In this document: positions 1 to 64,000 of the stretch, piece by piece
How positions within the stretch are numbered: position 1 is the stretch's first letter
Layout of the letters: the number at the start of each line of letters is the position of its first letter
Source: Myrmaecium sp. VS I D KN 1
Taxonomy: Eukaryota > Ascomycota > Dothideomycetes > Valsariales > Valsariaceae
NCBI GenBank assembly: GCA_019775845.1
Contig: JADQAV010000015.1
Coordinates: forward strand, 434,001 to 498,000
Direction: 5' to 3'
Length of the DNA stretch: 64,000 nucleotides
Program-made: the position numbers and the translations under genes
Notes under the pieces: generated by a model
Databases searched by the model: none
Told to the model about the DNA's origin: nothing
The model's input: only the letters and a program-made list of their open reading frames with translations

Positions 1-187
1 CCTTTACTTCCCTTGTCGCCTTCTCCTCCCCTGCCATGACTGCGCAACACTGAGAGTCCCGAAATCATCTCGTATCGCAAGCCTTGTCAGCAAGCAAGCC
101 GTCGCAGCAATCTGCCTGATCGGATCGATCGTTCCGAGAGCTTTCCAGCCCCATATCACAGCTTCTTCCGGATCTGCTGTCTCCACC
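1..187 (+). other. 5' leader/promoter edge of the eisosome gene
   Basis: Pyrimidine-rich start of the window just upstream of the ATG at 188. It is probably the 5' untranslated region of the eisosome gene. No coding frame with recognisable content is seen. Confidence 0.5.
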
Positions 188-3024
188 ATGGCCGCCCAAG
201 TGCATAACAGCCTGGACAAGGTTGACAGCCCGGTCAGCGCGAACGAAGTGCCCTGTCCCGACCCTTCCGTTCATGCGACCAACACCAAGTTGCAAGAGCA
301 AGCCTCGACTGCTGCTCTTTACGTCACCAAGCCCGACCAACACAAGGACGTGTTGGACCACAACCAGAAGCTCTCTTCAGCGAGTACGTCGCAAGGCAAT
401 AATTCCTCCCTCGGCAAGCACTCTGCTAACGCGACTATCCCAGGCGCTGCTGCCAGCTTGAAGTATGCAAAACCGCATGAGCTGCCCAGCTACCCTATCG
501 TCGGCATCAATATGCAAGCGTCCGCCGGAAAAGCCGCGAACCTCGCGAACACAAACAAGAAATCTCCATCGTATCCCAAGGTCGAGACATCTTCCGACGC
601 GGCGGGCAAGGCCGCCATGCTGGCCAAAGACTATAAAATGAACCCTCTGTGGCATCCGGAAGAGAGCGATGCCGGAGCAAAAGCGGCACTACTTGCGCAT
701 AGAGATGGAGCCAAATTAGATCTATGGATGCCCGAAGCGAGCAAAGAAGGCAACTCGGCCGCTGGTATAGCCTTTCGAAGCAAAGGTCTGGGCCCGAAGC
801 TCGACTACGGATACACCGAGGAGGGTAGGCGAAGGGCGCTCCTGGCCGCGACTGGCGCTGTCTCTGGGGCCCGGAAGAGGTCTGAATCTACACCAACGGC
901 GCCCGTTGCGTTATATCCGGATGCTGCGAATGCGGGCCCAAACGCGCTAAATGCGGCAACCCAGGCACACCGCTCACCATCTATACGATCCGCAAGGCGA
1001 CCGGTAGAAGACAAGGACGCAAACAGACGCGGGTCAGATGCGATGGAGGCCGCTCGGATAACGCATGCAGGAAGTAACGTTCCAAGGGAGATGTACACAG
1101 AGCGGCCCCCCGTCGGGATTGAGAATGACGAAAAGAGAAGGCAAGAAGCGTTGCGCGCCTCGGCTATTTCCATGGCGAAGCAGTTGTATAACATTCAGCA
1201 ACGCCACATCGATGGAGCTACCGGGACACTACGCAGTGATGGCCAGGTAGCAGCTGTGAGAGCCGACCGATCATCCGTCGCTAGCAGTCAGCCTGATATC
1301 AGGGAGCAGGCTCTGCAATACATCAGCCTGCAAGAAGCAGCGCAGAAACTCGCAGCCGAACGCCTAGCCAAGATCGGCACTGCAGATGACGATGCTGCAT
1401 TCCGAAGTTACTACGGCTATCCCTCTAACCGAAGGTCAAGGCTGTCGATCCGTCGAGGAAGGAGACGGGCGAACAGCGACACACAAGCGCTGGACTCTGA
1501 CGATGAGGAACAGTCGCGGAGGATACGCTCTCAGATGTCTCAATTCAATGACAAGCTGGCCGAGGTCGACGCACGGAAACGCCAAAAAGATCGAGAATAC
1601 CTGCTCGCAGCTGCAGAACGCAAGGTGCAGGAGAGAATGCACACTCTGGATGAGAAAGTGTTTGCCGAGACAGGCAAAGCCTCCCCTGCTATGATGGAAG
1701 AATGGGAAGCCAAAGCACGCGCGAAAGCTGCTGCTGATAGTCAGGCTCGCATGCAAAATCATGGCAGAGTGCATCTGGGAGGCGGCAGGTACATTGACCA
1801 GTCTGAGATTGACAACATCGCTGCAGCTAGAGTTCAACCTACACTGGATCAGATCAACGAAGCGGCCGAAAAGCAGCGTGCAAAGGATGAGGAGATCCGT
1901 CTTGATCAGGAACGGAAGAAATATGAGGCTATGACGGAGAAACAACGGGAAGCGGAGCTCAAAGCAACGCAAAAGCGTATCAAAGGTAAGCAGAGGCGTC
2001 CTTAAGTGAAGTACATAACTGTGCTAACCAAGTATCAGAGGAGGAAAAGGCAGCTGCCCATGCTCGCAAGCTCGAGGAGAAGGAAGTGAAGAAGGCTGAA
2101 AAGGCGCACAAGCATTCCTCGAAAGATGAGAAGCGAAAGTCCAAGGAAACCGCTCGGCCCTCAGCCGAAGAGACAGCAGACGAGCATCGCGTAGACGAAG
2201 GCGTCGCTGGTGCCGGCGCTGCATCTGGTGGTCTGGGGGATGCGCCGGAAATCATCGCGGAGCGCGTAGTGACTGCACCTGTCGTGGATGGTGCCACCGA
2301 CCGGCCGTCCACATCCCCAGCGGCGGTTGTGACTGGAGCTGCTCCTCCAGCCACCGAAGAAGCAGCGACGACGGCGGATGCTCATCCAGCCCGTCGCATT
2401 TCGTTCGTGGAGGAATCAAGTTCTCCCTCCAGAAGCCACGGCCACGGTTTCCGCAACCTCTTCTCCAAGTTCAAGCGGCGCTCGAAGGCCTCCTCGGTGT
2501 CAAGCAACAACACCGAGCCCGAGTCTTCAGCGGACAAGGAAGGAGCAAGGGACTCACTGGCAGTAGAGAAAGGAAAGGACGCCGAAAAGGAAAGCAAGCG
2601 CTCTTCCTTCATCGGCGGCACCGCTCTAACCGGCGCCACGCATCCCGAAGCCGCTACCACTCCCACCCCGGCTCCGGATTCCGCCACCAAGCGCTCCCCG
2701 AGCATCTCCTCCCTCTCCTCGTCATCCCTGTACACCGACGACGCCGACGCCCACGCCGACCCGAACGACAGCTCCGACGGCGAGGAGATCGAGCGCGCGG
2801 TCCGGTCCCGCGCGCTGGCGCCGAAGGCCACGAGCGCGGGCAACAACCGCCTGGCCCTGCTCCGCCAGATGTCCGGCGAGATCGGACCGGTGCCGCCGGC
2901 GGACGAGGAGGGCCACGAGGTCTTCGAGGAGGCGCGCGACACGTTCGATGCCGATGCGGGACCGGTGCCGAGTTTTGGTGTTGATGAGAAGGGGGAGAAG
3001 GGGAAGTTCAAGGAGGAGTTCTGA
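188..3024 (+). CDS. EIS1: Eisosome protein 1 (Eis1-like)
   Basis: Probable eisosome component, a plasma-membrane-associated scaffold needed for normal eisosome organisation in fungi. I read three exons, 188-383, 444-1985 and 2039-3024, giving about 907 residues. The N-terminal part has the family's repeated Ala/Gly/Lys-rich blocks (AAASLKYAKPHELPSYP, AGKAAMLAKDYK, AGAKAALLAHRDGAKLDLW). The middle is a charged coiled coil rich in KAEREAEL-type segments, and the C-terminal third is Ser/Pro/Glu-rich and disordered. Intron 2 (1986-2038) has donor GTAAG and branch GCTAACC, and joins KRIK to EEEKAAA in phase. Intron 1 (384-443, 60 bp) has donor GTACGT, branch GCTAAC and acceptor CCCAG. It contains no stop and is a multiple of three, so the frame also reads through it, but removal restores the family-like join SASAAASLKYA. 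Its neighbour kin28 is convergent. The family call rests on recognised repeats, not a search. Confidence 0.85.
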
Positions 3025-3785
3025 TTGGGATGGATTGGTGTATGGGTTGTCACCTGGGCTTGGGGTTGGGAATATGGTGAATTATGCTTTTGACGCTTTT
3101 TCTGGGCTCGGGAATCTGGTCTGTGGACTCCTTTTTCTTTTCCTTTTTTCATGTTGTTATCTCTGCGTTACGGTACGGTACGGTATATATCCACGGATTG
3201 TTTGGTGGGGAAGGGATATACGTGACGGTATGGGAAAGGGGAATGGATGGGGTAATGCCTTACTTGTTTGCTTCTTGTTCGTTTGTTTGCTCTTGTGCTT
3301 TTTGATGCACTGTACGAGTTTCTTCTCTGCTTTTTGTCACTCTGTATCCCGTTCTGTTTTTTCCACAGATTGAAATGAGAAACGCTACTTTGATGACCTC
3401 AAATATGCCATGTCCTGCGAGCCGGTTCGCGCTACGCAAGGTTAGATCTACCGCTCCCGCCGCCGACACACTCCATTAACGTCTCCCTCGATCCGATACG
3501 CCTTTTAGGATTTTTCGGATCAATGATGTCTATTGTACAGGTAAAGAGACGAGACGAAATGAAGAAAAATCCCCTTCCCACCCTCACTTGCCCACCACCG
3601 ATATGCCGTACTCCATGAGAGATGAACCCAGACGAACCAAAGATTTGAAAATAAGAATACCCTTGAACTCCGACACCCACCGTGCAGTACCCTACGCCAT
3701 TAGAACCGTTCGCTCTCTCCAACCTGTTAAAACATAAGGAGAAAAGAAGAATCTCAGCTACGTCCGTTCAAACTTCATCGCCCAT
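3025..3785. other. Convergent 3' intergenic region (eis1 / kin28)
   Basis: T-rich 3' untranslated sequence of both convergent genes. A short GTACG-type tandem repeat lies at about 3171-3186. No convincing gene is seen. Confidence 0.6.
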
Positions 3786-5091
3786 TCACCTCATGCCGCC
3801 AAAGTCCAGCTTCCTAGCGACCTTGTCCGCGCGGCCCGCGGTATCGAGCTCGCCACCACGACGCTTGAGATCATCGCCCATGGCACCCGGGCCGCCGCCA
3901 CGACGGGGGAGATCCTTCAGCGCAGTCGGCCGGGGCTCCATGGACCACCAAGGGTGCTCGAGGACGGCGCGGGCGGTGGCGCGCCGACGGGGGTCGAGGG
4001 TCATCATCTGCTTGAGCAGGTCGATGCCGCGGGGGCCGAGGGTGCCGAAGTTGGGGGCCCAGTACTCGGCGTTGGAGCGGGGGGGCTTGAGGGCGTCCTT
4101 GGCGACGGGGATGTAGCCGTCCAGGGAGGAGACGCCGGGCCAGTTTTCCTCCGTCGGGGAGCCGAAGATGTCGGCGATGAGGGCGAGGTGGCCGACGTCG
4201 GTCTCGGATGGCATCCAGAAGCGGCGCAGGGCGAGCTCGCCGAAGACGACGCCGCAGGACCAGATGTCGACGGCGCCGCCGTAGTGGCGGGCGGCGAAGA
4301 AGAGCTCCGGCGGTCGGTACCAGCGCGTGATGACGTTGTAGGTCATGGGGGCGCGGGGGTCGGCGAAGGAGCGGGCGAGGCCGAAGTCGGCCAGCTTGAC
4401 GCTGCCGTCGGCGGCGATGAGCAGGTTGTTCAGCTTGATGTCGCGGTGGAGGATGGCGTGGGAGTGGATGAAGTGGACGCCGCGCATGAGCATCGCCATC
4501 CACGCCTTGATCTCCGGCAGGCCGTACTTGATGTGGTCCAGGTCCTGCATGAGCTTCTCGAGGTCGCCCTGGGGGAGGTGCTCGAGCACGAGGTTGAGGT
4601 TCTGGTCCTTGGTGCTGAAGACGGCGTGCAGCTTGATGATGTTGGGGTGGGAGAGCTCCTGCAGGCAGCGCATCTCCCGGATCGCGTCCATGGCCAGCCC
4701 GTCCTTGAACTCGGCCTGCACCTTGATCTTCTTGATCGCGACGAGGTGGGTGGGATCGGTGACGAGGTGGCCTTCGTACACGACGGCGTAGGTACCCTCA
4801 CCGAGTTTTTTCCCTGGCGGACGTTAGGACGGAGCGTGCTGGTGATTCGGGACGGTCTTCTCTCATACCCTTCTTGTACTTCTTTCGGATCGTCTCGTTC
4901 AATTGCTCGGAGATGTCCTTCGGCGCACTGTCATCCTCAACCGCGACCACGGGCGTGTTGCGGCCGGGCGATGGCGTGCTCGCCTTGGAGACGCCGGCCG
5001 CTTGAGCTTTCAGCGACGCGATGCTGGGGCTCATCGCCTTGTTCGGGTTGGCCGGCGAGAGCGGTATTCTTTTCGCTGGAGAAAGCGCCAT
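3786..5091 (-). CDS. kin28: TFIIH-associated cyclin-dependent kinase Kin28/CDK7
   Basis: Catalytic subunit of the TFIIK module of TFIIH. This family phosphorylates the RNA polymerase II C-terminal domain at promoters. Two exons (complement of 4869-5091 and 3786-4813) encode about 416 residues. The 55-bp intron (4814-4868) starts GTATGAG, has branch CCTAAC, and splits the Gly-rich loop, giving KKYKKG then KKLGEGTYAVVYEG. Visible kinase motifs are the VAIKK lysine near residue 102, a PSTAIRE-like helix (GLAMDAIREM), HRDIKLNN near 199, DFGLAR near 217, T-loop threonine in MTYNVITRWYRPPE near 232, and the CMGC-type DIWSCGVVFGEL. An N-terminal extension of about 70 residues and a charged C-terminal tail are usual for filamentous ascomycete orthologues. 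It is divergent from the mS41 gene across about 0.5 kb. CDK7 rather than another CDK is inferred from the T-loop and the GSPTEENWPGVSSLDGYI region. Confidence 0.9.
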
Positions 5092-5598
5092 GATGTTGTG
5101 AATTGTGGTCGGCGGGCCTCGACGTATGAGGAGGGGGGCGAATGCCGAAGGTCGCTGCGGATAGATGGTGAGGAGGAATGCAGCAAAGGTACTAAGGACG
5201 GAGGTGCTGGAGTATCATGCTTTGACTCGATATTCACAGCTTGCTGAGGTTCGAGAGTATGTGAGCAGTGAGAGTTGAACGAACAATGCCGCAAGCCGCA
5301 AGCCTCGAGCTCTGTGGAGCGGACGGGCACCGCGGACGGCGCATGTCTTGGCGTCCCCGAAAAGTTCCCCGACGATCCTAACGAACAACATGAACCGGCC
5401 CATTCACTCTCTCCATCTTCCTACCCACGACAGGAGTACCGCCCTCCTTCGCCGCAACTCAGTTCAACAACCCCGTGTGTCTCTCTGTCAAGGGGATTCA
5501 CTAGGAGCGACTGCTCCGACCGTCAACTCACCTCGTCTACCGACCCCCAACATATCCAGCGCGTGCCGACGGACGACCGACGGCCGACAACCTCAACG
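5092..5598. promoter_or_regulatory. Divergent promoter between kin28 and mS41
   Basis: 507 bp separating two divergent start codons, so it must hold both 5' leaders and promoters. An open frame runs upstream of the mS41 ATG here, but its residues look like leader sequence rather than protein. No specific binding site is claimed. Confidence 0.5.
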
Positions 5599-6303
5599 AT
5601 GATCCTCCGACCAAGCCTCTTCAGGCCGCTGACGGCCCTCCCCACCCAGTGCATCCGCCAACTGCACCACCGGATACCGATGCGACCCGTGCCGGCGCCA
5701 ACGCCCTTCATCCCAGACGCCGAGACCTTCCTCACCGTCATCGGCCGCAAGCTGAACCAGCACGCGGCCAAGATCCCGTCTTGGGAGGCGCTCTTCACCC
5801 TGACGTCGGCGCAGCTGCGCGAGCTCGGCGTCGAGCCGGCGCGGACGCGGCGCTACCTGCTGCACTGGCGGGAGAAGTTCCGCAACGGCGAGTACGGGCC
5901 CGGCGGCGACCTGGCCCACGTCCGGGACGGGGTCGGCGAGGTCCGGGTGGTGGAGGTGCCCGTGCCGGAGCCGCTGCAGGGCCACTACGCCCGCACCGCC
6001 ACCGCGACCAAGGACGCCGGCACCCGCAAGATCGTCGTCAGCGTGCCGCCTGGTGAGGCTGTTCCCGCCGGTCCGCTTGAGCAGGCTCGTCCCGTTCGCT
6101 TTATGAAGGTCAAGGGCGCTCACACTGTCGTTGGGCCGCACGTCGAGTTTGTCAAGGGCACCAACGGCGCTGCCGCGACGATCAAGGTCAAGGAGGGCAT
6201 GTGGGAGGAGCGGAGGGGACAGAAGCTTGATGGTGGTGAGAGGAGAAGGGCGGAGGTTCGGGCGAAGAAGCGGGCGGAGAAGCTGAAGAACATGACTTCT
6301 TAG
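5599..6303 (+). CDS. FYV4: Mitochondrial small-subunit ribosomal protein mS41 (IGR motif, FYV4)
   Basis: Probable mitoribosomal small-subunit protein of the IGR-motif family (yeast Fyv4). It is a single exon of 234 residues. I chose the ATG at 5599 because it begins a classic mitochondrial targeting sequence, basic and without acidic residues (MILRPSLFRPLTALPTQCIR), although the frame is open further upstream. The IGR domain follows at about residues 45-90: FLTVIGRKLNQHAAKIPSW, then LRELGVEPARTRRYLLHW. The C-terminal half is basic and Lys/Arg-rich (RRAEVRAKKRAEKLKN), as expected for an RNA-contacting ribosomal protein. Function is from the family; mitochondrial location is inferred from the presequence. 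Confidence 0.85.
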   Translation: MILRPSLFRPLTALPTQCIRQLHHRIPMRPVPAPTPFIPDAETFLTVIGRKLNQHAAKIPSWEALFTLTSAQLRELGVEPARTRRYLLHWREKFRNGEYGPGGDLAHVRDGVGEVRVVEVPVPEPLQGHYARTATATKDAGTRKIVVSVPPGEAVPAGPLEQARPVRFMKVKGAHTVVGPHVEFVKGTNGAAATIKVKEGMWEERRGQKLDGGERRRAEVRAKKRAEKLKNMTS

Positions 6304-6547
6304 AGGGGGCCGGTAGTAGGAATGGGGATAAGGAGATTGGTGATGGCGGTTGCTGTATGATATGGTATCTTGGCCTAAGCTCGACGGAAAAGGGTCATGG
6401 GAGAGGAGAGCGCGGCGTGCATTTCCTAAATGTCTCTTTCAAAATACATCTCATCAATCTGTTTTCATGACGGGATTCCACTCTCTTGGTGGGTTCAGCA
6501 ATATCAGAAACGTGCTCTTGCTTGCCGAGGTCCAGCCTCCTTCCACC

Positions 6548-7648
6548 TCACACCGGCATCTTACTCCCCCTCTGCTTATCCACCCACGCCAAAAACAAAC
6601 CCACATCCTTCGCGATCTTCCCCGGCAAAGCCAACCTCTGCATCCACAACGGCAGCACACCCTTCGCATCACTCGCCGTCACCATCTCCCACTTCACCCG
6701 CTCCATCCCTCCTTCCTCTCCTTCCCCTTCCCCACCTCCCCCCTCCCCCCTGATCACCCCCACCCGCTCAATCGACACATACTCCCCCACCACCACCTTC
6801 TTCCGCCGCAACCCAGAAAGCTTCGTCGCGGAGGCAACAAGGTTCGCATGATTGCTATACAGCAACCCCGGCGTCTCCGGCGGCAACGCGACCGGCACCT
6901 GGACGACGAGGAAGGCCGGGGCGGCCGCGGCGGTGGCGCGGGCGGACGCGAGCAGCACGGGAAAGCAGCGCGGCGCCAGCGGCGGCGGGAGCGCGTGGCA
7001 CATTTCGAGGACTGTTGGGGCGGGACGGGTGAATAACTGCCTCCCGGGACGGGCCACATTTCCCTTTCTTCTCCTTCAAAGGCGAAAAAGAAAAGACTCA
7101 CCTTGCAACCTCACCTCCCTCCACCCCAACGCCTCCAGCGCCTCCCTCACCTGCTCATCCTCCAACTCCGCCGCCCAATCCAGCACCGCATGCGCCGCAT
7201 ACACCGCCGGCGTATACGCCATCTCATGGACAGAATGCTGCACACGCAGGCCGTGCTCGAACTCCGCCCAGCTCGCCGTTCCCTTCGTGGCGGTGGCCGG
7301 GCAATGCTCGCTCGTCCGGCCGAACCAGTGTTCGGGTTCTTCGGTGGGGTGGGGCGGGGGCAGGTGGGAAGGGGGGATGGTGAGCTGGGTGAGCGTGACG
7401 GGGGCGAGGGAGGGCGGGGAGGGTTTGGGGCGGCCGAGGGGCTGGCGGTGGGTGCGGTGGTGGGTGCTGAGGAAGGTGTCGGCGTCGGAGAGGAGGCGGG
7501 CGGTGAAGGTGGTGAGGTTGGGGTGCTCGACGGTGGTGATGGTCGAGGAGGAGGAGGAGTCCGGTAGGGAGGGGTGGGCGGGGAGTTGGGCGGGTGTGAG
7601 CGGTCGGAGCCGGACGAGCGAGGAGAGCGGGCGGGCGCTGGTGGACAT
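6548..7648 (-). CDS. DUF3074 START-like domain protein
   Basis: Fungal protein of the DUF3074 family, which has a START-like (lipid-binding helix-grip) fold; its ligand is not known. Two exons (complement of 7102-7648 and 6548-7011) give about 336 residues. The 90-bp intron (7012-7101) starts GTGAGT and ends AACAG, and the join REVRLQ/VLEMCHAL keeps the phase. A closer AG at 7037-7038 breaks the frame. Visible family features are the EHWFGRTSEH block near residue 110, ending the Ser/Thr/Pro-rich N-terminal region, then SWAEFEHGL, LPPPLAPRCFPVLLASA, and the C-terminal TASDAKGVLPLWMQRL and PGKIAKDVGLFLAWV typical of START-like proteins. A low-complexity Gly/Glu loop (GEGGGGEGEGEEGG) interrupts a strand pair. 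It is convergent with mS41. Upstream of its start lies the long gene-free block. Confidence 0.75.
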
Positions 7649-8450
7649 GCTGATTGTTTGGAGTGATTTCGTGGTGTTGATGATCTGGAGGGAGAATTAA
7701 GAAATCCGTCGTCGAGAGGGTTTTAGGTGGTGTAGGATTGGCGAGGACGTGCAAGGCTGTCGATGAAACGGCGTTGAGTTTATTAGTCCGGATTAGTAGG
7801 GCGGGCGGGGTGTCTGTCGGCGTTGAACTTCGGCACGGGCCGACAGACTGCCTTGCTCAGGCATCGTGGATTACATAATGGACTGTGATCTCACCTTTTT
7901 ATATAAATCATCACATCTATTGATCTGAATGGGAAGAGGCTTGATTTAGATCGCAGCCTTCGAAATTCGCCTGTCTGCATACTCACCGGCACAGTCTATT
8001 GGATGACAATCCAATACCAACAGCTTATCGGTAGGATGTCAACGAATTAGTAGGTGTCGGATATCACAGTGACTATAGTCCCAGCTCCGAATCCCCTTCT
8101 CAGGACATCCTCAATCTTGATTGTCTCCAGCCCAGCTTTCACCTTCATATAGGCTGATCGGCAGCGAGCATGACTTCCCTCTCGCGGTTCACGCAACTAT
8201 TTATGAAATGGTTCGGGGTTTCAGGCCGGGTAGGATCTTCACTGGATACTCTAGGTAGTTAGTAGAGGGCCATACCGTACCGTACCATGCATACGCCTGC
8301 GGGCACAAGGGGGATCGCGATAATATTCAATGAAGGAGCAACGCGGAGGGAAGTCTGTAAGTTTCCTCATGATGGTCATCTTTTCTCCGTCCGCTATTTC
8401 GCTGTCGCTTCGAAGGGAAGTCCAGCAGGAGTTTGCTCAAGGGGAGAAGT
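7649..8450. other. Gene-free region upstream of the DUF3074 gene
   Basis: Promoter and leader of the minus-strand DUF3074 gene, then unassigned sequence. A perfect 7-bp inverted repeat ATTGGAT / ATCCAAT separated by 4 nt sits at 7998-8015 and includes a CCAAT box. A short ACCGT repeat lies near 8275. No coding frame is convincing. Confidence 0.5.
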
Positions 8451-9600
8451 AGGACGGATGACCAATTAAGCACATCAATATAGGAATAAGATACTACTAG
8501 ATCCCTACTATAGGTACTATGAGCAAATACTGTAGTCAACTGATATGAATCACAAGCGTATAAGATTCAGCTGAGATTGATACTGTACTGTACCGCACTT
8601 GAAAGTTAGGACTCTGAGCCAGCCGATACGAAAATGGAAGGACGCTAAAGCCCGTCGCTCAGACGCTTTCAACCTGTCACCTGAAGTTATCGCCCCCTCA
8701 CCTATGGCATGGCAGCCTTAGTCCGAGCAGCTTATTGACAGTAGTTCCTATTAGCGTTCGAAAGGGTTTCATGTTCAATGTCCACCGTCCTGTTAGATCA
8801 TGCCATTCCCCTATCTATAGATTTGAAATCACCATCATACATCCCCTTATAAGACCCTGTGATAAGATCTAATATCGTGGTCTCTCCTAATAGATTAATA
8901 TAGGAAACGAAGCTCACTGTCGTTTCTATAATTAAATAGGAGAGATCTGGAAATACTATAAGATCTTAACGTGTATCCCTGTATCTCTAAGATCTTTAGG
9001 CTTCCTTTATATCGTACTGGGCTTGCTTTTGAGTCTAAGCGTCTAACGGCCGCGTTGTTTGGTAAAATACATCCAATCCTGCTCTGTTAGGTGCTTAGAG
9101 ACGCTTATATATAATAATATGCCCCTACACCTAAGTAAGGTATATGGGTGAGGACCTATCCTTTTAGAGATAGGTATATTAAGGTGCATACCAGCGTCGG
9201 CGATACCATCCGTCAGCGTTAATTTTTCTAAGCGTTAATAAGCTGATCGCTCATCAGATCTGACTAATTTAGAAAACTATATCGGGTATCTGAACCGCCC
9301 TAAAGGTTTCTACTTCTCTTCCTCCCTCTTCCTTCTAACTCTTCCTCTAACTTCTACTTAGACTTCTCCGAGTCAATCTAACGGCAGCAATGAATTTTCT
9401 TATACTTAGAGAAGAGAGATGAATTATAAGTAAAGCTTAACGCTATACTATGAACGAAGCGGCACGGGAAATTTAGACCTCTTATAGACTGGTAACGTGT
9501 TATCTTATATCATTTCTCTTTTCCCTTTAGTATCTTCATACTACCCTAGTCCTACCCCCGTCTCATTCTCTTTATGCCGTCGGTCTGCGAGCGGGCAGAG
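8450..9600. repeat. TpA-rich, RIP-like decayed sequence
   Basis: Base composition shifts to AT-rich with very frequent TpA and sparse CpA/TpG compared with both flanks. This is the signature expected of repeat-induced point mutation or an old decayed repeat in Pezizomycotina. No open frame of note, no terminal repeats and no recognisable transposon protein are seen. The motif AAGATCT recurs (near 8873, 8961, 8987). The judgement is by eye; a dinucleotide index was not computed. Confidence 0.45.
8881..8945. repeat. Imperfect inverted repeat (hairpin)
   Basis: The left arm (8881-8910) and right arm (8920-8945) are near reverse complements: TCTCTCCTA...GGAAACGA pairs with TCGTTTC...TAGGAGAGA. 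The arms are about 26-30 nt with a 9-nt loop and a few mismatches or gaps in the middle. It could be the core of a miniature inverted-repeat element or a structured RNA. No target-site duplication is evident. Confidence 0.6.
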
Positions 9601-12600
9601 TGATAGATAAGAGGAAGCACGTAGATTTAGACTCTCTGATCTCTATATCTTTTAAGAGTAAGAAAACGACAAAAGGAGACAGTGGAAAATAGAAGGATAG
9701 GAAAAAAAGGAAGAATAACAAAAGCGTTACTGATAGGGTGCGTGCACGGTATGTGTGAACAAGGAACAGAAACTTGGCTTTCTTCCTCAATATTACGGAA
9801 AACATCTCAAGGAATCTGGATGCAACAGCACCGCTTACCGGGCGAGCAGACAGACAGATGGTTGGATGGATTAAAAAAAACGACGTCACAATGAAAGGAG
9901 GAGAGAAGGAGAGGAGCATACTTCCACTGCATACTACATATGAACATACGTACATAGATCGTCTAGCATATATACTACACATACCTAAAACACTAACTCC
10001 ATCCATCCATCCATCCGCTCCACTAAGCCAACACAGCTCACGACCGCAGAGCTCCCCCTGTCGTTCTATAATACAGCACATACCGAGACTTACAGATGGG
10101 GTAGAGAAGAAGCGGGCGGAGTAAAACGTGCGCTCGTGAAAACGAAAAGAAAGAATGGCTATGGAAGAATGTGTGGCTGAGCGGGAAACCGCATAGCACC
10201 TGTTCCTCATCTCCTCTCCTCTTTAGCAGTGAATAGCCAATTAGGCTCAGCTCAGGTCAGGCCAGGCAGGGGGTTCGGGGTAATCGAATCACAGATTTCT
10301 CCCTACTGTACCTATGTACTGCTGCTGCTATTGTTGTAACAGGGCAGAAAGAAAACAAAGCAGAAAAGCAAACAAGAGAAAGCAACCCCAGCAAAGCGAC
10401 TGGACGCTCTCCTTCCTCCGCCATCTCAGACCACACCACACGCACGGAGAATAGTCCGAGGAGGAGGAGGAAGAGGAGGACGGTCGATTTCACTTCTGCT
10501 TCTCCGCCACGCAACCACCTCAGCCCTTCCCACCATACATTACCTACGCTACTTGCATGCGTTTTCTACGTGCCCTACCTTCCCTCAAATTGTGCAGGTG
10601 GCTGCTGCCGGATACTCACAAGCGATAGGGCGCAGGGTGAAGCGAGTCATACTATACATACGCCTACAACTGCGCTGCGCTGTCACGCATCATGCGTCGC
10701 GTCCCATCCACGGTCGTGTCACAAGAAGATGGGAGGGGAAGAGAAGGGTAACAGAATGGAAATACGAAAGAGGATGATACGTCAGCAGCGGAAGCAGAAG
10801 CAGCAGAAGCAGCAGGGGCCGGAGCGGGCGTATAAGCAGTAAAAAAAGCAACCATGTAGCGTAACCGGTGGTGGGCGTGGCGTTGCTTCCTGCACGTACA
10901 TACGTGCCACGAACGGAAGGATTAAGGGCTCCCGGACACGGCCATTGAGAAGTGTAACCCAGGTCGTCGAGAGATGTACGGCAGACAATGGATATCGGCA
11001 GTGGAATTCAGAGGATGGGAGGCGGTGTAGCATGGTAAGTGGTATATGAATACATTGAAGCAAGCGTCGTTGGCAGAGGATGGATATGCACATGCGTTTG
11101 TCCATCCGAAGGCTTCACCGTCTACCTACCTTCCTTGAGAAATAGGTCCTAGAATAGAAATCTGGATCGTGGTCATGGAAATCGCAAGACCATGGACAAT
11201 GCGATTCTCTGCGGTCTGTTCTCTACACTGTGGTAGATGGAAGTCCAGCATTCAAACAAACCGACATGGCATGACGCTCAGTCGGCGGTGGACGGGGAGC
11301 GAGGATCAACAACGCAGCCAAGACCGTGGCGAAAGGACACACATGAAGGGAAAAAAAAAAGAGCGAACGAGAAACGATGCCGATGCGCACACACACAGCA
11401 TGATAAAAATCCTCGGTTACATGCCTTTGCAGTCGCAGAAAGACGGTTGATTCGACGACTGCTCAAGTGGCTTCGTCCGACTCATGCGATTGCTGCGCTG
11501 TTCCAGGATGTTCCTGGAAGCAACAGAGCGTCGAAGATCGGTAGGGTCTAGAAAAAGCCCTTCTGCACTGCGTGGAGCGACGAGCTTGGGAGAAGACTAT
11601 TCCGGAGGTCAGGCCGGAGGGTGCATGTACCACCGCCACCCTATCGATGAGTGGACGGATTCGGTCTGAGGACTGTCTTGTTGGCAAGAGAGAGCTCGGA
11701 AGGACAGTGATGATCCGATGGTCGAGGCCGTGCTTGCCTATTCCCGGACGTGCAAGCTCTCCGGTGAGAGGAGAAGGGGAAGTTTGGCAGTGCGAGAGAT
11801 TGAGCCAGGAGGGACGCGCATGTACATCAGTCGGTCGTGACTCGCCAGGCGAAATCTATGGGGTAATCCAGTCGAGGCCAGAGGAGATCAAAGGGCTCCT
11901 ATCCGGATTGCCTTGACTGGTCTAGTAGTGGGGAAAGGACGTGGGGACAGACGGCATCCCGAGCCTACTAGCATCCATGATCTAGAGTGCTGTCGACTGC
12001 GACTATTGAGTGGGGTTAGTGGGACCTGAAGAACGCAGCGATTCCAGAAGATCGTGGTGGAGCAAGCCCACTTGAGCATTGAGGCTCCGCAATATTGCTC
12101 AAGATAGACCAAAGATGTGAGTGGACCAAGAAGCGAGACCACTCAAGAGGCCGACGGTTGTATGGAGACTCCGCTGGAAAAAAAGTCCTGTATCGCCAAT
12201 GAGCGGTGCATCCTTACGGCTACCGATAGGTAGATACATCCCCGAGCCAGTCGTCAGTGTTGGGTTACTGCTTCTGTACTTTGTGGCAGACTCGAGGGAA
12301 TGTGAGGCTGACTTCACTTCAATGCTGTCCATAGTCAGTTCGGAGTCCGCCGGCTCGACGACAGTTTCTCATCTGTGTTGTCTGCTCTGAACATTGAGGT
12401 GCAACGCTATTGCGTGCATGGAGCTTCGACGAGGCAGGATAGTCGCGCCTTCCGTGTAGAGCCCGCTGGCCAAGCCGGTCCACATGCGGTGCACGTAGCC
12501 CTGAGAGATCCTCCCGCGGTGGCTTCGACGCCCGTTCGGGATCTTTGGGAGCGACAGGGCCCGGGGAGGGATGATTTGGTGATCTTGCTGCTTGCTGCCA

Positions 12601-13650
12601 TCTGCTGCACGATCCATCGTGATAAGATGGTGTCTGAGGTGGCCGTGGAAAGCCCTGGCTGGCAAGACGTTCCTGACGCTATGCCTGATGTCGAGCCTGG
12701 TCGAGCCTGACAGGAACTACACAGCCAGAGCGTACGCAGGGCCAGGCAGGCGCGGCGGTGAGTGCGGACGTGAGTCATCCGGCTGCTGGAGGCTGGTATA
12801 AAAGCCACGGCAACGCGATTGGAAGAAAGGGAGGGAGGCAAAGGTTGACGCAGGACGACGCAGCTCGGGTTCGGTTGACGCCCCTCAGTCCCCGTCGGAG
12901 GAGGCGGCACTGGCTGGTTCGTCGCGCTTCAGACGACACACGTGTTCGAGAGGGTCATCTTAAAGTGATCGTCCCGCCTCACCGTCCGGTCGCCTGCTGC
13001 ACCGAGGGCGCGGTAGAGGAGGGGCGGTGGGGGAGCAGAACAGAGCGGAAGACGAGCATTGGAGGCCGGGGTCGGTTGGGCTGCAGGAAGCTGCAAGCCG
13101 CAGACCAAGGCGGTCGAGATGACGACGAGCTAGGAGGGGAGGATTAAAATTTCAGGAACTGGAAGTTGGGGACACGGTGGGAAAAGCACATAGAGCAATG
13201 TGGAGGTGTTGACCCAACGGTGGTAGGAAAGAGGATTGGAGGTTGAAAGATGCGGATGTCCACACGGGGCCCGGTCGACTTGGCGGGAATGGGGAAACGG
13301 GCTTAGCGGGCTGCAGGCCGGTCGCCTAGCCGCCGCCTAGCTGGACGACGACGCCCCTCCGCCCTCCGCCCTCCTACGTGGCAGGCCGAGGCTGGACGGT
13401 GCCGGGGGGACGCTCGACTAGAGCATGCAGACCGGCTGCCCGAGCAAATGTGAGCAGAGTTGAGCAGGGCCGGGCGCGAGTGGAGCCATCGGGCATTGGT
13501 CGAGGACGTGTTCAGGCCAGCAGGAAGCGGCAGAGCGGATCTCACCTGGTACTCACGGCGGTACCGTACAGCGAACAGGACGACAGGGCTGGGGAAAAAC
13601 GACTGATTTTAGCATCCTGGGCACGCAATAAAAAGCGGAAGCTCCGTGAG
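9600..13650. other. Long gene-free region, normal GC
   Basis: About 4 kb with only short, compositionally random open frames on both strands and no recognisable domains. It holds simple repeats: CCAT tetramers near 10000-10015 and GCAGAA/GCAGCA units near 10783-10815. Possible roles are distal promoter or untranslated transcript for the large gene at 16.58 kb, or a long non-coding RNA. None is shown by sequence alone. Confidence 0.5.
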
Positions 13651-16581
13651 AAAACCTGTACCGACTGACTCCGTACAGGCGCTCCCGTCCGTTCTCTCGT
13701 ATCAACCTAACAGACTCACCTTCATCTTCGCCTTCCAGGTTCGCCTTCGCCATCTCCGCTCCGACCGCTCTTCCGCCCGTGGCCATTCCTCCGCCGCTGC
13801 TGAAGACTCGGACGCTCCTCAGGCACCATCGTCATCACCAGATTCTCACCACCGTCATCATCTCCCTTCACCTCCCAGAGGCCCATTACCCATCACCCAT
13901 CAATCACCATTCCTCCCCTTTCCCCTCCGGAGAGGCACGACGCCCAATCGCACGGCGCCGTCCACCTCCACCATCCCAGACACGCGGCCACTGCTGCTGC
14001 TAAATTAGCAACTGCACCACAGGCATATTACCCGATCGGGCCTCATCCACGCCCGGTCGCCCTTCGCTCGCACCCTCTCGCGAAGACTCCCAATCCGGTG
14101 TCCGCCAACCTTCCTTCAGGTCTTTTTCGCTGGACGCCCATCCGAGCGGGCGAAGACGGGAAGCAACTGTCACCCACTCACTCTGCCCTCTCAGCCTTGT
14201 CAACCTACTACCTCCCCCTTACCTCCCTTCCGCCTCACCGCCCTTGACCCTTCGGCCATCCACATGTCGCCAGTCGTCCCGGTGCATTTCACTCATCGCA
14301 TTCGAAAGCAAAAGTACCGGCGACCGATCCGGTGGAAGTCCTGAGAGACCGTGAAAGAATCCCAGAGACGGGGCCAGAGAGAAAGAAGCACGAGAAGAAA
14401 CGCACGACGCGCTTCCTGGAACACGCTTGACCTGCACGCTCCCAATCCCCATCCTCTCCTCCTATTTGTCGTCCACCCCCCCTCCCCTCCTCTCTCCTCC
14501 AACCACAACTGCGACAGAGCAACGCCCTCAGCCATCAGCCTGCTGCAGGCCGTCATCATCCCTGATTACACCAGGCAGCTGGGCTGTGCACTTCATTTCT
14601 TGAGCACAGAAAAAGACACCTGCTCGCCTTGCTTGCCCTTTGTTCCGTCTTCCGCATTTCCCCACCCTCACCCGCCTAGGCGATATCGCCCACGCCCAAA
14701 TCACTCCGTCCTCAAGCGCCGAAGGTATGTACGCGATGTCTCTTTTCCCTTGATGTCTCAGTTTTCCTCTCGACTTGTTGTCACGATCACGGAACGTTGG
14801 AGCAGGCCGCCGTGAGCAGCAGCCCTTTTCCAGTACATACTCGTACTCGATAAAAGTCCCTTGGTTTCAGCCGGGTTGGGCCGCGGACAGGGATGGGCCG
14901 TTGCCGTCAGGCTCTCTCCGCCCTCAGAATGTCCCCCGAGAGACGATGGAGGGGCAGAGATGGAGAGAGGCGCGACCACGGCCTCTCGGATCGACGTTTC
15001 CAGCCCTGTCACCGTCGGTTCATGAGGATCCTCCCTCCATCCATCATCCCCTCCCGTCATCCCCTCATCTGCCCGCTCCCTCTTCGCCACTCCCCCTCCC
15101 ATGTCTTTCTCCACCATCCACCACATCCCTCCACAACTCCAACCCCAACCCCAACCCCAACCCGTCGGTTGTCCAACCACGCACGACTGCCGACCGCCCT
15201 TGCCTCTGCTCCTGCCGCTTCTCCTTCTGATTCTTCCTCTTCCTCCTCTTCTTCTTCTTCTATCGTCATCGTACAGCGACATGCGGGAAGTTCGCAGATG
15301 CTGACCGAGATGCGCATTAGACAGACATACTCAATTCCCCCCTTCGCGCTCTGGCGGTTGATCACGACCGCGCCGAGAACCTCTCTCGCTCACGAATCAC
15401 GTCGCGTCGGTGCATCCGCAACCTCATCGACGTCGGCCGTCAGGTGCCTGCCTCACGCACACCGTCCTGGGCGCACCTCAACCAGGAAATCCGTGGAGAA
15501 GTGGTGGTGTGTCAGGCTGACGGTGCCCGGCAAGGATCCGTCGTCCCTTGGTCCCTCCGTGCCTTCGTCTCTCTCCACCGTCTGTGCGACTGGCCGGTCC
15601 GCTTATCGATCGCTCAGGTCGCCAGGCGCCCCCCCCGCTGAACGCCCCCATCGTCCCCTCCCGCCCCCGGGCCCGGCAGCCAGTCAGTAGCGCCGGCAAC
15701 CCTCCTAAATCCCACCACTCGGCGCCCAATTCAATTTTTCCGCTTGTGTTGATCGGCCCATTCGTCCACAAGGGAAAAAAGTACACACAGACGCACACAC
15801 ACACAAACAAACTCCATCCTCCATCCTCCATCCTCCATACATATAAACACTCACCCACCCTCAACCTCACCCTCGCCCTCGCCCAAAGAGTCACCGGGCA
15901 TCTGCTTCCCTCCCCCTGTGACGCCTCTCCGGCCGAACCGCTGCACCGTCAGCTGCCGGCGCACGCAGCATCCCCGTCCGCCTCGTATCGAGTGCCTGTC
16001 GCCCTCGCATACCCGCTCGACGCCGTTCTGGCCCCGGGTCGACCGCGTGTTTATCATCGGCCCAGGTCCCCGCCTTGCTTCAGCGCAACCCTGCCTGCGA
16101 CCCTTCTCAAACGCCCGAACGCCCACCACCACCATCACCACCTCACCTGTGTGGGATCACCGCTCAAGACCGACGAATCAGCCGTCAGCCCTATCGGCTC
16201 CGTCGCAATCACTGTCCGTGTTCTTTACCGACACCTCTCCTCTCTTCCCCTCCATCCACTTACTCCCCTCCCCTCCCTTCCTTTTCTTCTACACTCCTCC
16301 TCCATCGGATCACTGAGCGCTCTTGCTCGTCGACACATTCCCGGAGAGCCGCTCGCGACGATTACACACGGCAAAGGGAAACTGGGCATTGTGAAACCTT
16401 CGACGTCACGCTGGTCCGACTGACCGCGGCACGCCACGGATCCATTCCCACCCTCACCATCGCCCCGCCAACGAGGTTATCTTCGCTCGACCGTTCTCTG
16501 GCAGAATAGGTCCGGCGGGATATTTCCTTGCTTGGTCACACTCTCATGCCGTTAGTCATCACCCTCCCCAAAGACCAACCA
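13650..16581 (+). promoter_or_regulatory. Pyrimidine-rich upstream region of the CaaX scaffold gene
   Basis: Plus strand strongly enriched in C and T for nearly 3 kb, including CCCAAC-type repeats near 15135-15165, CA repeats near 15785-15810 and CATCCTC repeats near 15810-15837. Such CT-rich strands are typical of fungal core promoters and long 5' leaders. It ends at the ATG at 16582. A long transcript leader with upstream AUGs is likely but not proven. No protein-coding gene is recognised here. Confidence 0.45.
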
Positions 16582-19458
16582 ATGTCGCGTCGCGTCACTC
16601 CCCGACGTCGAGCTAGATCTGCTTCGACGTCCCGTGCCTCCACCTCCCGTTCCCGTTCCACTGCCTCCCGCCATTGCATGGCCAGCTCCACCTCCTCCGC
16701 AACGTCTCGCGGCGACACTAACATCTTCCTGCCTGCTAGGAAAAACATCACCATCAGTCACCACACCGGCTCGGAGCGCACCAGCATCTCCTACTCCGAC
16801 GAAGACGAATCGGGCGTGCACCTGCGCTCCCCCTCCACCGGCAGCCAGGAAGAATACTCGGAAGGCTTCAGCGGGGAAGACGAGTGGGACGACATCGTTT
16901 ACGAGGAGGAGGCTTTCGAGGAGCTTGACCCCTCCGACTCCGCGTCCCGACCTCGTGCCCACAGCAAGCACCGCTCCGTCGCCAGCTCCGTTCCGCCCCG
17001 GGCGCCCTCCCAGCCCGGCTCGACCACTCGGCGCAAGGCCTCCGCCCGTCCTCACCCGGCGCACGTCGTCGACGACCATCATCAACGAAACAGATCACAC
17101 AGCGGTCGGCGCCGAGCAGCCCGGGAACCGAGGGATCACTACGGCCGGCGGCCTCAATCCGTCGACTCCGAAACCCTGGAGCACGACGACTACCCGGGTT
17201 ACCCCCGGATTCCCCACCACCCTTACCCCGGGTGGAGCCATATCCAGGCCTCGAATGGGTATGCGCCAAGCCAATTATCCGCCGTCCATCCGCACCAGCC
17301 GAACCCCTTCAGCCAACAGCCGGGACCTCTCGTGCCTTTGTCGGGAGCGGAGCCATATGGCTACCCGAATCCCTTCAGTCAGCCGGCACATGGACAGCCC
17401 AACCCATTCGCGCCATCCACGGGCTCCACGCCCGCTCATGGATATGGCTTCCCGGACCCGTCGCAGCCACCCCAGCCGGCCAGGCGTGGCCATCGGCAGT
17501 CACTCCCGCCGCTGTCGCACAGTCAAGAACTGATGGCTTACAATGCTAGCACGCCTTACTACTCCCCCTACACGGGCTCGCCTTACGGGATGCCCCCGGG
17601 CATGCCGCCCATGCCGGGAATGGGCATGCCTCCCGGAATGCATCCCATGCCTGCGTTGCCTGGCCCGCCCGGTATGCCACCCTACGGTTACCCGCCTTAC
17701 TCACCCGTTTCACAGCCGCATACACCTACTCCGCCTCCGCCTCCGCCTCCCGCCCCGAAGCGAACAGCTTCCGCTCCTGCTGCCGAGGCTCCTCCGCCAG
17801 CAGAGTCTGCCCTGGTGGTCGCTGCTCCCCCGCCGCCACCAGCGCCCGCACCACCACCGCCGCCGCCGCCACCACCACCTCCGCCCCCACCTCCAGAGGA
17901 AGATCCCCGTTTCCTGGCGCTCGAGAGGATCCTCCTCGGCAAGGAAGAGGAGAAGGAGAAGAAGAAGGAGGACGAGAAGTTCTCGCGGCTTGAGCAGCTC
18001 CTCATCGAGCAACAGGAAGCGCGCATTCGAAAGGAGCAAGAGAAGAAGAAGGCTGCCGAGGAGGCTGCGATCGCTGCTGCCGAGGCGAAGAAGAAGAGCG
18101 ACGAAGATAAGTTGGCGAAGCTCGAGCAATTGATCTTGGCCCAGCGAGAAGAGCAGCTGCAGCGCGAGGCGGCGGCCGAGGCCGAGCGTAAGGCTGAACG
18201 GGAAGCTGCCGAAGCCCAGCGTAAGGCGGAAAGGGAAGCTGCCGAAGCTGCCGCGGCTAAGGAGGCTGCCGAGAAGAAAGCGGCTGCCGAGAAGGCGAAG
18301 GCATTGCTCGAGGCTGCTCAAAAAGCAAGGGAAGAGGCCGAAGCCAAGGCTGCGAAGGAGCTTGAGGCGGCTCAAAAGGCACGGGAAGAGGCGGAGGCTA
18401 AGGCCGCTAAGGAAGCCGAGGAGGCCAAGGCTGCCCATGAGAAAGCCCTCGCGGAAGCTGAAGCCAAGGCCGCGAAGGAGGCCGAAGAGGCGAAAGCGGC
18501 CCATGAAGCCGCCCTTGCCGAGGCGAAGAAGGCAGCCGATGAGGCCGCAGCCGCGAAAGCTGCCGCCGAAGCGCAAGCCGAGGCCGCCAAACCGAAGCCG
18601 GACGAGACGCAACCTCCCATTAAGTTTAAGGACGCGGTCGGCCGGAAGTTCAGCTTCCCGTGGCACCTGTGCAAGACGTGGAAGGGCATGGAGGAGCTGA
18701 TCAAGCAGGCCTTCCTACACGTCGACATCATCGGACCGCATGTCCATCAAGGACACTACGACCTCGTCGGTCCTGACGGTGAAATCATCTTACCTCAGGT
18801 CTGGGATGTGGTCGTCAAGCCTGACTGGAGCATTACCATGCACATGTGGCCGATGCCCGAACCTTCACCACCGACCCCGGAGTCGGAGTTTGACTACCCG
18901 CCTATGCCTATGCCAATGCCAATGCCAATGGCGATGCCGGCCCCGCCGCCTCCGCCGCCAGTTCCACAGGCCACCATGCCCATCGAATATGTTCAGCTCC
19001 CGATCATTCCCAAGAAGACCAAAAAGAGCAGCAAGCAGAGGGCTCCGCCGCCCGTGGAGGTCATGCCTCCCTCTCCTCCTCCACCGCCGCCCCCGCAACC
19101 GGCCGCGGCCGCTCCACCTCCACCTCCACCTCCGCCGCCTCCTCCCCCACCACCGCCACCGCCGGCGGCGGCTCCCCTCCCTCCACAGGAAGTGGTGGTT
19201 CTGGAGCACCATCCCGCCCCCAAGCCGACCAAGAAGCCGCAAAAGGTGCCCGCATTCCTAGCGTGGACCGCAGGCGGGCAATATCAGTCTTTAAAAGGGT
19301 TAAAAAAACCTGAGAGCATCTCGACGAGCCCGACCGCTTCGACGCACCACGGTAGCAGCAGCAGCAGCAGTAGCAGCAGCAACAACAACAACAACAACAC
19401 CCGTCCCTCGGCTGTGAACGGACATGCACAGCAGCCGGAGGGATGTGTGGTGATGTGA
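16582..19458 (+). CDS. Proline-rich coiled-coil protein with ubiquitin-like domain and CaaX box
   Basis: Single-exon protein of about 958 residues. From the N-terminus: an Arg/Ser-rich basic start; an acidic stretch (EDEWDDIVYEEEAFEEL); a Pro/Tyr/Gly/Met-rich region; a polyproline tract (about 417-436); a long Ala/Glu/Lys coiled coil (about 440-670) made of repeated KAAKEAEEAKAAHEKAL-type units; a fungal ubiquitin-like domain of the ULD_2 type (about 680-758, IKFKDAVGRKFSFPWHLCKT ... WDVVVKPDWSITMHMWPMP); Met-Pro repeats; a second polyproline tract; a Ser/Asn tract (about 925-939); and the tail CVVM. The tail fits a CaaX prenylation signal, with final Met favouring farnesylation. The function is unknown; I infer a membrane-tethered scaffold. 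I chose the ATG at 16582 for its context (ACCAACCAATG) and basic start; in-frame ATGs at 16528 and 16546 would add 18 or 12 residues. An unusually long gene-free region lies upstream. Confidence 0.75.
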   Translation: MSRRVTPRRRARSASTSRASTSRSRSTASRHCMASSTSSATSRGDTNIFLPARKNITISHHTGSERTSISYSDEDESGVHLRSPSTGSQEEYSEGFSGEDEWDDIVYEEEAFEELDPSDSASRPRAHSKHRSVASSVPPRAPSQPGSTTRRKASARPHPAHVVDDHHQRNRSHSGRRRAAREPRDHYGRRPQSVDSETLEHDDYPGYPRIPHHPYPGWSHIQASNGYAPSQLSAVHPHQPNPFSQQPGPLVPLSGAEPYGYPNPFSQPAHGQPNPFAPSTGSTPAHGYGFPDPSQPPQPARRGHRQSLPPLSHSQELMAYNASTPYYSPYTGSPYGMPPGMPPMPGMGMPPGMHPMPALPGPPGMPPYGYPPYSPVSQPHTPTPPPPPPPAPKRTASAPAAEAPPPAESALVVAAPPPPPAPAPPPPPPPPPPPPPPPEEDPRFLALERILLGKEEEKEKKKEDEKFSRLEQLLIEQQEARIRKEQEKKKAAEEAAIAAAEAKKKSDEDKLAKLEQLILAQREEQLQREAAAEAERKAEREAAEAQRKAEREAAEAAAAKEAAEKKAAAEKAKALLEAAQKAREEAEAKAAKELEAAQKAREEAEAKAAKEAEEAKAAHEKALAEAEAKAAKEAEEAKAAHEAALAEAKKAADEAAAAKAAAEAQAEAAKPKPDETQPPIKFKDAVGRKFSFPWHLCKTWKGMEELIKQAFLHVDIIGPHVHQGHYDLVGPDGEIILPQVWDVVVKPDWSITMHMWPMPEPSPPTPESEFDYPPMPMPMPMPMAMPAPPPPPPVPQATMPIEYVQLPIIPKKTKKSSKQRAPPPVEVMPPSPPPPPPPQPAAAAPPPPPPPPPPPPPPPPPAAAPLPPQEVVVLEHHPAPKPTKKPQKVPAFLAWTAGGQYQSLKGLKKPESISTSPTASTHHGSSSSSSSSSNNNNNNTRPSAVNGHAQQPEGCVVM
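17815..17895 (+). repeat. Polyproline-coding CCN/GCN repeat
   Basis: Low-complexity tract of CCN codons with a few GCN codons, encoding the first long polyproline run of the scaffold protein. A second, similar tract lies at about 19066-19170. Such tracts commonly bind profilin, SH3 or WW domains. Confidence 0.8.
19353..19398 (+). repeat. AGC/AAC trinucleotide tract coding Ser then Asn
   Basis: A run of AGC (one AGT) codons followed by AAC codons encodes about nine Ser and six Asn residues near the C-terminus of the scaffold gene. Slippage-prone microsatellite; length probably varies between strains. Confidence 0.85.
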
Positions 19459-19486
19459 GTAAGCTTGATCCGAACATGTGGATTAT

Positions 19487-19531
19487 TGCTTTGCTTTGCT
19501 TTGCTTTGGTTGCTTTGCTTTGCTTTGGTTG
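19487..19531 (+). repeat. CTTTG pentanucleotide repeat
   Basis: Tandem TGCTT/CTTTG units with two interspersed GGTTG variants, about 45 bp, in the probable 3' untranslated region of the scaffold gene. Confidence 0.85.
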
Positions 19532-20780
19532 CGCAAATACCGAAATCGAAGCTTGTAATTATGGTCGGGCTCCGCTCTCAGGAGGCATGGTTTTCCTCCC
19601 GTGGTCACCTCGCGGGTCTTTCGTGCCTCACCTCACTTGGGGATGATGATGATAATGATGATGAAATTTTTTTTCTTAACGAGTCATGAGTGATGGAATG
19701 TTGCAGGGTTTCATTTTACTGTTGATCTGCGTATGGTGTTTGGATACTTTCTTTGGTCCTTTTTTTCCCTTGGTCTTTTGTCTTGTAGGAAAAGGGGGAA
19801 GGGGAAAACCTAAAATATTCTTACTCTCCTTCTCTTTCTGTTTCCTTTCCCTTTGACTTTGCTCGTTTGCTTGTATCTCACCCCTTCTTTGCTTTGGGTT
19901 TATGTTGTATGGTTACGCGCGTTCGAAGGACCTCTAAAAATGGCGTTCTATGTAATAGCACCTCACCCCTTACTTCCCATTCTCCTTCTTTCCTCTCTAT
20001 TACCGCCCTTGCTTTTGCACAGCAACGAAGCAGGTGTTTCGAACAAAAACGCCGAGGGGATTGTTCAACAGACAAAAAAGGAAAAGGTCCGTATGATTAA
20101 CCCACCTATCCATCTCTTAGCGCGCGCCCTTGTACACGCGGATAGTTCGATACCCAACCCTTTTTGCTGGATGGGGAGATGGACGAGATGGAGAGTGATT
20201 GTGAGGGATAGTCTCGGAGGATTTCAGAGCTTCTCTTTCTCTTATTCTGCTCTTCTTTTATTCCTCCTTCCTTTCCTTCTTTGTTTTATATTTGTTCTAT
20301 TCTGTGGAGATCAGATGTTGTATCCATCAAAAAGCAATTTTTATCGAATGGGAGAGTGGTGTTGTTACCGTCGTGATTAAGCGCCGGCCCCGGCGGTCCT
20401 GTCCCCCCTTGAAACATCGCCGTGTCGTTACGTGATGCTCTCAACCAACCCACCCACAACCTCCTCACGCGCGCGCGCGCCGCCTTGGCCTGGGGTTATG
20501 GGGTACCGTCGGTTGGTATCTGTTGCTTGGTCTCTCGTATTCCTCTTGCTTGGGGTTTTTGGTTCTTTGTTTCGTTCTTCATCTAAGCTTGTTCTTTTGA
20601 TCTTCATCTTCTCCTCTTTCCTTGCCGTTTCTTTTTCCTTTCTACACTTATGCTTATTCTCTTCGTTATTGCGCTTTTTGTTGCTGTCTTTATTGTTTAT
20701 TCTTTCCCCTTCGCTTTCTTGTCTTATGCTCATGCTTCCTTCAATCGTCGGACTTCAACAGACCAACTATTCCTTCACCA

Positions 20781-20830
20781 TCTCCCTCTCCTCTCCCTCT
20801 CCTCTCCCTCTCCTCTCCCTCTCCTCTCCT
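20781..20830 (+). repeat. 12-bp CT-rich tandem repeat
   Basis: About four copies of a CTCCCTCTCCTC unit ending some 20 bp before the ATG at 20851, so within the probable 5' leader or core promoter of the CAP-domain gene. Confidence 0.85.
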
Positions 20831-20850
20831 TCCATATCCACCCCTCAAGC

Positions 20851-21620
20851 ATGCGCCCACACCCCCTCCTCATCCTCCTCCCCACCCTCACCACGGCCGC
20901 CACCACCTCACCCGAATACACCTCCCCCACCACCTTCCAATCCGCCATCCTCACCAGCACCACCACGTACCGTCACACCCACAACGCCAGCGCCCTGCTC
21001 TGGAACAGCACCCTCGCCCACACCGCCAGCCTCTGGGCCCAACGTTGCCTCTTCGCTCACAGCGTTCGTCTTCCCCCCTCCCTCCATAACTCCCCCAACT
21101 CACCCTCCTTCCCCTGTTCTCTAGGCCGGTCCCACAGGCGAAACCCTCGCCACCGGCTACTCCTCCGCCACCGCCGCCGTCAGCGCCTGGGCGGCCGAGG
21201 CGAAGCTGTATGACTTCGCGCACCCCGGGTTTCGCGAGACGACGGGGCATTTTACGCAGTTGGTGTGGAGGGGGTCGTCGGGGGTGGGGTGTGCGAGGTG
21301 GGAGTGTGATGGGGATGGGGATGGGGATGGGGTTGGGGGGGCAGAGGAGGATGGGGAGGAGGGAGGAGGATGGGGTGACGAGGGCCTGGGGCTGGTTTGT
21401 GGTGTGTGAGTTTTGGCCGCCGGGGAATGTGGTTGGGGAGTTTGAGGAGAATGTTTTGCCGGCGGTTGATGATGAGGGGGATGAGGATGGGGATGAGGAG
21501 GAGGATGATAGTCCGTATCCGGGGCAGAAGAGTGGCGCGTCGGCTGTGAGGGTTTGGGGAGCTTGGTGGGTTTTGTGGTGCTGGGTTGGGGCGGTTATTG
21601 GAGTTTTGGTTGGCGTGTGA
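20851..21620 (+). CDS. CAP/PR-1-like secreted protein, probable GPI anchor; frame conflict
   Basis: Member of the CAP superfamily (fungal Pry/PR-1-like proteins, often secreted sterol- or lipid-binding). The signal peptide is MRPHPLLILLPTLTTAA. Exon 1 (20851-21063) ends AQRCLFAHS. An intron of 61 bp (21064-21124) with donor GTTCGT and acceptor CTCTAG joins to AGPTGETLATGY. CAP motifs follow: AVSAWAAEAKLYDF, HFTQLVWRGSSGVGCARWEC, then VVCEFWPPGNVVGEF. The last block lies in a different frame. Between the two is a GGGATG-repeat stretch with a run of seven G (about 21308-21345), and the first frame ends at 21407-21409. One extra base, or a short intron I cannot define, would explain it. The tail after the CAP domain is acidic and ends in a hydrophobic segment (VLWCWVGAVIGVLVGV), as in GPI-anchored proteins. 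Confidence 0.6.
21308..21341 (+). repeat. GGGATG repeat with G7 run inside the CAP gene
   Basis: Four GATGGG units followed by GGTTGGGGGGG. It encodes Asp-Gly repeats in the CAP frame and is the likely site of the length change that splits the CAP reading frame. Confidence 0.75.
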
Positions 21621-22071
21621 GGATGATGGAGAGGGATTGCATGGTAACCCGGTTTGGGATGTGTGTGTAATGGGAGGTGATGTGTAGGGCATCGTAGGTG
21701 AGGCCAGTATCGCTTTCCACCTGGGCTTCACGATGGTTGATGGCGTTTTTGCGGCTGGGATCATGTATATAGAGGGGAAATGAGTGTCAATGGATGTTTG
21801 TATTAAGGATTTCTAATCTTCCCGCTTTTCCATTCTTCGCATCCATAGGAGTGTATATAGTTAGGTCAATGAGGAACAGTCTGATCTCCGAGCTATGGTA
21901 TCCCCCAAACCCCCTTATGGCATCTAGTATAACTTGGAGCGCTGGTAGATATCTCTAATAAGGCTTGTGATGGCTCTCCAGACAACAGGATGTGATCGCC
22001 TCACTGCTTAGCATGCACTCAGCCCCCCCAGATTGACTCCGCCGGTCGTTCAAGAATCAGTATACTTCTAT
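21621..22071. other. Convergent intergenic region
   Basis: 3' ends of the CAP gene (+) and the unknown gene at 22072-23100 (-). No further feature is seen. Confidence 0.5.
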
Positions 22072-23100
22072 TTATGAGCGCGCAGGCCACATCTTCCGAA
22101 CAACGCCGCCGAGCTTGACTCTGCCATAGAAGGGAAGCACCACCTCCCATCCCTTACGCACGTGATGGACGATGGAACCGTCCTCATCGGTGTCTTCTTC
22201 GAAATCCACATGACCGGGCGCGGATTCCTCCTTCACGTCCTTGCTGAGCAATGGATAAACGGGAACGGCCTTGTGGGTATCATAGGCAAGAGTAAACTGT
22301 GCCAGCGCCGATGGAGTATCGCTAAACTGGCTATATTCGGTCACCGTGCCGAGGATGTCGTTCCAGGCCTCGTGATCGGTGTCGCTCTGATCAGGCACCG
22401 GGTGATGAAAGATCGACTTCAAAGATGCTGGTCGGGGCGAGCGGCCCGTATACCTGGGAGCCCTCCAGGATCCTCCAAGGGCACGAGGGCGCTGGTGTCC
22501 GCCGACGGTATTATATATGTGAGTGAAAGAGCCGACGTTGGTGGCAAGGCTGGAGGAGTGCTCTGTTGAGGATCCGACGTCGGTCACTGCCGATGACGCA
22601 GGCAATGTCACGTCCGTAGAGTTTTTGGAAGTAGTCATACCGAGGCGACTAACATCGGTGAGCATCTTGGACTCGGTAGAACAGTCTGTGGTGGTCGGTG
22701 AAGCAGCCAAAGTGACATCGCCAGCATCCAGCAACCTGCGGACTTCCTCGCGGATGGCCGCTCTACACTCGGTCAACAAGGGAGGTCGATCCAGACACTT
22801 CTTGCGTGCCTCCGCTAGCAACGCCTTCGTAGTCGCTTGAAACGCATCCGTGGAGTAGATCAGAGAGGCATAACTCCCGCTGGAGCCGCGAGAATGAGGA
22901 CCGACCCGACTTAGGATCCTTGACCCGAACAACTGGACAAGCTCATCATAGATGGCGGCCTTGAACGCAGGCGACGCGACGACGTCCATGATCGCTCCTT
23001 CATGGCTGAACGCGACTTTCTGCCTGGTTTTGCGGACGCTGAGGCTCGCTGCGGGCATCGGGGAGAGTCGTAGCGGGCGTGAATCCTCTGGATTTGCCAT
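22072..23100 (-). CDS. Hypothetical protein, unrecognised
   Basis: Intact single-exon frame of 342 residues with a reasonable ATG context (AAACGATGGC). I do not recognise the family. The N-terminus is basic (SVRKTRQKVAFSHEGAIMDV) followed by a probable helical segment (FKAAIYDELVQLFGSRIL and LLTECRAAIREEVRRLLDAG). The middle is Ser/Thr-rich and probably disordered. The C-terminus is compact (VRKGWEVVLPFYGRVKLGGV) and ends in a basic/aromatic tail. There is no signal peptide or membrane segment. It is the first of three unrecognised minus-strand genes between 22 and 27.5 kb. Coding status is inferred from frame length and non-random composition only. Confidence 0.55.
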   Translation of the reverse strand: MANPEDSRPLRLSPMPAASLSVRKTRQKVAFSHEGAIMDVVASPAFKAAIYDELVQLFGSRILSRVGPHSRGSSGSYASLIYSTDAFQATTKALLAEARKKCLDRPPLLTECRAAIREEVRRLLDAGDVTLAASPTTTDCSTESKMLTDVSRLGMTTSKNSTDVTLPASSAVTDVGSSTEHSSSLATNVGSFTHIYNTVGGHQRPRALGGSWRAPRYTGRSPRPASLKSIFHHPVPDQSDTDHEAWNDILGTVTEYSQFSDTPSALAQFTLAYDTHKAVPVYPLLSKDVKEESAPGHVDFEEDTDEDGSIVHHVRKGWEVVLPFYGRVKLGGVVRKMWPARS

Positions 23101-23650
23101 CGTTTCTGCGGTTAGGTTGACCTTGCTGATTATTTCACTGACGGAAAGTTTGGTGCGAGGAGATCTTGGAAGCCGGGGAGGTAGGTGGAAATGGAAAGGT
23201 TGGTGGAAAGGTGTGGAAGAGTTTTATATAAACAAGGCCGATTGCTTGCCTCTGCAGAAGCAGACGCTAGTAGTATATCAAGAATACTGTGAATGGACGC
23301 ATCTTCTTCTCTCCGTCTCTGTCACAGTTGTGCTTCACGGTGACTACTGAAAACTCTCACTGGTTACATGAAATTCTCTAGGATATTCCATTTTGTCGCA
23401 GGGGTATATGAATCGTTATAGAAAAGCAGAAGCAGAAGTCGAAGACATGTTCAAGAAGAGGATTATCTATTACTCCACGGTTTAGGTATTGACTCTTTAC
23501 TTCTGTTCCCGTCAACTGCTCTCTGGTAACCACACGTACTATACCGCCTTCCGCGTACAGAACGCGTTTCACACGACTGCACTTTTCCTCCAATCGATAA
23601 AATCATTAAAGTGCTAAAGGCAACGCCTTAAAGACGAGAAACCTGCCCTA
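23101..23650. other. Intergenic region between two unknown minus-strand genes
   Basis: Promoter and leader of the gene ending at 22072, and 3' region of the gene at 23651-24412. A purine-rich AGAAGCAGAAG motif is near 23425. No gene is seen. Confidence 0.45.
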
Positions 23651-24412
23651 TTAGCCGCTCTCCTCCACAGAGTTTCCCTCCTCTACAAGCAACTCCCACT
23701 CTTCGTCGGCATTAGAAACATGCTCCCACTCATCATCGGAGTCAGCCGGCTGGCTTCTCGCGTCAGAGAACTCATCCTCAGTGTGGCCGCCCATATCCTC
23801 TTTCATCGCCATGCTGAGCTCTGAGGTCGTCTTTCGAGTGACTGGGATCACATGTCCTGGCATGCTCGACTTCTTGAGGGGCTTCCGGTTGAGATGCGGT
23901 TTCAGTATCTTGCGCTGTGGTAGAGGCTTGTTGGAACCGTCGGATACGGGCTGTTCCTCGCGCTGAGTGTCAGAGAAGGTGACTCTAGGTCTTTTATGAA
24001 TATGAGGCGCGTCTGGCAATCCATGGTCTGTAGACTTTGTCTGCACCTCAGACGTCGCATGGGTAGGCTTCTCTTCGGTGTTGCACTCCTCCTTCTTGTC
24101 CTGAGGTATCTCGGCAAGCTTGTGGGTAGGCCTGGGTATTTTGCTGCTCTGAAAACCGCTCCTGCCGGATGACGGTGGAAACTCCTTGCGAGCTGCAGCA
24201 TTGGACATGGACAGACAGGCCGACATGCGCTGGATGGAGGCGGTGTTTTCTCTCATCCCTTCCAGGGCAGCCTTGGTATGATGTTGGATTATCTGCCTTC
24301 GCTCAACGCCCGCGGGATCATCGACGTGCTGCTTGGGCATTTCCTCGGTGCTTGTTGTTGTTCGCAATGGCGTTGCTGATCCATCAACCTTCTCGTGGAT
24401 GTCGATGGGCAT
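23651..24412 (-). CDS. Hypothetical disordered protein with candidate PP1- and Atg8-docking motifs
   Basis: 253 residues from the ATG at 24412, family not recognised, predicted mostly disordered and hydrophilic. Two kinds of short motif stand out. KRPRVTFSD near residue 145 matches the RVxF docking motif for protein phosphatase 1. The acidic C-terminus carries DDEWEHV and DEEWELLVEE, which match the acidic-W-x-x-L/V pattern of Atg8-interacting motifs. Basic blocks (RKILKPHLNRKPLKKSS) could be a nuclear signal. The same frame is open upstream of the ATG to about 24614 without another ATG (encoding for example YQLLLERRDNPPGFSTLSD), so an unseen 5' exon or longer N-terminus is possible. Motif assignments are pattern matches only. 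Confidence 0.5.
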   Translation of the reverse strand: MPIDIHEKVDGSATPLRTTTSTEEMPKQHVDDPAGVERRQIIQHHTKAALEGMRENTASIQRMSACLSMSNAAARKEFPPSSGRSGFQSSKIPRPTHKLAEIPQDKKEECNTEEKPTHATSEVQTKSTDHGLPDAPHIHKRPRVTFSDTQREEQPVSDGSNKPLPQRKILKPHLNRKPLKKSSMPGHVIPVTRKTTSELSMAMKEDMGGHTEDEFSDARSQPADSDDEWEHVSNADEEWELLVEEGNSVEESG

Positions 24413-26119
24413 GTTGTGCCTGGTAAGGAGATCAGGCGGTTTACGTGAAGCGTTGCAACTGTCGTTCGAAGAACCCGCTGGGAAAGCAGGGCTTGAAAGG
24501 TTGAAAACAGGCGAACTGTCGACTGGGGCCCGTGGAGAGTCGGGATCAGACAGGGTGGAGAAGCCTGGGGGGTTGTCTCGACGTTCGAGGAGCAGCTGGT
24601 AGAACTTGACTTATATATATATATATAGGTAAGCTAGCGTGTTAGTAACGGTGAGCACAGAACAGAGTGTGTGACAAAAGCTGTTGAAGAGTTCCGATCA
24701 GAAAAAGTTCTAGTCACAGTTCTTCTAACCTAACGCTACTATGTGACATGTAGAAAGATGACGCGCTAGAAATGGAATCAGAGCAAACGGGCGATTTGCT
24801 GGTAACATCAAGCTGGTCGTAACAATCCATGAGCCTAATGTTTGCAGTCGCTTTAGATCGAGCCATCTTAGACACAATTAGCCTTTCTGCACTCTATGTA
24901 TGCTTTCTCTGTATGCTCGAACGTTGGCCTGTCTTCGTCTGTGACGCGACAGTGTAGTTACCTCCACCTTCAAAAGAAGCTATCGGGGATATAGCAAGCA
25001 CATCTAGCTGCCAGGAGCTTTGAAAAAAACGTGGGAGTGAGCCTGTAGTTTCCGCTCTCTCGATTACTTTTGTAGTGGATAAAATAACGGATCACGGCGC
25101 GACCTATATCTGATTGTTCAATTTCCAATGCGATCGTGAGGCATGACAAAGAGGAAATCGATGCTGAAATTTACTAAAAGCACGTTTCTGGTCCAAGATG
25201 CATATTGGAATACATGGCCCTCCGTGGCAGAGACTTGTAGTTTTCACTCGTGCTCGGCTTTCTCCTGCGAGAAACCCTACGAGAAGCTGTATCACAGGGC
25301 TCTGACGTCAAGAAATGGAATCCATGTTTGGCGTTTTAGTCTTCGTGGCACTTGAATCTGGTGCGGATGACGTTTATTGTAGGGAATCACTAGACTTAGC
25401 TTGTTCTGTTCTACTCGTCGCTTTGCAGTTGATGTCTAGTCAACTGTCGGAGACTAGGTATATGTGCTCCAAACATGCCCTTGATATAACTTTACTGACG
25501 CCGTGTCCGTCGACCCAGGCTCTTCCTGAACCCTCCAGAATGATGTAAAACTTAACTTCTGCACTGAATACGTAGGTCACACATTCCTTGCTCGTCCCAT
25601 TTGCCACATGCACTTAATGCGAAGGCCGGGTCAACCTACACATGTGTATGACCAGTACCGTTACGATTCCCCGCGGCTTAGGCGTTAACGGAAAGACATT
25701 ATCTCGCGGGTCTGAGTAGCCCGGTGGACGGACACACCTTCATACTGGGACTCGCGGACATGGGTCCAATTCAATGCGATTCATCCATAATGCCATCCAA
25801 CATAACAAGTGTATTGTTACAGCTAAAACATACATATCCGACTCCTTTGGGTAAACCCAGTCAACCGATGATTTTATGAATTTCAATATGCGTGATTCCT
25901 TGACTCTTTAAGTATCGAAGTGACGGGCCCATCTCATGAAGCTAGCTAACTGAGCATCAGACACGTAAAGTCGAAAGCATCCATGGCCGAAAAGTTGGCG
26001 CACAGCCCGGATATCTGAATCGGCCGGTGGTCATTAGCCAATAGCTCGATCTGCCAGCTGTCCCATATCTGACGCGAGAAGAAGTTACAGGTTCGGGTTC
26101 AGCTTGCAGCTACGGCGCC
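24413..26119. other. 1.7-kb intergenic region
   Basis: Contains an alternating TA run at 24613-24628, a plausible TATA region for the gene at 23651-24412, and otherwise unremarkable sequence with frames no longer than about 77 codons. No gene is supported. Confidence 0.5.
24613..24628 (-). promoter_or_regulatory. (TA)8 tract, candidate TATA element
   Basis: Sixteen alternating T/A bases about 200 bp upstream of the ATG at 24412. Its position suits a TATA element or a simple repeat; no experimental support. Confidence 0.35.
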
Positions 26120-27493
26120 TTATGAATTGTACATTCCGTGGGCGCCTGGTGGGACACCCCCCTTGATTCCTTTAGTTGACCGGGTTGGATTCTGTTTGAC
26201 TTCATCACTTGACGGATCCAAGTATGGCTCTAGAATCGGAGAGGCGTCTGGTGGTTGAATGATTGTTGGCAACGGGTCCCGGTTCCATCTCTCAAATTCC
26301 TTAGGCTTAGCACAGTCTACATACGGATTAGGACCAATGATGGTTGGCTGTATGCGCAACACCTTCTTCTCCATTGATAGAGCCTGTGGCATATTATCGA
26401 CGGCTTGCTCATGGTTGGGAACAATCCGGAAGGGCCTCTCCTCCACTACTGGGATTTGGCGCTTTGCCTCGAAACCTTCTATAGTCATGAACCCCTCCGG
26501 CATGCAATGTCGTGCGTGACCCCGTCTTCTGATTCTGATAACACCATCCCTAGAAGGGACGGGAAGCCTGGATGGGCTGGAAACTGAAGGCTTTCCGGTC
26601 TCAGTGGTAGGGAGAAGTGAAGGGATAGCGTGGTCTACATTGAGCAGCGGCTCGTCCGAACAGGCGTGTATAGACTTGTCTACGGTCCCGAGTTCTTTCG
26701 GACGCTTGGAAAGTGACACATTATTGGGACCAGGCGTTTGATACACCTTGGCCTCAGACGCAAGACCTGAGGCGCAGCGTTGTACATCCGTAAGCTCTTG
26801 GGCCCCAGTCTCCTCCGTATGCTCCGAGTCAAAGTGTTCTATGATGCTAGGAGTAGGCGTTTCAACTCCCACTGTCGAATGTCCTTCCACTGCACTGTAG
26901 GACCTGAAGATCGCTTCTTGGAAGGCCTCTTTCCGTGTCGAAGTAAGCTTGTCGAGTTGGAGAAATTCCTGCTTGATCTTCTGTATATCGATGTTATGCT
27001 TGTCTATCCATCGCTCTAATTTGCGACTTCGAACTGCGAAATCCTCGACTGTTGGTTGGCGCGAAGAAGAGACGGTGGAGGATGCCCGATCTCTAGTTGC
27101 CGGATGATATCCATGGCGTCTCGCATCCTTTGACGTGTGATCAAAAGCTTGGCTAAAAGTTCCGAGCCGGCTGCCAGGCTTTCCGGGATTTTCGGGCTTG
27201 GAGCGGAAGTCAGTCGTTTGTGGCTGCAAAGACGGCTTCTTAAAGCGCGGAATCAGCGACGGTGCCTTCACATGTCCTGTTGCTCGAATTTGCGATGACT
27301 TAGCCTCACCACACTTTGTAGAACCGCGTGAAGCAGGATAGCCGGGTGGTGGACGGAGCAGGTCAGAGTCGTCTGTTGCGGGGAGCTGGATAAGCGCAGG
27401 ATCAACCAATACGACGCTCTCTTCTCGGTCATGAAGTATCGTATCGTCTGGAGCAGATGGTAATCTGACTTTTAGTGCAGTCAAATTGTCCAT
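26120..27493 (-). CDS. Hypothetical protein, unrecognised
   Basis: Intact frame of 457 residues beginning at a good ATG context (ACAATGGACAATTTG). I do not recognise the family. Most of it is Ser/Pro/Lys-rich and likely disordered. A short probable coiled-coil or helical segment near residues 155-195 (FAVRSRKLERWIDKHNIDIQ, then EFLQLDKLTSTRKEAF) is the only compact part. The C-terminal half has a basic block (VIRIRRRGHARHC) and Pro-rich segments. There is no signal peptide or membrane segment. It lies downstream of and parallel to the cyp15 gene. A lineage-restricted regulatory or cytoskeletal protein is possible, but nothing shows it. Confidence 0.55.
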   Translation of the reverse strand: MDNLTALKVRLPSAPDDTILHDREESVVLVDPALIQLPATDDSDLLRPPPGYPASRGSTKCGEAKSSQIRATGHVKAPSLIPRFKKPSLQPQTTDFRSKPENPGKPGSRLGTFSQAFDHTSKDARRHGYHPATRDRASSTVSSSRQPTVEDFAVRSRKLERWIDKHNIDIQKIKQEFLQLDKLTSTRKEAFQEAIFRSYSAVEGHSTVGVETPTPSIIEHFDSEHTEETGAQELTDVQRCASGLASEAKVYQTPGPNNVSLSKRPKELGTVDKSIHACSDEPLLNVDHAIPSLLPTTETGKPSVSSPSRLPVPSRDGVIRIRRRGHARHCMPEGFMTIEGFEAKRQIPVVEERPFRIVPNHEQAVDNMPQALSMEKKVLRIQPTIIGPNPYVDCAKPKEFERWNRDPLPTIIQPPDASPILEPYLDPSSDEVKQNPTRSTKGIKGGVPPGAHGMYNS

Positions 27494-27830
27494 TGTGTTC
27501 GACTGGGCGGAGCCAGGTGGGAATAAAGAATGTCGTGCTTATATGGAGGTAGAACGCTGCGACTATTGTGCTGAATTCAAGACATGCATTCAAATCAGTG
27601 AAATCCATTGCATTATGTCAGCATGCCAATCCACTGCCCAGAAAGTTCAACATGACAATCATCGTGAAAGGCACAGACTTAACAGGCGAATAAAGGAAAG
27701 GAAATTGTATGCGCGTCTTGCAATTACCTGACGTTTCTACCTTCACATCTTACCAATGCATTTAATACCTATGCAATCCTACATGTTCCAACCCTTCCAT
27801 GACTTAATCCCAGACAGAACCAAATGTCTT
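27494..27830. other. Intergenic region between unknown gene and cyp15
   Basis: 337 bp holding the 3' end of cyp15 and the promoter of the gene at 26120-27493. Nothing else is seen. Confidence 0.5.
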
Positions 27831-29952
27831 TCAAGTCACCGTGATACTGATAATCTTAATGTCCTCTACCGGCTTCTCCTTGTACACCTTGGTATTCTCA
27901 ATCTTATGGATTACATCCAGGCCCTGGATCGCCCGACCGAAGATCGTATGAACGTTGTCGAGCCACGGCTACTCTGATGTTAGCAAGCCTAATCCCAGTG
28001 GGGAACTACATAGGACCTCTACTTACCGTTCTTTCTGTGGTGATAAAGAATTGACTGCCATTTGTGTTCGGGCCAGCATTTGCCATCGAAACAGTGTATG
28101 GTTTATCATGCTTGAGCGACGAAAACTCATCTTCGAACTCCTTGCCCCAAATACTCTCCCCACCCGTTCCGTCTCCTAAGGGATCACCCGTCTGAATCAT
28201 AAACTTGCGAATGACGCGATGGAAAATGACGTTGTTATAGTAGCCATTTCTTGCATGCGTTACGAAATTCTCCACTGCTTTCGGCGCAGCTTCCGGATAA
28301 AGGCGGATATGGATATCACCATAGGAAGTGTGGATTATTGCGCCGTTAGAAGTTGCTTTCTGCATATTCTCCGCCTTCTGTTTGGCGCCTTGGTCGCGCG
28401 GTTTCTCATTGAGAACATCGCGGGTTGATTTCGAAGGACTGCAAGGGAATGTTAACAGCAGCCGATGGTACAGCCCACCGGACACTTACTTGTCATCGTT
28501 TGTGAACATGTAGAAGCGAACCTTGCCGGCACCGGTAGCAACAAGCATAGCATCCCGGGCTTCGGCCTCCTGTAGAAGCGGATTCTCGCTCGCAGCCATA
28601 GCTACAGTGACAACACCTTTCTTCTCTGGCTGGCCTTGATAGAGAGCAAGATTCAAAGCTCTGAACGGCTCATCCATACCGTAGACTTTGACCACCCGGT
28701 TCGTAAGGGTGTTGATGACCTTCACTCCAAGAATAGATCCGTAAAGAATGAAGTTGCTTGTCTCGTCAAAAATCACATTGATCTTATTCTGAATCGAGGG
28801 GTTCTCCAGCTCCCGTTCGACAGCCATCCTGCGGCCGAACTCTAGATCGTCCAGTTGCTTGATAGCGGTGCCCGCTTGTTGCATTTCCGTGATCGTTGCG
28901 ATTGATTCATCGTATGTTTTGTGAAGTTTACCGGAAGCGAAATCAAACACACGAACTTTGCGGTCAGGAAAGGAGAAGGTCGCGAACTGTTTGCCGTCTG
29001 GGGATATTGTGACTGAGCTAGTAACCGACTTAGCCTAAGGTAGGCTTGTCAGCACTGATCGGGGCAAATCTTTTTAGACCTTACCTTCTTGAAGTCGAAT
29101 AGATTTGTAGAGCTCTTCATTTCGAATACATTATCGGGCTTTTCGTAATTCGCATTCGGACTCCAATATTCGAGCATTCCGCCAACATCTGCGGAGACAA
29201 CACAGTCATACTCATTGTTGTAAGCCATGACCGACACTGGCTTCCGGTGTAACCCAACTATCTTATGTATTGGCTCTCCATTTTCCCCTCGTCCATCATA
29301 TATCCTAATACTAGCGTCATCTTCTGCAGATACCGCAAGCAAGGGAACAGAGCCACCCCTTTTATGGATCCAGCAAACACATTTGGGAGTGTAGTCCAAA
29401 TTCAACATGGCCAGGAGATCGAAGGTGATAACATCAAATATCTTGACTGTCTTGTCCGCCCCAGCCGTGGCGAAGCTTCTACCATCGGCGCTGACGCTCA
29501 CTGAGTTTATCTCCCCCTGATGTGCGCGAAATTCCTTCACGAACTCGATATCGCCGAACGCCTTTTTCCAGAACTTCACGGTACCGTCGATCGAAGACGT
29601 GATCAGAAAATCGGTCAGAGGAGTAAACGTCGTGAAGCTGAGCTGTTCCTTGTGCATAAGTGACTTAAAGTAGCGAGTAGCTGCGGGGAGCGCGGCGACG
29701 TAGAGCTTCTCGTAGGGCAGCCTGCGTTTCTTCTTCTTCGGCGCAGAAGAAGGCAAGGCAGGGCCGAAGCCATCTTCGTCAGAAGACGTCTCTGAGTACT
29801 TGTTAGCAGCAGAAGAACGAAAAGGGTTCGGAGTCAATACCGTCTTCTGTCCCCCCTGGCGCATCCTGCCCTGCAGGCTGAGCACCCTCGTCCTCCATCT
29901 CAGCCCGCGACCGCTTCCCCGGGCGTGGGGATGTTGCGCCTTCACTAGTCAT
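27831..29952 (-). CDS. cyp15: WD40-repeat cyclophilin, peptidyl-prolyl isomerase Cyp15 (PPWD1 type)
   Basis: Peptidyl-prolyl cis-trans isomerase with N-terminal WD40 repeats, the PPWD1/Cyp15 family, associated with spliceosomes in other eukaryotes. Five exons on the minus strand: 29841-29952, 29085-29791, 28490-29034, 28027-28438 and 27831-27968, giving about 637 residues. All four introns are 49-58 bp with GTAAG/GTATT donors, and phases agree throughout. The N-terminus is disordered with a basic KKKKRR block. WD40 repeats cover about residues 70-350 (for example [20 protein letters not shown] and [15 protein letters not shown]). The C-terminal cyclophilin domain shows [40 protein letters not shown] and [17 protein letters not shown], including the catalytic Arg in FHRV and the QFFIT pocket. 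It is divergent from the unknown gene at 30713. Confidence 0.92.
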
Positions 29953-30712
29953 GGTTCTGCTCCGGTTGGTTCGGTCTGTGGCTGTTTTCCCGTGGTTGGA
30001 CATGAGGTTGTCCTCAGCTCGCACGGACCCTCGCGGAAGTTTATGTAAACTCCGACTTCATGGTCACTTTCGTCTTGGATCATTCCCTCGACAGATATAC
30101 TGTCATACCTCATCGTCGGATTTTCTTGCTCTAGAATTCAAGAGATATCTTCACCTGGTCTCTTGAACTTTCGTCTGGGTTGCGCAGTGAGAGCGCGTGT
30201 CTATATAGTCGTAACTTTTTCCACTTTTATTTCACGTTGTCAGAGAGTCCAATTTTCTTCAGTGCATATAAAGACTTTCCTTTTCACTCCCATGTTCTTC
30301 ATGAATTCTCATATTAGGGTATCCAGATTCAGTCACAAGCAAGATAGTCAGAAATGTCTATATTCTCACATTCGTGAGGGCAATTTCTTGCCCGCGGCTT
30401 TTATGCGAACCACTCCTTTTATTCGGAGGGGACGTAAGGGCATGATGGATATCTAGCTTGTTACGAGCATTGGAGCTTTCAGGCTGTCCAAAGTACCATA
30501 GTCAAATTCTCCTAAATCATCCTAGTCGTGTGGGTTTTGCCCGAACCATCGTTCATGATCAATTAGGTCGCTGGCAGCCATCACAAGCCAACACTTCACT
30601 CAAAGATTCCAATCATCTGTCAGCGGGATCGCAACTTATGTCTGCTACTTGAGAGCTCCCCTGCCGACCGCTTCTCTTTATCGCACCCTCTCTTCCAATC
30701 AGCGAAAGCAGA
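29953..30712. promoter_or_regulatory. Divergent promoter region (cyp15 / unknown gene)
   Basis: 760 bp between divergent starts at 29952 (-) and 30713 (+). AT-rich centre with short random frames. No specific site is claimed. Confidence 0.45.
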
Positions 30713-31905
30713 ATGGACATCACTACCGCATCGACTGGAAAGGCCAAGCTTAGTTCAGCCAGAGTACCAAAGGCAGTTTTACGTTCCGGTTCGTCGTTGC
30801 TTTCAGCCCTTGACATCCAGTGTACTCGACGGCTAATGATTTAGTCCTGGAGCACGTGAAGCTCAAACCTCTACCGAAGTCAAAGTTAGGTCATCATGAC
30901 CATCAGATTCAAGAGGACAAAACGATGTCAACCCTCAAGCGCAAGATGGCACATGCTTTCTCTAAGAACAAGCATCAGGAAAAGCTTGTTAAGGAAACGA
31001 AGGAGGAGGGCGAGTACCAATGCTATATCCCAGAAACTCACTGCGATTTAGAGCCGAAACCAGGAGTCCTTGCCGAAGAAGGCCTTCCCTCGCGTCGGCC
31101 ATCTTTGGAGACACCTGAGCCTGAGCTCCCCCCGGCATATAAGCCAGAATGCATAGCTGCTGTTGCTGGTGCAGGAACAATCGAAGCAAAGCATATCCCA
31201 GACGGGCGAGAGGACAGCCTCACTAATGACGCGACCGGTATCGAGTCAGAGAAAGCAAAACTTGGTGTCCCCACCACGATGCGCGCCAAACGACCGGCAA
31301 CGTACTCTCTCTTCCCCAAGATTAAGCCTCAACCTGCGCCCCTGGTCTCGAGGTTCATACAAGACAATACTGTTGAATCGAATGAACTGTCAATCTTCAG
31401 CACACCAGCCAACCCACGGAGCTCACAACACTCAATCGCACAAGCACGCAGGAGCGCATCTTTAGCAGATCTTCAAAATGCTCGGGCGCCCAGTAGGGCC
31501 AAAAAGATACACTGGATTTCATCCCTCCGATTGAGACGCAGCGCTGAACATCGGGCGCAACTGCTTCCACTCTCTAGCGCCAGCGGTAGCACAGTCTCGG
31601 CCACAAAGCATGCTCGCAAGCCGACTCCTATGGTTCACTGGGAGATTGCGAACCTTGAGCCTCAGCAAATCAACAAGCCGCTGTCTCACTTCTCAAAGCT
31701 CGGCGAGATTGACCCCAAGCTTGATGGAGTTTTATTAGGATCTGTGGCACCAAGGAAAAGGCAGCAGGGTCAGGAGCACCAGAGCCAGCCCAAAAGCTCA
31801 AGATGCGAAGAGAGGCCAGATCAGGACGAAAAGGAAAACGTGTCTTTGGAGGCGCTGGATTGGCTTGCTTGGGAGAAGCATATGAGTGATATTGGACGCT
31901 TTTGA
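30713..31905 (+). CDS. Hypothetical protein with PPxY motif
   Basis: Family not recognised. The long frame has no ATG until 30925, but an upstream exon restores one: exon 1 30713-30788 (MDITTASTGKAKLSSARV...) and exon 2 30845-31905. The 56-bp intron has donor GTTCGT, branch GCTAAT and acceptor TTTAG, and the phase is kept (LRS/VLEHVKLKPL). The product is about 378 residues, basic and disordered. Visible points are a PPAY motif in ELPPAYKPE, which fits the PPxY ligand of WW-domain ubiquitin ligases; a basic KRKMAHAFSKNKHQEK block; and RRSASLADL, a basophilic-kinase-type site. It has no signal peptide or membrane helix. If the first exon is wrong, translation would start at 30925. Confidence 0.55.
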
Positions 31906-32743
31906 GTGCAGCCAGTGGGAGCGATGTTGGCATGGCAAGCTGATTGTCTGCACTCTTACTTGAAGCATCATCCTGACAGTTGAGTAAACATTTCTTGTTC
32001 ATGAAGGCCTTCGCACCAGTACAGCGGTTCTGATCTTGTTGTCGAGGACCAACATGGCATGCGGTCAGGTTGTTTCCACAGGGAAGACGGCAATCCATAT
32101 ACTCGCTCGATAAGTGGCTGCTATGGACCTGCAACATGCCATTGAATCCAAACTCAAGCGGGATATTCATACGCTATCGGGTTGGTTTGTACATGACTGG
32201 TGATAATCGGGGAAGGTGAACTCTGTTTCAACCAGAAAGACATATATACAGGGCAGCTCGAAGCCGAGCGCGCTTCTTGAGGTATTCGAGATTGACGAGC
32301 TTTTTGAACAATTTGGGGTCCCATGCGACGGCACAATCACATCACGAAGTAATCCAAATTCAACTAATCCTGCCTTGAAACTTTGGACTCATGCAAAGAA
32401 GATAGAAACAACACTAGCGGCGTAGACTTGACTTACCTTCTCAGCAATCATCTGACCCGCACCAGACATCGAACATCAACGGCATACAAGCACTAAGACA
32501 ATGTAAAGCACACTTCGAAGCAGATCACCAATGGTTGAACGGAACATCCACCCTAGTGGGCCTCCATTGTATGTGATCGTTATGCTCGAAAAGCTCCATC
32601 GATAGGCCGCAATCGTGTCGTAGTTTTTTGGTAGTTACAGGTCCCCCCATGGAATCATAATACGCCGGATCGACCGCCCGCCGAAGTCGAGAATGCTCGT
32701 TCGCAACCCTGGAATAACCCCCAATAGTTCATTTTTGCCCAAT
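31906..32743. other. Convergent intergenic region
   Basis: 3' sequence of the unknown gene (+) and of RPL11 (-). No further gene is recognised in either strand. Confidence 0.5.
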
Positions 32744-33472
32744 TTACCGAACGATGCCCTCGAAGCGGTTCTTGTACCACTTAATGGTCTCGGCCTGGTT
32801 GATGCGGTGGGAGGCACCGATCTTGCTCTTGCACCTCCTGCGCTTGGCGACGCGCTCACCGGGGCGGGTCCTGGTTATCCTGTCAGTTGATTGTTCATCC
32901 AAACCAACCATGCGTGGGTCGGCCGGTCGGATGAGCGTCGCGACTCACATGCAGCAGTAGAAGTCCATGCCGTAGATACCGATGTTAGGGTCGTACTTGA
33001 TGCCCAAGTCGATGTGCTCGCTGATACCGAAACCGAAGTTGCCAGTCTCGGAGAAGTTCTTCTTCCTAAGCTCGTACTCCTTGACCTTGAGGCCACGCTC
33101 AAGAATCTCCTCGGCCTTGGGACCACGAACGGTGACGTGGACGGCGATCTTTTCGTTACGGCGGATACCGAAGGTACGAACGGTGTAACGGGCCTTGCCT
33201 ATGATAAAGCGAACAGTCAGCGACTGGCATTGCCGGTAGCGGACGCGCAAAGGTAAAGCATACTGTAGACAGGGGTTTGACCGCTCAACTGCTCCAACAC
33301 CTTGGCAGCACGGGTGAGCCTGTCACCAGATTCACCAACGGAGATGTTGAGGACAAGCTTCTGGATGCGCAGCTCCCTCATGGGGTTGCTGCTCTTGTCG
33401 CTGGATTCGGCCTGTGGAGTATATGTCAGCATTGCTAAATCCATGAGGAAAAAGAATGCTATTCAGTACCAT
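32744..33472 (-). CDS. RPL11: 60S ribosomal protein L11 (uL5)
   Basis: Cytosolic large-subunit ribosomal protein uL5, which binds 5S rRNA in the central protuberance. Four exons on the minus strand: 33470-33472, 33264-33411, 32949-33198 and 32744-32870, giving 175 residues, the normal family length. Exon 1 is only the ATG: the intron begins GTACTG directly after it, and exon 2 starts [18 protein letters not shown]. Conserved blocks include [54 protein letters not shown] and [16 protein letters not shown], then [18 protein letters not shown]. Introns are 58, 65 and 78 bp, dense for such a short gene and usual for fungal ribosomal protein genes. It shares a 339-bp divergent promoter with SmB. 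Confidence 0.95.
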
Positions 33473-33811
33473 TTCTGCTGCGGTGTTGGGTGGTTAGTTG
33501 GCTGGTTGCAAGAAGGTCGTCGAAGAAGGAACGATGATAATTTGTGGTGTGGAGGTTTCACGCTCGCCAAGTGTGCGGTGCACGGACCTTGTTTCGCTAA
33601 AAAGTTATGCCGCGATTTACAGCATCCCGTCAACCTTAGCTCGGGGAGATTCGATAGGACCGCAACAGCCACTCTCCACACATTGTAGGCTCGCAACGTC
33701 CGCAACTTCCTCATCCCATCGGATTAAGGCTCTGTCGCAGCTCTCATTGTCCACCGCGGTGACATAACTCTGGGAAAGGAAGACGTGCGTTTGCACGCGA
33801 AGCCTTCATCA
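33473..33811. promoter_or_regulatory. Bidirectional promoter RPL11 / SmB
   Basis: 339 bp between the divergent ATG codons of a ribosomal protein gene and a core spliceosomal gene. Both leaders and promoters must lie here, which suggests shared control of translation and splicing machinery. No individual site is assigned. Confidence 0.6.
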
Positions 33812-34675
33812 TGGCTGCGAACAGGCAGGGCAAGATGGTATGTCCTCCACCGCAGTCCGCGTCAAGCAGTAACGAAGCAAGTGTTGACAGCAACAGCTAA
33901 CAATGTGACGAACAGGCGAATCTCGTAAGATCGACTCCTTCAAATGCGCGCGCGTCACTCATCTCACCGTGACTAGATCAACTATCGTATGCGTGTCACG
34001 TTGAACGATGCGCGACAGCTTTCCGGTCAAATGCTCGCCTTCGATAAAGTCAGTACACCGGTACGATAGCTGAAGGAATGTGCTAAAGATATGACAGCAT
34101 ATGAATCTTGTGTTGGCGGATACAGAAGAATTCCGTCATGTGAAGCGCAAGAAGACCACTGCGACTGGCACAACACTTGTGGAAACCGAAGAAAAGCGCA
34201 CTCTCGGTCTCTCCATCATTCGCGGACAAAATATTGTCTCCCTCACCGTAGAAGGGCCCCCTCCGGCCGAAACAGTGCGCACCGGTCCCTCTGCGCCCAC
34301 CGGCGCCGCTGCAACTATCTCCGCCGGTCCCGGTATCAGTCGTCCTGCGGGTCGCGGAATGCCTATTGGATTGACCGGGCCTGCCCCCGGTGTGGGTGGT
34401 CCAGCTCCTGGTGCTTTCGGTGGCTTCCCGCCAGCTGGCTTCCCTGGCGCTCCTGGCTTTGCCGGCCGCGGCGGTCCTCCAGGTGCACCCCGTAAGTAGC
34501 TTCGCATTATCTACTCGAGATTTGCTCCCCTCTGACTTCAATCACAGCTGGGTTCCCTCCGGCAGGGTTCCCTCCAGGGGCTCCTCCTCCAGGTTTCGGC
34601 GCTCCCGGTGCGCCGCCAGGATTTGGCGCGCCACCGGGTGGCAGAGGATTTCCCCCTGGGTTCGGCGGAAGGTGA
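33812..34675 (+). CDS. SMB1: Small nuclear ribonucleoprotein SmB/SmB' with a 9-nt microexon
   Basis: Core Sm protein of the spliceosomal U1, U2, U4 and U5 snRNPs. Five exons: 33812-33838, 33916-33924, 33977-34048, 34098-34491 and 34548-34675, giving 209 residues. Exon 2 is a microexon of nine bases (GCGAATCTC, coding A-N-L) flanked by AACAG and GTAAG. Including it gives the conserved N-terminus [20 protein letters not shown]. The Sm1 motif runs through [19 protein letters not shown], and the Sm2 motif is [19 protein letters not shown]. The C-terminal tail is rich in Pro and Gly ([20 protein letters not shown]), as in SmB orthologues. Intron 3 uses a weaker donor, GTCAGT. A splicing factor whose own mRNA depends on a microexon is an attractive point for self-regulation, but this is inference. 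Confidence 0.92.
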
Positions 34676-35432
34676 TACGATTAAAGGTCATGGCACCATT
34701 TAGGGTGCAGTAGACACGGCGACAAAAATACCACAGTGTACACTCAATATCATCCCGAGAAGGCTCGCGGTTCTAGTACTGCCATAAGTTGGCTGAGGCT
34801 TTCACGGACATCGCGATCCTAGTTAAAGGAATCTGCATAAAGAAAGGGCTCACAGATCAAGAGTTATTCTGCATCGGGGGTGGATAGGGCTTCGAAACAA
34901 GTCGCTTGGTGCTATACCGCGTGGCACGTTAACAATTGACTACCTGTCAAATGAATCCATAATACCAATTTCACGATATGTAAATGTCCACGTCATTTCC
35001 AGTGCTCGAGGAAAGTATGATTGAGTTAGCAACTGCCACGCTCCGTCCTGTGTTCGATGACAAAATTCTTGGGGGCGCTCAGTGATTGGTCGACTTCAAT
35101 TCAACGCGGAGACTTTAGAGACTTCAACATAGTACTGATGTGCTCAGTTGCAGTAATATTTATGAGCTCTGCGCATTCACTTAGGTTGATTAGAGCTGAA
35201 GTTGGGACTAGGGACATGTCGCGGTATCGATTTATTGCGCCGCGATCACCTCAGCCTCGACACGTGATTTTCGGACCTCCGATAACCGCAGTCCGACAAT
35301 TAGAGCTACATTATGGATCATGTCAGCACCGCCCTACAATCGCAGACTGCACACTTTATGAGTAACATCCCGAAACTCTCGCCTCTCTTTCTTCCATTAA
35401 CATTTTTCTCCACGATTCCGTATTCCGTCACA
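34676..35432. other. Intergenic region SmB / MPC1
   Basis: 3' region of SmB and promoter of MPC1. It contains a CACGTGA motif (listed separately). No gene is seen. Confidence 0.5.
35261..35267 (+). promoter_or_regulatory. CACGTGA motif upstream of MPC1
   Basis: E-box-type CACGTG followed by A, about 165 bp before the MPC1 ATG. CACGTGA-like sites are bound by bHLH factors such as Cbf1 and are common near mitochondrial genes in fungi. Pattern match only. Confidence 0.4.
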
Positions 35433-36194
35433 ATGGCTGCTGCTATCAAGGCTTTGAACGCCAAAATTCGGTCGCATCCGGTTTTGGACTACGTCTGTTC
35501 CACACGTACGTTGCTCCGCGCGACATATTCCCCGTTGTCGCTCGAGTCCGACCCAGCACCTTTGGCCCTCGACCACATGTATACACACCACGCACTGTAG
35601 CTCATGGCGCTGTTTTGTTGGCCTTCAGAGGGCATGGGTCCGGCAATCGAAATTCGCCGAGCTGACAACTTATCATAGATTTCTGGGGCCCGGCGTCGAA
35701 CTTCGGTATCCCACTTGCCGCTGTCATGGACACTCAGAAGGATGCGGAGATGTGCGTATAAGTTCAATTTTGTTTGGTATCTTCGGTCATGTCAGGCGCT
35801 TCCGGAAGGTGTGCTGCCTGGATAGTTATGCCGAATTCATAGACGCGCTAGCCAAGTACTGACATAACGTAGCATCTCCGGTGGCATGACGTTGGCCCTT
35901 ACCTGCTATTCCGCTGTCTTCATGCGCTATGCTCTCGCCGTCTCGCCGGCTAACTACCTTCTCTTCGGTTGCCACGCTGTCAACTTCTCCGCGCAATTCA
36001 CACAGGGTGTCAGATACCTGAACTACTGGAAGTACGTATGCGGGCAATGTAATCTGTGATTTACAGTGTACTGACCGAGCTCTTCTAGGTTCGGCGGTCG
36101 TGAGAAGTCTCTGCAGGAGAAGGCCAAAGAAGGTGTCGCGAATGTTGAAGCAAAGGCACAGGGCGCTGTGCAGAATGCTTTGAACCAGAAGTAA
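35433..36194 (+). CDS. MPC1: Mitochondrial pyruvate carrier subunit 1
   Basis: Subunit of the inner-membrane pyruvate carrier heterodimer. Four exons: 35433-35505, 35679-35751, 35873-36031 and 36089-36194, giving 136 residues. Intron 1 is 173 bp and intron 2 is 121 bp, longer than most in this window; intron 3 is 57 bp. Family motifs are HFWGPASNFGIPLAA, then MTLALTCYSAVFMRYALAV and NYLLFGCHAVNFSAQFTQG, consistent with short transmembrane helices, and RYLNYWKFGG. The C-terminal tail (KEGVANVEAKAQGAVQNAL) is a soluble amphipathic extension. MPC1 rather than MPC2/3 is based on the short N-terminus and the HFWGPASNFG block. It lies in tandem upstream of PEX1. Confidence 0.9.
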
Positions 36195-36821
36195 AAGCAC
36201 AATATTGGGAGAGACAAAGGCACAGTATGGGTCAAGACGCTTCAGCAGCAGGACGATTGTGACGGAACAAAAAAAAACGGAGGGGATGATGTTTTAGACC
36301 CGATTCCTCTTGGTTTAGACCTGCTTGAGCTTGCAGGCGGGCGCAAGCTTGTGTACTAATTCCATTGCTCAAATTCACTTGCAAACATGATAAATCGTCT
36401 TTTAGTTTATGATCATGTTTTAAATAGTGATATAAATGTACGAAAACGAAGTCTGCTGTTTTGATATGGCGTGTGCTATGATTACGGGAGGCTTTTCTGT
36501 TTGCTTCCTCGGATTTGAGTTCCCGGTGTACACGCTGCCTACGGAGGAGATGCATGGTCGAGAAGCGAGAACGCTCCTAGATCTTCAGCTTGTACCTAGA
36601 TATCCATGTATATGAAATTGCAGTAGCTCAATAATATACCGATGTAGGTCGCTTTTTCAGACAGACCACAAGGCTGCATTACATAATCATATGCCCCAGA
36701 CAAATGGACCCTTCAACCTCGGCAGAAGCTCAGGCGCGCATATGCATGACCATCCATCCACCCCCCGATCTCCACGATGCGTCCGTTGTTCACGGTAGCT
36801 TCTTGAACAGGACCTGACATT
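36195..36821. other. Intergenic region MPC1 / PEX1
   Basis: AT-rich 3' region of MPC1 with an A-run near 36269-36276, then the PEX1 promoter. No gene is supported. Confidence 0.5.
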
Positions 36822-39800
36822 ATGGCCCCTCCATCGAGGAGGCCTCCCAATCAAACCTTACAAGCAGAGATCTCTCTCCTACCGTCGCTCAAGAACTGTC
36901 TCGTCAACCTTCCTCCCACCCTAGTCTCGTTACTCGTGAACTCTGGGACTGTAAGCTCCCGCCTTTTGACTTTCGCATTGCTCCCCACTGACTATATCCT
37001 CCAAACGACAGGTAGCGCAAAATGTTGCTGTCGAACTGAGTTTTCGACTTCCTGGCCATACTAATGCCGCCGGTGCCAGTCCAAGTCTCACGAACCGCTC
37101 TATTTACGCCGGATGGACGGGTATGCAAAGCAGGCGCAAAGTGGCGCCTGTTGTAGGAAGAGACGGGCTGGTGGGCTCCATAGGAGGGGGTGGTCAGGAC
37201 GTACCGGTTGTTGAATTGGATGCAACCTGGGGGCGGTTAATAGGCTTGAATGATGGGACGAAGGTGTGTTGATAAAGCATACAACCGGCGTCCTGGGACT
37301 TCAATGATTTCTATGTCACAGCGGATATCAGGTCCCTGCCGAAGTACACCGGACCGAACCCAGCGCTTATACTGCGACAGATCAACGTGCAGCTGCACAT
37401 CGACCCACCACAAGCGCATACGATCAATATTGAGCCTTTGACGCCGGCAGATTGGGAGAGTAAGTTCTCTAGCCCGTCGTCTTATCTATATCCCTACTGA
37501 TAAACTTCGAGTGATTGAACTCCATGCTCAGTTTCTCGAGTTGAACTTCCTCTCACAAGTCCGCTGTTTACCGAATCCGGCCTATACTCCCAATAATCAA
37601 CCCGATAAAGACAAGCAGCATGGCCCTTCAGGACATCCGCTAACGCTACATCTTTCACCTACCTCTACGGCAAATATCCTGGTTACTTCACTCGCTCCGA
37701 CTCCCTCTTCTACCACGCCTTTCGTAAAGATTTCTCCGGATGCCGAAGTCATTGTCGCCCCTAAGACGCGTACCCGAGATGTCATCAGCCGCAGTGATGC
37801 CCGCAGCACTCGCAGTTACAAGAGCGCGAGTACCGTTCGACGGCGAAGCACACGGGGCACGGATTCTGTCAGCAAGGGCGCGCTATTCCTGCGGGGCATC
37901 GACAGGAGCTTTGTGGAAGATCGCTTTGACGATGAAGAAATCATTTCGGAGGACAGGGGCTTACGGATATGGGTGGATCGGGATGTTCTACTTGCGAAAG
38001 CACTTAGGGGCGTAACCTGGGTGAGCGTAGGGATCGTGCGTCCAGTGGGACTGCAAGAGCCGGCGCCAATGGTGGAAGGACAGAACGAGGATGCTGAGAA
38101 GCCAGCTACAAGAGTGGTGGCAAAGCTCGGACCCTGGGAAGATGCTCCTGATTCGAGATGCGCAGCGCTGAGCTCGGAGCTATGTAAGGTTCTTGGAGCC
38201 GAAGGGTTGGTTGGCAGCATTGTGAAGGTCGAAGCGGCAGGACCGCAGGTTCCGAAGTGGATCGACAGGACGGTTGATGCGCTTGAAAGGACAGGCAGCG
38301 TGAGGGAAGAGGGTATCAAAGCCCTGAAGATCTACCCTTTTCTGGACGCAACGGCTGAAAAGAGTGGCGCTCTTAGATTTGGAGGCGAGTCGAAACAAGA
38401 CAAGGAGCAGGCTGCCATCGCCATTAGGCGAATGTATGGGAAGGACGCATCTGGTGGCGAAGGATTGTTGGATGGTCCACTAACGGATGGCATGCTGTTG
38501 CCGCCATCGGCGCAGACTGAGAAGGGCTGGCAAGGCGGGATTTTGCGCTTTGATCCGCCAACGCCTCAATCCAAGGGCGCTGGAAAGACGCCAATTGCTT
38601 GGATCTCAGGCTCGGAGAGGAAACTCAATATTGAGGTACAACCTGGCATTGTGAGAACATCGAGCACGGGTGCAATGGCCGGCGAACCGCTTCCCAAAAA
38701 CCCACCGGTCATGGTTGGAATTGACCCACTCATTGAGCAGCTAAGTTCCCACCTCTTGCATTTCTCTTCCGTCCTCTTAACTGGTGGGCTTGGTTCCGGG
38801 AAGAGCTGTCTCAGTCACCTGCTTGCTCACAAACTTCGATCGGAATTGCTCTACAACACTGTCTTTTTCCCTTGTCGGAACCTCATCAACGAGGATACAA
38901 GAATTTCGACCATCAAAGACACCCTGAACCGCCTATTCGCTGCTGCAGCATGGGGTGCACGCTTAGGCGGTCGTTCGATAGTCATACTTGATGATCTGGA
39001 TCGGTTATGCCCCGCTGAGACGGAACTGCAGGTTGGCGATGAGAATGGTCGAAGTCGACACATTAGCGAAAGCGTTTGCTCCATAGTACGGCAGTACGTT
39101 ACCATGGACTCTGGAGTCGTTCTTCTTGCCACTGGCCAAAGTAAAGAGGCATTCAACAATATTATCATTGGCGGGCACGTTGTGCGAGAGATTGTTAGCC
39201 TCAAGGCCCCCGCAAAGGACGGAAGGCGGAAGATCCTGGAGATGCTTGCTCAGCAGGGTGCTGTCACTCCTGCTGATACCCAACGGCCAACCCCCTCTCA
39301 CTCACGACAACCCAGCCAGGAAGATGGCAACGCTTGGATGGGCCACGCTGGCTCGGATGACCGACCCTCAACCTCACCAAAGGCCCAAAATAACCTAAAG
39401 GCAGATCCTGGTTTTATCATCTCTCCAGACATTGACTTTCTCGATGTCGCTGGCCAAACCGATGGCTACATGCCTGGGGATCTTGTACTTCTGACCTCAC
39501 GCGCTCGCAGCGAAGCAATAATCCGCAGTCTTGGTGAGGAGCCGTCTGCTTTCGACGTTACTCTCACAGTTAGTGACTATAGTCGCGCCCTTGATGGTTT
39601 CACCCCTGCCTCTCTCCGAAATGTCACTCTGCAATCCTCGACCACTCGCTGGGATTCTATAGGCGGTCTCCATACTACTCGGCAGACCCTACTGGAAACC
39701 CTTCAATACCCAACTACATACGCTCCTATCTTCTCCTCCTGCCCGCTACGGCTCCGTTCTGGATTACTTCTCTATGGCTATCCTGGATGTGGCAAGACAC

Positions 39801-40804
39801 TTCTGGCCTCTGCTGTCGCTGGTGAATGTGGATTGAATTTCATCAGCGTCAAAGGTCCGGAGATCCTCAATAAATACATTGGTGCATCTGAGAAGAGCGT
39901 CCGCGATCTTTTCGAGAGGGCTCAGGCTGCTCGGCCTTGTGTTCTGTTTTTTGATGAGTTTGACTCCATTGCGCCGAAGCGCGGGCATGACAGTACCGGT
40001 GTCACGGACAGGGTTGTCAATCAGCTTCTTACGCAGATGGACGGCGCTGAAGGGTTGCAGGGTGTTTATGTGCTTGCTGCCACATCAAGGCCAGACCTTA
40101 TTGATCCCGCTCTTCTAAGGCCTGGGCGCCTGGATAAGAGCCTTATATGTGACCTTCCGAACTTGGAAGAACGAGTCGACATACTGAGGGCTGTAACAGC
40201 CAAACTAAGGCTAGCAGAGGATGTCAAACGATCGGACGAGGGGGGTAGCAACTTGAGAGAACTAGCCAGGCGCACCGAGGGGTTTTCTGGAGCGGACCTG
40301 CAAGCGGTGGTTTACAACGCTCAATTAGAAGCCATCCATGATGTTCTAGGGGACAATCACGACGCGACGGCAAGCAACCAGCCGAAACTAAACGACGATG
40401 CGGGAGCAGAGAACGGTGTCACGAAGCCGCCTCCGGATTTCATGCATTTTCCTCTCGACCCAGAGCTGGATGGTCCCGGGCGTGCATCAGAGAGGGTAGG
40501 GATCGCCGCCCAGATCGCCCACTTACAGGCCATTAAGAAGAAGCAGAGGGACTCAATCAGGCCGCCTACATCTGATGGGATAAAGGGAAGCAATGGCGTT
40601 GGTGAAGTGGAAGGGGGCAGCAAAGAGCCGGAAATACAGTGGAGGCATATCCTGAGTTCGTTGGCCACAACGAGAAGCTCGATCTCCGCGGAAGAAAGGA
40701 AACGATTGGCACAAATCTATAAGGAGTTTGTAGTGGGCAGAAACGGAGAACTGCCGAACGGGCAGGGCGGGTCCGAGATCGGGGGTCGAATGAGCTTAAT
40801 GTAG
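36822..40804 (+). CDS. PEX1: Peroxisomal biogenesis AAA ATPase Pex1
   Basis: Type II AAA+ ATPase that works with Pex6 to extract the ubiquitinated import receptor Pex5 from the peroxisomal membrane. Four exons: 36822-36950, 37012-37263, 37381-37459 and 37512-40804, giving about 1250 residues, normal for the family. The N-terminal adaptor-like domain spans the first three exons (SLKNCLVNLPPTLVSLLV, VELSFRLPGHT, VQLHIDPPQAHTINIEPLTP). The D1 AAA domain has a Walker A GGLGSGKS near residue 578 and an aberrant Walker B (IVILDDLDRL, no DE pair). The D2 domain has Walker A GYPGCGKT near 909, Walker B VLFFDEFDS near 965 and the second region of homology ending LLRPGRLDK, so D2 should be the active hydrolase, as known for Pex1. 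Introns are 61, 117 and 52 bp. An acidic disordered linker follows D2. Confidence 0.93.
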
Positions 40805-41734
40805 ACAAAGATACTAGGACCGTCTCATCTCATATAGCGAGCTTGAGCTTATTAGCATTTATTCATGGGCGCCAAGGGCTGGCGAAGCTTTTAATAATTA
40901 CTCCTATGCTTGCCAGAATCTAGATCCACTCCTTAGCACATTCACCTACTTATCAATACTATTTTCGTATCAGATTTTGCCAGGAATATTGTTGGGGTTT
41001 CAGGTCGGTGCTTCCATCGAACGTTCCTCCCAAGGTAAAGCCAATATAATTGACCGTTCACTGAATCATACTGCGGCGGCAGCTAGATCTGCGCAGTCCT
41101 TCAAGAAGAGAGGGGTCAAGGCTAACAAGCTATCCTCAATAGGATATGAAGCATAAGTGGAATCTCCGTATGATGATGAAGCTAAGAAATGTTACCTTGG
41201 TAAGAGATGAATGTAGTTATTCCTCTCAAAAGTCACAGATTGGGACCTAGAAGTGTCCAATCACAAGGCTCGCAAGGCCGATGCGTTCATCGAGCAACCA
41301 GCAGGCTCCCTTTTCAAACAGATTTGAGCACTTCCAAGCACCGTCACCAATTTACCAAGGCCGCTTTACATTTCTTTAGTCAACAGAGCTGTCCTGATCC
41401 TGAATGCACCTCGTCAGTCAAGTCTTCCTAGCCAACAGCAGGTTATCCTGCGAGACTGTGACAGTCCTTCGACTTGCATTAACTTGACTTTGAAAGAGCT
41501 TCGAAGTGACAACACGAAAAGCAGATAACACATGTTTCCTTCAGCCACGCGCAGTTGGGTCTCCGTTATACCTTAGTCGAAAGTCAGTATAGGTCGATCG
41601 CCAGCAACATATAGCCATATCCGTTTGGATTCACAACGCAGATACTCGCACCTGAGCGTGCCAGCCTTTGTAAGTGTTTCAGCAAGAAGGAGCATCGGGC
41701 AACGCTGACCTGCCTTTCGAAACATCATATCCCA
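40805..41734. other. Intergenic region after PEX1
   Basis: 930 bp of 3' and promoter sequence with frames no longer than about 74 codons. Nothing recognisable. Confidence 0.5.
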
Positions 41735-42412
41735 ATGGAGCAAACCTCCAGGCGCCCGAGTTCTTCATCGAGGAAGACAAACCATACCGTTCCTTCTAGT
41801 GATGCCATTCCAGGCCCCAACCTAGGTACTCCTTCCAGCGGCTCTTCACCCTCTTGGACCGCTCGAATGCTTCGCTCCGTCGGACTCACAGACACCCCTA
41901 CGTCTTATGGTGAGCTCGCCCAAGCCAGGATATCCGCCCGTCAGAACTGGCCGCCAACACATGCCATCCCGGATCCGCCGACCCGTCGCGAGAAGCTGAT
42001 GTCGGCCGTGAGTCACGTCAGTGCTACCGTTGGCCAAGCAGGGGTTTCTGCTGCCGTCATCATGGGAACCGTGGTGGCTGGGATGGTATACCAAGCCTTC
42101 GGACCTCGTCTGGAGGAGTACCAGCGCAGAGCTGGGAGGCTGAGGGTGCAGCGGATGCTCGAAAGGGGATATACATGGATCAAAGAGGAGATCGGAGAGG
42201 GATGGGTTAAAGTTGGAGAAGGTGAAGAAGACAGTGATGAGGATGACGATGAAACTACCTGTGATGCGGAAGAGATGATTGAAGAAGCCACGGTAGGTGA
42301 AGAAACGAAACCTGAGGAGGATAGGCTACAGGATGTTGACCTGGCCCTCACGACCGAGGAAGTGAGGGGCCATGCCTGGGAAATAGTCCGCGATGAAGAG
42401 GTGACTGAGTAG
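41735..42412 (+). CDS. Hypothetical protein, probable single-pass membrane protein
   Basis: 225 residues, single exon, ATG context CCCAATGGAG. Family not recognised. The N-terminal third is Ser/Pro-rich and disordered. A Pro-rich stretch (NWPPTHAIPDPPTRREK) leads to one apparent membrane segment (ATVGQAGVSAAVIMGTVVAG, near residues 97-116) rich in small residues. An amphipathic basic helix (YQRRAGRLRVQRMLERGYTW) follows. The C-terminal part is very acidic (EGEEDSDEDDDETTC). Topology and location cannot be stated; the small-residue helix could suit mitochondria or ER. It lies between PEX1 and the FAD oxidoreductase on the same strand. Confidence 0.55.
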   Translation: MEQTSRRPSSSSRKTNHTVPSSDAIPGPNLGTPSSGSSPSWTARMLRSVGLTDTPTSYGELAQARISARQNWPPTHAIPDPPTRREKLMSAVSHVSATVGQAGVSAAVIMGTVVAGMVYQAFGPRLEEYQRRAGRLRVQRMLERGYTWIKEEIGEGWVKVGEGEEDSDEDDDETTCDAEEMIEEATVGEETKPEEDRLQDVDLALTTEEVRGHAWEIVRDEEVTE

Positions 42413-43250
42413 AAAAGAGCGTCTCCGCCTCAGAATGTAGCGGCGACTTACATAGGTTAGCTATCCCCAAGTCCCTGGAGGGGAACAAAGCAATAGCATA
42501 CACTGTCGACGAACGAAGCATCCACATAATGGCCTTGCTCCTTTAATGATTGAACGGTATCTTATAGTGAAAACTTGTTCTTGCAACATAGGCTACAGGC
42601 CAATAAAGGCCGTGAAGCAGTAAGCAGTAAGCAGTAGCAGGATATAACAGTATCAGAAATAGCACTTTGATTAAGTCCACCTTGAATCACATGGAGGTGA
42701 AGAACCAGGTATAGCCTGGAGGGCCACTTACCTTCTCATTATGATTTCAAGCAGTAGCCCATACATCAGATGACCTACAATAGCTGATAAGTCGCCTCCA
42801 AAAGCATGTGTAGAGGGCGTGAGGTAGGTGTAGGAGAATACTCTGAGACCGCAACTTCATCGCCGGCGATGTTAGTGATATTGCGGCTTACCTCTAGTCT
42901 TCATATATTTACAGGTCACCAAATTGAAGCTAGCCCTACCAGTACGTTTCCCATAGCAACACTACTGGAGATGCTGCAGCGGACGCTGAGGTCACTGATA
43001 GGGTAAAAACCAGCTGAGTAGAGTTAGTGGAGCTATTGAGGTGTGTCACAGATTCGAGGTGACATTCTTGCTCCAGATGTTACATTCTATGGCTAGTTAA
43101 CAGAACTGTGCGGGTCTGTGCTGTTGTCGGGAACTTCACATAGACTGTGACCTTTAATAAAGCAGGTGCTGGGTCTTTATAAGATCCCTTTGCTAACCGT
43201 TTTGTACTTTCTCACCTTCCCTCTAACACAGACTCGAGAAACTGCCCAAG
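42413..43250. other. Intergenic region upstream of the FAD oxidoreductase
   Basis: 838 bp with a short AAGCAGT tandem repeat near 42615-42637. It holds the promoter of the FAD oxidoreductase gene. No gene is seen. Confidence 0.5.
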
Positions 43251-45071
43251 ATGTCTGCAAGTGTCTTGTTCTCCCTGTACCGCTACGGCGTGGTCCTTTC
43301 GTCCATCTTTTCGACGTTCGCCACTCCTGTTCCTAGCTATGCATCCACAGGAGGTCTCTCTGGACATACGGATACGTGCGCGCGTGCTGTAAGCCATTCT
43401 GATCCTTCTCCACCTTCGGGACAAATCCACTGACCTCTCATTACTGTAGTGCGCATCGATCGCTCAAGCCATGCCAGATCAAGTCTACTACTCGACCACC
43501 AATCCAGTCTTCAAGCTGTTCGATGGAAAACAGAATGAGTACCAGCCTGCCTGTCGTTTCACTCCGAAAACCTCACAGGACGTCGCCGAAGCAATTGGAA
43601 TCCTCGGGAAAGCACAATGCTCCTTTGCTGTCAAGAGTGGCGGACGTTCTCGAATCCCCAACTCATCCAACTCTGATGGAGGTGTGACGATCGATCTTCT
43701 GTCTATCAACGAAGTCACCATCGATGAGGATGCCGGCACTGCTACGATCGGCTCTGGTGGGATCTGGGGAGATGTCTTCGAACAGCTCGAAGCCAAGGAT
43801 CTGATGGTCAATGGTGGCAGGGTCGCGACTATTGGGGTTGGTGGGTTCCTCATGGGCGGTAAGTACTTCTCATGCTGAAGATCCGGTCGTACGAATTCTG
43901 ACTGTTCCAGGGGGGCTCGGCTTCTATTCTCCGAAGCGTGGCTTCGCCTCTGATGATGTCGTACAATATGAGGTATGATCTTGCTTCCTTTGGCATCGAT
44001 TCGATATTTAACTAACACAATCGGTTAGCTCGTCCTTCCCAATAGCACGATCGCCAATATTACACAGGATAATCATCCTGAGCTGTTCTCGTCTCTTCGG
44101 GGAGGCGGTAACAACTTCGGAGTCGTCACTCACTTTACGATGAACACCTTCAAACAGGGGCCCCATCTTGAAGGAGCCAAGACGTTTACCGACGACAAGA
44201 TGGATGCGGTATTCACTGCTTTCGATAAGTTGTGGGACAATGAGGATCTAGATGTCGCAGCATACCTTTATTGCCTATACGATCAGGCACATGATATGAA
44301 CTTGTGCGGGCTGACTCAACATCACTCCTCCGACAATCTCCACCCTCCGAGCCTGGCTGAAATCGACAAGATTGAAGCCTTGAGCAGCACTATGAGGATT
44401 GGCAGTGATTCGAATGCGATCCGTGAACAAGCATTGGGAGTCAGTGCGGGCTTGAGGTAAGCAGCTCTCAACACAGAAGCCAATGAACGATCACATGCTA
44501 ATACTGAACGAAGGAACGTGTACTCCACATTGACTTTCGAACCGTCTCCCGAGCTGAACAAGGAGATACTCGTCATACACCACGAGGAGATCGAGAGTGT
44601 CAAGACTGTAACCGGCGTACTACCTGTCGTCGTTATTCAGCCTCTGTACAAACGTATCGTCGAGCGCTCTCGGGAGAATGGGGGCGCGGCTTACAATTTC
44701 ACCACCACGGAAGGGCCATTGACCAGTAAGTCTTTATCACAGAAAATATCTCAGTGGTAATTAACATGTCCACCATAGTTTTCAGTACGGCGATTACCTG
44801 GAGCGATCCGGCCGATGATGCAGTCATGTTCGACTTCAACAACCGCATCATGACGCGCGTCAAGGCTGCTGCGGAGAGTAAGGGATTACTCAATCCTTAT
44901 GTGTATCAGAACTACGCATATGCCGACCAGGATGTGTTTGCCGGTTACGGAACGGAAGCTTTGAAGAAGATGCGGAAAGTGCAGCATGAGATTGACCCCA
45001 AGGGTATGTTTACCAAGACCGGACTCTGCTCAGGGTACTTCAAGGTGAACGACGGACCGGACAGGTATTGA
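43251..45071 (+). CDS. Secreted FAD-dependent oxidoreductase (BBE-like, FAD_binding_4)
   Basis: Oxidoreductase of the PCMH/FAD_binding_4 plus berberine-bridge-enzyme-like family, often found in fungal secondary metabolism or as sugar/alcohol oxidases; substrate unknown. Six exons: 43251-43388, 43450-43858, 43911-43972, 44029-44456, 44514-44725 and 44779-45071, giving 513 residues. It has a signal-peptide-like start (SLYRYGVVLSSIFSTFATPV). The FAD domain shows CRFTPKTSQDVAEAIGIL, FAVKSGGRS, GSGGIWGDVFEQLEAK, GGRVATIGVGGFLMGGGLGF and GGGNNFGVVT. The BBE tail shows YVYQNYAYADQDVFAGYG and HEIDPKGMF. In most relatives the SGG is followed by His, which binds FAD covalently; here it is Arg (about residue 112). 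The second-site Cys seen in bicovalent enzymes is also not evident. FAD is therefore probably non-covalent, or the enzyme is altered. Confidence 0.85.
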
Positions 45072-45746
45072 AGGAGATGTGCATGGTCAACACAGGCGAG
45101 ACATCAGACGAGACGTCTGCTAAACGATGTTGTAGATCAGATGAATTGTCACTTGTTCACGGAAAGGTGTAGGTTTGGCTAGTCTTCGAATGGCCTCCTG
45201 AGCACAGTAATTGTAATTAGACCAGTATTCACTGCATGAATGAGAACCAAGAATGGCCCCGAACTAGGATTCTCTCCGGGAAGCTTCGCGTGAAGTACTC
45301 GGACAGTTTGCAGAAAGCTTCATTGATGTCGAGAACGTGAGCAATTGTCAATATCGAGACGGCTTGACAGTGTCCCGATGATCCTTGGGTTTGCAGAAAT
45401 CCATGGGCTATTGCATCACAGGCGCAACATTTGGCTCGCGAGGGATGTCGTTGAAGTTCTAGATGAAGCGTCATGCATGCAAGGCGGGAGGTTGGAGGTT
45501 GGCCTGATTATACTTCCATTTCCAGTAAGGCGCGGAATTCTCGCGTCGCGCCGCTTTCGTGTTTCATTCTGCCCCGTCAAAGTTGGCCGACCAACCACCA
45601 CCACCACTAAACACTGCAGGTCCCCTCCACGCTCATCAACACCCATCCCGGTTATCCACATTTTTCCGCGACGCATTGTCTCCGCAACTTGCTCCTGCCT
45701 TTCGGCCTGCCGTCGCCGCATCACCTTCAGAGCTTTCTCAGGCGCA
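45072..45746. other. Intergenic region upstream of MCM7
   Basis: 675 bp containing the 3' end of the FAD oxidoreductase gene and the MCM7 promoter. The last 200 bp are pyrimidine-rich, as expected for a leader. No gene is seen. Confidence 0.5.
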
Positions 45747-48391
45747 ATGGCGCTCTTTACCGTTCGCGCATTCGTTGATTATGAGCAGCAGCAAGGTCAG
45801 CCAGTTCGGCGCAGTAATATGCAAAGCCCCTTCTAACCACTCTGCGCTTATAGCAAGTTTTGAGGAATTCCTGAAAGGCTTCAAGTCCTCTTCCACGGAA
45901 GCCGCAGAGGGTCTCGAAGGCCTGAACCTGGACGAGGATGAGTACGATATGCTCGAGGACGAGGAGGTAACGGGGAACAATAACAACACCCGCGCGCCGA
46001 AACAAAAATACATGACCATACTCCAAGACGTGGCGGACCGGAAACGACATGAGATAACGATAGATCTGGACGATCTGGAGCAGGTGGGTTCTCCTGGCTG
46101 TTGTGTTTACAAAGCGGAGTGATCTAATGAGGATCGTTCGCGATACAGTACGAAAAGAGTCTTCAGGACGAGGATGCAAATCTTAAGCTGGTGGAGAGCA
46201 TTGAGAACAATGCGGCGCATTATATCGAGATCTTCTCGCGCGCAGTGGATAATGTCATGCCGGAGCCGTCGAGCGAATTGACGTGGGTAGACCTCGATCT
46301 TCTACAGCTGGAAGGAGACGAGCCGTACTAACCTTACGACAGGTTCAAGGACGATGTGCTGGATATCATCATGACGCAGCGCAAGAAACGGGACGACAGA
46401 ATCAGAGAACAGGCACAGGAGTCTGGTACCGCGCCGCCTGAGGCTTACTTCCCTCCTGAGTTGACTAGGAGATATACCCTCAACTTCAAGCCCCGCACAC
46501 CGGCTGGATCGAGTAGCGAAAAGAGCTCCAAGGCGCTGGCCGTCCGCCAGGTGCGCGGCGAACACCTTGGACATCTCATCACTATCCGCGGCATCGCTAC
46601 GAGAGTTTCTGATGTGAAGCCTTCCGTGCAGGTCAACGCATATTCTTGCGATCGCTGCGGATGTGAAATTTTCCAACCGGTTACTTCGAAGCAGTTCACC
46701 CCGCTGGTCGAGTGTCCCTCTGCGGAGTGTGTGCAGAACAACAGCAAGGGTCAGCTTTTCCTTTCCACGAGAGCGTCCAAGTTCTTGCCGTTTCAGGAAG
46801 TCAAGATCCAAGAGATGGCCGATCAGGTTCCGGTTGGGCATATCCCTCGACAGCTCACTGTTCATTGTCATGGCGCCTTGGTCCGGCAGATCAACCCTGG
46901 CGACGTCGTGGATATTGCGGGCATTTTCCTCCCAACGCCTTACACTGGATTTAAGGCCATCAAGGCTGGTCTTCTTACCGACACGTATCTTGAAGCGCAG
47001 TATGTTCACCAGCACAAGAAGGCCTATGAGAGCATGGTACTAGCTCAACCCACTCTGCGGAGAATGAACGAGCTCGAACGCAGCGGACAGTTGTACGAAT
47101 ACCTATCCCGCTCCATCGCTCCTGAGATCTTCGGTCATCTGGATGTCAAGAAGGCTCTACTCCTGCAACTGATCGGCGGCGTGACGAAGGAGATGGGAGA
47201 CGGAATGCGCATTCGTGGTGATATCAACATCTGTCTGATGGGTGACCCCGGTGTTGCCAAGTCCCAGCTTTTGAAGTACATCACCAAAGTGGCTCCCCGT
47301 GGTGTATACACCACCGGCCGTGGTAGCAGTGGCGTTGGTCTCACCGCTGCCGTTATGCGCGATCCCGTCACGGATGAGATGGTTTTGGAGGGCGGTGCCC
47401 TTGTCCTCGCTGACAATGGCATGTGCTGCATTGACGAGTTCGACAAGATGGATGATAGCGATCGGACAGCCATTCACGAAGTCATGGAGCAGCAGACCAT
47501 CTCAATTTCCAAAGCCGGCATCACCACCACTCTCAACGCACGCACATCGATTCTCGCCGCCGCTAACCCCCTCTATGGCCGCTACAACCCCCGCATCTCC
47601 CCAGTCGAGAACATCAACCTTCCGGCCGCGCTACTCTCGCGTTTTGACGTCCTCTTCCTTATCCTCGACACGCCGTCCCGTGACGCCGACGAAGAGCTCG
47701 CCCGACACGTCACGTATGTCCACATCCACAACTCCCATCCGGAACCACAGGGCGGCGTCATCTTTTCACCGCAAGAAGTGCGTCAATGGGTTGCGCGCGC
47801 GCGATCCTTCCGTCCGACCGTCCCGAAGGAAGTTTCGGATTACATGGTGGGCGCGTACGTGCGCATGCGCCAGCAGCAAAAGCGCGAGGAGGGTTCCAAG
47901 AAGCAATTCACCCACACCACGCCTCGTACGCTGCTGGGCGCCGTCCGTCTCTCCCAAGCGCTCGCTCGCCTGCGGTTCGCCGACGAGGTCATCACCGAGG
48001 ACGTGGACGAGGCGTTGCGGCTGATCGAGGTCTCGAAGGCGAGCTTGTACACCGACGATCGTGGCCGGGGCGATCAGACGCCCAGCAGCAAGATCTACCA
48101 CCTCATCCGCTCCATGCACGCCAGCGGTGCGGCCGCGGTGGGCGACGGCAGCCGAGGCGAGCTCGATCTCCGGCGGGTGCGCGAGCGGGTGCTGGCTAAG
48201 GGCTTCACGGACGACCAGTTTGAGGAGGCGATCGACGAGTATGCCATGCTTGATGTAAGCCATTTTCCCTCGTTTTCGTTTTCATCTGTCCGGATTGGGA
48301 TGCTAACATTTTTCTCCAGATTTGGCAAACTGCGGGTGACGGCACCAGATTGGTGTTCATTGAGGCGGATGATGATGAGATGGATGAGTGA
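45747..48391 (+). CDS. MCM7: DNA replication licensing factor MCM7
   Basis: Subunit of the MCM2-7 replicative helicase. Five exons: 45747-45795, 45854-46083, 46149-46282, 46343-48254 and 48320-48391, giving 798 residues. The start [16 protein letters not shown] and its join to [12 protein letters not shown] match the N-terminal pattern of ascomycete MCM7. Intron 1 uses the donor GTCAGC and branch TCTAAC. The zinc finger is at about 240-270 (CDRCGCEIF ... CPSAEC). The AAA+ core has Walker [12 protein letters not shown] near 438, Walker [12 protein letters not shown], sensor 1 [14 protein letters not shown] and arginine finger LLSRFDVLF. The last exon encodes only [19 protein letters not shown] and a short acidic end, separated by a 65-bp intron. 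A continuous frame runs past that intron into 3' sequence but encodes nothing like MCM7. Confidence 0.95.
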
Positions 48392-49611
48392 GCTCAGAGA
48401 CCGCATGTTGAAGAGGTGTAAAGTGCATTCTTGCCGGGTTTTGTTATCCAAGGACTGCAAGATACGGGCGCGGCGTTTTACGGGGTTTTTTTTTTTCTCA
48501 CTTCTTGTTCTTGTTCCTCCGCGTTTTCGAGGACGAGTGAGTGGCTATACCACATGTTTCTCGTGTTTCTCACGGTGTTTGCATAGCTGTCTTCTGCCGT
48601 TGTGGTTTCGAGATTGGAGACAGGGTATGATGGGAGGGAAGGCATGTCTGGTTCGAGAGTCGGATTTTATACTAGATAGTGATGAAATAGATATATCCCA
48701 AGTCGATTATCTGGAGGAATTCACTATGCTATTACTTTTCTCTTCGTCTCTGCTACCGAACGACGTCGGACAGATTAGACCACGTGCCAGCCTTCCACGC
48801 TCGCTCGCTTAGGGTGGTAGGACACGCGAACTTCTTTCCATGACGTCCGGATGGGACCTCAGCACCATCAACTCAACATCCCATACGAAGTAGAGCAGTT
48901 CACTTCTCTCCCTTATCTTCGCATTCCTGGCACGCCGGTATAGGTTTCGAAAGACTGTTATCAGCAAGTTTCATGTGTATATGGAGCTCCGCGATCCCTC
49001 CACCCTCGTGCGGCTCCGGTAACGACGGTACAGGCCAGTGAGTGAGGGAGGGGAGGGTTGGTTGATCGGCTGGCAAGCACGACATCGCGCCCCAGAAAGA
49101 CGAATTCGCACGCAGCGAAGCTCTCACCTCCACCGATGTCCATCATCCCCACGCCCACGCCCGCGGCCCCATCGTTAATCCCCGCTCGATGCGATCAACT
49201 GGGCCTCCTTTCCCCCTATCCTTATCGACGAAGCATGTGCCAGCCAAGGCCAGTTATGCAATCGTGTGGCCGGGGAACGACGAGTTCCCCGACACTGCCA
49301 TGGTGCTAAGAGTGGAGTGTGGTGAGTGATGGGCGGGATTGCCTCATCGAACCCGTTCTTTCTTTGGCTTGCCCGTCTGTCCACGGAGGAATTTAGTGCG
49401 GGAGATCGTATGGGGAGCGGGCGGGAGGTGTTTCTATTTAACATGGTAGGTCGTCCCCTTCTCCAATGTGCTCTTCTGTTCCGATCTTTTCCTTTTTTTT
49501 TTTTTGCTACTGTTGGTGTACTCTGCCTTGTGATCTTCTCCCGTCTCCTCTGTTTCTTCTCCTCCATCCGGGTTGACAAGGTGTTGTCCGCTGTTCACCT
49601 TTCACCACGCA
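48392..49611. other. Intergenic region MCM7 / MFS transporter
   Basis: 1.2 kb containing the MCM7 3' end, a T11-type run near 49495-49505 and a pyrimidine-rich leader before 49612. A CACGTG motif occurs at 48781-48786. Short frames are not convincing. Confidence 0.5.
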
Positions 49612-51206
49612 ATGGTGTCACTGGAGAGGGAGTTCTCGCGGGCGGATGAGAAGCGTACTGCGTCTAGCCAATCGTCTGATGTGGCCGTACGAGCCAGCGC
49701 CGATGCTGCTGCAAGTGAGAAGTCGCTGTTGCGCAAGCTCGATCTCAGGTTGCTCCCTCCGGTCATCATCTTATATCTGCTCTCCTTCCTGGACCGCAGC
49801 AATGGTACGCCCACGAAGTTTAAAGACTCCTGGTGGCAGAACTAACAGGACGCTTAGTCGGGAATGCCAAACTTGAAGGGCTCGACGACGACGTCCACAT
49901 CACCGGCAACGAATACCTGACCTCGCTGACCCTGTACTTCATCGGCTACGTCCTCTTCGAGATCCCCTGCAACATCGTGCTCAAGAAGACCACCCCAAAG
50001 CTCTGGCTGCCCAGCCTGACCATCGTGTGGGGCATCGTGGCCACGCTCATGGGCATCGCCCACTCCCGCGCCGGCTTCTTCCTCGCTCGCTTCTTCCTGG
50101 GCGTTGCCGAGTCCGGCCTCTTCCCGGGCGTGGTCTTCTACCTGTCCATGTGGTACAAGCGGCGCGAGCGGCAGTACCGCATCGCGCTGTTCTTCAGCGC
50201 CGCCTCGCTGGCCGGCGCCTTCGGCGGCATCTTCGCCTGGGGCATCGCGCACATGCGCGGCCTCGCGGGCTTGAGCGGATGGCAATGGATCTTCATCGTC
50301 GAGGGGCTGCTCACCGTCGTTGTGGCTGCGACCTGCTACCTCTTCATCTCCAACTACCCCGCCACTGCCGGATTTCTCTCCCCGACCGAGCGGACGATCA
50401 TCCAACGGCGGCTCGCGGCCGACAGCGACGCCACCCGCGTGGAGGCGTTCAGCTGGGCGGGCGTCCGCAGCGCGCTCACGGATCCCAAATGCTACCTGTA
50501 CGGCCTCGCCTTCCACACGCTCTCCCTCCCCCTCTACACCCTCTCCCTCTTCATGCCGACCATCATCAAGGACCTCGGCTACACGTCCGCAAAGAGCCAG
50601 CTGCTCACCGTGCCGCCCTACGCGGTAGCGACCTTGCTCACCGTCCTCGTCGCCTGGCTCTCCGAGCGTCTCAACCGACGCGCCATCTTCATCGGCCTCT
50701 CCTCCGCCGTCGGCTGCGTCGGGTACGTCATCCTGCTCGCCAACACGGCGCCCGCCAGCCGGCCGGGGGTCAGCTACGCGGGCACCTTCTTCGCCGCCGC
50801 CGGCATCTACCCGGCCACCGCCCTCGTCCTCAGCTGGCCCGCCATGAACGTGGCCGGCCAGACGAAGCGGGCGACCGCGAACGCGATGCAGATCTCCATC
50901 GGCAACCTCGGCGCCGTCCTCGGCACCCAGCTCTACCGGCCCGCCACGGCGCCGCGGTATGTGCTTGGCCATTCCTTTTCGCTAGCCTATCTCGTCGCCA
51001 ACATTGCAGTGGTGACGACGCTGTGGTGGGTGCTGGGGCGGGAGAACCGGCGGAAGGAGCAGTTGGAGGGGCGGAACGGCGGAGGAGAGAAGGCGGGTGC
51101 GGTGGTGGTGGGACAGCAGACGAGGCAGGGCGACGTTGAAGAGGTGCTGGATGATGGGTGGAAGGGGGATGACGATGAGGATGTGAAGTGGAGGTATAAT
51201 ATCTGA
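49612..51206 (+). CDS. MFS transporter, Dal5/allantoate-permease-like (anion:cation symporter family)
   Basis: Plasma-membrane major facilitator transporter of the anion:cation symporter group (yeast Dal5, Tna1, Vht1 relatives), which import vitamins, allantoate or small carboxylates; the substrate is unknown. Two exons, 49612-49804 and 49858-51206, give 513 residues. The 53-bp intron has donor GTACGC and branch ACTAAC and splits the TM1 signature LPPVIILYLLSFLDRSN/VGNAKLEGL. The family pattern continues: YLTSLTLYFIGYVLFEIPCN, FLARFFLGVAESGLFPGVVF, SMWYKRRERQYRIALFFSA, WIFIVEGLLTVVVA, and about 12 membrane segments overall. The C-terminal tail is charged and disordered. Exon 2 uses almost only C- or G-ending codons, so long antisense frames appear over it. 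It lies in tandem upstream of the serine dehydratase gene, with similar codon bias. Confidence 0.88.
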
Positions 51207-52024
51207 TTGTCCGTGGGATAGAAAATTTATGAATATGCTTTTTCTTTTCCAGCGTAACGATGTTGATAGTTCTTGCAAGATTCAGGTGAAATATCAAAAT
51301 CATTCACATATAAACGGATTGAAAGGAATTAGAAAGTCACAACTGGATCAATCTACGTCAATAACACACCGTTCCAACATCCCTTCCACTGACTCACCGT
51401 CTTGCATGAATAGTGACAGATCCATCCCGCACCATCCACCATTATGCTCGAATGACAGTTATTGAATCCTTTCCCCGCATCAACCGCCCCGCATATTATT
51501 CCCCTGTTCTCCAAAATCCGGAGCAGCAGCCCAAAAGGCCGACCAGGATCCATCCGGGAGACTGGCAGCGGGCATCGATCTACATACGTAACCGTATCGA
51601 TAGCGTCTTGGAGGGAGGTTGCATTTAGCTATGTAATGAGTACGACGTAGTTGTACTAGTGGAACGTTGTGTACAGTACTATGTATGTAACGCCTCGGAT
51701 AACGACGAGCCGTCGATAACCGATAGTAGGAAGATAAGAGGATTTGCAGCTCCTCCATCGAAGGAAGGGAAAAAGAGAGTTTTGGGATCGCGTACTGATT
51801 GATTGACTTATTTACATCTCTCCGTCCGTCCGTCCGCCCTGTTTCGCTTCCATCTGTCACTCGTCTTCTTCTCTTTCTCCGTCGTCTTCTTCACTTCAAC
51901 CCGCTTTCTTTCTCCGATCCTTCATCTCGTGCAAGACCACCACTACCAGCATCACCATCTTCACCATCTTCACCATCTATATATATACATAAACAAACCC
52001 CAGCCGTCGAAACGGACAATCACG
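51207..52024. other. Intergenic region MFS / serine dehydratase
   Basis: 818 bp. The last part is a pyrimidine-rich leader with CACCATCTT repeats and an AT run at about 51977-51988, some 40 bp before the ATG at 52025. No gene is seen. Confidence 0.5.
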
Positions 52025-53435
52025 ATGGGAAGCATTATCGACAAAACCACCACCGCTCCCCCAGCTCAGAAGCAACAGCAGCAGCAGCAGCCATGGGTGG
52101 AGACGCCGCTCAAGGAATCCGCCGCGCTCTCCCGCGCCGCAGGATGGTATGTGATGTCAAGATGTGCACCAGGAGCCGTGAAGCCAAGTACGTGTGCTAA
52201 ATCGTAGAAGCAGAGTCTTCATGAAGCTGGACAACCTCCAGCCGTCCGGGAGCTTTAAGGCCAGGTACGCATGCGCGCATTGCGGCGTGAAGAAGGAAAT
52301 CCCCCGTCGAGATTGACCGTCTCTGCTTTTTTATCCTACCCTTTTTGCTTTATCTCTCCTTCTTCTTCTCCTTCCCGTTCTATTACGTGTCCGCTCTTTT
52401 CACTAGTTTCCAATTCCCTTTCTAAATACAAACACACCCTTACTTCTCCCACCCAACAGAGGCATAGGCCACTTCATCCACCTGCGCGCCAACGACAACA
52501 ACGACAACGACACCCGTCCCCCCCACATCCTCACCTCCAGCGGCGGCAACGCCGGGCTCGCCGCCGCCTGCACCGCCCAAGCCCTCGGCCTCGCCTGCAC
52601 GGTGATCCTGCCGACCTCGGCGCCGCCGCTGATGGTGCACAAGCTGCTCCTCTCCGGCGCGACCACGGTCGAGCAGCACGGCCGGAGCTGGGTCGAGGCG
52701 GACGCGCACCTGCGTGAGGTCATCGTGCCCGCCGTCGAGGCCCGCGGCGACCGCGCCGTCTACACCCCACCCTTCGACCACCCGGACATCTGGACGGGTC
52801 ACGCGACGCTGGTCGACGAGCTCCGACGTCAGCTGCCCCCCGGCGACCGGCCTGACGTCATCATCTGCTCCGTCGGCGGCGGCGGCTTGCTGAACGGGAT
52901 CGTGCAGGGGCTCGAGGCGGCCGGGTGGGCGGACGGCCGGACCGCCGTGCTGGCCGTCGAGACCGTCGGCGCCGACAGCCTGCACCAGAGCGTGCGGCAG
53001 GGCCGTCTGGTCACCCTGCCCGCCATCACGAGCCAGGCCCTCAGCCTGGGCGCTCGCGCCGTCACCCCGCGCACCTTCGCCCACGCGACCGAGCGCCAGG
53101 CCTGGGTGCGGAGCGTGGCCCTGCCCGACGCCGAGGCCGCCCGGGCCTGCGTCCGGCTCGCGGACGAGGAGGGCCTCAACGTCGAGCTGGCCTGCGGCGT
53201 CAGCGTGGCCGCTCTGCTTCAGGGCCCCGGTCGGCTGGCTGAGATGCTCGGTCGGCCCGTCCGGCCCGACGACAAGGTCGTCCTCGTCGTCTGCGGCGGC
53301 AAGAACGTCACCGTCCAGATGCTTGAGCAGTGGCGGAAGGAGTTCGGCGGCGGCATCGAAGAGGAGGTCGAGCGGGAGATGGGCAAGCGGAAGGCGCAGG
53401 CGGAGGTCATCGGGAAGGGAGAGCCGATGGAGTAG
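52025..53435 (+). CDS. L-serine/L-threonine dehydratase (PLP-dependent)
   Basis: Catabolic serine/threonine dehydratase (yeast Cha1/mammalian SDS type), converting L-serine to pyruvate and ammonia using pyridoxal phosphate. Three exons, 52025-52146, 52211-52264 and 52460-53435, give 383 residues. The cofactor lysine is in PSGSFKAR (about K57), followed by the phosphate loop SSGGNAGLAAA and the Gly-rich CSVGGGGLLNGIV. Residues after the start include a Gln run (KQQQQQQP). Intron 1 ends with three consecutive AG sites (TAG, AAG, CAG). Only the middle AAG keeps the frame (AGC/RVFMKLDNL); the other two create an immediate stop. Intron 2 is long (195 bp) and pyrimidine-rich. Codons end almost only in C or G. 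The tandem MFS gene could import a substrate, but that is inference. Confidence 0.9.
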
Positions 53436-53632
53436 TGAGGCGTGGGGGTTCCATCACGTTTCTATCGGTCAAGACGTGCTTCATTTTTCCAAACCAACAA
53501 ACTTGATACACATCAAGATTCAGTTCGCCCCGAGAGATAATAATAATGAAGGATTCGAACGCCAAAATGTCGCCCTCCGGGTATCCTGTGCGCACTCAAA
53601 ACCAACGACGTGCTCAAACCCCCTCCTCACGC

Positions 53633-54752
53633 TCACGCAGCCGTCTCGCCTTCCACCCCCAATTCCCGCTTCCGAAACTCCCAGTAATTCTTCCGGATCG
53701 GGTCGTACCTCGTGGCCAGCAGCTCCAGCGCCTTCCGCGCGTCCGCCTTCGTTGCCTCGTCCTGCGCGTAGATCTCGGCCAACCAGTCCAGCGCGTGCGA
53801 GCTGCGTACGGCGTCTGGCTTAAGCGGCGAGGCGAGAGACGTGATGAAGGGAAGGAGCGTGGAGGGATGAGCGGGGGAGGGAGCGTCCGAGGAATGGACC
53901 AGCCGACATTGTCGGGACAAGCTGGAGAGATAGTTCCAGGGAGATTGGTTCTGGGGCGCGAGCAGGATCTTGGCTTTGGCGAATCTGGGGGCCAATGTCA
54001 GCAACTGATTGGATAAAGTGAGTTGTGCGCAGAGGATGAAACGTACTCAACCTCCCGTTCAACAATCTCCTTGTTACCCAGATTGACGCCATCCTCCCTG
54101 CCAAAAACGATGAACCAGCGGTGATTCCACGCCGAATTGTTCCGCACGTCCTCCTCAAGCATGCGCTCCATCTCCTCGAGCTCGCCGGCGTCCCACAAGG
54201 CGAACCGGCGGACGAGCCACTGCCGGTAGCTCCAGACGTGGTAGTTCTTCGCGTCCTTCTCGAGCATGGCCCGCATGAAGTCCGCCTCGCCGGTCGGGTC
54301 GGCCAGCGCGTCCACGATTTTCAGCCGGTGGTGCCAGATCTGGTAGTTCTTCAGGTGCTTGAGCGAGGTGGCGTTGAGCCAGGCCAGCTCCTGGCGGAGG
54401 TCGTGCTTCTGTTCGAGAATGATCTTGGCGCGGTAAAGCCTGGATCGGAGGGAAAAAGGAGCAAGGGTCAGCGAATCGGTGTCTACCTTATCATCTTCTG
54501 CCCAGGGCCGCAACCACCGAATGGAGGAGCTTACCACACCGTGTAATGCGAGGGGTTCATGCGGATGATGTCCGCCGTCAGCTCAAGCACGCGGTCGCTG
54601 AAGTCGTTCTGTGCCATGACCGCCCGGAGGTAGGACATGGCCTCGCTGTATTCGTCCGAGTAGGCGATCGCGGCCAGTGGATGTGGTCCGCCGTCATCCT
54701 GAGGGATCGGGATCACGTCTTCCCATTCGGCTGAGTCTGCGTACTTGGGCAT
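53633..54752 (-). CDS. RAM2: Protein farnesyl/geranylgeranyltransferase type I alpha subunit
   Basis: Alpha subunit shared by farnesyltransferase and geranylgeranyltransferase I, which prenylate CaaX proteins such as Ras and Rho. Three exons on the minus strand, 54535-54752, 54047-54439 and 53633-53984, give 320 residues, about the size of yeast Ram2. The PFTA helical repeats are visible in order: HYTVWLYRAKIILEQ, NYQIWHHRLKIVDAL, NYHVWSYRQWLVRRF, NSAWNHRWFIVFG and SPWNYLSSLSR. Introns of 95 and 62 bp are in phase with the repeats. It is convergent with the serine dehydratase gene. The window also holds a likely substrate, the CVVM-ending protein at 16582-19458. Confidence 0.93.
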
Positions 54753-55925
54753 CTTCAGCTGTCGGCGCTGTCGCTGTTGCTGCTGTTGTATAATGTTGCG
54801 TTGTAGCGTTCGGAGAGAGATGCATGCGACACGGGAGGAACGGAAGTGATGATGCTTGCCCGCGGCGGGGAAGGGACGTCGGCTTTAAAGCGCCGAAACT
54901 CCGGTCCCTGTCCGCAAACGTCCCAAGGGATGAAGGTTCTCTTTCAACATCTCCTTACGATTGTTCTCTGTATACACAGAATTCCTAGTACGTGAATACA
55001 TAAACGCAGTCGATAGACCACATATATTTACTTGCAGCCAATCCATTCGAAGGCCGTAACTATCATCCTTACCTAAGTAAAAGTCCAGCAAACAAAGATG
55101 CCTGACAGAACCGACAAGGCTGAGTGAGGGTGTCGCAAACGCAAAAGCCACCGAGGATTTCCCGACATCCTTCCGTGAACCTCTGACGACCTGACAACCT
55201 GACAACCTGGCGATTTGACGACTTGATGATCTGTCAATTCCGACCTTCTGTTCAACGATCAAAACCATGCTCTGCTGAAATTACCCCTTCCGGGAATCAC
55301 GTGATGGCTTAATGGCCTGTGGATTCAGTGTTTTTGATCAACGATACAAGGCGCTGTACCGGAGTTACCCCATGCGGCGTTGGGGTCGACGCTGCGTGAT
55401 TGTGAGTCTTTCTCGATGATAGAGAAATCGGTCGCGGGCAACCGGAGAGAATTCTACCAATCTAGGGACCAATGAGGAAGTATTGAGCAGAGAGAGTTCA
55501 CATAAACTGCTGCTACTGCTGCTGGGGAGAACGCCGCACATACACTATCGTATTCGCAGTCGCATTTCTTCTTTCTATTTCTAAGAAGAAAACAGCAGAT
55601 CACCTACTATGACCTGAACACAGATTTACCAACGCCTCTCGGATGATAACCCACCTCTTTCTCTTAACTCGAATGGGTTTCGTTCCTCCTTTCTTTCCTC
55701 CCTTCTTTCCAATGCCAATTCTATACAAGAAACGACAGAGAGCCTCCATTTCTCCCACTGATAGTCAATCCGTCACTCTATATCGTATCAACAGTGCGAC
55801 CTCCTGACGCCGTGTCCGCTTTCGATCTACAGCAATGCCATGCCTTCCCTGAACCAATCGTTTCTGATTAGTCCTGTTCCTTTCCCACCATGTCTCTTCT
55901 TCCTTCCTTTTCACCTCAATCTCTT
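54753..55925. other. Intergenic region RAM2 / SERCA
   Basis: 1.2 kb holding the RAM2 promoter and the SERCA 3' end. Degenerate 9-bp CCTGACAAC-like units recur at about 55185-55235. A perfect TCACGTGA lies at 55297-55304. No gene is seen. Confidence 0.5.
55297..55304. promoter_or_regulatory. Palindromic TCACGTGA site
   Basis: Perfect 8-bp palindrome containing an E-box CACGTG, about 545 bp upstream of the RAM2 ATG. Such sites are bound by fungal bHLH factors. Pattern match only. Confidence 0.4.
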
Positions 55926-58900
55926 CTACTCGTTCTTCTTCCGCAGCTCTCCATTGCCCACCTTCTCCGCGGGCGTATCTACCACGGATTTAGCCATGAA
56001 GTACTTGCGCTCGAAGAATTTGAGGATCTCGTCAATGACGCTACAGCAGGCCGGGTCAGTAAATGCTGAATGAAAGCACAGAGCGAATTGAGGAACTTAC
56101 ATGATGGGCGCGCTGAACGCCAACACGGCCAGCCATTCCTTCTTGTTCAGCGGCACGATGCTGAAGAGAGTTTGCAGGAACGGGATGTAGAGGAGGGCAA
56201 AGTGGAGGGCCATAGAGAGACAGATGGCGTACACGAGCACCATGTTCTTCCAGAGGGGCAGCGTGAGGAGGGACTCGCTGCTCGAGAGAGCATTCATAGC
56301 GTTGAGCATCTCAATAACGACGAGGATAGACAGTGAGACGGTCGAGGCAGCCTTGGAGCGGTCGTCGGCAAACATGGCGCAGCCGATCTCCGGGAACTGA
56401 GTGGAGCAACGGTGGAAGTGGGACTATGGAGCAAAGTTAGTAAGAGCTAAGCTGGGAAGGGTTTGTGTGTGCAGTAAAGTGCACTTACCAACTGCCAGAA
56501 GGTAATCTGAGGGCCTTCCAAGTTCCACATGAACCACCAGACGTAACCCGCCACAGTGGCGATGCCAACATATGTGCCGATGACCATGTACCTGAAGAAC
56601 AGCCAGCCGCCCACGAGCGCCTCGTCCCTCTTTCGGGGAGCACGCTTCATAACATCATGGTCAGGCGGGTTGAAGGACAGAGCCGTAGCCGGAAGTCCAT
56701 CAGTAACCAGGTTAACCCAAAGCAACTGGACGGGGATCAACGCCTCTGGCAACCCGGCAGCGGCCGTGAGGAAGATAGAGACGACTTCTCCAATGTTCGA
56801 AGAAATGAGGTAGCGGATGAACTGCTGAGTATTGTTATAGATGGACCGACCTTCCTCAACGGCAGCCTCGATGGTGGCGAAGTTGTCGTCAGCAAGGACC
56901 ATGTCCGCAGCCAGCTTCGCGACATCCGTTCCGCTACCCATCGCAACACCGATATCAGCGCGCTTGAGGGCAGGTGCATCGTTGACACCGTCACCGGTCA
57001 TAGCCACCACGGCGCCCGTCGATTGAAGGAGGTCGACGAGCTTGGACTTATGGCTCGGCTCCGTGCGAGAGAAAAGGGAGGCACGCTTAGCAGCCTCCAG
57101 CTTCTCCGACTCGGAAAGCTCGTCAAACTGACGTCCGGTGTAAGACTTTCCGGTAAGATCCTCATCGGGCCCAAAGACACCGATCTGGCGACAGATGCTC
57201 TCAGCCGTGTTCTGGTTGTCGCCGGTGATGACAACGACGCGGATCCCAGCTTCACGGCATTTGCGGATAGACTGTTTGACTTCCGGACGCGGAGGATCCA
57301 GCATGCCCACGAGCCCGATCAACGTCATTCCCTGCTCAAGTTGGGCATATTCCTTGGTGGTCTTGGCAGTCTTGGTCAACGGATTGTCGATGTCGTCGAT
57401 GGTAGCGATGGCAATAACGCGAAGGCCGTGGTTCCCGTAGTTGGTGATCTCCTTGGAGATGATGGACGAAATGCTCTGGTTGATCGGAACGCGTCTGGCG
57501 TCGGCGCCGGTGATAACGTGGGTGCAACGGTCCAGGACAGATTCAGGTGCGCCCTTCACGAGCAGACGCTGCCGGTTCTGGGTGGACACCAGGACCGACA
57601 TACTCTTCCTGTCGCGGGAGAACTCATAGGTCGAGAGAATCTTGGACCGGTCTTCGTAGTATTTGCTGGAGTGATGGAGGCGCTGGCTGGCGGAAAGAGC
57701 TTGCTTGAGAGTATTGTGCTCCAAATCCGGGGTGCCAATCTTCTCGACCAAGACGCGGAGCGCACCTTCGGTGGGTTCCCCGACGATGGTATACGTCTGG
57801 CTCTTGGGATCGAAGGCCAATTTGGCCTCGTTACAGAGTGCGGCGACTTCAGTCAGTTGAGCAATGGTGGCAGAGGACGAGGCTGCATTGGGGAAGGGGT
57901 TCCCCCTGTAGCTAACTCCACCATCGGGAGAGAAGCTGGTGCCCTCCACATCAAGCTCCTCAAGCGCAGATCCATCACTGTTGAGGAATACAACCTTGTT
58001 GACACTCATCTGATTCGTAGTCAAGGTACCCGTCTTGTCCGAGCAGATGACACTGCAGCTACCAAGGGTCTCGACAGAAGGCAAGCTACGGACCACCGCG
58101 TTCTTTGCGGCCATCTTACGGGTACCAAGTGCCAGGCAGGTAGTGATCACAACGGCCAAACCTTCAGGAATAGCTGCCACACCAAGTGATACTGCGATCT
58201 GAAGAAACGTTAGCAATCGGTCTCAACACTTTCACAGCTGTCATGACGAACCTTGAGATAGTAGATAGCTCCCTTGACCCAGCCACCGTGCGCGGGATCG
58301 CTGAAGTTTCCAACATTGATGATCCAAACGAGCACACAGATGATGGAGATGACCTTAGCCAGCATGTCACCGAAATCGTTCAGCTTCTCCTTCAGCGGGG
58401 TGGGCTGCGAGATCTGGGACGTGATGCTCTCATGGATGTCTCCAATTGCAGTGTTGCTGCCAGTCAACACAACCAGTGCCCTCGCATGTCCCGTTACCAC
58501 CGTGGTGCCCGAGAACAGCATGTTAACCTGATCCTGCTTGACGGCATCCTTGTCCTTCACGGCCCGGATGTCCTTTCCAACACTCTCGCTTTCGCCGGTC
58601 AGGATGGATTGGTCCACGCTGAAGCTGTTGCTGCTGACGCTCAATAGGCGGCAATCGGCCGGGATACGGTCTCCCACGGCAACATCAATGACATCCCCAG
58701 GCACGAGCTCATCGGCCTTGACGCGCTTGAGCTCCCCATCCCGCACAACCTTCGCTTCGTTCGCCGAGTATTCTTGTAGGGCGGCGATGGCCTTCTCCGC
58801 CGAGGATTCCTGAGAGACGCCGACCACAGCGTTAAGAACGAGGATCGTAAGGATCTGTTTTGCCGTTAGTCATCAGATATATAGAAAGCGACTCGAGCGA

Positions 58901-59260
58901 AGTGACATACCACCGCAGGGTCAACGAAAGCGGTCCAATCGTCGCCACCCTCAAAGAGCGCAAGAACGAAAGACACCGCAGCGGAACCGAGGAGGATGAT
59001 AACAAGCTGGTCCTTGAACTGCTCGAGGATCAGCTCCCATATCGGCGTCGGAGGGTCCTCGGGAAGCGCTACACAGAGTCATTAGCCAAATGTTCTTCCC
59101 TTCAATTCATCCATTCGCCACCGGCGGAAAGAAATCTCGTACCGTTCCGTCCAAACTTCTGGCGCTGCTCCTGCACCCGCTCGGCGGAGAGGCCCTGGAC
59201 CTCCGAGACCGAGAAATAAGCCAGCGCCTCCTCGGGCGTCATCGCATACGCAGCCTCCAT
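55926..59260 (-). CDS. SERCA-type Ca2+-transporting P-type ATPase with dilysine ER signal
   Basis: P2A-type calcium pump moving cytosolic Ca2+ into the ER or related compartments. Six exons on the minus strand: 59143-59260, 58911-59068, 58252-58854, 56489-58198, 56101-56423 and 55926-56040, giving 1008 residues, the usual SERCA length. The N-terminal [18 protein letters not shown] is typical. Visible motifs are ILTGESESV (actuator), [10 protein letters not shown] (TM4), [10 protein letters not shown] with phosphorylated Asp near residue 347, [36 protein letters not shown] (TM5) and [20 protein letters not shown] (TM6). The protein ends LRKKNE, so its last four residues, KKNE, fit the KKxx COPI retrieval motif and support an ER location. 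Intron 3 (58199-58251) uses the rare donor GTTCGT. Related fungal pumps include Neurospora NCA-1. Confidence 0.95.
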
Positions 59261-60776
59261 CTTCGAAGAGAAAGGAAACCCTTGAAAAGGAACGTGGTAC
59301 GCGGACAGGAGAAGCCGAAGGGGAGAAGTGAGAATGAAAGGGAAAGGTGTTGGGGAAAAAAAGAATGGGGGCGTAAGGGAGCTAGTAGGCGATTGTTGCT
59401 GTCAAAGCCCCGATATAAGTTCTTCCTAGTATATATATCAAAGATATCAAAGCTCGAGGAAGGCCCGGGCGATTGGCGACGAGAGCGAGTCAACGTGAAC
59501 CGGAATGGAAGCGTGGGATTCGACCCGCTTGCGTTCGTCGAAGGGGGGGGGGGTGGAGGAGGGACAAGGGTGGGAGTACCGTAGTCCTGAGACAAAACGC
59601 CGGATTCTTCTATGCTCGTCCTCGGCACGTGTGGCCCACCGCGCGCATGAAAGAGGGAAAAGAATGTGAGCGGAAGGAGGGGCGATCAGTCGAGCGACGC
59701 CGGGCGCGCGAGTGCGATGGGGGCGACAGGCAATGATGTGCGGCCGTTAATTGCAGGACCGGGAAGCACAAAGCAAAGAGAAGCACGGAGAGAGAGAGGA
59801 AGCGAGAGATGCAAGAAAGGCCCTGGGGCAAGGAAGGCATGGCAGTCCGGTCGGCGTTCTAGAAGGATACCTGCTAAACCCCCGCAAAACGACCAATGGG
59901 GGCCCGCCGTTGGTGACGACGTGGTCTTTTCGAACGGAGTTAAGCATCGGCCTTTTCGAGCCACCCCCAGCCTGGTGCCTTGTTCTTCGTGTTTCCTTCC
60001 CCGAACAACGCCCATGGACACTTGCAATGCACACAATAAAGACACCCAGCCCAGCCCCTGGAAGCTACCTCATTTTTCAAGTTGTAAAAGCGTCCATCGT
60101 TCTTCTCATTCATCAAACCGTTCTACCTGACTTCATAAGTCAAGACGAATGGTATAATTACCCCAGATTTCCCTTGGAACCCCCATGCAGTGCACACCGC
60201 ATCAACAACCCAGGACATTACCATCCATTCAAATGGAGTTACCCTCCTTGAAATCAACCCGTCCTCTCGCAGAGATTCACTAGAAATGGAAATGGAAATA
60301 CATAAAAAGCCAACTCCGTCGTCTGGAAAACGCCAGCGCCTTCTTTGAAGAGTCTTCGTGGAAACCTTGTGTGTCCATCGCTATGCAAAAGATGTTTAAA
60401 CGAGAAACGTAGTAGAGAGGGAGGGGCAGCGAGAGTATAGATTGAGCACCCATGAGCGAGGATACAAGGAAGGAAGAAAATAAGAAATGGGGATATCGAT
60501 GACCTGTAAACCGCCGAAGGAAGTGAAAAGCCAAAAAGGGTAGTAGAAAAGGACGGCGAAGAGCAGCTGTGGGGGAAGAAAGGGAAGTAAAAATCAACGA
60601 CGAGGAAGGAAAAGGCAAGCGAGGCGCCGCTCGCAAAAATGTAAGCAGTAGAAGTAGAACTCCTATGCTGTTAAACCCAGAGCTTTTGTGGTTTTTCCCC
60701 AATGCGCCGAATGCAATGGGACCGTGAAATGAAACCGCGAAAGGAAGAATGTGTGCGATCGCCGGATGAGAGCCAA
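59261..60776. other. Intergenic region SERCA promoter / histidine kinase 3' end
   Basis: 1.5 kb, with the SERCA leader and promoter on its left and the histidine kinase 3' region on its right. It holds a G9 run near 59545-59553 and a CACGTG at about 59626-59631. Open frames up to about 160 codons are low in complexity and unsupported. Confidence 0.5.
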
Positions 60777-63700
60777 CTATTGCAGTTCCGCACTGGCGCA
60801 GTACTCCACGATAAGTCTCTCCAGATCGAGGAGCTTGTAAGGCTTGGCCATGAACCCCTTCATTCCGGCCCTGGCGGCCTTCTCGAGCGCCCCATCCGTC
60901 ACATCAGCCGTGACCGCAAGGACAACCGGTTTCTTGCCGCTGTATTCGCTGCTGAGGATCCGTCGCGCGGCCTCGTATCCATCCATGAACGGCATCCACA
61001 AGTCCATCAGAACAACGTCGATCGTGCCTTGACCGCCGTTCTCGGTTCGATCTCGCTCCATCTTGCGAACGGCATCTACGCCGTCATAGGCTTCGGTGAT
61101 GCTTTCGTACCCAAACTTCCGAAGCATGCTCACCAACAGATGACGATTGATCTTATTGTCTTCTACGACCAGGAAGTTAAGTGGGTATTTCTGAGCCAGG
61201 TGGAGATCCGGTTGAGTCTTCTTGGCCAGAAGAGCCGAGCGGGTAGAGGGTTGACGTGTGGGTCGGGAATGAGCATGGCCATTGCTCTGAGATGCGGCGG
61301 TACCTGGTCTGAGGGCAGGGGACGAAGGGAAGCGATGTATGTGTGCTGGAGGTAGGTGCGGATGAACCTGCGGGGTTGAAAGAGGAGTAGAAGAGGGTAC
61401 CGTGGTGGTTGTGGATGCTCTTTGAAGGTATTCCCGGGGGTTGGCTGTCGCGGCGGCAGCGACCGGGGCAGGGCTCTCCGGCCTGACCGAGTTACGCAAC
61501 GGCGATGTTTCTGGTTCAGTAGAAACGGGATGCTGAAAGGATGGAGATGGGGAAGTAAACGGTGACGAAGCCCTGCTCCGTGCATCGCCTGGTGTAAGGG
61601 GAACGCGAATTTCGAACTCGCTGCCTTTGAAAGGACCGTCAGTTCTAGAGTGGACGCATACGAGGTCTCCTCCCAGACGACGGGCGATTCCTTTGGCTAC
61701 CATTAGCCCTAAGCCAAGGCCTTCGTTTTGCCTGGTAGTTGTAACGTCGTTCATAGCGAAGGGTTTGAAGAGGTGAGGCATAAACGCATCGGGTATACCA
61801 ATCCCGGTGTCCTTTACAGTGACGGTCACATGGTGACACTTGGGGCTTAGCTTCGCAGAGATGGTAATCTTCCCATCTTCCGTAAACTTGATCGCATTCA
61901 GGACGACACAAGATATCACCTTGGCGAGATCTTTTTCGTCGACTGTATTGCGTTAGCGGCGCTCGGTGCACTAATAGACGAGGTAACCTACTCAGTATTG
62001 ACTCAGGCACCGCCGAGTCAACCGTCCACTCTATGACTTTGATGTGATCTACACCGCTCCCACTCTTGGTGCGGACTTCAATAAACTCTCCACCGTTTGT
62101 CTCGGTAGCAACGGCGGACTCAGGACGGCCCCCCACTTTTAATGCATCGTTGATGATGTACTGAAGGACATCGCGCAGGTTCGTATGACGCAGCCCAGGA
62201 ACGATGTGAGATTCTGAGGCAAAGGTGGGGGAACTGGGCGCATCTCTCGCATCCAACTCAGAGTCTAGGCCGAACGCCGGCCTCAAGACGTTGTGAGGGT
62301 GGGTTATGGTGTCGTTGGAGGATGTTGATCCATGGGAAGGTATCTGCCACGTGCCATCTTTAGCATGATGCTTGTTCGGATTCCCCCAAGTAATGCTATC
62401 TCTACGACGTTTGGTGCCACCGTGGAGCATGTTATTTCCGGTGACCACGATGTCCGGCCGTCTGTCCAAGTCGGGGGAGGTAGGTGCAGAACCACCTATC
62501 GGCGGGCTGGGGAATCCATCGGGAACGCCCATGTTCATGTCATATGCATGGACTACATTGTCCGCAGCTTCTACGGCGCGTCTCGAACTATCTATAGCCT
62601 TGTAAGTCTGGCGCTAATGAAGGCATGGAGTGGAAAATACTCACCTTGTATGACCTCGATGTTTTCCTTCAAAGTTTGAAAAACGCTGCGCACCCTGGGA
62701 TCGGTGAGACCTTCCGAGGCCTCTTGTACGGTAGCATACATGACATCCAACATGCCAACGATACCTTGCATAGGTGTCCGGAGCTCGTGCGACAAGCTTC
62801 GGGCATATGGTTTAAGAGACTGTGCCATTGAAACGGCATCGTGCGGAACAAGACGTGTCGGGAGAGAGGGATCCAGAGCCTTCGGGGTTCCAAATGTCGT
62901 CCCGCGCAACAACCGCTCCAGGATCATGTCTTCAAGGGAGTGGCAGATGGCTTCTACGAAGCTCCATGTCAATGTTCGTTTCGAAAGGCCTTTCGCAGAC
63001 CACATGAGTCCAAAATGCGCGAAGCACTTGCCACCGGCGAAGAGCGGAATGCCGATGTAAGCTTCCGCGGGGACTTTGAGCGTGTTAGGATTATTGAGGA
63101 TGAAGTCGTTTAGTCCGTCCGGGACGATGAAGATTTTGTCGTGACGCATGTAGGCACACGGGCACGAATAGGCGTGATACTTGAAGTTTGTGAGAGAAGT
63201 AACGTCTCCTTGGTCATCTTTAACGTAGAAAGCGGTGCCCATGAGGCATGACCCGGGCTCGCCGATAGGGGGCAGTTCCACAGCAAGGTCCTCGTTGTCG
63301 TATATCATCCGCTTCGAAACGAAGGCATACTGTGCACCGGTGATATCCGCGAGCCCCTCCGTCAATTTACTCCAGAAAGTTTCGGTGTCGGTGCCGCGAA
63401 GACCTGTCTTCAGGTCTATCAATTTCTCCAACGCATTCCCTTCTGCCACGCTGTATAGCGCACCGAGACCTTCGACGAACCCTTCTTGCCCGCTGTGGAG
63501 GACCGCCCCAGGAGAGGCTTGGGAGAAGCATACGGATTCGCGCGTGAGTTTATCCGGAGGTTCGCCATCCGTTCCCAGTCCACCTTCCCTCATAATGCGT
63601 GTTCCGCGTGGCCCTCCAGTTTGATCTCTCCGCCGCTCGTCGTGGTGTAGTCCCGGAGGTGAAGCCTGTCGGGTGATTTGGAAGAAGGTGATCCAGCGCC

Positions 63701-64000
63701 CCGGTTGCTGTAAGAGCTCTGGTGGAGCTCGGTGTTGCGATGTCGGTCCTTGCCGTGCGCAAGCAAGGGATGGGAAGATCGTATGGCGGAGGCTGACAAG
63801 GCGAGGAGGTTCGGATCGGTAGGCAGGTCTGACAAGTGTACGGGATGGAATAGGCTGAGTGTAGATAGCAGTGAAAGAGCTACGAGGCGCTCTGCGAGAG
63901 GCTGCCGGGGCTGCACTGGTGGGAATGCGGGCGGAGCAGGGCAGGGAAGGCGCAAGGTATGTGCACAGCGCGAGATGAGGGAGTGGGCATGGTATGCGGA
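60777..64000 (-). CDS. Hybrid histidine kinase (GAF-HisKA-HATPase-receiver), 5' partial, frame break
   Basis: Fungal hybrid sensor kinase of a multistep phosphorelay. Clear exons on the minus strand are 62645-63593, 61992-62591 and 60777-61942, with introns of 53 and 49 bp. Counting from the in-frame Met at 63593: a GAF-like sensor domain (about 70-230); H-box ARSLSHELRTPMQG with His269; N-box CVVLNAIKFTEDG with Asn532; DTGIGIP; GLGLGLMVAKGIARRLGG; a Ser/Pro-rich linker; and a receiver domain with FLVVEDNKINRHLL, DVVLMDLWMP (phospho-Asp) and the FMAKPY lysine. The H-to-N spacing of about 263 residues is far above the usual 100-120. Upstream, the frame LAERLVALSLLSTLSLFHPV ... GEIKLEGHAEHAL continues to the window edge without an ATG. 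It ends exactly where the next frame begins (TTATGAGG), one base out of register, suggesting an indel. The kinase group was not assigned. Confidence 0.85.

Follow-up and report, generated by a model that had tools for sequence, protein, structure and literature searches.

A fungal ULD_2 protein with a long predicted helix, NPF and polyproline motifs and a C-terminal CaaX box is probably a membrane-tethered adaptor

Two kinds of described protein share features with the protein considered here. MUBs are small proteins that belong to the Pfam family PF13881. Epsins and AP180 are endocytic adaptors that bear NPF motifs; such adaptors bind membranes via folded lipid-binding domains, not via a prenyl group, and, to our knowledge, the adaptors of the fungal endocytic network bind membranes by folded domains. 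In the endocytic protein Pal1, NPF motifs are EH-domain ligands, as described in passages of PMC10672141. A prenylated MUB binds an E2 enzyme and regulates its activation, according to another account (PMC4996978). For ULD_2, the ubiquitin-like family found in our protein, the literature searched contained no described role, and no relevant publication under the family name.

The gene lies in a stretch of 64,000 nucleotides (the window), and all coordinates refer to its + strand. The coding sequence, 16582..19458, starts with the ATG at 16582 and ends with the TGA at 19456-19458, giving 958 aa with the C-terminus CVVM; the ORF translation thereby bears out the frame of the original prediction. 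The surrounding stop-to-stop frame has 982 codons and is open from 16510, and GC3 is at least 0.60 in 18 of 19 sub-windows of the gene. We consider this frame very probably coding. The synonymous-codon score is positive in 17 of the 19 sub-windows, and this frame is the top one of the three in only 8, so codon usage is a weak proof of the frame. We regard the DNA as fungal because of the gene's neighbours (Eisosome1, mS41, PEX1 and MCM7), together with our judgement. The N-terminus has two possible alternatives that had not been raised before. One is an in-frame ATG at 16546. The other is a candidate 189-nt intron at 16551..16739 (GTTAGT...CTAAC...CTAG), which keeps the frame; if it is used, the protein would start MPKNITIS, with MP in place of the first 53 residues of the 16582 model.

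The gene product is an uncharacterised protein. It is probably a membrane-tethered adaptor, given its ULD_2 domain, very long predicted helix, proline-rich tracts and apparent lipid signal. The ULD_2 domain, which had been proposed from the sequence, is confirmed by a profile match to PF22893 at 18607..18858 (residues 676-759; E 1e-37, score 128.7 bits, curated cut-off 24.5), covering profile positions 2-85 of 85. It is the sole Pfam family that matches the protein at E-values up to 1, and no Pfam domain was found in the N-terminal region (16546-17715). A single-sequence structure model of the domain has the order strand-strand-helix-strands at low confidence (pLDDT 45.6, pTM 0.29), and sequence searches of the PDB gave no convincing relative (best E-values 0.67 and 0.054). 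One other ULD_2 gene was detected in the genome. Its ULD_2 domain is 46% identical to ours over 76 residues, and it is fused to a CorA-like region (PF01544) with hydrophobic spans; this joining to a CorA-like transmembrane region hints that ULD_2 occurs at membranes in this genome.

The CaaX box, CVVM plus the stop codon, occupies 19444..19458. It has the form C-aliphatic-aliphatic-X at the C-terminus, and it is above chance as a terminus: among 50,000 shuffles of the protein, none ended in a strict CaaX and 5 in a loose one. The protein has only three Cys. Against a lipid anchor, its sequence offers no Cys close to CVVM that could be palmitoylated, and CVVM is not immediately preceded by a polybasic stretch. 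The C-terminal tetrapeptide of N-Ras is also CVVM. The genome has an ICMT gene and matches to the prenyltransferase family PF00432 at three loci, in which farnesyl and other types are unsorted. Judging from CVVM, the protein is probably prenylated. A membrane tether is plausible for this one sequence because the CaaX is canonical, Cys are few, PF00432 and ICMT genes are present and the paralogue has a CorA-like transmembrane region. Collections of viral, prokaryotic and plasmid DNA contained no relatives of the protein, which is uninformative on fungi.

A ubiquitin-like fold, here predicted, and a CaaX box are also the two elements of MUB/UBL3, and the protein could be a large variant of that principle, with a prenylated ubiquitin fold binding an E2 at the membrane and regulating it. 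However, only ULD_2 matches the protein, which is a different family from that of MUBs, and about 195 residues separate ULD_2 from the CaaX box. The genome's one PF13881 match is in a Dsk2-like gene that has both a UBA and a ubiquitin domain. We therefore rejected a MUB identity as the wrong family, and consider the functional variant extremely improbable.

A motif scan also revealed GTGAGTAAG, a strong splice-donor sequence that had not been remarked on, lying over the stop codon at 19455..19463 and marking a possible alternative 3' end. If splicing took place there, the true C-terminus would differ, CVVM would be internal and the scaffold would be soluble and unprenylated. It is suggestive that the + strand of the 64-kb window has this donor in one place only, on the very stop codon of CVVM, and that 16300-19700 contains no other GTRNGT. 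However, there is no CTRAY branch site in 19455-19800, and the YTRAY sites up to 20300 include no CTRAY. Of the 11 acceptors tried with the donor at 19455, just 3 have a YTRAY close enough to be used. The nearest of these (19706) would need a 252-nt intron with TTAAC and would add just VSFYC, whereas the intron of the ULD_2 paralogue is 60 nt. This alternative C-terminus thus appears highly unlikely.

Between the N-terminal region and ULD_2, residues 442-655 (17905..18546) are predicted from the single sequence to form one unbroken Ala/Glu/Lys-rich helix of 214 residues, about 32 nm long. Its pLDDT is 69-94 per ten-residue block, the last few residues excepted, and in the model it is joined to a low-confidence domain. 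The original prediction had made this region a coiled coil of about 230 residues, a claim that the periodicity tests do not support. Hydrophobicity power at period 3.5, as expected for a heptad of large hydrophobics, is 0.00 in both residues 440-539 and residues 540-675, and in the best register LIVMFY occupies at most 24% and 5% of a/d positions, respectively. None of 12 tests of helical periodicity, defined by letter class and segment, was significant; Ala in 440-539 came closest to a heptad, with a best period of 3.54 that 200 of 1000 shuffles matched. DNA periods of 33 and 66 bp in the gene, and a register bias (LIVMFYA 67% vs 39% in the best of 11 Ala-rich registers), suggested a hendecad (11-residue) helix. 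We rejected it also, as the period of about 3.65 is not significant (171 of 1000 shuffles), and for Ala and ALIVM in 540-672 and 560-672, from 192 to 806 of 1000 shuffles were as good. A search of the genome for a paralogue of the helix region matched only the region itself. The motif scan located three LE-[RQ]-[LI]3 repeats, namely LERILL at the helix start (17920..17937), LEQLLI (17989..18006) and LEQLIL (18121..18138).

In both halves of the helix, like-charge pairs at i,i+3/i+4 are depleted (14 vs an expected 25.5 +/- 4.1, and 13 vs 26.5 +/- 4.0). In residues 540-675, K/R-to-D/E pairs are in excess (30 vs 13.3 +/- 2.9) and D/E-to-K/R pairs are not (13 vs 13.1); the latter are the more helix-stabilising direction in the portion of PMC5812594 that concerns such pairs. 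A classic single-alpha-helix (SAH) was rejected too. There is no hydrophobic seam, yet the composition is unfit, with E+K+R at 48% and 44% in the two halves and Ala at 47% in the second. The predicted helix thus corresponds neither to a coiled coil of the classic kind nor to a classic SAH composition. Because Ala is so abundant, it might aggregate or self-associate.

Three NPF motifs lie in the N-terminal region, at 17302..17310 (residue 241), 17368..17376 (residue 263) and 17401..17409 (residue 274); the original prediction had overlooked them. They fall within 36 residues, and when residues 200-383 were shuffled 20,000 times, three NPF never arose. No other frame of at least 60 aa on either strand of the window has two or more, and the ten Pfam-matching frames contain 2 NPF in 5,507 aa. 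The genome has 7 EH-domain matches, spread over four loci, and a single profilin locus. The two polyproline tracts and the Ser/Asn tract that had been described were all located. The first polyproline block is at 17731..17895, with P7 at residues 384-390 and P15 at 424-438. The second, at 18943..19164, has runs of P6, P7 and P17 (residues 788-793, 832-838 and 845-861). The Ser/Asn tract, at 19354..19399, is encoded by triplet repeats. Counting against an adaptor role, the protein contains no PPxY, FPPPP/LPPPP or class-I SH3 motif, and only three loose class-II matches.

NPF repeats are not specific to endocytic proteins in this genome: its Dsk2/ubiquilin-like gene has six, along with a ubiquitin-like domain. 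It is thus conceivable that the protein is a ubiquitin-pathway or proteostasis adaptor, whose ULD_2 engages ubiquitin-type receptors and whose NPF-rich linker is, as in Dsk2/ubiquilin, low-complexity sequence of a general kind. However, Pfam gives ULD_2 only, with no UBA, STI1 or E3 domain; ULD_2 is a family distinct from the ubiquitin family of Dsk2, and the sequence has no terminal Gly-Gly. We regard this role as distinctly improbable.

The original prediction was of a membrane-tethered polarity or septum scaffold. Its tether is plausible, as set out above, and so is a scaffold, but nothing specific supports polarity or septum. Under that proposal, the anchor would be the same, and the polyproline and helix would organise actin or components of the septum instead of sites of endocytosis. 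In the part of PMC10023807 that bears on this, some Spp proteins need no more than a disordered region, in one case proline-rich, to accumulate at septa upon wounding, and predicted coiled coils are present in polarity scaffolds of Neurospora, as stated in a section of PMC7275032. However, no heptad was found in our helix, and the NPF motifs would be left unexplained. Moreover, the main texts searched on septal-pore, Woronin-body and Spitzenkorper proteins do not contain "CaaX" or, where searched, "prenyl". In all but one of them "ubiquitin" is absent as well, and the passages of the remaining one concern a CUE domain that binds ubiquitin, ubiquitin-mediated degradation and ubiquitination, with no ubiquitin-like-domain component. 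We consider this role unlikely; the NPF motifs point to the endocytic EH network instead.

A multivalent scaffold or adaptor role is plausible. Our tentative first choice, which we hold with less than even confidence, is a prenyl-anchored, multivalent adaptor that joins EH-domain factors and actin factors to a membrane, the long helix being the spacer. In such a cytosolic adaptor, the membrane anchor would be a prenyl group attached at Cys955, farnesyl being the likeliest. Next outward would come about 195 residues of Pro-rich tether, in which polyproline runs and clusters of basic residues occur, then ULD_2 as a binding module, the helix as a rigid, monomeric spacer, the other polyproline block and, outermost, a disordered N-terminal arm with the NPF motifs. 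The NPF motifs would recruit EH-domain endocytic proteins, and the polyproline would recruit profilin or SH3 proteins. Partners would be held at the membrane and up to tens of nm away, as might suit a hyphal adaptor of endocytosis or actin patches. Should the readings of NPF and CaaX prove true, a lipid-anchored adaptor would be added to the fungal endocytic network. More doubtful is a broader idea, that filamentous fungi have a class of prenyl-anchored endocytic/actin adaptors in which a CaaX lipid keeps ULD_2 at the membrane and a 32-nm helix extends into the cytoplasm to present docking sites of NPF and polyproline, with sister ULD_2 proteins anchored by CorA-like transmembrane segments. 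The different candidate anchors on the two ULD_2 proteins found here do make it testable whether ULD_2 is a membrane-side interaction module.

In comparison with known systems, the protein resembles MUB/UBL3 in its predicted ubiquitin-like fold and CaaX box, but has ULD_2 within 958 residues in place of a small PF13881 protein. With NPF endocytic adaptors such as Pal1 it shares NPF motifs outside Pfam domains and an expected membrane association; however, Pfam finds no ENTH, ANTH or Pal1 domain in it, and a candidate prenyl group stands where those adaptors have folded-domain membrane binding. The helix is similar in composition to the Ala/Lys/Glu helix of TolA, although the TIGR02794 match (26.4 bits, below the cut-off of 59.45) looks compositional, and TolA is a bacterial envelope protein, unlike this fungal one. 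With SAH domains, it has in common a long charged helix that lacks a hydrophobic seam, and the depletion of like-charge pairs, but E/K/R content reaches up to 80% in SAHs, in the relevant part of PMC5812594, as against 44% plus 47% Ala in residues 540-672 here. By domain score, the protein is a clear member of the ULD_2 family. Whereas its paralogue is a fusion with a CorA-like transmembrane region, this protein instead combines ULD_2 with the helix, polyproline, NPF motifs and CaaX box.

Of greatest interest to us here is that two ULD_2 proteins of one genome have different candidate membrane anchors, an observation that rests on two genes. In P0001, the 958-residue protein of the frame at 16582-19458 (+), the originally predicted ULD_2-type domain is matched by Pfam (E 1e-37). 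It is the protein's sole Pfam domain, and a longer version of the frame gives the same result. An AlphaFold model from the single sequence places a helix between two sets of strands, as a ubiquitin-like fold would allow, at a pLDDT of only 45.6. Sequence searches of the PDB gave no convincingly related chain, the best E-values (0.67 and 0.054) belonging to unrelated or designed proteins. Among the matches listed for the family's name or accession in the open-access literature, none was, by title and abstract opening, on the ULD_2 domain, and in a second set, the 15 listed of 402, neither term occurs.

ULD_2 has two matches in the genome in all, and the only other ULD_2 gene found is a paralogue (L003:3382-5904, - strand) in which Pfam matches place the domain, itself interrupted by a 60-nt intron, in fusion with a CorA-like magnesium-transporter-type membrane region. 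The CorA-like region (PF01544; 31.4 bits, cut-off 27, E 1.6e-7) lies in the second part of the gene, an 840-residue open frame that we took as one exon, and several hydrophobic spans occur toward the end of this part. No hydrophobic span in P0001 passes the threshold applied to the paralogue.

The candidate anchor of P0001 is instead its C-terminus, CVVM, which obeys the strict CaaX rule, as had been claimed. When P0001 was shuffled, a strict CaaX end arose in 0 of 50,000 sequences and a loose one in 5 of 50,000. Cysteine occurs only at positions 32, 697 and 955, and Cys32 would be lost if a candidate N-terminal intron (16551-16739, +, 189 nt) is real. Three genome loci match the prenyltransferase family PF00432, farnesyl, geranylgeranyl and Rab types taken together. 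ICMT has two matches, one of them strong, in a family that also matches in 5 of 14 control genomes. We infer that P0001 is likely to carry a prenyl anchor. The splice-donor consensus GTGAGTAAG (19455-19463, +) overlaps the stop codon and, judged from sequence, could act as a donor for the P0001 transcript, although no good acceptor follows it.

The frame itself, with 958 open codons within a stop-to-stop frame of 982, is very probably coding, given its length and the in-frame ULD_2 match. Its GC3 is 0.48-0.83 (at least 0.60 in 18 of 19 windows along it) and is lower in the next two windows after it (0.45 and 0.35). Scored by synonymous codons, 17 of the 19 windows are positive, but the score discriminates frames poorly, because in 11 of the 19 a different frame does better. 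The 64-kb window belongs to a genome of 25.66 Mb in 66 contigs, and we judge it an ordinary ascomycete region from the families of the neighbouring frames (Eisosome1, mS41, WD40, PEX1, MCM7, MFS, PALP, P-type ATPase and histidine-kinase). Before and into the P0001 gene, GC skew is strongly negative in two 2-kb bins (-0.31 and -0.27; 14001-18000), the non-coding part of which may correspond to an extended C-rich 5' leader. Downstream, a frame at 20587-21210 (+) matches CAP/PR-1 (PF00188; 22.1 bits, cut-off 21.1) and is perhaps the first exon of a secreted-protein gene. At 8001-10000, GC is 0.43, compared with 0.49-0.64 in the other 2-kb bins; there are no 200-aa frames between 7857 and 9574, and the segment may be a decayed repeat.

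Three NPF motifs span at most 36 residues of the Pro/Tyr region of P0001. In 20,000 shuffles of residues 200-383, three NPF never occurred (mean 0.03). Because the three contexts are alike, one motif may have been multiplied by internal duplication. No other frame of at least 60 aa in the whole window has two NPF, and ten Pfam-matching frames of the window hold 2 per 5,507 residues. A passage on Pal1 in PMC10672141 gives NPF as a ligand of EH domains, which have 7 matches at four loci of this genome. NPF runs can also arise in ubiquitin-like-domain proteins for other reasons, since six occur in the second frame of another gene of this genome, one that resembles Dsk2/ubiquilin (L004:1321-2977, +; ubiquitin domain and UBA). 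Neither exon of the paralogue contains an NPF. The polyproline runs, which reach 17 prolines, had been taken to suggest profilin or SH3 partners. They fit such ligands in general, but P0001 has only three class-II SH3 matches, all loose, and no class-I, PPxY or FPPPP/LPPPP motif. The genome encodes profilin.

Of the readings of the whole protein, that of an endocytic or actin adaptor is the most likely, and we adopt it tentatively. The original prediction of a polarity or septum protein seems unlikely to us. Term searches of main texts on proteins of the septal pore, the Woronin body and the Spitzenkorper found no 'CaaX' in PMC10023807, PMC7275032, PMC5345055 or PMC2690989, no 'prenyl' in PMC10023807, PMC7275032 (which treats SPZ-1 and JNS-1) or PMC2690989, and no 'ubiquitin' in PMC7275032, PMC5345055 or PMC2690989. 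'Ubiquitin' occurs 11 times in PMC10023807, the listed text passages being about the SppC CUE domain, ubiquitin-mediated degradation and ubiquitination. More broadly, the open-access topics covered were CaaX and prenylation at the septal pore, prenylomes, disordered or proline-rich septal-pore proteins, polarisome and Spitzenkorper coiled-coil proteins, prenylated ubiquitin folds, and NPF with EH. Among the matches listed, by their titles and abstract openings, the P0001 architecture is undescribed, and none combines a ubiquitin-like domain, polyproline, a coiled coil and CaaX.

Near the start of the long Ala/Glu/Lys helix, three LE-[RQ]-[LI]3 motifs (17920-18138) are unevenly spaced and are possibly a repeated docking motif. 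AlphaFold, again from the single sequence, gives residues 442-655 as one helix of 214 residues, about 32 nm long at 0.15 nm per residue, with pLDDT 69-94 per ten-residue block except in the last few residues. The claim that this helix forms a coiled coil was not upheld. Hydrophobicity has no power at period 3.5 in residues 440-539 or 540-675, and large hydrophobics fill at most 24% and 5%, respectively, of a/d positions; this is not the pattern of a classic coiled coil. None of 12 tests of helical period (A, E, K/R and ALIVM in three segments) was significant against shuffles, the smallest counts being 192/1000 and 200/1000; Ala in residues 440-539 has a near-heptad period of 3.54, reached by 200/1000 shuffles.

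Like-charge pairs at i,i+3/i+4 are rarer than expected in both halves. Opposite-charge pairs are moderately raised in both directions in the first half (19 and 18 versus about 13), while in the second K/R-to-D/E pairs are in excess (30 versus 13.3) and D/E-to-K/R pairs are not (13 versus 13.1). According to sections of PMC5812594, E-to-R/K bridges stabilise a helix more than the reverse direction, designed helix repeats with at least 3 Ala per heptad aggregate, and single alpha-helices reach 80% E/K/R. Alanine makes up 47% of the second half of the P0001 helix, which differs from the published composition of single alpha-helices in having E+K+R at 48% in its first half and 44% in its second.
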